DNA of 40,873 nt from Candidatus Cloacimonadota bacterium (lineage in GTDB: Bacteria > Cloacimonadota > Cloacimonadia > Cloacimonadales > Cloacimonadaceae). Location of the stretch: contig JAQVIX010000012.1 of assembly GCA_028695495.1 (NCBI GenBank), positions 1-40,873 of the forward strand. Reading direction: 5' to 3'. Within the stretch, counting starts at the first letter, position 1; each line of letters opens with the position of its first letter. Positions 1 to 40,873 of this stretch are shown one piece after another. Made by a program: the position numbers and the translations under genes. Under the pieces are notes generated by a model. The model was not told the DNA's origin and did not search any database. It was given only the letters and a program-made list of their open reading frames with translations.

Positions 1-358
1 TCGCCTTACGGCTGCTGCCATCTTCTTCGCTTACACCCGAACGGACAATTAAGTGTGCTGGATTCTCACCAACTTTCTAAACAACGCCTCATGGCGCACC
101 AAATTAACGCAAATTAACACGAATTAGGTTAAAACCAGAACAAATCCGCTACGAGCGCAGCTACGATCAACCTGCGCTTGCGCAGCCGCCATCATTCATT
201 GTTCATTAGCTGAGCGCAGCGAAGCTCCGCATTCATCATTCATCATTCATCACCCTAACACCTATAAATATGAATACAATAGCCCTATCGCCATCACGCA
301 AAACGAGATTTATATTGACAAAATATACGCTTCTAAAGAGAGTGCTTTCACAATGCGT
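1..358. other. Intergenic, no gene seen
   Basis: No convincing reading frame. The stretch holds a short tandem of ATTCATC-like units (231-252) and a small hairpin (AGCTGAGC...GCGAAGCT near 208-227). A TTGACA hexamer at 315-320 could be the -35 box for the following tRNA, but no good -10 box stands at the usual distance. Confidence 0.6.
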
Positions 359-433
359 TCCGGAATAGCTCAGCGGTAGAGCGGGTGGCTGTTAACCACT
401 AGGTCGGGGGTTCGAATCCCTCTTCCGGAGCCA
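359..433 (+). tRNA. tRNA-Asn (GTT)
   Basis: A complete cloverleaf can be folded by eye. The acceptor stem TCCGGAA (359-365) pairs with TTCCGGA (423-429), the discriminator base is G430 and the CCA end is encoded (431-433). The anticodon stem 384-388/396-400 encloses the loop CTGTTAA with anticodon GTT at 391-393, which reads Asn. The T-loop has the usual GGTTCGAATCC pattern. A strong terminator follows 28 bases downstream, so it is probably a single-gene transcript. Confidence 0.97.
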
Positions 434-461
434 TTCTTTCTAACTCCTTTGTTTTGAAAGC

Positions 462-492
462 GCCGGTTCCCTGATCAGGAACCGGCTTTTTT
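462..492 (+). terminator. Rho-independent terminator of the tRNA gene
   Basis: A perfect 9-bp stem GCCGGTTCC / GGAACCGGC (462-470, 478-486) with a 7-base loop is followed by six T (487-492) on the plus strand. It lies between the tRNA and the end of the opposing gene at 509. The minus-strand side has only a weak T run. Confidence 0.9.
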
Positions 493-508
493 CATAATTG
501 GCTTATTT

Positions 509-2470
509 TTAAGGTTTTAGCTTCAATATTTTATGAAACTCTGTTTTCCCCGCATGTTCAGAACGCAGGAAATAGATGCCTGCTGCCAGATCTTGCCCGC
601 GGCTGTCTTTGCCGTCCCAGAGGTATTCCAGTTCCCCCTGTTTAGGGTTAAGTGCACCCAAATCCCGCACCTTCTGCCCTTTCAGGTTAAAAATGCTTAG
701 TTTCAGGGTTTCAGAACTGCTGCCTTTTATGCTGATCTGGCAGGCATCCAGGAAGGGATTGGGAAAGATTACATACTTGAGAGGTGTGGCTAATTCATCA
801 CTATTTGCCACTGGAATCTCGATCGTTCCGGCATTGGCGGTCATCATATCATTGCCATAACAGGCGTGTACAAGGCAGAGATAAGTGCCGGCAGGGAGCT
901 CCTGGAAAGTGTATTCACTCTCGCTATTAGGTATAAATTCGTCGTAATTACCCGCCTGCACAGAGTAAAAATCGGGGGTGGAATACAAGGGCGGATCCCA
1001 GGTGAGCCGGATGCTATAGGGCGGGATAAACTGCGCCTGGGCATTTTCCGCTGCCCCTTTGTAGTCGCCTATACTACCATTGAACCAGCATTTTGCGCCG
1101 TAGATATCAAAATCCGAAAGACCATCTTCCCACACGCAGATCACCCAGCCCTGCGGATGCGTGGCAAAACTGTAGTGCATCTTAGCACTATCCCATGAGG
1201 CTATAGAAGTGCCGTACCAGGTATTGTAGCTTCCGGCTTCGGAATTGAAGGTGCAGCATATACCCTGGTTATTGGGTTGCGATAGATCGGTATTGCTTTG
1301 GAACATATAATATTTACCCAAAAAGTTCCAGGCATACAGCGGCTCAAAATCATACTGCGAAATGGGATCTTGGATGTAGCCTTCCGCACCAAAGAGAGGC
1401 TCGCCTGTCAGATTGAATCTTTGCAAGAGTACGCCGGCGTTATTTTGCCCCAAATCTGTAATGCGCATGGCGATAAAGGCTTCCTGCGTGGTGGTATTGT
1501 AGCTTAAACGCGGATAGAAATGATGATATTGATTCAAGGTGCTGATGAGCACACCATTAAGTGGGGTGCTTAGCTCTCCATCGGCATCGATATGCGCAAA
1601 GTAGCCTTTGGAGATATTATCCAGGTCGGGGTCTGCATGCCAGGCGATAAAGGCGCCGCCCATGGTGTCGGACACGAAGGCGATATTTTGCGTCCAGGCA
1701 GAGATACCGCCGGCAGTGCTAATGGGCGAGTTCCACAGCATTTCACCCGCACTGCTGATGCACATCGCATAAAGATGCCGCGTGGGCGCCCAGGGCACCC
1801 CCGAATCCTCATAGTATTTCATGAGTATCTCATTATCTGTGGTTTCAATGAGCTGCGGCCAGGTGGCAGAAGCGCCATAAAAACCCAGCAGATAAGGCTG
1901 CGCCCAGGCAAAAGTACCATCCGGATTTAGCTTTTGCACGTAAATATATGTGTAATCCCCCATCTGAGTCCAGGCAGCGTAAATGCGATGATCGCTACTG
2001 CAGAGCAGCACCGGATTGTAATCTGGATTTTCGAAAGAAGCGTTGGTGGAAAGACAAATCCCCGTTTCGCCCCAAATTTGGGTGCCAGCGGGACTTATTT
2101 TGTAAACGAAGGCTTGATTGAAACCGCCGCGGATATCCTGAAAACCCAGGATGGCGTAGCCGTTATTATCCGTAATCAGATCGTAATCCGTAAGCCAGGT
2201 GTCATTTACATTGCCTGGAATTGCCAAAGGCTCTTGCCAGAGTGCGTTTCCATCCGCATCGTAGAGCTTCAGATATAATTGGTATGCGCCGGTGGCGTTA
2301 TCAAAATAGCCGATGTAAGTATTGCCATTTGGTGCTACTGCCACTTTGGGCAAGCTTTGCTCGCCGGCTCCCGTGGCAATGGCGGTAGGCGCAGCGGGAG
2401 AATCGCTCCACTGGGCAGAAAGGCTCAATAGCGATAGTAAAAATAGCGTAATAAAAAGTAGGCGTTTCAT
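509..2470 (-). CDS. Secreted protein with T9SS type A sorting domain
   Basis: 653 residues. The N-terminus is a typical signal peptide (MKRLL, a leucine-rich core, then SLSAQ), so the protein crosses the inner membrane by Sec. The body is rich in W, Y, G and N, as in beta-propeller or beta-sandwich secreted proteins. Around residues 480-555 a fibronectin type III-like stretch is visible (SIRLTWDPP followed later by YTFQELPAGTY). The last 90 residues (about 564-653) form a T9SS type A sorting domain: FPNPF, LSIFNLKGQKVRDL, then WDGKDSRGQDLAAGIYFLR. By family knowledge this domain directs passage through the outer membrane by T9SS and cell-surface anchoring or release. A GGGAGGTG ribosome site just upstream supports the start. 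No enzymatic motif was recognised, so the function of the body is unknown. Confidence 0.9.
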   Translation of the reverse strand: MKRLLFITLFLLSLLSLSAQWSDSPAAPTAIATGAGEQSLPKVAVAPNGNTYIGYFDNATGAYQLYLKLYDADGNALWQEPLAIPGNVNDTWLTDYDLITDNNGYAILGFQDIRGGFNQAFVYKISPAGTQIWGETGICLSTNASFENPDYNPVLLCSSDHRIYAAWTQMGDYTYIYVQKLNPDGTFAWAQPYLLGFYGASATWPQLIETTDNEILMKYYEDSGVPWAPTRHLYAMCISSAGEMLWNSPISTAGGISAWTQNIAFVSDTMGGAFIAWHADPDLDNISKGYFAHIDADGELSTPLNGVLISTLNQYHHFYPRLSYNTTTQEAFIAMRITDLGQNNAGVLLQRFNLTGEPLFGAEGYIQDPISQYDFEPLYAWNFLGKYYMFQSNTDLSQPNNQGICCTFNSEAGSYNTWYGTSIASWDSAKMHYSFATHPQGWVICVWEDGLSDFDIYGAKCWFNGSIGDYKGAAENAQAQFIPPYSIRLTWDPPLYSTPDFYSVQAGNYDEFIPNSESEYTFQELPAGTYLCLVHACYGNDMMTANAGTIEIPVANSDELATPLKYVIFPNPFLDACQISIKGSSSETLKLSIFNLKGQKVRDLGALNPKQGELEYLWDGKDSRGQDLAAGIYFLRSEHAGKTEFHKILKLKP

Positions 2471-2770
2471 GGTTCACCTCCCATGATATTTTGTATTATG
2501 CAAAGATATTAAGCTGGCAAAATAGGTCAAGCAATATTTGCTATTTAGGTGTTAGGGGATAGGTGTTAGGTGTTAGGGCGCTGCGCTAATATCAAAGATA
2601 TCTGTTATGCGACGTTAATTGTCAGTATGGATAGGCAGGGAGCTAAGAGCTTGGGGCAAAGTAAAAGGTCAATTCGTGATAATTTGTGCTAATTAGTAGA
2701 TATATTCAATTCTACATCCTTAGCTGAACTGTATTTCAGCTTCGCAACGGGCGTCAGCTCCCTATCACCT
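2471..2770. other. Intergenic, short tandem repeats only
   Basis: No gene seen. Around 2545-2580 the motif AGGTGTTAGG occurs several times in a row. A related inverted string (CCCTAACACCTA) lies after the permease gene near 35,996-36,008 and near 251-262. These look like simple repeats rather than regulatory sites. Confidence 0.5.
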
Positions 2771-2805
2771 AAAAAAAAGGGTGCCGGCGTTGTTCACCGG
2801 CACCC
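2771..2805 (-). terminator. Rho-independent terminator of the M3 peptidase gene
   Basis: A perfect 9-bp stem GGGTGCCGG / CCGGCACCC (2779-2787, 2797-2805) is followed on the minus strand by eight T (complement of 2771-2778). It lies 24 bases past the stop codon of the peptidase gene that ends at 2829. Confidence 0.92.
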
Positions 2806-2828
2806 TTGTATTATTTTGATGTTTATTA

Positions 2829-4904
2829 TCAGATCAAGCCATCGCGTTTGAGCATGGCGTCTGGATTCAATGCTCTGCCGCGGAAAGCTTCAAAGAGCAC
2901 TTGCGGGTGGAAGGCATTACCGCGCGCCAGAATGTAATTCCGGAACTTATCGGCGGTATCTTTATCGAAAATGCCGCGTTCTTCAAAGAGGCTCCAAGCG
3001 TCTGCATCCAGCGCTTCTGCCCATTTATAGGAATAATATCCGGCAGCATAGCCTCCGCCAAAGATATGCGAGAAGGCACAGGAGGTATTGGTGCCCAAAT
3101 GCACGGGCAGCATGGCAAAGCGCTGGGTCACTTGCTTTTCAAATACATCCACGTCTTTGATCTCGCTGGGCGGGGTGGTATGCCATGCCATATCGAGGAA
3201 GCCGTAGCGCAATTGGGTAATATTGAAATTACCGGCATTGAAGTTCTTGGCTGCCAGCATCTTATCCAGCAGTTCCTTGGGCAGGGCTTCGCCCGTTTCA
3301 TAGTGCGTGGCAAAGAGCCGCAGCGCTTCTGCTTCCAATACCCAGTTTTCCATAATCTGGCTGGGGAGTTCCACAAAATCCCAAAGCACCGAGGTGCCGG
3401 AAAGCCCGTGGTAATAGCCATCTGCCAAAAGCGAATGCAGGGCGTGTCCAAACTCGTGGAACAGGGTGCGCACTTCGTCCATCCTGAGCAGCGAGGGTTT
3501 GGTATCCGTAGAGGGGGTGAGGCTGCCCACGATCATTACCTGCGGGCGCCGCATGCCATCTGGATACATACCTTGCCCAAAGAGCGAGCTTTTCCAGGCG
3601 CCGCCGCGTTTGGTTTCCCGCGGGAAGAGGTCCATATACAAGAGACCCAAGTAGCTACCGTCTTTATCCAGCGCTTCCCAGGTGCTCACTTCGGGGTGAT
3701 ATACCGGTACGTCAAAGACCTGCTTCATGGTAATGCCATAGATCTTATTAGCAATCTTAAATAGACCGTCTATTACGTTTTCCACCTTGAACCAGGGGCG
3801 CAATTCTTCGGGGTCGTATTGGAAGAGCTTTTCTTTTAACTTATTGCTGTAATAGCCCCAATCCCAGGCTTCGAGGGTGGCGATGCCATCCAGCTCGCGG
3901 GCAAAATCCGCCACTGCCTGCACTTCCTTTTTAGCGGCGGGTAGTGCTTTTTCAAATACCTTTTCGGAGAAGTTCATGGCGTTTTCCACGCTTAACGCCA
4001 TGCGGTCTTCCAATACGTATTCGGCGTGATTTTTATAGCCCAAAAGCTCGGCGCACTCTTGCCTTAGCTGCAGGGTGCGCTTGACGATCTCCTGATTGTC
4101 ATGCTCGTCTTTGAAGGCGCGGGAGCTGTATGCCTGATGCATCTTTTGGCGCAGCTCTCGCTTTTGGCAATAGGTGATAAAGGGGCTAAAGCTGGAGGGT
4201 TGCAGGGTAAATACCCAGCCGGATTCCTTGCCTTTTTGGCGTGCAGTAAAAGCGGCGGCTTCCAATACGCCTTCGGGGATGCCCTTTAGGTCTTCGGGGT
4301 CTGTAAGATGCAGGATGAAGCTATTGGTAGCGGAAAGCACGTTGTCATTGAACTTTGGCGAAAGCTGCGAAAGCTCCATGGCGATCTCGGTAAAACGCTG
4401 TTTTTTATCATCCGAAAGTAGCGCTCCGCCGCGGATGAAGCCTTTGTAATTGCGCTCGATCAGGCGATAGCGTTCGGCTGCCTTTAGCGCTGCTTTTTCT
4501 TTCATGTTTGGGGGCAATTTAGGCTCCGGTTTGCCAGCTACTTCGGCATCATACACCATTTTTACGCGGGCAAAGATGGCGGGATCGGTGGCAATGCTGG
4601 AATTAAACTCTGCCAGCATGGGGGATATCTTTTGCGCCAGGGCTTTGAACTCGGCATCCGAATGGGCACCTAAGAGGTTGAAATATATGGTGGATACATA
4701 GGTAAGCTGTTCGCCGCCATCTTCCAATGCCATAATAGTATTTTCAAAGGTGGGGGCTTCGGGATTGCTTTTCAGGGTTTCGATTTCGGCGCGCGCTTCT
4801 GCCAAAGCGGCTTCAAAAGCCGGCATAAAATGCTCCAGCTTGATTTCATCAAAAGGTATAGCTTTTAAACGGTGGTTACGGGTCTTTTGCAGTAAAGGAT
4901 TCAT
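2829..4904 (-). CDS. M3 family oligopeptidase (Dcp/PrlC type)
   Basis: 691 residues, close to the usual 680 of oligopeptidase A and peptidyl-dipeptidase Dcp. The zinc site is intact: HEFGH at residues 483-487 and, 25 residues later, Glu512 in DFVELPSQ, the M3 thermolysin-like arrangement. There is no signal peptide, so it should act in the cytoplasm, trimming peptides left by the ATP-dependent proteases. Dcp (dipeptide release) and PrlC/OpdA (endopeptidase) cannot be told apart with certainty: DFVE is Dcp-like, while ELPSQ.MENW is shared with OpdA. The start is supported by an AGGAGAGG ribosome site. It lies 70 bp downstream of mgtE on the same strand and ends in its own terminator. Confidence 0.95.
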   Translation of the reverse strand: MNPLLQKTRNHRLKAIPFDEIKLEHFMPAFEAALAEARAEIETLKSNPEAPTFENTIMALEDGGEQLTYVSTIYFNLLGAHSDAEFKALAQKISPMLAEFNSSIATDPAIFARVKMVYDAEVAGKPEPKLPPNMKEKAALKAAERYRLIERNYKGFIRGGALLSDDKKQRFTEIAMELSQLSPKFNDNVLSATNSFILHLTDPEDLKGIPEGVLEAAAFTARQKGKESGWVFTLQPSSFSPFITYCQKRELRQKMHQAYSSRAFKDEHDNQEIVKRTLQLRQECAELLGYKNHAEYVLEDRMALSVENAMNFSEKVFEKALPAAKKEVQAVADFARELDGIATLEAWDWGYYSNKLKEKLFQYDPEELRPWFKVENVIDGLFKIANKIYGITMKQVFDVPVYHPEVSTWEALDKDGSYLGLLYMDLFPRETKRGGAWKSSLFGQGMYPDGMRRPQVMIVGSLTPSTDTKPSLLRMDEVRTLFHEFGHALHSLLADGYYHGLSGTSVLWDFVELPSQIMENWVLEAEALRLFATHYETGEALPKELLDKMLAAKNFNAGNFNITQLRYGFLDMAWHTTPPSEIKDVDVFEKQVTQRFAMLPVHLGTNTSCAFSHIFGGGYAAGYYSYKWAEALDADAWSLFEERGIFDKDTADKFRNYILARGNAFHPQVLFEAFRGRALNPDAMLKRDGLI

Positions 4905-4974
4905 TTCCTCTCCTATATTATCGTATTTTTATCTAACACAAAGTCTAATCCAAAACGGTGCAGAGTCAAGCGCC

Positions 4975-6324
4975 TTACATGGTAATACCGTAAATCTTTA
5001 CTGCCGTTTGGAAATAGATGATAAGCGCCATGGCGTCCACGATGGTGGTGATAACGGGCGATGCCATGATGGCGGGGTCCATCTTGAACTTGCGGGCAAT
5101 CAGCGGCAGGGTGGCACCTACGATATTGGCAAGTAATACAGTGAAAAACATGGCGATAGATACAGTAATGCCCAGCTTTAGCTCACGGGAGGTTATCCAG
5201 ATGCGCAGCATATTTACCACCGAGAGCACCGAACCCACCAAAAGACTTACCCGCAGTTCCTTAAAGAACACGGGGAAAAAATCTTTCATGCTAATCTCGC
5301 CCAAAGCCATACCGCGGGTGATGAGCGTGGCAGATTGCGAGCCGGCATTGCCGCCGGTATCCATCAACATGGGGATAAAGGCAACCAAGATAAGCACTTG
5401 CTCCAGGGCAATTTCGTATTTTTCGATGATGATGCCCGTAAAGGTGGCAGAGATCATGAGGAACAAAAGCCAAAAGATGCGGCTGCGCGCCAGGCTATAG
5501 ACGGTGGAATCCAGATATTCCTGCTCGTGGTGCGCCAAAGCACTCATTCTTTCAAAGTCTTCCGTGCTTTCATCCACCACGATATCCAGCACGTCATCTG
5601 CCGTAATAATACCTAACATCTTTTTCTGAAAATCCACTACCGGCACGCCGGCAAAGCCATATTTACGAAATACTTGCGCCACTTCTTCCTGATCCATATC
5701 CACCGGCACGCTTACCACATTGGGGTTTACAAGCTCCGTAAGCGGTGTATTGAACTCGCTGGTAACGATATCGCGCAGGGAAACCACGCCTTTGAGAATC
5801 TCATGTTCATCCAGCATATATAAGTAGCTAATGCTTTCGGCGTCTTCGCCATGGATTTGCAGATATTTGAAGGTGTCTTTTACATTCATGGTATCTTTTA
5901 CGGAGATGAACTCCTTTGCCATGATACCACCGGCAGATTTGGGGTTATATTGCATTAGCTCTTTCAGCTCTTGGGCGCGTTCTATATCCAAACTGGCAAG
6001 TAGCTCTTCCGCTTCCGCTTCTTCGATGTATTCAAACATGTCTGCCAGTTCGTCAGACGCCATTTCGGAGATTACATCCAGCTTTTGCTCCGGATCCAGC
6101 ATGCCAAAGATTTCGCCCTTATCTTCCTCTTCCGCCTCTTCGATGATATCTACCAGGATTTCATTGGGGATGCGCGCCAAGATGTTCAAGGGAATCTCGT
6201 CGTATTCTTCCAGGGCGTCCAAAATATCCGCAGGATGGATGTATTCCAAGGCTTCTTTGATTTCAGCCGCACTTTTTGTTTCCAGAAACTGGAGCAGTTC
6301 CTTTCCTTTCAAGTGTTCGTGCAT
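4975..6324 (-). CDS. mgtE: Magnesium transporter MgtE
   Basis: 449 residues, the normal MgtE length. In order: an N-terminal helical MgtE_N superhelical domain rich in Glu and Leu (about 20-130), ending in the conserved stretch MQYNPKSAGGIM; two CBS domains (about 140-260); then a five-helix membrane domain (about 285-449) containing the pore signature MDTGGNAGSQSATLI and, at the end, MASPVITTIVDAMALIIYF. Known MgtE proteins are homodimeric Mg2+ channels whose cytosolic CBS and N domains close the pore when cytosolic Mg2+ is high. A CAGGAGG ribosome site precedes the ATG. No leader hairpin resembling a Mg2+ riboswitch was recognised upstream. Confidence 0.97.
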   Translation of the reverse strand: MHEHLKGKELLQFLETKSAAEIKEALEYIHPADILDALEEYDEIPLNILARIPNEILVDIIEEAEEEDKGEIFGMLDPEQKLDVISEMASDELADMFEYIEEAEAEELLASLDIERAQELKELMQYNPKSAGGIMAKEFISVKDTMNVKDTFKYLQIHGEDAESISYLYMLDEHEILKGVVSLRDIVTSEFNTPLTELVNPNVVSVPVDMDQEEVAQVFRKYGFAGVPVVDFQKKMLGIITADDVLDIVVDESTEDFERMSALAHHEQEYLDSTVYSLARSRIFWLLFLMISATFTGIIIEKYEIALEQVLILVAFIPMLMDTGGNAGSQSATLITRGMALGEISMKDFFPVFFKELRVSLLVGSVLSVVNMLRIWITSRELKLGITVSIAMFFTVLLANIVGATLPLIARKFKMDPAIMASPVITTIVDAMALIIYFQTAVKIYGITM

Positions 6325-6490
6325 GGTAACCTCCTGCTTACATATTTAGTAAACAAGGACTTTTTGATAGCGATAGATGTCAAGCAAAAAGCTTATTTTA
6401 TATGGAAAATGGGGCTACGTTCAACCTTCTCAACTTTCTCAACCCTTTAGTCTCAACCCTTTATTCTCGACAGCCCAGCGATCAACCCAT

Positions 6491-9109
6491 TTATCTCACA
6501 ATGCTTATCTTATTTCTGGCTCCAGCCGATTTGATGATATATACGCCAGAACTCAGCTCGTTGCTCGCTATTTGCGCGCTAAAGCCGTTTTTGGCGTCCA
6601 GCACTATGCTTTTTACTCTTTGCCCTTTAAGGTTATAGATATTTAGCTCTTGCGGCGTTTTGGCATCCGAGATCAGGCGGAGGTTCAAAACTCCCCTGCT
6701 GGGATTGGGATAAGCTTCTATCCTTTGAGGCATTACGGTAGGAACCACCGCATCAGCGGTGGATTCAGGGGACTTTATTATTCCCAAATCCTGCGCGATA
6801 GCTTCTATAAGCCATTTTTGAGAAAGTTCTATATCCATATCTTGCAGCTTAAAGCCGGATGCCAGGCTTTTCGCACCGCTTGTGTGCTGTTTTCTGATGC
6901 CCACCGGAAAGCGGGCAGCATTGGCATCCTGCGCCCAAAAGGCAAGCATATCAGCACCGTCCAGGGCTTGCAATTCATATACTTCTGCCACATAATCCCA
7001 GATGTACGATCCGTATTCAAGCCTGATGCAAGCCCGCGGCTCTCCCACATTTTGCAGGTCAAAGAGTCCATAAAGCGGGTCTGCAAGCTCCCAGTCTCCG
7101 CTTTTTTCGATATAAAGCTTGCCGCCAGAAGCCAGATAATCTATGATGATACTCTTTTGATAAGCTTCCAATTCCTGCTCGCCAATAATGGCAAATACCC
7201 CCTCAAAATTGCTTATATAGTCGTAATCCGGTATCAGGCGGTTGCTGTGCACTATATTTTTATCAAAAGCATCCCGCATTACGTTGATAAGGCTATAGTC
7301 CGCTTCCTGCCCCGGCGTAAAGACCAATACTTCGCCTTCCGGTAGCGGCACATCGCTGTGCCCGATCGCGGGATCGCCATAAAGCAGAAAGGTATAGATA
7401 TTCTGCAATTCCGGCCAGATAATGCCGTCGCTATCCAGGGGATCGCCAAAGAGGTAATATTGGCTGTGCATGAGGTTGGAAAAGGCATGTGCTGCACCCA
7501 GGCTAAGCCCAAATGCAGCGTAGTTTTCCAGGAAATGGTAGTTATAGCTGGCAAGTCCGCCCCAGCCGGGATTTTCCCAGCCCGGTTTGTACCAGCCGGT
7601 GCGCGTGGCGGCAAGCACACCCACCCCTTTTTTGATGAGGGCATATTCCGCCAAAGAGCTTTCACCGCCATCAATATATCCGTTGTAGCAGGAATGAGCA
7701 AAGATTACCGAACCGCCAATGCTGCTGATATTATCAAAGCTCTGTTTATCCGTCATAGCGAGCCACCGCATTTCCCAGGAATCGGGCAGACCATTGTTAT
7801 TGCTATCTTCGTTCCAGATTTTGCGCGAATTGTGGATTTCAGAACCGTGGGCGCACCAGTTTATAATCCCAAAATCCTGCTCGTTGATAAGCAATTTCAG
7901 GTTATTGTAGTTAAGGTCGTAATCGCTGGGCGGAGAGGGGACTACGCCTTCTTGCTCGTAAAGGGTAGTGCAAAGGTAATCCCTTAATACGGTATCCTTC
8001 AGGTACTCGGCAAAGTCTGCGCTATTAGTGGCAGGAAGCCCATATATCGGTTCATTCTCATAATTTGCATAGGCGCTAGGTAGTAGCACTTTATTGCGGT
8101 AAAACTCCCCGTTATTCTCAAAGAATACCACCCGCGAGCCAATCTGCTGAATTTGCGCCGGTATATTTGTACTAAAACGCCCTACGTATAGCTCCGGAGT
8201 AAAATCTATCCCCCAGTCTCCCTGCCCTGTTCCGGCAGAATACTCGCCATAAAGCCCGTTATTATTCGTATCCCAATCGCTACTGAGATCGCTGTAAAAG
8301 AAGTCGCTGGGCACTCTTTCACTGCCACCCGGCTCGGGTGTAAGATACGCCACGGGCACGGTGTCGTAATCCCCCAAGAGCAGTAGATAAGTAAAGGGGC
8401 TATTATCATACTCTGCTTTCAGATAGTTGCGCAGTTTGTCCGCATCGTTTACTCCGGCGCTTGTAGCCAAAATATCATCGATATCGGCAAATTGCAGGGT
8501 GAAGCCCTGATTGCTGCGATGAGTTTGCCACACACCCAAAGCGTTATACAATTCCGGCTTACCTATTACCAGATAATCATAATTGCGATGTTGTGGCTGG
8601 CGATACCAGCCAAAAAGCTGCGCCTGATTTACAAAGAACTGCGGCAGATGGAAGGTAGCGGGGATGTAGTTCCGGCTTTTTGCGCCTTCGCTATAGCGGA
8701 TACTAAGTTCTGCGCCGGAGTACCACAGCCCGCTGGGCGAATCGTAAGGCAGCACATCCAGCGTGATATAATGCAAATCTCCCCAGCGCTGCAAGCCCCG
8801 ATAGCGGTAACTAGCGCATTGTTCCGCCTTGGTATCGGCAGTTAATACTCCCGTTTCGCTTAGCCAGGCAGGGTTTATATCCCGGTATTCTTTGGCGGCG
8901 CTTTGGGGATTGCAAAAATCAAAGCTAAAGCTCTCTGGCGTGGCGCCGGCGGGCAAGAGGATATTTACATTATGCACCGGTACTCTGAGGCGTCCAGTGG
9001 CTGTAAGGGAACCGGTGCTTTGGGCTTCATCAAAAAAAAGCCGGAATTGCAAGGTACCGGCTGAGAGAATGAGTGGAAATAGTAATAATAATATGGCTAA
9101 TTGCTTCAT
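6491..9109 (-). CDS. Gingipain-like C25 cysteine peptidase with T9SS sorting domain
   Basis: 872 residues. A signal peptide (MKQLAILLLLFPLILSAG) is followed by a propeptide-like beta-rich region (about 20-180), then a C25 catalytic domain. The likely catalytic pair is His421 in NWCAHGSE and Cys474 in FAHSCYNGY, the His-then-Cys order and spacing of gingipains. Residues 796-872 form a T9SS type A sorting domain (YPNPSRG, LNIYNLKGQRV, ASNELSSGVYIIKS). The protein should therefore be exported to the surface as a protease. The T9SS sortase PorU is also a C25 protein with such a domain, but is usually longer (about 1,100 residues), so a PorU role is possible but not favoured. The start overlaps the stop of the upstream AlkD-like gene as ATGA, implying translational coupling. 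Confidence 0.92.
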   Translation of the reverse strand: MKQLAILLLLFPLILSAGTLQFRLFFDEAQSTGSLTATGRLRVPVHNVNILLPAGATPESFSFDFCNPQSAAKEYRDINPAWLSETGVLTADTKAEQCASYRYRGLQRWGDLHYITLDVLPYDSPSGLWYSGAELSIRYSEGAKSRNYIPATFHLPQFFVNQAQLFGWYRQPQHRNYDYLVIGKPELYNALGVWQTHRSNQGFTLQFADIDDILATSAGVNDADKLRNYLKAEYDNSPFTYLLLLGDYDTVPVAYLTPEPGGSERVPSDFFYSDLSSDWDTNNNGLYGEYSAGTGQGDWGIDFTPELYVGRFSTNIPAQIQQIGSRVVFFENNGEFYRNKVLLPSAYANYENEPIYGLPATNSADFAEYLKDTVLRDYLCTTLYEQEGVVPSPPSDYDLNYNNLKLLINEQDFGIINWCAHGSEIHNSRKIWNEDSNNNGLPDSWEMRWLAMTDKQSFDNISSIGGSVIFAHSCYNGYIDGGESSLAEYALIKKGVGVLAATRTGWYKPGWENPGWGGLASYNYHFLENYAAFGLSLGAAHAFSNLMHSQYYLFGDPLDSDGIIWPELQNIYTFLLYGDPAIGHSDVPLPEGEVLVFTPGQEADYSLINVMRDAFDKNIVHSNRLIPDYDYISNFEGVFAIIGEQELEAYQKSIIIDYLASGGKLYIEKSGDWELADPLYGLFDLQNVGEPRACIRLEYGSYIWDYVAEVYELQALDGADMLAFWAQDANAARFPVGIRKQHTSGAKSLASGFKLQDMDIELSQKWLIEAIAQDLGIIKSPESTADAVVPTVMPQRIEAYPNPSRGVLNLRLISDAKTPQELNIYNLKGQRVKSIVLDAKNGFSAQIASNELSSGVYIIKSAGARNKISIVR

Positions 9110-9897
9110 TTTTTAATGTCCTTTCTGTAGGGAGGCTTAGGGTTTGGTTTGCGATAGCTCGTTTTGGGGCGGGTGCTGGATTTGCGGAAGCTACGCGCCA
9201 TTGCCAGAGACATGCCGGAAGTGGCGTGTTTGATACTGAGATTGTGCATTTGCTCTTTGTGTTCTGCCAAAAAATCCTCTACCTGCTGATGCGACTTTTG
9301 CCATACAGCGGCAAGGCAAAAACCGATACTTTGCTGCACCACCTTTTCGTTATCCGAGATATAGGGCAGGATAAAATCCAGGATTTCATCGGTTTTTAGA
9401 GGGCGGCGACCGGCATTCAGCGAGCCAATACAGGCGCGACGCATCCATTTACTGGGAGATTTGCACCATTCTTTTAGCTCGATGATATCCATCAGCGATA
9501 GTTCGCGAAATACGGGCAAGATTTTAAGCCCCAAAACATCCGCATGTACCCAGTTTTCCACATACTTATCCAGCCAGCGTCGCACGGCTTGTTTGGCGTT
9601 CAAATCCAAACGCGGACGCTGCTTTTTGAGCAGCCGGATGGCAAGACCGCCAAACTCGTATTTACCGGTACTCAATAGGTATTCTGCCAAATCTACCAGC
9701 TCGGACATGCTAAGCGTATATTCCGTTAAGATGCGATCTCGCAATAGCTTGATTTCATGGTCTTCAATGCCAAAAGCATCGCACCCTTCTGGAACCATAC
9801 GCATTTGTGCCATAGCTTTTACGGGGTCTTCACGATCATAGCAGAACTTTTCGATAATTCGGATAATTTCCTTCAATTTTTCATTGTCTTTGTGCAT
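9106..9897 (-). CDS. AlkD-like DNA alkylation repair family protein
   Basis: 263 residues, almost entirely helical, with the pattern of HEAT-like repeats. Family landmarks are YEFGGLAIRLLKK, WLDKYVENWVHADVLG (the W...D region of AlkD-type proteins) and the stretch SPSKWMRRACIGSLN. AlkD glycosylases remove bulky or positively charged N3- and N7-alkylpurines by wrapping DNA in a HEAT-repeat groove; many relatives are uncharacterised, so activity is not certain. The C-terminus (about 235-263) is a basic, Lys/Arg/Pro-rich tail that may bind nucleic acid. A GAGGAT ribosome site precedes the ATG. Its stop overlaps the start of the secreted C25 peptidase gene, an unexpected partner for a cytoplasmic repair protein. 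Confidence 0.85.
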   Translation of the reverse strand: MHKDNEKLKEIIRIIEKFCYDREDPVKAMAQMRMVPEGCDAFGIEDHEIKLLRDRILTEYTLSMSELVDLAEYLLSTGKYEFGGLAIRLLKKQRPRLDLNAKQAVRRWLDKYVENWVHADVLGLKILPVFRELSLMDIIELKEWCKSPSKWMRRACIGSLNAGRRPLKTDEILDFILPYISDNEKVVQQSIGFCLAAVWQKSHQQVEDFLAEHKEQMHNLSIKHATSGMSLAMARSFRKSSTRPKTSYRKPNPKPPYRKDIKK

Positions 9898-10179
9898 CTT
9901 CTATCCTCGGCAAATAGAATCTTACTCAAAAAGAGTGTTTGAGGTTTAGATACCTTTGCTAAATATGATAAACGCAAGACTCATTCCAATTCTGCCACTA
10001 ATTTAGAAATCATGCGGGTTTTACAGTAATAAGGCTCTTGCTGCGATGCCCTCAGGTGCAGACGCCAGTTCGCCACTTCACGGACTTTGAATAATAAATC
10101 TTGACCAGAATGCCTTTATCAAAATGAATGTTCTTAATATGAATAGAAACATAGAGATGCTATTACCGTAGGAGTAATA
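9898..10179. other. Intergenic between divergent genes
   Basis: Divergent spacer of 282 bp, so it should hold promoters for both sides. No consensus promoter or coding frame stands out. A TAGGAG ribosome site at its right end serves the gene at 10,180. Confidence 0.5.
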
Positions 10180-10617
10180 ATGAAGAGATTTTCAGTTTTA
10201 CGCCGCAGAAAACGTACCATGCGCAAAGTAAAGAAGTTATCCCTCTTATTATTGGGGATTTTCTTCCTTATTTTGGGCATATTTGGCGCCATTATGCCCA
10301 TCGTTCCCTGCGTTCCTTTTTTGGTAATAGCCGCCGCCTGCTTTGTGGAAACCTCTCCCAAGATGCACGATATGCTTATGAATAACCGCTATTTTGGCAG
10401 CTACTTACGCCGCTATAAATACAAAGAGGGACTCTCCATAAAAGTGAAAATCATTACCATCCTCAGTATTCAGGCATCCTTTTTGGTTACCATCGTGTGG
10501 ATTATCCCGAAGCATCTTTTGTGGCTAAAGATTATCTTCGGCGTTCTTGCCCTCTTTTACAGCCTGCATATCCTCTTGCAGCCGGGTATCAAAGAGGAAG
10601 AAGACGATAATGAATAG
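10180..10617 (+). CDS. YbaN/DUF454 family inner-membrane protein
   Basis: 145 residues. A short basic N-terminus (RRRKRTMRKVKK) precedes hydrophobic helices at about 20-55 (LSLLLLGIFFLILGIFGAIMP and VPFLVIAAACF), followed by a cytosolic loop with the family motif SPKMHDMLMNNRYFGSYLRRY. Two more membrane segments lie at about 88-107 and 112-132. This is the DUF454 (YbaN) arrangement; its biochemical role is not known. The start at 10,180 is chosen for the well-placed TAGGAGT ribosome site; a second ATG at 10,219 lacks one. It is a single gene, convergent with the minus-strand gene ending at 10,667. Confidence 0.9.
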   Translation: MKRFSVLRRRKRTMRKVKKLSLLLLGIFFLILGIFGAIMPIVPCVPFLVIAAACFVETSPKMHDMLMNNRYFGSYLRRYKYKEGLSIKVKIITILSIQASFLVTIVWIIPKHLLWLKIIFGVLALFYSLHILLQPGIKEEEDDNE

Positions 10618-10666
10618 TAAGGGGAAGCCGCTTTAGCAAGCCTCCCCCTCCAATTCTTATATCAAA

Positions 10667-12025
10667 TCAAAACGCTACTTTTACACCCACGGATACCGAG
10701 CGCTTGGTATCCTTTAGCCAGTTGATACCGCCCTCTTTATCCTTGTATTTTTCGCTATATTTACCAATGATATATGTCTTATATTTCTCAGATGCCAAAA
10801 GGGTAAAGCTACCGCTCATCTGCGCACGCGGCACCGCCACCTTGCCCAAACTCAGCTCATTCACCCGCGTTTTACTATAGTTAAACGCCACATTTTCCAA
10901 GCGCTTATAGCGAGTATCCACCCAGAGGCTAAACCATAGAGATTTCCCCTTATTTGCACCATCGCCATACATATTTTGCCAGGCAAACATGCCCTTTACC
11001 CGATCTGCCGCCTTGCCTTCCACTTTGCCATAAAAGCCATAAGCGGCAGGGGATTCCTTCAGGCTTTGCTCTTTGCTTTGCCACTGGTAGTCAATAAGTT
11101 CCGGATCACTTTCATCCACAATCTCTGCAAAATTGAAGCGCTCATTTTCGTAGAAGTTATCGAAATAGCCGGGGATAAAGCTATCGCCGTGCATACGGTA
11201 TTCGAGATTCACTTTTAGGAAATTGAAATCTGCATAGATTCCGGGCAGGATGAAGCCGGTGCCGTGGTCAAAAATATGCGCCATTTCAGCGTAGTTTCCA
11301 AATACCATCTTATCCGTATTGAAGACGGGCAGGCTGTAGTCCACGCTCACCACGCCAAGCGCATCGGCAGAGCCTTTCGCCGGCTTGTCGATCTGAGATT
11401 TACGGGCAATGTATTTGGAGTTTGCCTTTTGGTTTAGGTCGCTAAAAAGCGCCAGACCCAATTCCAAATCCTTGGTATATTTCCAGGAAGTTTCTGGCAA
11501 AGGCTGGAAGCGCCCGCTAAGGGAAATAACCGGTGCCCGCTCGATATCCGAGCTAAAGATTTCAAACTTCGGTTCCATCGGAATCTCCGGATTGTAGCCC
11601 AAAAGGATGCCGTTATTTCGTTGATCCGGATAGAAGTGCATATTAGAATAGTTGTGCATTACCAGCCCGTTTCCTACCGAGCGCTTGGGAAATCCGCCAA
11701 AATGCCCGTAGTATTCATCTTTTGGCTCGCCATAGCGGATGTAATAGATTTTACCCAGGATGTCCCCTATATTATCCCAATCGCTCTTTTTGATATGGAA
11801 GTTTTTATCAAAAAGAAAATCCAAATCCACACCCATCCCAAACTTCTTGTAAGCGATCTCCTGGATGAGACGCAATTGGTAATAGGAAGTGGAATCCACC
11901 ACCACTTTACCCGCCAAAGTAGATACGCTGTAGCGGCTGGAAGATTTTACACGAAACGGCATTTCCTGTGCCAGTAGCCACAGTGGCAAAACGAGCAAGA
12001 ACAAGAGAAATAACCTCTTAAACAT
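10667..12025 (-). CDS. Signal-peptide protein, possible outer-membrane beta-barrel, unknown function
   Basis: 452 residues with a clear signal peptide (MFKRLFLLFLLVLPLWLLAQ). The rest has alternating polar and aromatic residues, ends in hydrophobic-alternating strands (SVSVGVKVAF) and finishes on Phe, a feature of outer-membrane barrels. The segment GKIYYIRYGEPKDEYYG weakly recalls the start of GWxTD-domain proteins found in the same phyla, but I cannot confirm membership. An AAGGAG ribosome site precedes the ATG. The gene stands alone, with 49 bp between its stop and the convergent YbaN-family gene. I do not recognise a specific family. Confidence 0.75.
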   Translation of the reverse strand: MFKRLFLLFLLVLPLWLLAQEMPFRVKSSSRYSVSTLAGKVVVDSTSYYQLRLIQEIAYKKFGMGVDLDFLFDKNFHIKKSDWDNIGDILGKIYYIRYGEPKDEYYGHFGGFPKRSVGNGLVMHNYSNMHFYPDQRNNGILLGYNPEIPMEPKFEIFSSDIERAPVISLSGRFQPLPETSWKYTKDLELGLALFSDLNQKANSKYIARKSQIDKPAKGSADALGVVSVDYSLPVFNTDKMVFGNYAEMAHIFDHGTGFILPGIYADFNFLKVNLEYRMHGDSFIPGYFDNFYENERFNFAEIVDESDPELIDYQWQSKEQSLKESPAAYGFYGKVEGKAADRVKGMFAWQNMYGDGANKGKSLWFSLWVDTRYKRLENVAFNYSKTRVNELSLGKVAVPRAQMSGSFTLLASEKYKTYIIGKYSEKYKDKEGGINWLKDTKRSVSVGVKVAF

Positions 12026-12110
12026 TTATACTCCTTATAGTTATGTTAATGGATAAAGCATATATAAAGTGGGATTTCTGTCAAGAAAAAGCAGGAGAGG
12101 GGCAGCGCTC

Positions 12111-12190
12111 AGCCTTTTAGACTTCGGGGCGCTTACCCGCCTTCAAGTGCTGCCAACGCCTTTATTTAGCGCTCCGGAGCTTAAAAGGCT
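12111..12190. repeat. Imperfect inverted repeat
   Basis: The 23-base arms 12,111-12,133 (AGCCTTTTAGACTTCGGGGC...) and 12,168-12,190 (...CCGGAGCTTAAAAGGCT) are complementary at 19 of 23 positions by eye, with a 34-base spacer. No T run follows, so it is not an obvious terminator. It lies about 85 bp upstream of the minus-strand gene starting at 12,025. Confidence 0.6.
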
Positions 12191-12610
12191 TTCCAATTTC
12201 CACTACAACGCGCCAGCTATAATTTACCATTGCGAGCAAAGCGAGCAATACCGCCAGAGCCTGCTACCTGCCACCTTGATACAGCTTCGCCCCGTGGCTT
12301 AGGCACGCCACGCCTCACGCAGATACCAGAACAGGATATTTTTGGGAAAACACTGTTTTTGGTATCCAATATTACTATAGTGGACAAGCTGTGGACAAAA
12401 TAGGATTTATTTTTAGCAACCCCACCTATATGAATGAAACATAAGAAATTATCAGGTTTATTTTGTTCGTGGTGGGTAAACCCTTGAATAATCTGGGAAG
12501 CTGGTATTTCTTTGGAGTTGCAGAGATAAAGCCAGTCTTTAGACATTGCCAAAATGATGAGCTGGACTCACGCTATTTGAAGTTAATAAACGAACTTGAA
12601 GCTGTTCAGA

Positions 12611-12840
12611 AATGCCAAAACCAAGCACGATATCTGCCACATTGGGAGTGTAGGGGCGCATGGCTTTGCGCCCGCTTTTCACAAAGCGTGCTTGAGAGCG
12701 CACACTGTAATAAATTGATATTGAGTCCGTAATGATCACCTGTTGCGTGTAAATTTCGGCGGGTTCAATGCCTTGAACCCCTACATTTCAGGGCTGAACA
12801 TTCCTTATTGAGTTGTTCATTTCGTATTTCGAGACAGCCT
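12611..12840 (-). repeat. Dispersed repeat, inverted diverged copy
   Basis: Read on the minus strand, this stretch follows the same order as the full copies at 14,333, 27,138 and 40,269: GGCTGTC, an A-rich segment, the hairpin GGGGTTCAAgGCATTGAACCC, CATTACGGACTCAATATC, the GCGGGCGCAAAG...TGCGCCCCTAC hairpin, then GATATCGTGCTTGGTTTTGGCAT. It is more diverged than the two copies around the BREX-like genes. Confidence 0.75.
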
Positions 12841-12850
12841 CAACACTTCA

Positions 12851-12957
12851 GATAGCCCAGGGTGTTCTTGCTTAAAAATGAACTTGCGAGTGTTTGAGCA
12901 AGATAAACTCTGGGTAATGGTTGCGTTTTGATGAATATCGTTTTATCCTCCGCCCCT
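12851..12957 (+). repeat. Dispersed repeat, 3' module copy
   Basis: Contains GCCCAGGGTGTTCTTGCTT, GCTTGCGAG-like sequence, AGCAAGATAAACTCTGGGTAATGG, GCGTTTTGATGAATATC and TTTTATCCTCCGCCCC. The outer CCCAGGGT and (A)CTCTGGGT segments are nearly complementary and can fold into a stem. This copy has no palindrome at its end. Confidence 0.75.
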
Positions 12958-12997
12958 GAGTATTCCGACGCATATTTAGCCATGTGTGTGCGGAAAA

Positions 12998-13062
12998 TGA
13001 GCCACCCTTCCGATTTAAATTGAGCCACTCTTCCGGAGCTAAGCCACATTTTTTGTGGCTCA
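12998..13062. repeat. Cluster of TGAGCCAC motifs, possible IS end remnant
   Basis: TGAGCCAC occurs at 12,998-13,005 and 13,021-13,028, a shortened AGCCAC at 13,042-13,047, and an inverted GTGGCTCA at 13,055-13,062. The last two form a hairpin with a T-rich loop. Repeated terminal motifs of this kind are known at the ends of some insertion sequences such as the IS21 family, but no transposase gene is present and the identity is unproven. Confidence 0.4.
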
Positions 13063-13160
13063 CTTTCAAATATGGTGGGCAGCCATCAATTTTATTGGAT
13101 GCAATTATTTCCCGAAATGAGGTTATTCTGCCTGTCTTGTCCCGTCAGGGACAGTGGTTT

Positions 13161-13253
13161 AGGTAGCCCAGGGTGTGCTTGCTGAAAACGAGCTTGCGAG
13201 TTTAGGCAAGATCACCCTGGGTAATGGTAGCGTGGTAATGTATGTTGTTTTAT
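13161..13253 (+). repeat. Dispersed repeat, 3' module copy ending in a palindrome
   Basis: Begins AGGTAGCCCAGGGTGTGCTTGC and runs through GGCAAGATCACCCTGGGTAATGG to TTTTATCC. The outer GCCCAGGGTG / CACCCTGGG pair is perfectly complementary. The palindrome at 13,254 follows without a gap. Confidence 0.75.
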
Positions 13254-13324
13254 CCCCCGCCCCTCCATCTTCTTTATGTCCAAAATCCGCGGATTTTGGA
13301 CATAAAGAAGATGGAGGGCGGGGG
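13254..13324. repeat. Long perfect palindrome, centre CCGCGG
   Basis: The arms are perfectly complementary over 29 bp each side with no loop (13,261-13,318; centre between 13,289 and 13,290). One unpaired C follows, then six more pairs out to 13,254 and 13,324. The inner core AAATCCGCGGATTT is shared with the palindrome at 40,797, while the outer arms differ. Confidence 0.95.
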
Positions 13325-13455
13325 TTTATTTTCGTTATTGTTATGTTCCACAAATGATATCTGAAATTCCGGGGTTGTTCCGAAATGCCAAAACATGCAC
13401 TCCGAGGGGAATTTTGTAAGAGCGAAAGCATGGTGTGCCCCTCATGCAAAAAAAA

Positions 13456-13526
13456 CCATTCCCCCTTGTAATTAAGGGCACAAAACCCAACGGGTCTTTT
13501 GTGCCCTTAATTACAAGGGGGAATGG
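13456..13526. repeat. Long inverted repeat with 30-bp perfect arms
   Basis: Arms 13,456-13,485 and 13,497-13,526 are perfectly complementary over 30 bp around the 11-base centre CCCAACGGGTC. The outer end abuts the end of an inverted copy of the dispersed 3' module at 13,527, the same relation seen for the palindromes at 13,254 and 40,797. Confidence 0.95.
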
Positions 13527-13627
13527 GGGATAAAAGATATTTATAAAACATACCCGCCACCCAGGGTGATCGTGCCCAAAACTCGCAAGCTCATTTTGTG
13601 GCACTAAGGCCCTGGGCTAGCTAAACC
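13527..13627 (-). repeat. Dispersed repeat, 3' module, inverted copy
   Basis: On the minus strand it reads TTTAGCTAGCCCAGGGCC, then CTTGCGAGTTTTGGGC, CACCCTGGGTGGC and TTTTATCC. Downstream on the plus strand (13,628-13,680) follows CACTGTCCCTGACGGGACAAGAC and TGCTTGAATTCGAAGCC, which also recur after the other copies. Confidence 0.75.
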
Positions 13628-13792
13628 ACTGTCCCTGACGGGACAAGACCTTTGTTCTGCTTGAATTCGAAGCCATCTTAGGCTGCATTTTCTCTGTATT
13701 AGCTCATTGTTTTTTTTTACCCAGCAATGAAAATAAACATTAAAAAGGTGACTACACTCATGTGGATACTATGCTCTTTTATATCGGAATAA

Positions 13793-14314
13793 TCACTCTA
13801 TCAAAACGAAAGCAGCAAGAACCTACAAAAGGAACTTGAACAAGTAAGTGGGCAAGCTCATAAAACAGTGGACATGCCACCCATTCAAGATGCTGTAAAC
13901 ATAAGAGATAGCGATGGCAGTGGTCAAGTAAGTGGTGAAACATCGGAATTAGATGACAATTTAGATAGTATATATATTGATAATGAAAGAGATAAGGCAG
14001 ATAGTGGTCAAGTAAGTGAGCAAGTAAGTGAGCAAGTAAGTGAGCAAGTAAATAAATTGAAGCCTGAAGATCTCGCAGATATTCAGGTATTGATTATCTT
14101 AAACTCTCTTAATCCTATCAGCATGAATGAGCTTAAACATAAGTTAAACTGGGGAAGCAAATTCTATTTGTATGCTAAATATACGCGTCCCCTCCTGGAA
14201 AGCGGCATATTGCTTATGAGCTTTCCCGATACGCCCCGGCATCGTAATCAAAAATATTACCTCAGCGAATATTGGATAGAGCTTTATCACAAACTGCAAG
14301 ATGTCTTGAATTGA
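13793..14314 (+). pseudogene. C-terminal remnant of an AlbA_2-type ATP-binding gene
   Basis: The open frame has no ATG until well inside; a GTG at 13,868 is the first plausible start and an in-frame stop lies at 13,790-13,792. The product contains QVSGQ and tandem SEQV units (three 12-base repeats CAAGTAAGTGAG from 14,009), then a winged-helix-like end. That end matches the C-terminus of the AlbA_2 protein at 19,425-21,254 in pattern: I.IL....SM.EL, PLL..GI.LM..PD.P.H..QKY.LS.Y. The AlbA_2 and ATPase domains are absent, so this is most likely the tail of a second, mostly deleted gene of the same family. An expressed small HTH protein from the GTG cannot be excluded, but no clear ribosome site is seen. 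Confidence 0.65.
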
Positions 14315-14332
14315 AATAACCAGTTTTAAAAA

Positions 14333-14755
14333 AGCTCTTATTCAAACATGGTGGGTAAGCCCCTAATGACCTATGGAGCAAGCATTTTCCCTGAAAACGT
14401 GGAAACACAAACAATCTCGAGGCTGTCCAGTAATACGAAAAACAACATAACAACAAGAAATGTCCACCCCTAAAATGATAGGGGTTCAATGCCTTGAACC
14501 CGCCGAAAAATACACGCAACAAGTAATCATTACGGACTCAATATCAATTTATTACGGTGCGCGCTTTGCGCACGCTTTGTTAAAAGCGGGCGCAAAGCAT
14601 TGCGCCCCTACATTCTCGTTTCGTTAGATATCGTGCTTGCGAGTGTTTGAGCAAGATAAACCCTGGGTAATGGATGCGTTTTGATGAATGTCTTTTTATC
14701 CTCCGCCCCCTCTGCCACTGATAGGGCAAGACCTCTGTTCAGCTTGAATACGAAG
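14333..14755 (+). repeat. Dispersed repeat, full copy, left flank of the BREX-like island
   Basis: Starts at AGCTCTTATTCAAACATGG and is nearly identical to 27,138-27,515 over the first 225 bases or so. It carries nested hairpins: GGGGTTCAATGCCTTGAACCC, GTGCGCGCTTTGCGCAC and GCGGGCGCAAAGCATTGCGCCC. The 3' part (GCTTGCGAGTGTTTGAGCAAG, AACCCTGGGTAATGG, TTTTATCC) is the module found at 12,851, 13,161 and 40,695. Beyond about 14,710 similarity fades but CTTGAATACGAAGC is still shared. Confidence 0.9.
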
Positions 14756-14986
14756 CAGTTATTTACTCAATGTTTCCAATATTAATTCAAAGCTCTCGCT
14801 GTCAATAAGAATTAGAGTATAATCGAGTTTCAATCATTTCTCTGCGATTCGTTGTGAGGAAAGTGGAATTTATAGATTGACAAATAAAGAGGGTTTTGCA
14901 ATGTATGAAACAGTTGAAAAAGGTATAAGATTTCTTCTTATGTGAAAGAGTTAATATTTTGAAAATTAAGTCCCTTAGGAGTGATC
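14756..14986. promoter_or_regulatory. Leader of the BREX-like operon, candidate promoter
   Basis: No gene is seen. A TTGACA at 14,877-14,882 could be a -35 box; possible -10 matches downstream (ATGTAT at 14,901 or TATGAA at 14,904) are weak. A TTAGGAG ribosome site at 14,975-14,981 serves the HTH gene. This is the only gap large enough to hold the operon promoter. Confidence 0.35.
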
Positions 14987-15174
14987 ATGGATCGATTATT
15001 GGACAGATTGCTGTCTATAAAAAAGATTAGTGCTTACCTTGGCGTAAGATATGACAAGGTGTGTCGCTGGATAGAATTTCACAATATGTCCAACCATAAA
15101 ATGGTCGTTTGTTCAAATTTAGAATCTCAGAGATTGATGCTTGGGTAAAAGATGGTGGGGCAAGCCGTAAGTAA
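14987..15174 (+). pseudogene. Excisionase/MerR-like HTH gene with a one-base frameshift
   Basis: ATG at 14,987 sits 5 bases after a TTAGGAG ribosome site. The first frame gives MDRLLDRLLSIKKISAYLG, then VRYDKVCRWIEFHNMSNHK, the helix-turn-helix half of an excisionase-type DNA-binding domain. After the codon at 15,098 the natural continuation GRLFKFRISEIDAWVKDGG is found in the next frame up to a TAA at 15,172-15,174. Inserting one base near 15,102-15,103 restores a 63-residue protein with the usual family ending (hKhGRLhxFxxxEIDxW). Small HTH genes of this type often precede PglZ-containing defence operons, so it may have been the operon regulator. As written it gives a truncated product ending at 15,148; a sequencing error is a real alternative. 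Confidence 0.8.
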
Positions 15175-15191
15175 AAAACAGAAGGTACAAA

Positions 15192-15668
15192 ATGACTGAT
15201 ATTTTGGAAAAGTTCAAAACTGCCTTGCAATCGACTGGAGATCAATACCATCGTTTGATTATTCTGGTTAATTGCGAAGAACGCGGTGAACAAGAGATTG
15301 TCAGGTTGTTGAAAGAAGATCGTAATGCTGAGTCACTAAACCTCAACCTTGAGCTTGCCACGAGATTGTTAGAATACAGCATAAAGCAAAGACCACTTAA
15401 AATAACTGAGATTATGGAAGGGCTTGTAGGCGGCACACCATTTCCTGCACTGTTGGATCATATCGACATCCTATTTGAACCATCACTTAAGACCGATACC
15501 TTGTCACTACTACTCTCCTTATCAAAAAGCAAGACTATCGTCGTTTTTTGGTGGGGCGCTTTAAAAGAAAACAAGCTTTACTACGCTGAGCCCGGATATC
15601 CGGAATATAAATCATACCCAGTACACGATTTCGTGGCTATCGATGCACAGCCACAAGAAAACTTGTAA
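15192..15668 (+). CDS. brxF: BrxF-like protein of BREX type 3, P-loop degenerate
   Basis: 158 residues, the usual size of BrxF. Features that fit the family as I know it: an N-terminal strand RLIILV, then LNLNLELATRLLE (50-61), ALLDHIDILFEPSLKTD (86-102, Walker B-like), TIVVFWWG and, near the end, LYYAEPGYPEYKSYP (129-143). BrxF is described as a small P-loop protein, but here the expected GxxxxGK[ST] loop at about 26-35 reads VNCEERGEQE and lacks the glycines and lysine. ATP binding by this copy is therefore doubtful. AGAAGG precedes the ATG, and brxC follows 17 bp later. In BREX-3 operons brxF lies directly upstream of brxC, as here. Confidence 0.75.
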   Translation: MTDILEKFKTALQSTGDQYHRLIILVNCEERGEQEIVRLLKEDRNAESLNLNLELATRLLEYSIKQRPLKITEIMEGLVGGTPFPALLDHIDILFEPSLKTDTLSLLLSLSKSKTIVVFWWGALKENKLYYAEPGYPEYKSYPVHDFVAIDAQPQENL

Positions 15669-15685
15669 ATAGAAGGAGAATTCTA

Positions 15686-18600
15686 ATGTTTTACAAAGAC
15701 CTTATCCAATATGAGCCCATTGAAAGCCTGGTTCAATTGAAAGATGCTGCCATTACTCAGAAAGCCGCCAACCTGGTAAGTACTTATGTAATCTCTGAGG
15801 AAATGGCTGAACGCATTTCCAATCTAATCATAACTCAGTTGCAGTTCGATTCCCCAACTGACAATAAAGGTCTCTTGATTGTGGGTAATTATGGAACCGG
15901 TAAATCTCACTTACTCTCGGTGATCTCAGCCATCTGTGGTGATGCTTCACTTGTTGCGCACCTTACAGATGCACAAGTGAAAGAAAAAGCAAAAATTATA
16001 GCCGGTAGATTCAAGGTGGTTATTCGTACAGAACTTGGTGCCACCACTATGCCGCTGAGAGATATTTTGGTAAGGGAACTCGAAGAGAACCTGAAGAGGG
16101 ATGGTATAGATTATTCCTTCCCGCCTATGGATAAGAGTTATTCCATCAAAAAAGACCTTGAAGACATGATGCAGGCATTTCATGAGGTGTTCCCAAACGA
16201 TGGCTTGATCCTGGTTGTGGATGAGCTTTTAGATTACCTGAGAAGTAGAACGGACCAGGACTTGGTAATAGATCTCAATTTCTTAAGAGAAATAGGGGAA
16301 GCCTGCAAAGACCTGAGATTCAGATTCATCGCCGGTATTCAGGAAGCGATATTCGATAGCCCGAAATTCATATTTGTGGCAGAGAGCCTGCGCAGGGTAA
16401 AGGATAGATTTGAGCAGGTGCGCATTGCCAGGAGAGATCTCAAGTATGTGGTTGCCAATCGTCTGTTAAAAAAAAGCGCTGATCAGACTCAGAAAATCAG
16501 AGAATACCTTGAGCCTTACACTCGATACTATGATGATTTAACCCAGCGTATGGAAGAATTTGTAAATCTTTTTCCCATACATCCCAACTACATCGATACC
16601 TTTGAAAGTATCACCCTGATTGAAAAACGCGAAGTTCTGAAAACCATCTCTTTGAATATAAAGCAAATCATCGACAAAGAGGTTCCGCAAGATACTCCGG
16701 GGATATTGGCTTATGACAGCTATTGGAAGATGTTGAGCGACAATCCCAGCAACCGCTCCAATCCCGATATTAAGGAGGTAATAGAGGTTAATTCAGTTTT
16801 GGTTTCCAAGATCGAACAGGCCTTTACCAAACCCATATACAAAGCTATTGCCATCAGAATCGTTAATGGCCTTTCCATACATAGATTAACCACTGTTGAT
16901 ATGAGTGTAACCATTGGTGCAAACCCCCAAGAATTAAAAAACAACCTCTTCCTTTTTGATGCCAATGCCGCCAGTATGGGAGGTGATGAACCGGATAAAG
17001 ACCTGACCACATTGGTGGAGACTGTGTTGCGGGAGATTGTAATCACCGTTAGTGGTCAGTTTATCTCTTCCAACCCAAACAACGGACAATTTTATCTGGA
17101 TCTAAAGAAAGTTGATGATTTTGACGCCATCATAGCCAAGAAAAAAGACACTCTGGGAGATGCAAGCCTCAATACCTACTACAATGAAGCCCTGAAACGC
17201 GTTTTGGAGAGGATGGATATTACCCCGCATGTAACGAACTACAATATCTGGCAGTATGAGATAAACTGGCGTGAACGCAATGCCCCCCGCAGCGGATATC
17301 TCTTTTTTGGCTCTCCCAATGAACGTTCTACCGCAGTACCACAAAGGGATTATTATATCTATTTCCTCAGACCCTATGATAAAACACCTGTTAAGGATCA
17401 GAAACTCGATGATGAGGTGTTTATATACTTGAACATTAGAGATGAGGAATTTGATGAAGTATTGGGGCTATTTGCAGCATCTCACGAGTTATCCCTCACA
17501 GCATCGGGAAATGCCAAAAACATCTATCAACAGAAATTTGAACAATACCTGCGTAAAGTAGTCTTATGGTTGCAGAGTAATATCTGGGATGCCTTCGATG
17601 TAGTCTATCAGGGAAAACGGCAATCCTTGGAAAACTGGGCAAAGGGCAAGAATATTAGAGAGATCTCTGGATTAGCGCAGAATGAGACTGCAAACTTCAG
17701 AGATATTATCAATGCCATTGCCTCTATCTGCCTGGCTGAACACTTTGAAAATCAGGCACCAAAATATCCCAAGTTTTCAGTCTTGATTACCGGATACAAT
17801 AGAAAGCAGAATATTACCGAAGCCTTACGCTTTATCTCAGGTGGTAATAAAACAAAGCAAGCGTTGGCTATTCTTGATGCCTTACAGCTTCTTGATGGGG
17901 ACAGGATCACCACATCCCAATCACCCATCGCCCAATACATCAGCAACAAGCTGACTGCAAAGGGGAAGGGACAGGTTCTAAATCGGGAAGAACTCATAAC
18001 CAGGGTGAATGGTTTGGACTATCTTGATCCCAGCGGTTTCAGACTGGAACCGGAATGGGTGGTTGTGGTTTTGGTAGCAATGGTCTATTCGGGCGATATC
18101 GACCTCACTGTAGTGGGGAATAAATTTGATGCCACCCGGCTCCAATATCTTGGTGCCACAGACCTGGCTACTTTGGTGGATTTTAAACACATTGAGCTTC
18201 CCAAGGATTGGAATTTACAATCCATAAAATCACTATTTGAGCTTGTGGATCTTCCCTCCGGTTTAGCCCAAAGCATTGCTCAGGGCAGCGATGACCAGGT
18301 GAGGGCACTGCAAGACGCCATTTCAAAATCGATCACCCGCATCGTTTTCGCAATTAACCATCTCAGCGCTGGATTGATATTCTGGGGGTTGGATCTGAAA
18401 GCTTCACTCCAACTGGAAAACGCCCAACAAAACCTTGGCAAAGCCAAGGAGTTCTTAGAGTCTCTCGCGGTCTTCAATACAGCCGCCAAACTTAAGAACT
18501 TTAATGTGCCAGTGGCAGATATTGAATCTCAACGCGTTTCTTTGAACCTTGTTCAAACCATCAAGGCTGCTAAAGACTTTATCGACAACTTAAATCCCCT

Positions 18601-19423
18601 CATAAACTGGCTGTCCACTGCTGAAAAACTGCTCCCCACCGAAAATCCCTGGCAGGATGGATTTGGAAAGACTAAAGAGATTGTACTAAAACAAGTCAAG
18701 GAACTAAAGGCAGAAGAAATTAAGGCTCTCACCGGAAAGATTAGTTATGAACTGCAAAAACTCAAGAAGGACTTTATTGAACACTATGTGAATTTGCATA
18801 GCAAGCAACGCCTTAATAGGCAAGACGATAAAACCAAGGCTGAACTCTCCAATGATTTTAGGATACATAGCCTGCTTAAACTTGGTGAAATCGACATCAT
18901 GCCCAAGCAGCAAGTAAACGACATTCTGGAGAAACTGGCAATTCTGAGAACATGTTTTAACCTTACAGAACAGAACTTGCAGGCAGACCCCATTTGCCCT
19001 CATTGCAAATTCAACGCTGCGGTGGAAACTGGCACCGTGTCTGCAAGCCATATATTGAGGCAGATTGACCAAATGCTGGATATGACCATTGACAACTGGA
19101 CCGAGATGCTGCTCCAGAATCTACAGGATGAACACACTCAAGAATCAATATCTTTGCTGAGCGATAAGGACATAGCTATCCTTGATGAGTTTATCCAGAG
19201 CAAAAAGCTCCCTGATAAACTTGATGATAGCTTTGTGAGAATCCTGAAAGAAGTATTGGCTGGACTCATAAAAGTAACCATAAATATGGATGAAATCCGT
19301 AGAGTGATCAGCAAGGCTGGAGGGTCTATCTCTCCTATTGATTTAAAACGTGTCTTAGATCAGTATATTGATTCACTCACTCAAGGAAAGAATCCTCAAC
19401 GGGTTAGGATTGTACTGGAGTAA
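15686..19423 (+). CDS. brxC: BrxC/PglY-like P-loop ATPase (DUF6079 type)
   Basis: 1,245 residues, in the range of BREX BrxC/PglY proteins. Walker A is GNYGTGKS (67-74) and Walker B is LILVVDE (174-180), followed by a sensor-like region (FRFIAGIQEAIFDS). The middle and C-terminal parts are long, mostly helical and without recognised catalytic motifs; a single CPHC pair lies near residue 1,108. BrxC is an essential large ATPase of BREX, thought to form multimers with the methyltransferase and PglZ. A GAAGGAG ribosome site supports the start. By eye the gene uses AGA/AGG for Arg more often than the flanking housekeeping genes, which prefer CGC, consistent with horizontal transfer. Confidence 0.88.
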   Translation: MFYKDLIQYEPIESLVQLKDAAITQKAANLVSTYVISEEMAERISNLIITQLQFDSPTDNKGLLIVGNYGTGKSHLLSVISAICGDASLVAHLTDAQVKEKAKIIAGRFKVVIRTELGATTMPLRDILVRELEENLKRDGIDYSFPPMDKSYSIKKDLEDMMQAFHEVFPNDGLILVVDELLDYLRSRTDQDLVIDLNFLREIGEACKDLRFRFIAGIQEAIFDSPKFIFVAESLRRVKDRFEQVRIARRDLKYVVANRLLKKSADQTQKIREYLEPYTRYYDDLTQRMEEFVNLFPIHPNYIDTFESITLIEKREVLKTISLNIKQIIDKEVPQDTPGILAYDSYWKMLSDNPSNRSNPDIKEVIEVNSVLVSKIEQAFTKPIYKAIAIRIVNGLSIHRLTTVDMSVTIGANPQELKNNLFLFDANAASMGGDEPDKDLTTLVETVLREIVITVSGQFISSNPNNGQFYLDLKKVDDFDAIIAKKKDTLGDASLNTYYNEALKRVLERMDITPHVTNYNIWQYEINWRERNAPRSGYLFFGSPNERSTAVPQRDYYIYFLRPYDKTPVKDQKLDDEVFIYLNIRDEEFDEVLGLFAASHELSLTASGNAKNIYQQKFEQYLRKVVLWLQSNIWDAFDVVYQGKRQSLENWAKGKNIREISGLAQNETANFRDIINAIASICLAEHFENQAPKYPKFSVLITGYNRKQNITEALRFISGGNKTKQALAILDALQLLDGDRITTSQSPIAQYISNKLTAKGKGQVLNREELITRVNGLDYLDPSGFRLEPEWVVVVLVAMVYSGDIDLTVVGNKFDATRLQYLGATDLATLVDFKHIELPKDWNLQSIKSLFELVDLPSGLAQSIAQGSDDQVRALQDAISKSITRIVFAINHLSAGLIFWGLDLKASLQLENAQQNLGKAKEFLESLAVFNTAAKLKNFNVPVADIESQRVSLNLVQTIKAAKDFIDNLNPLINWLSTAEKLLPTENPWQDGFGKTKEIVLKQVKELKAEEIKALTGKISYELQKLKKDFIEHYVNLHSKQRLNRQDDKTKAELSNDFRIHSLLKLGEIDIMPKQQVNDILEKLAILRTCFNLTEQNLQADPICPHCKFNAAVETGTVSASHILRQIDQMLDMTIDNWTEMLLQNLQDEHTQESISLLSDKDIAILDEFIQSKKLPDKLDDSFVRILKEVLAGLIKVTINMDEIRRVISKAGGSISPIDLKRVLDQYIDSLTQGKNPQRVRIVLE

Positions 19424-19424
19424 C

Positions 19425-21254
19425 ATGATGACAAAAGATAAATTGTTAAAAGCCATAAAAAATCCAGAATGGACTAATGTCGAGTTTAAACTGTGCCGCA
19501 ATGGTGTGGCTGAAGATGCCTACAAAACCGTATCAGCCTTTTCCAATACCAGCGGCGGATACATTATCTTCGGAATCAGAGAAAATGCCAATGGAACTGA
19601 AAGAGAAATAGTGGGCGTGGAAAATGTTGATAGAGTTCAAAATGACTTCCTTAGCTGTTTACGCAGCAGTTCCAAGCTTAGCAGAGTGATATATCCCAAA
19701 GCGATACTACACGAGTTGGATGGAAAACATATACTGGTATTCTATATCCCAGAGGCTAATCGCGAAGAAAAACCCATCTACTTGGATCGAAGAATAGACC
19801 AAGCATATATCCGAAGGGGTGGTGGCGATGAATTGTGCACAGAAACAGAACTAAGGAGCTTCATAAGGGACGCCAGTGTCATACCTTTCGACAGAGTTTT
19901 GGAGCAAGGAATTATCCCCGATAAATTCATTAACACGAAAACCTTAAAGTGGTATAGAAAACTTTATGATGACAGAACTGGAAACAGATATGCCTCGTTT
20001 GACGACATTGACTTTCTTTTAGAACTGGGTCTAATGACAGAAAATGAAGACAAGGTTGTCCCCACCAAAGCAGCCATCTTGCTGTTTGGAAAAGAGCGTT
20101 ATGTAAGGCAGATATTACCCAGACCAATTGTGGATTATCAAAGAATAGATACCTTTGAAGAAAATTGGGACCCAGATAAAAGATGGCATGATCGACTGGT
20201 GATAGAAAGTAACCTCTTTGATGCTTGGAGAGTACTTTATGATAAATACTCCCTTATTGCGGATGTTCCTTTTTCACTTGATGAGACAACCATGCTGCGT
20301 AAAGATGACTCTTTAGAATACAGGTCCTTCCGGGAAGCTGCTGTGAATCTACTGATTCATCAAGACTATGGCGACATTTCCAGAAAAGCCGAGATTAAGA
20401 TATTTAGGGACAAGACCGTATTCTGGAATCCAGGATCTGCATATTCCAGCGTTGAAGAGTTACTAGAATCACGCCACCATCCGACTCGCAATCCCTTGAT
20501 AGTAAGAATCTTTCGCTTGATTGGTCTTTGTGAAGAAGCAGGAACTGGGATCAGGACCATCATGGAAGATTGCCGTAAGCTGGGTCTCTTTCCCGCTCAA
20601 ATCATCAATGATAAATCCGGCTTCAGCTTTTCACTCACTATCCTCAAACAACAGATAATATCCGAACCTTTCAAAGAGCTAATAGCAAGGCTGGATATTA
20701 AGACTAATGCTGATGAAGATGCCATCTTTTCATATCTGGTCGCCTACAAAAATCTGAGCCTGCCCATTGCAAAAGCGATAACAGGAAAGTCTAGCGATGT
20801 TACACTGGCAGCCATGGCTAAGCTTGAGGCTGCAGGACTGACCAAGTCAAGCGACCATAAGCAAGCTTGGTCACTGAGTGAACACATTGAACAACAGATA
20901 ATTAAGACAGATAGTGCCCAAGCTACTGACCAAGCTACTGGGCAAGTAACTGGGCAAGCTACTGGGCAAGCTCATGAGAACAAAAAGCAAGAGATTGCTT
21001 GCCTGATAGAAGAACTAACACAGGTACAAATTGGGATAATTCGAATCTGTTCTGAATCTGTAAGCATGAAAGAAATAATGCAAAACCAATCAAAAATAAA
21101 TCGGGACTATTTGAGAGTTAGACACCTAAATCCGCTGCTTAGACAAGGCATAGTGCTAATGAAATATCCGGATAAACCCAAGCATCCCATGCAAAAGTAT
21201 CATCTTAGCGACTATGGCAGTATAGTACTACAAACCATTCAAGGAGAAAGCTGA
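19425..21254 (+). CDS. AlbA_2 (Schlafen-type) ATP-binding protein inside the BREX-like operon
   Basis: 609 residues from the ATG at 19,425 (a second ATG at 19,428 is equally possible). GGAG at 19,417-19,420 is the ribosome site, so a longer frame reaching into brxC is not used. Domains in order: AlbA_2 (about 14-130: EWTNVEFKLC, AFSNTSGGYIIFGI); a RecG-C/GHKL-like ATPase domain (about 295-400: FREAAVNLLIHQDY with Glu304, Asn308 and His312, later RNPLIVRIF and EEAGTGI); then two winged-helix regions separated by QATDQATGQVTGQATGQA (499-516), coded by tandem 12-base units. Such proteins are frequent accessory genes in defence loci; some AlbA_2 proteins are nucleases or DNA-binding regulators. 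Its stop overlaps the pglX start (TGATG). It could be an effector, a regulator, or a replacement for the missing helicase. Confidence 0.85.
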   Translation: MMTKDKLLKAIKNPEWTNVEFKLCRNGVAEDAYKTVSAFSNTSGGYIIFGIRENANGTEREIVGVENVDRVQNDFLSCLRSSSKLSRVIYPKAILHELDGKHILVFYIPEANREEKPIYLDRRIDQAYIRRGGGDELCTETELRSFIRDASVIPFDRVLEQGIIPDKFINTKTLKWYRKLYDDRTGNRYASFDDIDFLLELGLMTENEDKVVPTKAAILLFGKERYVRQILPRPIVDYQRIDTFEENWDPDKRWHDRLVIESNLFDAWRVLYDKYSLIADVPFSLDETTMLRKDDSLEYRSFREAAVNLLIHQDYGDISRKAEIKIFRDKTVFWNPGSAYSSVEELLESRHHPTRNPLIVRIFRLIGLCEEAGTGIRTIMEDCRKLGLFPAQIINDKSGFSFSLTILKQQIISEPFKELIARLDIKTNADEDAIFSYLVAYKNLSLPIAKAITGKSSDVTLAAMAKLEAAGLTKSSDHKQAWSLSEHIEQQIIKTDSAQATDQATGQVTGQATGQAHENKKQEIACLIEELTQVQIGIIRICSESVSMKEIMQNQSKINRDYLRVRHLNPLLRQGIVLMKYPDKPKHPMQKYHLSDYGSIVLQTIQGES

Positions 21255-24103
21255 TGTCTCAACAAATATTCATAGACCTGGATGCGAGGTCAAAAAGCCC
21301 CGTCACTTGCCTGGGACAAGTATTTGCCAGCGAAGATGTCCGCAGAGAGCATTTCAGAAAGCTCCTGCGAGAAAAACTGAAAGACCCCCAGTTCCGTAAG
21401 ATAGAAGGCTTTCCCTTCGGCGAAGATGAAGATATCATCGCCCTTAGCGATCCTCCTTATTATACCGCCTGTCCCAACCCTTGGATAAATGAATTTATCG
21501 CCGAATGGGAAAAAGAAAAGGGAAGCAGACCTGATGAATATCACCGCGAACCTTTTGCAGCAGACGTAAGCGAAGGAAAGAACGATCCCATCTACAACGC
21601 CCATTCCTACCATACCAAAGTGCCCCACAAGGCTATAATGCGTTACATCCTACACTACACTGAGCCCGGAGATATCGTCTTTGATGGCTTCTGCGGAACT
21701 GGCATGACCGGCGTGGCAGCCCAACTCTGTGGTGACAGGAAAGTAGTGGAATCCTTGGGATATATGGTGCAAGATGATGGCACCATTCTGGATGAAGATG
21801 GCAAGCCTTTTTCCAAATTGGGAGCCCGTAAAGCCATTCTCAATGACCTCTCCCCGGCAGCCACCTTCATCGCCGCCAATTACAATTCTCCCGTGGATGT
21901 CGAGGAGTTTGAACGAGAGGCAAAGCGCATCCTGGAAGAGGTAGAAGAAGAATGCGGCTGGATGTATGAGACCCTGCATACTGATGGTAAAACAATCGGT
22001 AAAATCAACTACACTGTCTGGAGCGATGTGTTTATCTGCTCCAATTGCCAGAAGGAAATCGTATTTTGGGATGTGGCAGTGGATCAAGAAGCGGGGAAAG
22101 TGCAAAGTGAATTTGCATGTAATCACTGTGGTGCCACCCTCACTAAAAAGGGATTGGAAAGACCTTTTATAACGATTTATGATAAAGGCTTTTCTGATGA
22201 TCTCTCCGTTGAAGCTCATGAAAAAAAAGGGAAAACCATTAAACAGGCTAAACAGATACCAGTATTGATCAATTACTCTTTAGGAAAGCAAAAATTCAGA
22301 AAAATACCAGACAGAAGAGACTTGGAGTTGGTTGAAAAAACAAACAGGCTTGATATTCCCTATCGATACCCTAATAATCAAATACCGAAAGGAGATAAAA
22401 CTGCCGATCCTTTTAACTATGGTATTAAAAATGTACATCATTATTATACAACAAGGAACCTCTATACGCTTTCAAAAATTAATAATATCTGCAGTTCACA
22501 TTCATTGGGATTTACTCAACAGTCTGTTAACACCACATTAACATCTAAATTGGTCAGATACAATATGGGAAATAGAGGAAACGGAATTTTGGCTGGAACA
22601 CTATATGTGGCTTCTTTGATTGCTGAAACAAATCCTTTATGGGTTTTTGCAAATAAACAAAAAGATATAGCAAGGGCTATCGGGATGCCATATTACAGTG
22701 TAATTTCAACTATATCTACTTCAAATATTTCTTCAGCCCCTAATGGCGTGCTTGACTACATCTTTACCGACCCTCCTTTTGGTAGTAATCTCATGTATTC
22801 CGAGCTTAACTTCATTTGGGAAAGTTGGTTAAGAGTGTTAACCAACAACAAGCAAGAAGCGATAGAAAACAAAGCACAACAAAAGACCTTGTTTGATTAT
22901 CAAATGATTATGACAGATTGTTTCAGAGAGTATTTTAGAGTTCTCAAGCTAGGTCGCTGGATGACAGTAGAATTTCATAACTCTAAAAACAGCGTGTGGA
23001 ATTCCATCCAAGAGGCGCTGCAGGTTGCTGGCTTTGTAATCGCCGATGTACGCACCCTTGATAAGCAATCTGGCTCTTTCAACCAAGTCAATGCCGCCTC
23101 CGCCGTCAAACAAGACCTGATCATATCCTGTTACAAACCCAATGGTGGACTTGAAGATAGGTTTGTTAAAATTTCCGATACCGAAGAAGGCGTATGGGAC
23201 TTTGTGAGAACGCATCTCAGGCAGCTACCCAAAGTTGTAATAGAAAGAGATAAAATGCAGGTTGTAGCAGAGCGGCAAAACTATCTGCTCTATGACCGCA
23301 TGGTGGCTTTTTATCTGCAACGCAATGCCTTGGTGCCCCTGTCTTCGGCAGAGTTTTACCGAGGATTGGAGGAGCATTTTCCCTCCCGGGATGGGATGTA
23401 TTTCCTGCCGGAGCAGGTGGTGGAATACGATAAAACCAAGATGAAGATTCCAGAGCTGGCACAAATGGTGATATTTATCACAGATGAGGTTTCAGCAATC
23501 CAATGGTTGCGCCAATTGCTCAAAGATAAACCCCAGACGTTCCAAGAGATTCATCCCCAATTTATGAGAGAGATAGCTGGCTGGAACAAAACAGAAAAGA
23601 GCCTTGAGCTATCACTTATCCTGGAAGAAAACTTTTTAAGATACGACGGCATTGCTGAAGTTCCCAGCCAGATTCATACATATCTTTCTACAAACTGGAA
23701 AGATCTGCGCAAGCTCCTCAAAAACGATCCAGAACTGAAAACTAAAGCCAAGGATAGGTGGTATGTGCCCGATCCTAATAAATCGGCAGACCTGGAGCAG
23801 ATGCGGGAAAAGGCTTTGCTAAAAGAATTCTGGACCTATCTGCCCAAAGATTATAGCCCCAAAAAACAGAATGACCTGCAGATAGAGATACCTGATTTGC
23901 CCAAAGCAGGCACTATGCCTTTTTCTGGAAAAAGATACAAGGTAATACGGGCAGAAGCTGTAAGGGCAGGTTTTAAGCTCTGTTGGCAAAATCGGGATTA
24001 TGAGACTATTATTCTGATGGCACAGCGCATACCCAGCAGCCTCTTAGAGGAAGACCCCAAACTGCTGATGTATTACGATCAAGCCATTACCAGGACACAG
24101 TAA
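21254..24103 (+). CDS. pglX: PglX-type (BREX-3 PglXI) adenine-specific DNA methyltransferase
   Basis: 949 residues. Motifs in order: SDPPYY at 65-70 in the stretch DPPYYTACPNPW; the SAM-binding motif DGFCGTG at 144-150; a zinc ribbon with Cys262/265 and Cys289/292; and the catalytic motif TDPPFG at 505-510 followed by YSELNFIWESWL. This is the arrangement of DUF1156-like amino-methyltransferases used as PglXI in BREX type 3, which methylate adenine in a non-palindromic site so that self is marked. A segment from about base 22,170 to 22,740 is visibly more AT-rich than the rest of the gene and probably encodes the variable target-recognition part. AAGGAG lies 7 bases before the ATG, and the start overlaps the preceding stop by one base. 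pglZ follows after only 12 bp, where brxHII would be expected. Confidence 0.88.
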   Translation: MSQQIFIDLDARSKSPVTCLGQVFASEDVRREHFRKLLREKLKDPQFRKIEGFPFGEDEDIIALSDPPYYTACPNPWINEFIAEWEKEKGSRPDEYHREPFAADVSEGKNDPIYNAHSYHTKVPHKAIMRYILHYTEPGDIVFDGFCGTGMTGVAAQLCGDRKVVESLGYMVQDDGTILDEDGKPFSKLGARKAILNDLSPAATFIAANYNSPVDVEEFEREAKRILEEVEEECGWMYETLHTDGKTIGKINYTVWSDVFICSNCQKEIVFWDVAVDQEAGKVQSEFACNHCGATLTKKGLERPFITIYDKGFSDDLSVEAHEKKGKTIKQAKQIPVLINYSLGKQKFRKIPDRRDLELVEKTNRLDIPYRYPNNQIPKGDKTADPFNYGIKNVHHYYTTRNLYTLSKINNICSSHSLGFTQQSVNTTLTSKLVRYNMGNRGNGILAGTLYVASLIAETNPLWVFANKQKDIARAIGMPYYSVISTISTSNISSAPNGVLDYIFTDPPFGSNLMYSELNFIWESWLRVLTNNKQEAIENKAQQKTLFDYQMIMTDCFREYFRVLKLGRWMTVEFHNSKNSVWNSIQEALQVAGFVIADVRTLDKQSGSFNQVNAASAVKQDLIISCYKPNGGLEDRFVKISDTEEGVWDFVRTHLRQLPKVVIERDKMQVVAERQNYLLYDRMVAFYLQRNALVPLSSAEFYRGLEEHFPSRDGMYFLPEQVVEYDKTKMKIPELAQMVIFITDEVSAIQWLRQLLKDKPQTFQEIHPQFMREIAGWNKTEKSLELSLILEENFLRYDGIAEVPSQIHTYLSTNWKDLRKLLKNDPELKTKAKDRWYVPDPNKSADLEQMREKALLKEFWTYLPKDYSPKKQNDLQIEIPDLPKAGTMPFSGKRYKVIRAEAVRAGFKLCWQNRDYETIILMAQRIPSSLLEEDPKLLMYYDQAITRTQ

Positions 24104-24115
24104 AGAGGGCTTAGG

Positions 24116-26077
24116 GTGTACAGCGATCAAGTTCCCGCAAAAGACCTATTGGTAAACGCGATTATTCAGCGATTATGCTCTATTTCGCACCAGATGGTGA
24201 TCTTGTTCGATCATGATAGTTTGGTATCCTCTACTGTTGTTTTTGAGCGAATAGCTGACAAGGGGTTTGATCTTTATGACTATACCGATAACTTGAGTTT
24301 GTACTTTTATCTGGAGAACAAAAGGCGCATGAATTTGGAGTCTGAGAATAGACGGATATTGATCAGGGTTTCCGCAGATCTGGTTAACCTTGCTCAAGTT
24401 CCTTATTCGGTATTGATGCAATCTGATGTTATTCATTTGAGGTTGGACGATTTCTTTACAGGAATTGCAGCTAAAGCAGTTAGGGAGCTTCCCAGCCAGT
24501 ATTTTGAGAAGCTGTATGAATTGTTGCAGACTCAAGCTCAAAACCTGGCTTCATATAGCGAGAGTATTGATTTTATAGCCAGGCGAATATTGGGAATTGA
24601 TACAGCGGGGATAAGCACAGAGCTGCAGTTTTGGGCGGTATTATTTAAGCTGCATTATAAAGATACAGTACTGCCTGAGTTTATTGTGAATAATCTGCTG
24701 AATGTAGGCAAAGAATTGGTGGATGGATATGATATCGACCTTGATCGGGTCTTAAAAAGCAGAGAGTATTTCTATGCTTTTCTACAAAAGGAATGGCGGC
24801 GATTTGTGGATAAATGGACATGCTCCGCGGAATATCCCAGGGTGCTGCCTTTTGATCATCCCGATCTGAAAGTATATACCGATAATTTCTTTACAGAGGG
24901 TTTGCTCCAGCGCATTACTTTAGCGACACCTGTGAAAGTAGAGACCAGCTGGATGGCTTGCGGTATAGAGCGTTCACCCCTGGATAATGTTGCTCTTATC
25001 CAAAGCCAGCTATCCCTGCTCAATTCGCAACTGCCGGGAATAGAAGACAATTATCAAGCCTGGCAGAAATATGCCAAGCATTACGCCAGACTCTTGCAAT
25101 TGCTCTATACCCAGGCGCAGATGCCGGATATCCCAGCTTTGGATCAGCTTCGTGTGGAAGCCAATAGCAGATTCAGGGATTGGGTAATAAAGCATTACGA
25201 TTCCCTTTCCAGCCTGCCAGCCACAGAACCCATTTTGGTGCATCAAATAGCCCGGAGCATGGCATACCGTCGGGCAGAGCAGGCTTCGCCCCAAACGGCG
25301 TTAATTATCTTGGACGGGATGTCTTACGATCAATGGCTGTGCATCCATTCAGAATTGGATTTATCCGGTTCTAAGGTTCAGGAATCTGCCCTATTTGCCT
25401 GGTTGCCCACTCTTACATCCATCTCCCGCCAAGCCATCTTTTGCGCACAGCTTCCTTTCTATTTTGCCAGCTCTTTAACAAATAACAGCAAGGAATCCAG
25501 CCAATGGAAACGCTTTTGGGAAGATGCCGGGCAAGATTCCAACCGAGTGCACTATCTACGGCTGGAAGGCACGGAAGCCCCAGCTATACAAATAGAAAAA
25601 GAGATCAATCTAAATAGCGCCTCGGTAATTGGCATCGTAATCAATACTATCGATAACATGCTGCATGGCATGAATCTGGGCGCTTCAGGCATGCATAGCC
25701 AAATCCGGCACTGGCTTAAGCAGGGGCATTTGGCAGCTTTGCTCAAGCTTCTGTTGGATAAGGGTTTTGAGCTTTGGCTTAGTTCGGATCATGGCAATTT
25801 GGCATGTAGCGGAATAGGCAATATTGCAGATGGTGCGTTATCCGAAACCAAGGCTGCCCGCACCCGGATCTACGCTTCGGAAGCCCTTGCTGTAGGGGCT
25901 TTGGAAAAGTCTGGCTCCTCGCTTTTGTGGACCCCAAAAGGCATACCCCCGCAATTTCATTGCCTCTTTGCTCCATATCAGGCATCGTATTTGGCAAAAG
26001 GGAAAAAGAGCATCTCCCACGGCGGCATTTCTTTGGAAGAGTTAATGGTGCCGCTTATCAAAATAAATAGGACCTAA
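24116..26077 (+). CDS. pglZ: PglZ, BREX alkaline-phosphatase-fold protein
   Basis: 653 residues with a GTG start preceded by GAGGG. The C-terminal half holds the PglZ domain: Asp400 in ALIILDGMSYDQW, Asp558-His559-Gly560 in LSSDHGN and a final SHGGISLEELMVPL, the metal-site segments of the alkaline phosphatase superfamily. The N-terminal half is helical and unclassified. PglZ is the core marker of all BREX types and binds the methyltransferase; a nuclease or phosphodiesterase activity has been reported for some members. It is separated from pglX by 12 bp and from the next gene by 3 bp, so these three are co-expressed. No key residue of the visible motifs is missing. Confidence 0.92.
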   Translation: MYSDQVPAKDLLVNAIIQRLCSISHQMVILFDHDSLVSSTVVFERIADKGFDLYDYTDNLSLYFYLENKRRMNLESENRRILIRVSADLVNLAQVPYSVLMQSDVIHLRLDDFFTGIAAKAVRELPSQYFEKLYELLQTQAQNLASYSESIDFIARRILGIDTAGISTELQFWAVLFKLHYKDTVLPEFIVNNLLNVGKELVDGYDIDLDRVLKSREYFYAFLQKEWRRFVDKWTCSAEYPRVLPFDHPDLKVYTDNFFTEGLLQRITLATPVKVETSWMACGIERSPLDNVALIQSQLSLLNSQLPGIEDNYQAWQKYAKHYARLLQLLYTQAQMPDIPALDQLRVEANSRFRDWVIKHYDSLSSLPATEPILVHQIARSMAYRRAEQASPQTALIILDGMSYDQWLCIHSELDLSGSKVQESALFAWLPTLTSISRQAIFCAQLPFYFASSLTNNSKESSQWKRFWEDAGQDSNRVHYLRLEGTEAPAIQIEKEINLNSASVIGIVINTIDNMLHGMNLGASGMHSQIRHWLKQGHLAALLKLLLDKGFELWLSSDHGNLACSGIGNIADGALSETKAARTRIYASEALAVGALEKSGSSLLWTPKGIPPQFHCLFAPYQASYLAKGKKSISHGGISLEELMVPLIKINRT

Positions 26078-26080
26078 ATA

Positions 26081-26878
26081 ATGAAAGATAAACACTTAAA
26101 TAAAATCGGCATAAAACAACTAATTCGGCTGGAATGGCTGGACCGCACACTTTCTCTGCTGCTTGCCGGTATGTCCCCGGAAGAGATTCGCCGGGATTTA
26201 AGCGACTATTTGGCAGATAAAAAACCCAGCGGCGGCATCGGAGAACGGGGGTATAAAACCTATACCTTAGCCATTGCCATCCTTTCCGCCTGGTTCGATC
26301 CTGCGATCCAGTGGCACAGCTTACGGGATAAATTGCTGGTGCAGGCGCGGCAGCTTCCCCCAGAAGAATGGATGGTATTACACTGGACTCTAATGCTTGC
26401 CGCATATCCCTTTTGGTTCAATGTAGCTATTCAAACCGGCAGAGTATGCGCCCTGCAGGAAAGGGTTACCCGCAAACAAATCTTCGACCGCCTGATAGAA
26501 CGCTATGGCGAACGCAGCACCATCTTAAGATATGCGCGCTATGTAATAAGAAGCTTCAAAGCCTGGAAGATCCTGGAAGATACCGAAACCCGTGGCTGCT
26601 ACCAAAAGGGAGCTTCCATTCCTATCAGCAATCCGCAAATCATGGGCTTGCTCTTTGAAGCCATGCTCATCTCTACCCAGGGCAACAAAGCCCCTTTGCG
26701 CAGTTTGGCTTATTCCCCCGCACTTTTCCCCTTCATCCTTGCTACTGAACGGGCGCCACAAGCCGTGGCAAGCAATCCGGCGCTGGTAGGTGAGCGCCTG
26801 GGAGATGGGGAGATGATGGTGTATTTACAAAATGATATTGATAAAGATGATTTATCAAAAAGGATTGAACACAATTAA
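26081..26878 (+). CDS. brxA: BrxA-like (DUF1819-type) protein
   Basis: 265 residues, 3 bp after pglZ. It is an all-helical protein with the order of features seen in BrxA: a first block of a leucine-rich helix plus a Ser/Asp segment (LDRTLSLLLAGMSPEEIRRDL), a central WMVLHWTLMLAAYPFWFNVA block resembling the E. coli YLLWLAVCRRYRFIADFA segment, and a winged-helix-like end (ILRYARYVIRSFKAWKILED, then GASIPISNPQIMGLL). BrxA is a small DNA-binding protein; in BREX-3 it is the last gene, as here. The protein is about 60 residues longer than typical BrxA because of a C-terminal extension (about 205-265). The match is by pattern and position, so the name is tentative. By eye its Arg codons (mostly CGC) look more host-like than those of brxC. 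Confidence 0.65.
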   Translation: MKDKHLNKIGIKQLIRLEWLDRTLSLLLAGMSPEEIRRDLSDYLADKKPSGGIGERGYKTYTLAIAILSAWFDPAIQWHSLRDKLLVQARQLPPEEWMVLHWTLMLAAYPFWFNVAIQTGRVCALQERVTRKQIFDRLIERYGERSTILRYARYVIRSFKAWKILEDTETRGCYQKGASIPISNPQIMGLLFEAMLISTQGNKAPLRSLAYSPALFPFILATERAPQAVASNPALVGERLGDGEMMVYLQNDIDKDDLSKRIEHN

Positions 26879-26887
26879 GAGGTTCGT

Positions 26888-27139
26888 TTGCAAAAAAGGA
26901 CGAAAGAACACATACTCGAAGATAAATCTAAGAATGTATTTAGAACATTATTGCCTGAGAATTGGCTATTTAGAGAAAAATCGCACGATTATGGTATTGA
27001 TGGAGAAATAGAAATATTTGATACCGACAATAAAACAACAGGTTTGATGTTTTACATTCAACTTAAAGCAACTGATTCAAAGGGAAAGAACACAATTCAT
27101 AAAATCCGAATGAAGTCGGACACTATACGTTATTTTTAG
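26888..27139 (+). pseudogene. DUF4365-like gene truncated by a repeat
   Basis: 83 residues from a TTG start at 26,888 with AGAGG upstream. The sequence HDYGIDGEIEIFD, followed by GLMFYIQLKATDS, is the start of a DUF4365 domain, a nuclease-like fold with D...E..QLK-type active-site spacing that is common in defence loci. Family members continue for at least 60-100 more residues. Here the frame ends in SDTIRYF followed by TAG, and that TAG spans the first base of the dispersed repeat copy (27,138). The rest of the domain is not found on the far side of the repeat. It is most likely a broken gene at the right edge of the island. Confidence 0.75.
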
Positions 27140-27515
27140 CTCTTATTCAAACATGGTGGGTAAGCCCCTAATGACCTATGGAGCAAGCATTTTCCCTGAA
27201 AACGTGGAAACACAAACAATCTCGAGGCTGTCCAGTAATACGAAAAACAACATAACAACAAGAAATGTCCACCCCTGAAATGTAGGGGTTCAATGCCTTG
27301 AACCCGCCGAAAAATACACGCAACAAGTAATCATTACGGACTCAATATCAATTTATTACGGTGTGCGCCCCTACATTCTCGTTTCGTTAGATATCGTGCT
27401 TGCGAGTGTTTGAGCAAGATAAACCCTGGGTATGTGATGCGTTTTTATGAAGATCTTTTTATTCTCCAGCCCCTCACGAAGCAAGATTTCTGTACTCCTT
27501 GAATACGAAGCCATT
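27138..27515 (+). repeat. Dispersed repeat, full copy, right flank of the BREX-like island
   Basis: Direct repeat of 14,333-14,755. The first 225 bases or so are nearly identical. It lacks about 41 bases carrying the GCGCACGC and GCGGGCGC hairpin of the left copy, the junction being GTGTGCGCCCCTAC. The 3' module (GAGTGTTTGAGCAAGATAAACCCTGGGT) and CTTGAATACGAAGCC are kept. Confidence 0.9.
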
Positions 27516-28145
27516 AAGGGCTTCATTTTTCCTATTTTTAGCTCATGGGTTTCTATCTCACCCACTTGGATTGAACAAGCGCCCTTTTTGTTTGTCATTT
27601 TTTTAATCGGGATATCGAGAATATCGGAAACGGCATGCCGGGCATTGGATTCAAAGTGATTGCTGATACAGAATAGAAAGCTTTTGAACTTCAAAGGGCT
27701 GTCCAAGCAAGGTGACAGGTTGCGGGCGGCAGGGCTGCGCACGTGGCGAACATAGTTTGTTGCTGGCATAATTGGCATAAAGCTAAGGGCTTTTACGCTC
27801 TCCAGTATGTGAAGTCAATGCCGCTTGTAAAAGGCGGTTACAGAACTGATAGGCGGATAAGCGTCATTAACTCCACAACTCACTCAATAATTTGTGTAAA
27901 TTAGCGTTAATTCGTGGACAATTATCATTAAACGGCAAGATGCCGTTTTTACTTTCAAGCGACAAGATGTCGCTTCCACGGCGCTTCTTCCTTGGCTCTC
28001 GCCCTCACAATGCCCTCACCTCTCCCCGTAAATTGCCGGTCGAGGCGAGGGCATTACGAGGGAGGCAAAGGGGCAAGCCAGCAAAAGTAATTGACTAAAA
28101 ATCCCCTGCCATTTATCTGGCGAAAAATATATTTGGGAGAGAAAA
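27516..28145. other. Intergenic debris
   Basis: No gene is believable. A minus-strand frame covering 27,371-27,778 runs through the repeat and is rejected. The stretch contains the paired AAGAT-loop hairpins listed separately and an ordinary GGGAG ribosome site at its right end. Confidence 0.6.
27931..27975 (+). repeat. Pair of AAGAT-loop hairpins
   Basis: AACGGC-AAGAT-GCCGTT (27,931-27,947) and AAGCGAC-AAGAT-GTCGCTT (27,957-27,975) are perfect hairpins with the same five-base loop, 9 bases apart. The same paired arrangement with different stems occurs at 40,543-40,588. Confidence 0.85.
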
Positions 28146-28469
28146 ATGATACTATCTACCACCCCCAGCCTGGATGGCTATGAGATAAGCGACTATTTGG
28201 ATGTAGTAAGCGGCGAGGTGATAATGGGCGCCAATATTATCCGGGATTTGATGGCTTCCATTACGGACGTAGTAGGCGGACGCAGCGGCGCTTATGAGAG
28301 CAAATTGCAAGACGGGCGCCGGGATGCCATGCTGGAAATGAAGCAAGCGGCAATGCGCCTGGGCGCCAATGCCATTCTCGGCATTGATATAGATTATGAA
28401 GTAATCGGCAATAGCATGCTAATGGTAGCCGTAAGCGGCACCGCCGTGGTGGCAAAGAAAAAGAGCTAA
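28146..28469 (+). CDS. YbjQ/UPF0145 family protein
   Basis: 107 residues, the full length of the YbjQ (DUF74) family. Typical segments are a start [14 protein letters not shown], the block [29 protein letters not shown], then [24 protein letters not shown] and [12 protein letters not shown]. These proteins are small pentameric alpha-beta proteins, sometimes called heavy-metal-binding; the physiological role is unclear. A GGGAGAG ribosome site precedes the ATG. The gene is convergent with mutM, with a single base between the two stop codons and no room for a dedicated terminator. Confidence 0.93.
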
Positions 28470-28470
28470 G

Positions 28471-29274
28471 CTATTTCTGACACAGGGGGCAAAAGAAGCT
28501 GGAACGTCCGCCTTGCCGGATGCGTTTTACCTCGTGCCCCAGTGGACAGATTTCCTTGTGATATACTCTTAGGAAGTGCTGGAATTCGCCAGTTTTATCA
28601 TCTATACGCCGGTAGTCGGACACGCTGGTGCCGCCCACCAGAATGGCTTCATTTAGTACATCCACGGTGTGTTTTACCATCTCTTTCGCCTGCTGGAGGG
28701 TGATTTTATCTCCCGCAGTTTCGGGGCGAATCCTGGCACGGTAAAGCAGCTCGCATACGTAGATATTGCCCAAGCCGGCAACGATGCTTTGATCTAAGAG
28801 CAGGTTTTTGATGGGCGCTTTTCTGCCTTTCAGTTTTTGCAGAAGGTATTGGGCGGTAAAATCCGGACTCAGCGGTTCAGCACCCAATTTCGGCAGATAG
28901 TTTTGCAGATTCTCGCTTTTTAGCAGGATAATCTTGCCAAAGGTGCGCAGATCAAAAAAGCGGATGGCGGCGCCATTATCCAGTTCAAAGCGGGCACGCT
29001 CGTGTTTGTGCACCTCATTGGGCTGCGCTTCATAGATCAGCTTTCCCGTCATGCGCAAATGGATGATGAGGCTGGTGGCGTTATCCAGGTTTAGTATCAT
29101 ATACTTCCCGCGGCGGATACCGGCTATTACGCGGGCGGGAAAAGGTTCGTAATCCAAGGCGGGGTCGTAGCTTACAGTGCCGGGGTAATAGGAATGAAGG
29201 GCGCTAATCTGGCGACCTTCCAGCGCGCTTTGCAAGCCTTCTAAAACGGTATGAACTTCGGGTAATTCGGGCAT
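28471..29274 (-). CDS. mutM: Formamidopyrimidine-DNA glycosylase MutM/Fpg
   Basis: 267 residues, normal for Fpg. The catalytic N-terminus is MPELPEVHTV, with Pro2 and Glu3 of the mature active site; Lys in HLRMTGKLIYE, the H2TH stretch QSIVAGLGNIYVCELLY with its DNA-binding Asn, and GGRSSFFC at the end are all present. The enzyme removes 8-oxoguanine and formamidopyrimidines and cuts the backbone by beta,delta-elimination. The C-terminal zinc finger is unusual: Cys243, then Gly246-His247 where most Fpg proteins have CxxC, followed by Cys262 and Cys265, giving C-x3-H...C-x2-C. A TTAGGAT ribosome site supports the start. Confidence 0.96.
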   Translation of the reverse strand: MPELPEVHTVLEGLQSALEGRQISALHSYYPGTVSYDPALDYEPFPARVIAGIRRGKYMILNLDNATSLIIHLRMTGKLIYEAQPNEVHKHERARFELDNGAAIRFFDLRTFGKIILLKSENLQNYLPKLGAEPLSPDFTAQYLLQKLKGRKAPIKNLLLDQSIVAGLGNIYVCELLYRARIRPETAGDKITLQQAKEMVKHTVDVLNEAILVGGTSVSDYRRIDDKTGEFQHFLRVYHKEICPLGHEVKRIRQGGRSSFFCPLCQK

Positions 29275-29345
29275 AATATATCCTAATCTTTAGCAATTGA
29301 CCGGCAGTAAATACCACCGGTCTTTATCTTCCAGACTAAAGGCTT

Positions 29346-29984
29346 TTACAGCGCTTCCTGAATCTTCTTGATCAGCATGGATTCCGGCGCTGCGCCTTCC
29401 TGAAACCAGTCTTCATTGATGGTGGTGCGGGGCACGCCTTGCACGGAATATTTCTGCGCCAGATGCGGAAACTCTGTCACTTCCACCATATCTGCCTTTA
29501 CCATATCGCTATAATATGCCATTTGCTGCGCCAAAATCACAGCTTGCGGGCAATAAGGGCAGGTGGGGGTAACGAATACCTGCAAATGCACGGGTTTCTT
29601 TAGCTCATCTAGGAACTTCTTAGCTTTATCCGAAAGCTTGAGTACGCCTGTGGATACCATCAAAATGGCGGAGAGCAGTGAGGAGAATTCATAGCCGGCG
29701 GGAATGCCGTAAAAGCGGATGCCATAATCCTTTTCGCCTACTAATGCAATGGCGGGAATCTTGTCGATCCCAAAGGCATCTACCACTTCTTTTTCGCTAT
29801 CAAACTGGTGTACTTCCAGCTTTAGCAAGGGGTTTACGCTTACCACTTCTTCCAAAAGCTGATGCGTTTCTTTGCAATAGCCACATTCAAAGGGCTGGGT
29901 AAAGTATTTCAATGTGACGGGTTTTGTCATGTGAGTAAGGGCTTTCTTTACGTCTGCCATTACTTTTTCATCGAGTATGGGCAT
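29346..29984 (-). CDS. Two-domain thioredoxin-like protein disulfide oxidoreductase
   Basis: 212 residues from the ATG at 29,984, chosen because GGAGG stands directly upstream; a longer frame to 30,113 has no ribosome site and an atypical N-terminus. Two thioredoxin folds in tandem are visible: the first with Cys34-Gly-Tyr-Cys37 and the cis-Pro loop KIPAIA, the second with Cys142-Pro-Tyr-Cys145 and the loop QGVPRTT. This is the layout of the PDO/glutaredoxin-like family (about 215-230 residues), known from thermophiles and anaerobes, which reduces or isomerises disulfides in the cytoplasm. No signal peptide is present. A GACCGG...CCGGTC hairpin lies at 29,299-29,322 between it and mutM but lacks a T run in this direction. 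Confidence 0.9.
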   Translation of the reverse strand: MPILDEKVMADVKKALTHMTKPVTLKYFTQPFECGYCKETHQLLEEVVSVNPLLKLEVHQFDSEKEVVDAFGIDKIPAIALVGEKDYGIRFYGIPAGYEFSSLLSAILMVSTGVLKLSDKAKKFLDELKKPVHLQVFVTPTCPYCPQAVILAQQMAYYSDMVKADMVEVTEFPHLAQKYSVQGVPRTTINEDWFQEGAAPESMLIKKIQEAL

Positions 29985-30207
29985 TATTCCTCCATAATTC
30001 TTGCGTTTATAAAATAAAATAATGAAAGTTCTGCCTTTGGCAAATACTTCATGTTTTGGAAAGATATGGCAAGGGCTGGGGGTGCGAGATTTGGGCAAAG
30101 ATTTATGTGGCATTTTAGGCAGTATTTGCTTATTATTTATGTATGTTTATTAAAAGCCAGGGCGTCATATTCAAGAAAAAGGTTGACGTGTCCTTTGGAG
30201 GTAAAAA

Positions 30208-30762
30208 ATGTGTACTCATGAGATTGAGTTTAAGAATGAGCAAAGGCTCCTAAGAAGCAATGTGATATACAGATATATAATAATACCTGCTATTTTGGTT
30301 TTTAGCATACTGCCCCTAAGTCTTTTTGCCAGTGGCTTTAGTGAAGAATATAAGGCTTTGATATCCTGGCAATTGCCGGATAATGCAGTGGAAATAAAGG
30401 CGCTGAAAGAAATTGACTCCCTGTGGTATAGGGATGGCAATCTCTTTAGCGGCTGGCTGTTTGAACGCCATCCGGAAGGACAGCTCTTGCGAGCTGCTAA
30501 ATATCACAAAGGCAAGGCACAAGGTCCCAGCCTGATGTGGTATCCGGATGGAACGCCGCAGATGAGCGCAAATTATTACGATGGAGCTTTGAACGGACGC
30601 TTTTTGGGCTGGTATCCCAATGGCGGTGTGATATATGATTTATATATAAAACGCGGCACTTTTGCCGGGGACAATCTCTTTGAACTGGGAGACCCGCGCA
30701 GCGGCAGCGAAGATGAATATTATGAAGGTGAAGGACGAGACAATGACGGCAGTTACGAATAA
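30208..30762 (+). CDS. Membrane-anchored MORN-repeat protein
   Basis: 184 residues. A charged N-terminus is followed by one hydrophobic segment (about 21-45, IIIPAILVFSILPLSLFASG), so it is anchored in or exported across the inner membrane. From about residue 75 there are MORN_2-type repeats: FSGWLFERHPEGQLLRAAKY, HKGKAQGPSLMWYPDGTPQM and LNGRFLGWYPNGGVIYDLY. The C-terminus is acidic. Related YwqK-type proteins carry several such repeats and have no known enzyme activity. A GGAGG ribosome site precedes the ATG. It is the first gene of a six-gene plus-strand run, and its last 20 bases overlap the likely panB start. Confidence 0.8.
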   Translation: MCTHEIEFKNEQRLLRSNVIYRYIIIPAILVFSILPLSLFASGFSEEYKALISWQLPDNAVEIKALKEIDSLWYRDGNLFSGWLFERHPEGQLLRAAKYHKGKAQGPSLMWYPDGTPQMSANYYDGALNGRFLGWYPNGGVIYDLYIKRGTFAGDNLFELGDPRSGSEDEYYEGEGRDNDGSYE

Positions 30763-31567
30763 GATGCCCAGCCCTGCCAGCTTTCAAAAGATGAAGGAAG
30801 CGGGGCAAAAGATTACGATGGTAACCGCTTATGACTATGCGGAAGCCTGTGCGGTATCCGCTAGCGAGATCGATTTGATCCTGGTGGGCGATAGCCTGGG
30901 AAATGTAAAACTGGGCTATGATAGCACACTGAAGGTAACTATGGCAGATATGCTTTTGCACACGGCGGCGGTAAGGCGCGGCGCCCCAAATAAGTTCATC
31001 ATAGGCGATATGCCCTATATGAGCTACCATCTTTCGTGTGAGGATACCAAGCAAAATGCAGCCCGCTTTGTTGTCGAAAGCGAAGCCAATGCCGTAAAGC
31101 TGGAAGGCGGCAATCCCTCCCGCATTGACGCCATCAAAGCCATTGTGGATATCGAAATCCCCGTTTGTGCCCATCTGGGGCTTACTCCCCAATCCGTTAC
31201 CCGCTACGGTGGCTACAAGGTACAAGGCAAGAGCGAGCCGGCTCACGAGGAAATCCTTCTGCAAGCCTCTGCAATTGAGGAAGCAGGCGCCTTTATGCTG
31301 GTAATGGAAGGCGTGCCGGAGCTTTTGGGCAAGAAGATCAGCGAAGCGCTAAACATCCCGGTAATCGGCATCGGAGCCGGCAGATACTGCGATGGACAGG
31401 TATTGGTATATCACGATATGCTGGGCTACAACCCAAATATTGCGAAGTTTGTAAAGAAATATCAGGAATTGGCTACCCTTAGCACTCAAGCCTTAAATAG
31501 CTACCACCGGGAAGTGCGCGAAGGGCTTTTCCCCGGCGAAGAACACGTTTATTACCCCATTAAATAA
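30743..31567 (+). CDS. panB: 3-methyl-2-oxobutanoate hydroxymethyltransferase PanB
   Basis: 274 residues from ATG 30,743, chosen for the AAGGA ribosome site 7 bases upstream; ATGs at 30,722 and 30,764 are alternatives. The enzyme makes ketopantoate from 2-oxoisovalerate and 5,10-methylenetetrahydrofolate, the first step to pantothenate and CoA. Signature residues are present: Asp50-Ser51 in VGDSLGNV, Asp89, Lys119 in VKLEGG, HLGLTPQ and Glu189 in VMEGVP, with GIGAGRYCDGQVLVYHDMLG completing the barrel. It overlaps the stop of the MORN gene by 20 bases. No other pantothenate genes are in the window, so its place before porX is probably incidental. Confidence 0.97.
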   Translation: MTAVTNKMPSPASFQKMKEAGQKITMVTAYDYAEACAVSASEIDLILVGDSLGNVKLGYDSTLKVTMADMLLHTAAVRRGAPNKFIIGDMPYMSYHLSCEDTKQNAARFVVESEANAVKLEGGNPSRIDAIKAIVDIEIPVCAHLGLTPQSVTRYGGYKVQGKSEPAHEEILLQASAIEEAGAFMLVMEGVPELLGKKISEALNIPVIGIGAGRYCDGQVLVYHDMLGYNPNIAKFVKKYQELATLSTQALNSYHREVREGLFPGEEHVYYPIK

Positions 31568-31587
31568 AACATTTTAAGGATGTGATC

Positions 31588-32187
31588 ATGAAAGATAGAA
31601 CTAATAGCATGACTCCGGAAGAGAAATTCACCGCCATTGCCAATCTCAAAGAGAAGCTGGAAGATAATTTCGTGGCTTTGGGCGAGCTTTTAAGCGAAGT
31701 AAAGCGCAGCAAGCTCTTTCGCTTCAAGGGTTATGAATCCTTCAAAGACTTTGTGGAAGCTGAGTATCAGCTTTCCGGAACTTTGGCAGGCAAGCTGGCA
31801 CAAACCTTTGATCTCTTTATCGAAGAAATGGATATTGACGACCAAAGCGTAAAAGAAATAGGCTTTGAACGCCTGCAATTGATAAAGCCATACGTGCAAA
31901 AGGCAAATTGGAACGAACGGGGCGAATGGCTGCGTAAAGCCGCCGAAACGCCCACCAATGACTTAAGAGCAGAGATAAAGGAGCTAAAAAAGCAAGAAAA
32001 AGAAGAGAATCCAGACCTCAAAAAGATATTCACCGATCAATACCTGGAAAAAATGGTTAGTTGGTTCAATTGTAGCAAAGCCGAGCTTAATTTCAAACTG
32101 GCTCTTTTTTTTCAAGAGGCAGACCTCGATGAGGTGAAAAAGATAGTGAAAGAACGGCAGCGCGTTTTTGAACAGGAAACAAAGTAA
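31588..32187 (+). CDS. Helical protein of unknown function upstream of porX
   Basis: 199 residues from ATG 31,588, with AAGGA 7 bases upstream; a GTG at 31,582 is less likely. Fully helical and highly charged. The block VALGELLSEVKRSKLFRFKGYESFKDFV followed by SGTLAGKLAQTFDLFIEE has the shape of small DNA-binding proteins that carry a 'Gy.sF.dyv' helix pair (DUF3102-like), but I cannot place it in a named family. A coiled-coil stretch rich in Lys and Glu lies at about 125-150. It is 20 bp after panB and 12 bp before porX, so it is probably co-transcribed and could be a partner or regulator of PorX. Confidence 0.7.
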   Translation: MKDRTNSMTPEEKFTAIANLKEKLEDNFVALGELLSEVKRSKLFRFKGYESFKDFVEAEYQLSGTLAGKLAQTFDLFIEEMDIDDQSVKEIGFERLQLIKPYVQKANWNERGEWLRKAAETPTNDLRAEIKELKKQEKEENPDLKKIFTDQYLEKMVSWFNCSKAELNFKLALFFQEADLDEVKKIVKERQRVFEQETK

Positions 32188-32199
32188 GGAAGAAAGATC

Positions 32200-33762
32200 A
32201 TGAAACTAATGAAAATACTCTGGGTGGATGACGAGATAGACCTGCTCAAGCCATTCATCCTCTTTCTGGAAGAAAGAAACTATAGTGTGGATACCTGCAA
32301 CAACGGGGACGACGCCATCGAAAAAGTGTTGGAAACCAAGTACGATCTGGTTATCTTGGACGAAATGATGCCCGGGCTGGACGGGCTTACCACCCTGCAA
32401 GAAATCAAAAGAATAAATAATGCCATACCCATTATTATGGTAACCAAAAGCGAGGAAGAAGGGCTGATGAATCGCGCCATCGCCTCGCAGATATCGGATT
32501 ACCTGATCAAGCCAATCAATCCCTCGCAGATTATCATGGCAATCAAGAAAATCTTTGAGGCAGATGAGATAAAGGCAAATGAGATTGGGCAGCAATATAC
32601 CCGCTATATCGCGCAGCTAAATCAGCGCCTCTTTTCCAGCCCCACCTGGGAAGAATGGGGGCAGATTTATCGCGAAATGGTGCAATGGGAACTGCGGATA
32701 GACGAAGTAAACGACGAAGGCTTGCGCCAAACCCATTTCCTGGAAAAGCGCAATTGTAATACCGAGTTTACGAACTATTTAGAGCGCAATTATCATAAAT
32801 GGCTGCAAACGGACGACCGTCCAAACCTCAGCTTTGATATCATCTCCCAATATATTGCCCCGCATTTTGAGGAGAATCTGCCCATCTACTTCATCATCCT
32901 GGATTGCATGAGGCTGGATCAATACCTCGCCATTCAGCCCTATATCCAGGAACTCTTTGAAGAGGAACTGGACTTGTATTTCTCCATCTTGCCTACCGCC
33001 ACGCCGTATTCGCGTAATAGCATCTTCAGCGGGCTTTTGCCCATTGATATTGCGAAGCGCTTCCCCGAATATTGGGTAAGCTCGGCGGAGATGGATAATA
33101 GCCGAAACCGCAATGAACACCAGCTTTTGGATGAACACATTGGCGATTTGGGCTTTGACCTGGATCCTTCCTCCAAATACGTAAAAATCTTTAATATGGA
33201 AGAAGGCAATTTCGTATTGCGCAAGATCGATAGCTGGAGCCGGGAAAACCTGGTGGTATTGGTATATAACTTCCTGGACCTCCTAGCGCATCACCGCAGC
33301 CGCGACCAGATATTGCAAGAGACCATCCCCCACGAAGAGGGGCTGCGCGCCTTTACCAAACACTGGTTCCTGCATAGCAGCCTTTACGAAGCGCTAAAGC
33401 TTATTGCACGCCAGGATGCCATCGTAGTGATCTCCACAGACCATGGCAGCATCAAGGTAAACCGCGCCACGCAGGTGATAGGCGATCGCGATGCCTCGGT
33501 AACAGTTCGCTACAAAGAGGGCAAAAACCTCTCGGCAAATGACCGCCACGCCCTCTTTATCAAAAAGCCTGTGGATTACGGCTTGCCCTCCAAAAGCATT
33601 GTGGATAACTTCATCTTTGCCAAAGATGACTACTACTTTGTATATCCCAATAGCTATCACCAATATCAGCGGCAATACAACGGCACCTTCCAGCATGGCG
33701 GGGTATCCATGGAAGAGATGATCCTGCCCGTAGCCACCTGCCGCAGCAAACGCAGAAGATAA
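32200..33762 (+). CDS. porX: PorX-type response regulator with PglZ domain (T9SS regulation)
   Basis: 520 residues, matching the 518 or so of P. gingivalis PorX. The N-terminal receiver domain has the acidic pair Asp10-Asp11, phospho-acceptor Asp54 in VILDEMMPGLDG, Thr82 and Lys104 in LIKPINP. A helical linker (about 125-215) leads to a PglZ alkaline-phosphatase-fold domain with Asp235 in IILDCMRLDQY, Asp414-His415-Gly416 in ISTDHGS and a final QHGGVSMEEMILPV. PorX is phosphorylated by the kinase PorY, acts with the sigma factor SigP to control T9SS genes, and cleaves cyclic or linear oligonucleotides through its PglZ domain. Two T9SS cargo proteins in this window fit this role. It should not be confused with the BREX PglZ. 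No porY or sigP is nearby. Confidence 0.93.
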   Translation: MKLMKILWVDDEIDLLKPFILFLEERNYSVDTCNNGDDAIEKVLETKYDLVILDEMMPGLDGLTTLQEIKRINNAIPIIMVTKSEEEGLMNRAIASQISDYLIKPINPSQIIMAIKKIFEADEIKANEIGQQYTRYIAQLNQRLFSSPTWEEWGQIYREMVQWELRIDEVNDEGLRQTHFLEKRNCNTEFTNYLERNYHKWLQTDDRPNLSFDIISQYIAPHFEENLPIYFIILDCMRLDQYLAIQPYIQELFEEELDLYFSILPTATPYSRNSIFSGLLPIDIAKRFPEYWVSSAEMDNSRNRNEHQLLDEHIGDLGFDLDPSSKYVKIFNMEEGNFVLRKIDSWSRENLVVLVYNFLDLLAHHRSRDQILQETIPHEEGLRAFTKHWFLHSSLYEALKLIARQDAIVVISTDHGSIKVNRATQVIGDRDASVTVRYKEGKNLSANDRHALFIKKPVDYGLPSKSIVDNFIFAKDDYYFVYPNSYHQYQRQYNGTFQHGGVSMEEMILPVATCRSKRRR

Positions 33763-33776
33763 GAAAGGATAAAAAC

Positions 33777-34679
33777 ATGCTACTTGCTAATCTCCTGAAT
33801 CCCAAAACCATCCTGCATCTGGATGGCGAATACAGCAAAGAAGAAGTATATCGCCTCCTTTTGGGGCGCATCTGCCAAAAGCAGGAGCTGCCCGAATGTG
33901 GAGAAGAGCTTTTGACCAAGATAATTAAGCGGGATCAGGAGAGCAGCACGGCATACCCTACCGGTATTGCCATCCCCCATATCCGCGTGGAAGGCTTTCA
34001 GGATACCATCATCGGCATGGCGTTTCTAAAGCAACCCGTGGCATATAACGGCAGCATGATAAATTGGATTGCCCTGGTAATATCCAATATCAGCTCCACA
34101 AGCTTGTATCTGAACCTGGTGGCGTCTTTGCTGAAAATCTCCAAAGACGCCGCCCTGGTGCAGAGCCTAATCAATATGGAAGACGGCTCCGCAGTGGTGC
34201 AACACTTTAAAAAGCTGGAGATTCAGATTAAAAAAGAAGTGACCATAGCGGATATCATGATTAGCGACCCCGTATCCATTACCAGAAACGCCAAGCTGAG
34301 CGAGCTCATCGATATCCTGAATAACCGCCGCATTTCCTTCGTACCCGTAGTGGATGAAGAGAACAACTATTTAGGCGTGGTAAATGTGCTGAGCCTGCTC
34401 AAAGTGGGCGTGCCGGATTACCTCATGATGCTGGATAACCTTAGCTTCCTGCGCTCCTATGAACCTCTGGAGAAGCTGCTTCAGGAGCAAACCGAGATCA
34501 GCGTGGGCGAGATTATGAAAAACGGCGTAAGCTTCCTGAAGCCAGATACTTCCATCCCCGAAGCGGTATTTGAGATGATTCACAAGAAGATGCGCTTCTT
34601 TTGCGTGGTGGACGAAGCTGGCAAGCTGGTAGGAGTGGTAACCGCTATGGATATCCTGCGCAAGGTGATAAAGGCATAA
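33777..34679 (+). CDS. PTS EIIA type-2 domain fused to a CBS pair
   Basis: 300 residues. The first 150 form a PTS EIIA (fructose/nitrogen type) domain with the phosphorylatable His68 in GIAIPHIR. Residues about 160-215 and 240-298 are two CBS motifs (IMISDPVSITRNAKLSELIDIL and IMKNGVSFLKPDTSIPEAV). No EIIB or EIIC is near, so it is a regulatory rather than sugar-uptake protein. The gene starts 14 bp after porX and ends 3 bp before the permease gene, which suggests that it gates or senses for that permease; CBS domains often bind adenine nucleotides. AAGGA precedes the start. Confidence 0.9.
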   Translation: MLLANLLNPKTILHLDGEYSKEEVYRLLLGRICQKQELPECGEELLTKIIKRDQESSTAYPTGIAIPHIRVEGFQDTIIGMAFLKQPVAYNGSMINWIALVISNISSTSLYLNLVASLLKISKDAALVQSLINMEDGSAVVQHFKKLEIQIKKEVTIADIMISDPVSITRNAKLSELIDILNNRRISFVPVVDEENNYLGVVNVLSLLKVGVPDYLMMLDNLSFLRSYEPLEKLLQEQTEISVGEIMKNGVSFLKPDTSIPEAVFEMIHKKMRFFCVVDEAGKLVGVVTAMDILRKVIKA

Positions 34680-34682
34680 ATA

Positions 34683-35972
34683 ATGGCACTCATGATAATC
34701 GCACTGGTAATCTTTGGGATTACCTACATCCTCATCATCACCGAATGGATCAATAAGATGCTCGCCGCCATGATGGGCGGCTTTGCTATCATCCTCACCG
34801 GCATTGTTCACCAAAAAGTAGCCTTTGCCGCCATTGATTGGAACGTAATCTTCTTCCTTATCGGTATGATGATGGTAATCTCGGTAATGCGGCAAACCGG
34901 GCTTTTTATGTATCTCGCCATCAAGATCGCCAAGCTCGCCAAGGGCAGACCCCTGCCCATTATGGTCTGGATGTTTCTGCTTACCACCGTGGTTTCCGCC
35001 TTTTTGGGCAGCGTAACCACCATCATGATCCTGGTACCCATTGTATTGCTCGTTGCCAGCGAGCTTAAGATAAGCCCTATCCCCTTTATTATCACCATGG
35101 TAATAGGCTCCAATGGCGGGGGTGCCGCTACCATGATCGGTGATCCGCCAAATATCCTGATCGGCAGTGCCACGCATTACAACTTCCTGGATTTCATCCT
35201 CAATCTCACCCCGCCGGTAGTAATGATCACCATTGCCTCTATCGGCATAATCTGGCTCTTGTACCGCAAAGGCATGAAGGTAAGCAACGAAAGCCGTGCC
35301 CGCCTGATGAGCTATAGCGAAAAGAACCTAATCAAGAGCAAGTTCCTCTTGGTAGCCAGCCTTATCGTATTGGGATTGATGATAATAGCGCTCTCGCTGC
35401 AAGCGATAATCCACATTGAAACCGCCACCGTGGCGATGACCGCCGGACTCTTCCTGCTCTTTATTTCCGACCGCAAAAAGGTGGAGCACATCATGGCAAA
35501 CGAGATAGATTGGGTAACTATCTTCTTCTTTATGGGGCTATTTATGATTGTGGAATCCCTGGTGGAGACGGGCTTTATCGATATGATAGCCGGCAGCGTA
35601 ATGTATATTACCAAAGGCGAGCCTAAGAGTACCTCGATGGTAATCCTCTGGCTCTCCAGCCTCTTTTCCGCGGTAATTGATAACGTCCCCTTTGTAGCCG
35701 CCATGATCCCCGTTTTGGAAAAGCTGGGTGTATTGATTGGCGATAGCAAGGCGATGGATCCGGTATGGTGGTCTTTGGCATTGGGCACCTGTTTGGGCGG
35801 AAACGGCACCCTGATAGGCGCCTCGGCAAATATCGTGGCGGTAGGAATTGCCAATCGCAACGGATTTCACATCAGCTTCAAGGAGTTTACCAAGATCGGC
35901 GCTATCTTTGCCCTGCTCGCCACCGTTATCAGCACCTTTTATATACTATTCCGCTATTATGGAGGCTTTTAG
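34683..35972 (+). CDS. ArsB/NhaD-type ion transporter
   Basis: 429 residues with about eleven hydrophobic segments. Signatures of the ArsB/NhaD group of the ion transporter superfamily are the first half GSNGGGAATMIGDPPNILIGSA and the matching second-half block GTCLGGNGTLIGASANIVAVGIA, the two inverted repeats that form the substrate site. Members move arsenite, or exchange Na+ for H+; the substrate cannot be set from sequence alone, and no arsenic-resistance neighbours are present, so a Na+/H+ or anion role is more likely. It is the last gene of the run that starts at 30,208. No clear terminator follows before the convergent gene at 36,006. Confidence 0.92.
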   Translation: MALMIIALVIFGITYILIITEWINKMLAAMMGGFAIILTGIVHQKVAFAAIDWNVIFFLIGMMMVISVMRQTGLFMYLAIKIAKLAKGRPLPIMVWMFLLTTVVSAFLGSVTTIMILVPIVLLVASELKISPIPFIITMVIGSNGGGAATMIGDPPNILIGSATHYNFLDFILNLTPPVVMITIASIGIIWLLYRKGMKVSNESRARLMSYSEKNLIKSKFLLVASLIVLGLMIIALSLQAIIHIETATVAMTAGLFLLFISDRKKVEHIMANEIDWVTIFFFMGLFMIVESLVETGFIDMIAGSVMYITKGEPKSTSMVILWLSSLFSAVIDNVPFVAAMIPVLEKLGVLIGDSKAMDPVWWSLALGTCLGGNGTLIGASANIVAVGIANRNGFHISFKEFTKIGAIFALLATVISTFYILFRYYGGF

Positions 35973-36005
35973 CCGCACAAGGTGGCAGGTGGCAGCCCCT
36001 AACAC

Positions 36006-36368
36006 CTAAAACCTACAATGCCGCCGATATATGCGGTAATTATTCCACACCACCAGCGCAAAAACGATATTCCCCACGATCAGCACGATATTGATGGTAA
36101 AGAGATCGTTTCCCGCATAAAAGCCCATTGCCGGTATTAGCAGGGCGAGCAGCAAAGTTTTGAAGATAATGATCCCGCGCGGGATACCCAGCTTTCTAAA
36201 GATCCAGCGGGCAATGGGGTTGCGCTCCCGCCCAAAGTGATGCGGGCGCATTACGATATAGGTAGAATGCGCATCCAGGAGGTTTAGGAGGATAAACATC
36301 CCCAAAAGCCCCCAAAACAGAGCTGCACTATGTAGCAAGTGCATAAAAGTACTTAAAATCAGCTTCAT
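36006..36368 (-). CDS. Small membrane protein, DUF5658-like
   Basis: 120 residues from the ATG at 36,368; a longer frame to 36,548 would run antisense into the lipoprotein gene and is not used. Three hydrophobic segments are visible. The block LLNLLDAHSTYIVM followed by GRERNPIARWIFRKLG (Asp, then Glu-x-Asn-Pro) is the pattern of DUF5658 membrane proteins, whose function is unknown. No good ribosome site stands before this ATG, so the exact start is unsure. It shares the 36,369-36,474 spacer with the divergent lipoprotein gene. Confidence 0.7.
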   Translation of the reverse strand: MKLILSTFMHLLHSAALFWGLLGMFILLNLLDAHSTYIVMRPHHFGRERNPIARWIFRKLGIPRGIIIFKTLLLALLIPAMGFYAGNDLFTINIVLIVGNIVFALVVWNNYRIYRRHCRF

Positions 36369-36474
36369 AAAAACAAGATTTTTGGCTCCCCGCTTTTTTG
36401 GCAAGCAAAAATACTTGACACATAGCGCCTGCATCTCAAGCTGGCTTCCAAAATAATAAAGCGAGGTTGCCATC

Positions 36475-37107
36475 ATGAAAAAGATTCTTTTCTTTACTCT
36501 TGCAATTACCCTGCTGCTGCTTTTTAGCGCCTGCGAATCCGGCGGCAAGTTTGAGGTTCATAACCGCACTTCCCATCCCGTATGGACGGCAGTGCAAGCG
36601 GGTGATTTTGTAGAAGTTCCTGCCGGTGATTCCCACGTATTCAAGGTTGATACAGAAACGCAAAGCTTTCTTACCGGCGAGGTATCCAAGAAGATAAAGG
36701 TAAGGGTTTTGGGCAAAACCTTTTCTTTGGTGGATCGCAGCGAAGAAGTGCCCGTTTATACGGATTCTACCTATACCAAAGTAAAAGCGGGTAAAACCAC
36801 CCATGCTTACCTGAGTCCAAACCGCGCCTGCATCCAGATTACAAACCTGCGCAATACCACGATGGAGCGCGCCGAAATCTGGCAGCATCGCAGCAATAGC
36901 CAGATGTTGGTAGGTACTCTTAGCGACATCCCTGCCGGCGAAACCAAATGGATGCGCGTGGATCCCAACACCCTGGATAGCAGCTTTTATTATCGCATCC
37001 ACGTCTTGATGGAAAATGACGATGTATTTCCCTTCGGCGGCCCGGAAGTGGTTTTAGGCAGCGATGAGCTGTATCAGATAGACATTCCGGCTGCACCAGG
37101 ACAATAA
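36475..37107 (+). CDS. Putative lipoprotein, unknown function
   Basis: 210 residues. The N-terminus is a lipoprotein signal with lipobox LFSAC, the acylated residue being Cys20, so the protein is anchored in a membrane on the periplasmic side. The rest is beta-rich with two similar halves (NRTSHPVWTAVQAGDFVEVPAGD near 30-50, and ITNLRNTTMERAEIWQHR followed by SDIPAGETKWMRV), suggesting an internal duplication of an immunoglobulin-like or spike fold. No family was recognised. GAGG lies 9 bases before the start. A TTGACA at 36,415-36,420 may belong to its promoter, but the -10 is unclear. The M16 peptidase gene follows after 33 bp. Confidence 0.8.
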   Translation: MKKILFFTLAITLLLLFSACESGGKFEVHNRTSHPVWTAVQAGDFVEVPAGDSHVFKVDTETQSFLTGEVSKKIKVRVLGKTFSLVDRSEEVPVYTDSTYTKVKAGKTTHAYLSPNRACIQITNLRNTTMERAEIWQHRSNSQMLVGTLSDIPAGETKWMRVDPNTLDSSFYYRIHVLMENDDVFPFGGPEVVLGSDELYQIDIPAAPGQ

Positions 37108-37140
37108 TCTCAGAACTTAATTCTCAAGGAGAACCCTGAT

Positions 37141-39951
37141 ATGAAGTATTATTGGCTTTGCATTCTGCTGTTGGCGTTTAGCCTCTTAAGCGCCACACTT
37201 ACCCCGCAAATTGCCCAAATCCCCCTGCCTGTAAATCCGGATATCCTGCATGGAACTTTGGAAAACGGCATAAAGTATTATATAGTTCAAAACGCCAAAC
37301 CGGCAAACCGCGCGGAACTGCGCCTCTATGTAGATGCCGGTAGCATCCTGGAAGATGAAGACCAATTAGGCTTGGCGCACTTTTGCGAACACATGGCGTT
37401 CAACGGCACTACACACTTTGCCAAAAGCGAGGTGGTGGACTATCTCGCCTCCATCGGCATGGGCTTTGCCAACGGGCTAAACGCCATGACCAGCTACGAT
37501 TTTACCATGTATCAATTAAAAATCCCCACCGATAACCGCGATCAGCTGGAGAAAGGCTTTTTGATCCTCTCCGATATGGCGCATTTGGTGAGCTTTGATG
37601 AGGACGAACTCGAGCGAGAGCGCGGCGTGATTATCGAAGAATGGCGCATGGGGCAAGATGCCTCCAGCCGCGTACGGGACAAGATTTCCGAAGTAGCCTT
37701 TGCCGGCAGCCGCTACGCCACCCGCAGCCCCATTGGCACTTACGAAAGTCTTACCACCTTTGGGCGCGATGAGATTGTGCGCTTTTACAATGACTGGTAT
37801 CGTCCGGATTTGCAAACGGTATTGGTAGTAGGAGATTTGCCCAAAGAAGAGGCTTTGGATCTGGTTACTGAATACTTCGGCAAAATCCCCGTTCACCCAA
37901 ACCCCCGCCCCCGCGAGGTCTTTAGCGTTCCAGAGCATCCCGAAGCCCGCGCCGTGGTTGCCACCGATCCCGAATATCAATATTCCTCCATCGATGCCTC
38001 CTGGAGCCGCGAGCATAGCCAATACCAAACCCTGGGCGATTTTTATCAAAACCTGCATGAATTGCTCTTTTTTAGCATGCTAAATAACCGCTTTGAAGAG
38101 CTTTCCAATAGCGAAGAACCTCCCTTTAGCTTAGCTTATGGCTACTCGGGCACCATGATGAAAGGCTTGGCGCAAACCACCCTCAGCGCCTATACCGGCG
38201 AGGGCAAAAACCGCACTGCCTTAAATGTACTGCTTTCCGAAGCTGAACGCGTGCGCCGCCATGGCTTTTTGCCCAGCGAGTTTGAGCGCGCCAAAGTGGA
38301 GCTTATCCGCAAACTGGAAGCAGATGTGGAAAAAAGCAGCACCATGGATTCCGGCGCTTTGGTTTGGGGCTTTATTGGCACTTTGATGCACGGCAATACC
38401 TATATGAGTCCGCAGGGGATACTGGAGCTTACCATGCAGTTTTTAGACGGAGTGGAGCTGGAAAACATCAATTCTCTGGTGGATGATTACATTACCGAAG
38501 ATAACCTCACTATCTCCTATACTTCCTTTGATAAAGAAGGCAGCGTGCACCCCTCTACCATTGAGCTTTTGGATGTGTACAACGAGGTTTTGGCAAGCGA
38601 GATAGAGCCTTATGAGGATTTGGTGGTGGAAGCCCCCCTCATGGAAAAAGCGCCCAAAGCTGGCAAGATTACGAAGCGTAAAACCCATAAAGCCAGCGGC
38701 ATCCAGGAATGGACTCTTTCCAACGGGGCAAAAGTATATAGCAAAAAGACGGATTTCAAAGCCGATGAAGTGCTCTTTAGTGCAAATAGCAAAGGCGGCT
38801 ATTCCCGCTATCCGCAGCAGATGATCTACGACGCCCAAAACCTGGGCTCCTATCTGGGCAGCAGCGGCGTGGGCGAGTTTGATATCAGCAGCCTAAACCG
38901 CGTGCTTAGCGGCAAGATTGCAAACCTGAACTTCAACGTAGCCCTTTATGAAGAGGGGCTTTATGGCGGCGCTTCCCCGCGCGATTTGCAAACTCTGTTT
39001 GAATTGATCTGCCTGAACGCCACCCAGCCGCGCTTTGATGCCAAAGCCTTCAATTCCTTTATCACCCGCATGAAACCCTGGTATGAAAACCAGATGAACA
39101 GCCCCGAAAAAGCTTTTTCAGACTCTCTGGGCTGGCTGATGTTTGATAAACACCCCATGCGCAAACCCTTTAATATGGAAGACCTGAATAACCTTAGCCT
39201 GCAAAATATGGAAACGATATTTAAGGATCGCTTCGGCAATTTCGGCGATTTCAATTTCTATTTCGTGGGCAATTTCGATGAAAAACTCTTGGAAGAATAT
39301 TGCAAGACCTATCTGGCAAGTCTGCCCGCCAAAAAGAAGAAAGACAAACAGATAGATAAAGGCATCCGCTTCTTTGGCGGACACAAGAGCGCTTCCTTTG
39401 CCAAAGGCAGCAGCGAAAGCGCAAATGTAAGCCACGTAAGCACCGGAAAGTATGTAAACACTACCGATAACAAAGTGGCGATAAACGCCATGATCAATGT
39501 GCTTAACGAAAAGCTGCGCGAAAACATCCGCGAAGACATGAGCGGAGTCTATGCCATCCAAGCATGGCAGGAGTATATGTATTTCCCCAAAGACGAATAT
39601 TATATAAGCCTTTGGATGAGCTGTTCGCCGGCGCGCGTGGATGAGCTGAATGACGCCATCTTTGCCGTAATCGATAGCGTTCGCACCGGTAATTACGACG
39701 AACGTTATATCGTTTCCAGCAAAGCCGTATTGGAAAAGCGCTACGAAGAAAGCATCTCCCAAAACCGCTATTGGCTAAACAATATGAGCAGCAATGTAAT
39801 TAACGGCAAGCCGCTGGATTCATTTTTAAATAATCCCAAACGCTATGCCAAGATAAACCGCAAGTTAATAAACGACGCCGCCAAGAAATACCTGGATTTT
39901 GGGAAGAATAAGCTCTCAATAATAATGGTTCCGGCGGGGAAAACGCCATAG
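37141..39951 (+). CDS. M16 family zinc metallopeptidase, secreted
   Basis: 936 residues with a signal peptide (MKYYWLCILLLAFSLLSA). The inverted zinc motif HFCEH (His80, Glu83, His84) and the distal Glu at about 160 in ELERERGVIIEEW are intact, so the first M16 domain is catalytic; the second half (about 520-936) is a degenerate M16 pair, as in the large two-unit insulinase-like proteins common in Bacteroidota. It should act in the periplasm or at the outer membrane on peptides. AAGGAG stands before the start. It follows the lipoprotein gene by 33 bp and ends in a strong terminator. Confidence 0.95.
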   Translation: MKYYWLCILLLAFSLLSATLTPQIAQIPLPVNPDILHGTLENGIKYYIVQNAKPANRAELRLYVDAGSILEDEDQLGLAHFCEHMAFNGTTHFAKSEVVDYLASIGMGFANGLNAMTSYDFTMYQLKIPTDNRDQLEKGFLILSDMAHLVSFDEDELERERGVIIEEWRMGQDASSRVRDKISEVAFAGSRYATRSPIGTYESLTTFGRDEIVRFYNDWYRPDLQTVLVVGDLPKEEALDLVTEYFGKIPVHPNPRPREVFSVPEHPEARAVVATDPEYQYSSIDASWSREHSQYQTLGDFYQNLHELLFFSMLNNRFEELSNSEEPPFSLAYGYSGTMMKGLAQTTLSAYTGEGKNRTALNVLLSEAERVRRHGFLPSEFERAKVELIRKLEADVEKSSTMDSGALVWGFIGTLMHGNTYMSPQGILELTMQFLDGVELENINSLVDDYITEDNLTISYTSFDKEGSVHPSTIELLDVYNEVLASEIEPYEDLVVEAPLMEKAPKAGKITKRKTHKASGIQEWTLSNGAKVYSKKTDFKADEVLFSANSKGGYSRYPQQMIYDAQNLGSYLGSSGVGEFDISSLNRVLSGKIANLNFNVALYEEGLYGGASPRDLQTLFELICLNATQPRFDAKAFNSFITRMKPWYENQMNSPEKAFSDSLGWLMFDKHPMRKPFNMEDLNNLSLQNMETIFKDRFGNFGDFNFYFVGNFDEKLLEEYCKTYLASLPAKKKKDKQIDKGIRFFGGHKSASFAKGSSESANVSHVSTGKYVNTTDNKVAINAMINVLNEKLRENIREDMSGVYAIQAWQEYMYFPKDEYYISLWMSCSPARVDELNDAIFAVIDSVRTGNYDERYIVSSKAVLEKRYEESISQNRYWLNNMSSNVINGKPLDSFLNNPKRYAKINRKLINDAAKKYLDFGKNKLSIIMVPAGKTP

Positions 39952-39957
39952 AATAAT

Positions 39958-39990
39958 AAGGGCTTGTGCATCGCATAAGCCCTTGTTTTT
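39958..39990 (+). terminator. Rho-independent terminator of the M16 peptidase gene
   Basis: Stem AAGGGCTT / AAGCCCTT (39,958-39,965 and 39,977-39,984), extended inside by TGC/GCA, is followed by G and five T (39,986-39,990). It starts 6 bases after the stop codon. Confidence 0.9.
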
Positions 39991-40268
39991 GTATTGAATA
40001 ATGGGCGGCAAAAGGGGGCGGAATATGGCGTGGATCGGGTGTTTTTATTATTTTGGTATAAAATGGGGGTTTGCAACACCCTCGTAACCCGTTAATTACC
40101 CGTTGCTTACACGGACGATGGACGGGGAAGGGACGAGGGAGCATGGAATGAATAGTGTAAAATGTATAATTTTCAAAGTTTTATGAAACTCGTGAAGTCC
40201 GTGGCGGCTGATAGTTTCGTAAAGGGCACACATGTTTTGCCGCCAGGAACTCCACGGTTACCGATCTT
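39991..40268. other. Intergenic, no gene seen
   Basis: No coding frame with a ribosome site. The sequence leads into the dispersed repeat copy that starts near 40,269. Confidence 0.55.
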
Positions 40269-40499
40269 AAGGCTGTCCAGAAATACGCAAATAACACAAC
40301 AACAAGAAATGTCCACACCTGAAATGATAGGGGTTCAAGGCATTGAACCCGCCGAAATTTATACGCAAAAGGTAATCATTACGGATTGTGTTTCAATTTA
40401 TTACGGTGTGCGCTGCGCGCACGCTTTATGAAAAGCGGGCTTTGGCGCATTGCGCCCCTACATTCTCGTTTCGTTGGATATCGTGCTTGGTTTTGGCAT
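40269..40499 (+). repeat. Dispersed repeat, third long copy
   Basis: Begins at AAGGCTGTCCAGAAATACG and carries GGGGTTCAAGGCATTGAACCC, GTAATCATTACGGATTG, GTGTGCGCTGCGCGCACGC, the GCGGGCTTTGGCGCATTGCGCC region and GATATCGTGCTTGGTTTTGGCAT. It lacks the first 90 bases or so present at 14,333 and 27,138. Confidence 0.85.
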
Positions 40500-40515
40500 A
40501 GCAGGATAGCCTAAT

Positions 40516-40588
40516 TTGCATCTTGCAATGTGAATAAGAATCAAACGACAAGATGTCGTTTTTACATTTCTGTGGCAAGATGCCACAG
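40516..40588 (+). repeat. AAGAT-loop hairpins, three in a row
   Basis: TTGC-ATCTT-GCAA (40,516-40,528, the loop reading AAGAT on the other strand), AAACGAC-AAGAT-GTCGTTT (40,543-40,561) and CTGTGGC-AAGAT-GCCACAG (40,570-40,588). The last two are 8 bases apart, like the pair at 27,931-27,975, but with different stems that remain perfectly paired. Confidence 0.85.
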
Positions 40589-40694
40589 CCACCTTCTGCG
40601 AAATCGGTTTTGGCAGCCCAGAGCTAAGCGCAGATTAAAACATTTCCGGATATGCCAAAACCTGCCTGTCATTCTTTCCCCGTCAGGGGATAAA

Positions 40695-40796
40695 GTTTAG
40701 GTAGCCCAGGGTGTTCGCCGCCCAAAATGAGCCTGCGATATTTTGGGCAAGATAAACCCTGGGTGATGGTTGCGTTTTGATGAATATCTTTTTATC
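40695..40796 (+). repeat. Dispersed repeat, 3' module ending in a palindrome
   Basis: Begins GTTTAGGTAGCCCAGGGTG and passes through GGGCAAGATAAACCCTGGGT and GCGTTTTGATGAATATC to TTTTATCC. The preceding CCCCGTCAGGGG resembles the CCCGTCAGGGA hairpin before the 13,161 copy. Confidence 0.8.
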
Positions 40797-40863
40797 CCCC
40801 AGCTCCCCCCTTTTTTATGCACGAAATCCGCGGATTTTGTGCATAAAAAAGGGGGAGCTGGGG
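40797..40863. repeat. Long palindrome, centre CCGCGG
   Basis: The arms are complementary over about 33 bp on each side of the centre between 40,830 and 40,831, with one G/T mismatch and one unpaired C. It has the same AATCCGCGGATT core as 13,254-13,324, but the outer arms are unrelated (AGCTCCCCCC and a T6 tract here). Confidence 0.93.
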
Positions 40864-40873
40864 TTTTATTGCA

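Follow-up and report, generated by a model that had tools for sequence, protein, structure and literature searches.

The window, a stretch of 40,873 nucleotides analysed at its full length, is contig C33 of a metagenome-assembled genome (MAG) of 2.72 Mb in 155 contigs. Its M16-type peptidase has its best database relatives in Cloacimonadota MAGs, at 67% identity. A BREX type 3-like defence island occupies positions 15192-26878 and is flanked by direct copies of a dispersed repeat (14333-14712 and 27138-27475), 145 bp of which are 99% identical. Between repeat copies, at 13868-14314, lies a small frame that looks like a gene fragment; its C-terminal domain is Fic-like, and a 12-bp tandem repeat (CAAGTAAGTGAG) precedes this domain in frame. 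The features of the window, including three long palindromes and the repeat modules beside them, are collected in Table 1.

Table 1. Features of the window, with positions counted from its first letter.
Feature	Position	Strand	Remarks
Left REP-like module, first copy	13134-13250	+	GTCCCGTCAGGGAC hairpin, TTTAGGTAG, stem CCCAGGG..CACCCTGGG, T-rich arm ending TTTTATC
First palindrome, central hairpin	13254-13324 (fold span 13255-13324)	+	Cluster C, core AAAATCCGCGGATTTT; covariance model R1 match C33:13249-13332, 86.4 bits
Spacer separating the two hairpins of a composite copy	13325-13455	.	From alignment with C130, C137 and C153
Second palindrome, central hairpin	13456-13526	-	Cluster A, TTGTAATTAAGGGCACAAAA; covariance model R1 match C33:13448-13534, 69.6 bits
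Module of second hairpin	13527-13649	-	TTTTATC end, stem ACCCAGGGTG..CCCTGGGC, GTCCCTGACGGGAC; inverted pairs I7, I20, I21
BrxF	15192-15668		In BREX type 3-like island
BrxC	15686-19423		In BREX type 3-like island
Frame with weak Argonaute-associated matches only	19368-21254		In BREX type 3-like island
PglX/methylase	21254-24103		In BREX type 3-like island
PglZ	24116-26077		In BREX type 3-like island
BrxA	26081-26878		In BREX type 3-like island
Left REP-like module, third copy	40666-40796	+	Repeat families D1, D3, D13
Third palindrome, central hairpin	40797-40863 (fold span 40806-40855)	+	Cluster I, TTTTTTATGCAC.AAATCCG, at contig end

All three palindromes are self-complementary, as the original prediction held; they form stems of 29-36 bp, and each follows one common module end, TTTTATCC, read on the minus strand for the copy at 13456. 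The arms of the first hairpin measure 35 nt and are 94% complementary, with a single 1-nt gap in the 3' arm; those of the second measure 30 nt and are 100% complementary around a loop of 11 nt; and those of the third measure 29 nt and are 97% complementary. On DNA folding, each of the three sequences forms a single hairpin; the energies are -39 kcal/mol at 13255, -37 kcal/mol at 13456 and -33 kcal/mol at 40806, and the z-scores, in the same order, are -12.5, -10.9 and -10.0. Not one of 200 shuffles was as stable. The first hairpin has near-identical copies on contigs C130, C137 and C153; the spacer that follows it is also present on C130 and C137, and on C153 similarity stops inside the spacer. 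The first and third palindromes had been described as having the same core within unrelated outer arms. The core, AATCCGCGGATT, is indeed common to both, but their arms have TTTATG..C.AAATCCG in common as well, and most of the differences lie near the stem base.

A covariance model built from 31 hairpins and run over both strands of the genome returned 129 matches, which we counted as 66 places. The palindromes had also been placed at the ends of a dispersed repeat; in most copies the hairpin is instead central, flanked by modules on its left and right. Read from the left, the element consists of a REP-like module whose last bases are TTTTATC, then the hairpin, then TTTTATT, and finally a right REP-like module that is inverted. 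The left module runs GTCCCGTCAGGGAC, TTTAGGTAG, the CCCAGGG stem and GATGAATATCTTTTTATC, and its first copy in the window has 53 matches in its own genome. The right side starts with TTTTATT; a large group of copies has TTTATCATATTGCTACATAACGCGATTGCTATCTAAAATGCCACCCC.AACGGGGTTCC there, which is a second REP-like unit, inverted. The hairpin itself has a C-rich base and a stem of 25-37 bp, of which the base CCCCAGCC and the top CAAAA are conserved. Two inverted units surround the hairpin in many copies, though not all keep both: L258, L263, L265, L266 and L273 are truncated or deleted at the hairpin, and a search with the right flank for a clean empty site without the hairpin yielded nothing but truncated or deleted copies. 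The three palindromes belong to a non-coding REP-doublet (REPIN-like) element, of which they form the central hairpins; it has spread to about 66 places in this 2.7-Mb Cloacimonadota MAG and is presumably mobile.

The hairpin model matched none of 11 congener genomes and gave a few matches in three genomes of the same family (G023, G058 and G065). The left module was absent from 49 other family genomes, that is, it occurred among 50 genomes in its own (G000) only. With congeners lacking matches and the left module confined to its own genome, the expansion is at species level. No exact match turned up in searches of GTDB and viral contigs. G023 and G058 repeat the same plan in other sequences, with inverted repeat units around a C-based hairpin and T-rich borders.

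Like REPINs, the element consists of an inverted pair of REP-like units around a poorly conserved, hairpin-forming spacer with compensatory changes, and it is dispersed and mostly extragenic (PMC3116915). It differs from REPINs in that the spacer hairpin is a perfect, C-based palindrome in its own right, 25-37 bp long, and that arms of unrelated families occur inside the same flanks; its REP-like modules are larger, and it has no assigned cognate RAYT. GTAG-tagged REPs, as described by Di Nocera et al. (2013), are units of 20-40 bp (PMC3733652). The left module resembles them in that GTAG often stands immediately 5' of the stem (GGTAGCCCAGGG..CCCTGGG), but GTAG, ATAG and CTAG are all found before the CCCAGGG stem in aligned copies, ATAG or CTAG often, and the stem with its inner hairpin exceeds 20-40 bp.

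Two frames with a Y1_Tnp domain (PF01797) are present in the genome. The one on contig C68 lies near a hairpin copy; it is a truncated IS200-type frame, seemingly interrupted by another repeat. The other, on contig C80, encodes a RAYT-like protein of 190 aa that matches NF047646 at 54.5 bits, below the cut-off of 80, and is flanked by a different repeat, which we read as GGCTGCGGCATTTTGCCGCA. Neither could be assigned to the hairpin element as its mobilizing enzyme: the C80 gene is accompanied by a different repeat of its own, and the frame on C68 is truncated. A gene of the REP-associated type, as the original prediction proposed to look for, does exist, but nothing links it to the hairpins. 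In L111, a RAYT-like gene (1459-2339) has its own tandem GGCTGCGGCATTTTGCCGCA-type repeats, and the GGCAAGATGCC palindromes of the window (family D14: 27928-27975 and 40541-40561) resemble these.

We then compared the arms within and between copies. Across 62 non-redundant hairpins, 2,030 aligned arm pairs contain 34 mismatches (1.7%), and 35 of the 62 stems are perfect, with neither mismatch nor gap. Between copies, by contrast, arm divergence amounts to 0.094 in cluster A, 0.167 in B, 0.182 in E and 0.214 in H. Had the two arms evolved independently from a perfect ancestor, differences within a copy should about equal those between copies, from which the observed values depart roughly 5-10-fold. 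Genome-wide collection of the copies, proposed at the outset, revealed massive covariation. In the alignment of 31 sequences, both sides had changed at 23 of 28 pairs, and 177 cells were changed on both sides. Shuffling gave 55 such cells, with none of 500 shuffles reaching the observed number, and sliding the partners gave 25-58; the counts are approximate, because the alignment columns of the stem base are partly uncertain. As the structure was taken from the same sequences, the slid control is somewhat biased in its favour; the mismatch count per copy is independent of the alignment. By type, the 34 mismatches comprise 12 of wobble type, 9 of A-C type and 13 others, numbers that are small but show no G-T bias. 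The middle of the arm is free in sequence and locked in pairing.

Among the four recent copies of the first hairpin (C33, C130, C137 and C153), a T-A pair has become A-T in both arms of C153; the second hairpin is kept in three of these copies, and in C137 it bears another T-A to A-T change in both arms. Such a change has no route through a wobble pair. Loops have also been inverted while the arms stayed unchanged: CCGAGGT stands against ACCTCGG in cluster A (L022 and L068 compared with L021; five positions differ), and CCAT against ATGG in cluster G (L030 compared with L043; four positions differ). Both calls compare copies whose arms agree and whose flanks fix the orientation. Candidate inversions in clusters B and F were downgraded from strong, as only two mirrored positions differ and one independent point mutation on either side of a palindromic core could suffice. 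One in a second hairpin family (CCCTCGCAATGCCC..) was set aside, since its flanks do not fix the orientation.

Other repeats of the genome have related features. In L038 (1847-1937), a repeat of the GGGTTCAAGGCATTGAACCC type is now a palindrome with arms of about 44 bp, a loop of 3 nt and one mismatch; its outer parts differ, again as though one arm had been copied from the other. A second dispersed hairpin family (CCCTCGCAATGCCCTCGCCTCTACC..GGTAGAGGCGAGGGCATTGCGAGGG) has covarying stems and varied loops (L107, 1012-1094; L116, 168-228; L054, 980-1042; and others).

The original prediction left two possibilities side by side, a selected structure or arms copied one from the other. The details (1.7% within copies against 9-21% between them, changes in both arms, two loop inversions and the lack of wobble bias) lean towards copying, while selection stays a live alternative. 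We consider it somewhat probable that arm-to-arm copying through template switching in replication keeps the arms matched, and that exchange of hairpins between copies adds variety. Under this scheme, as the pattern suggests, a stalled or folded strand would switch template onto the opposite arm during replication, whereby a mutation in one arm would be either erased or written into both, and the loop would occasionally be inverted. The mosaic copies further suggest that recombination between copies at the hairpin could swap arms among elements. Hairpin formation in single-stranded DNA may in addition be needed for mobility, as has been proposed for REPINs. Copying is favoured because homogenized arms together with inverted spacers are what the literature describes as the mark of template switching in inverted repeats. 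In yeast, template switching homogenizes the arms and inverts the spacers (PMC8604942); it has been proposed to maintain the hairpins of RNA genes (PMC8794818), and quasipalindrome mutations in E. coli are a related case (PMC7202029). Here, likewise, arms are homogenized within a copy and divergent between copies, and spacers are inverted between the same arms, convincingly in clusters A and G and weakly in B and F. The published cases are single loci or RNA genes, whereas the present one is a dispersed bacterial repeat with dozens of copies in one genome. Congeners carry no orthologous copies from which single events could be placed on a tree for each locus.

Selection for the hairpin could by itself weed out mismatched copies, the structure being needed as single-stranded DNA for transposition or as a protein site, and independent mutations being compensated in turn. 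Bertels and Rainey (2011) suggested this for REPIN spacers, in which they found compensatory changes to be common and took the capacity to form a hairpin as the critical feature (PMC3116915). The conserved stem base and top, and the central hairpin in the distant elements of G023 and G058, fit such a requirement. A stem of 35 bp should nevertheless tolerate several mismatches, yet more than half of the stems are perfect; T-A to A-T changes have reached both arms among recent copies, and the two loop inversions are hard to account for. Slow compensatory fixation also predicts that arms diverge less than flanks, and the reverse is seen. In 18 copies that share a right flank, median divergence is 0.06 on the right (60 nt) and 0.16 on the left, against a mean of 0.45 and a median of 0.46 in the middle of the arms. 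Because flanks may be constrained or homogenized, these values do not compare rates cleanly, but they do show that turnover affects both arms of a complementary pair together. Selection alone is thus an unlikely explanation, although copying and selection for the hairpin may act together.

The arm differences within the same flanks may instead reflect mostly exchange between elements rather than fast change. In the fullest form of this explanation, variety would come mainly from recombination or gene conversion between copies, perhaps once SbcCD has broken the hairpin; the hairpin would move as one unit, and arm-to-arm copying would be of minor weight. An SbcD gene is present in the genome, nearly the same flanks surround unrelated arms, and some copies, such as L258, L263, L265 and L266, are broken off or deleted at the hairpin. 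Two copies are mosaic: L041 joins the left side and hairpin of cluster A to another right flank, and L019 has mismatches of the A-A and C-C kinds, which would be expected from a fusion of the 5' half of one arm type with the 3' half of another. But exchange by itself makes no new complementary arm pairs, and stepwise substitutions in both arms are still seen inside one cluster, so that we regard it as rather unlikely to be the main process. It is quite improbable that the element propagates by hairpin-primed fold-back synthesis, with some enzyme making a new second arm in each round; perfect arms would then be a product of the replication cycle rather than of chance template switching.

A role of the repeats as transcription terminators or regulatory RNA hairpins is very improbable. 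The long, GC-based stem would suit it, as would GGGGTTTTATT, which follows the stem on one strand, but a stem of this kind far exceeds the usual length of a terminator. Among 41 hairpins with open frames on both sides, 20 lie between tandem, 11 between divergent and 10 between convergent frames, usually hundreds of bases away; intrinsic terminators were rejected, with neither a preferred orientation nor a concentration at the 3' ends of genes. Mismatches lack the wobble bias of an RNA, and an Rfam search of the window matched one tRNA only.

That the palindromes are inverted-read chimeras or other assembly artefacts is hardly credible: the MAG is in 155 contigs and the window stops just past one palindrome, but nearly all 66 places lie inside contigs with differing flanks, and independent genomes (G023 and G058) show the same architecture. 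The last 127 bases of the window (40747-40873) are identical to the end of contig C73; exactly 127 shared end bases suggest an assembly k of 127, longer than the hairpin, so that single k-mers span the hairpins. C33 breaks in a repeat, so that it and C73 may be adjacent or may have a repeat copy in common.

In kind, the finding has a precedent, as compensatory changes were reported for REPIN spacers in 2011; what is new is the length, perfection and variety of the palindromes, their flipped loops and the contrast with the flanks. Compensatory changes are standard evidence for a hairpin under selection. Here, in dozens of copies within one bacterial genome, covariation is strong, and copying of DNA from arm to arm explains at least part of it better. 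Should this be confirmed, the element would provide a natural system in which to study template switching in bacteria and a mechanical reason for the covariation of REPIN spacers; it would also caution against treating covariation in repeats as proving that an RNA or DNA structure has a function.
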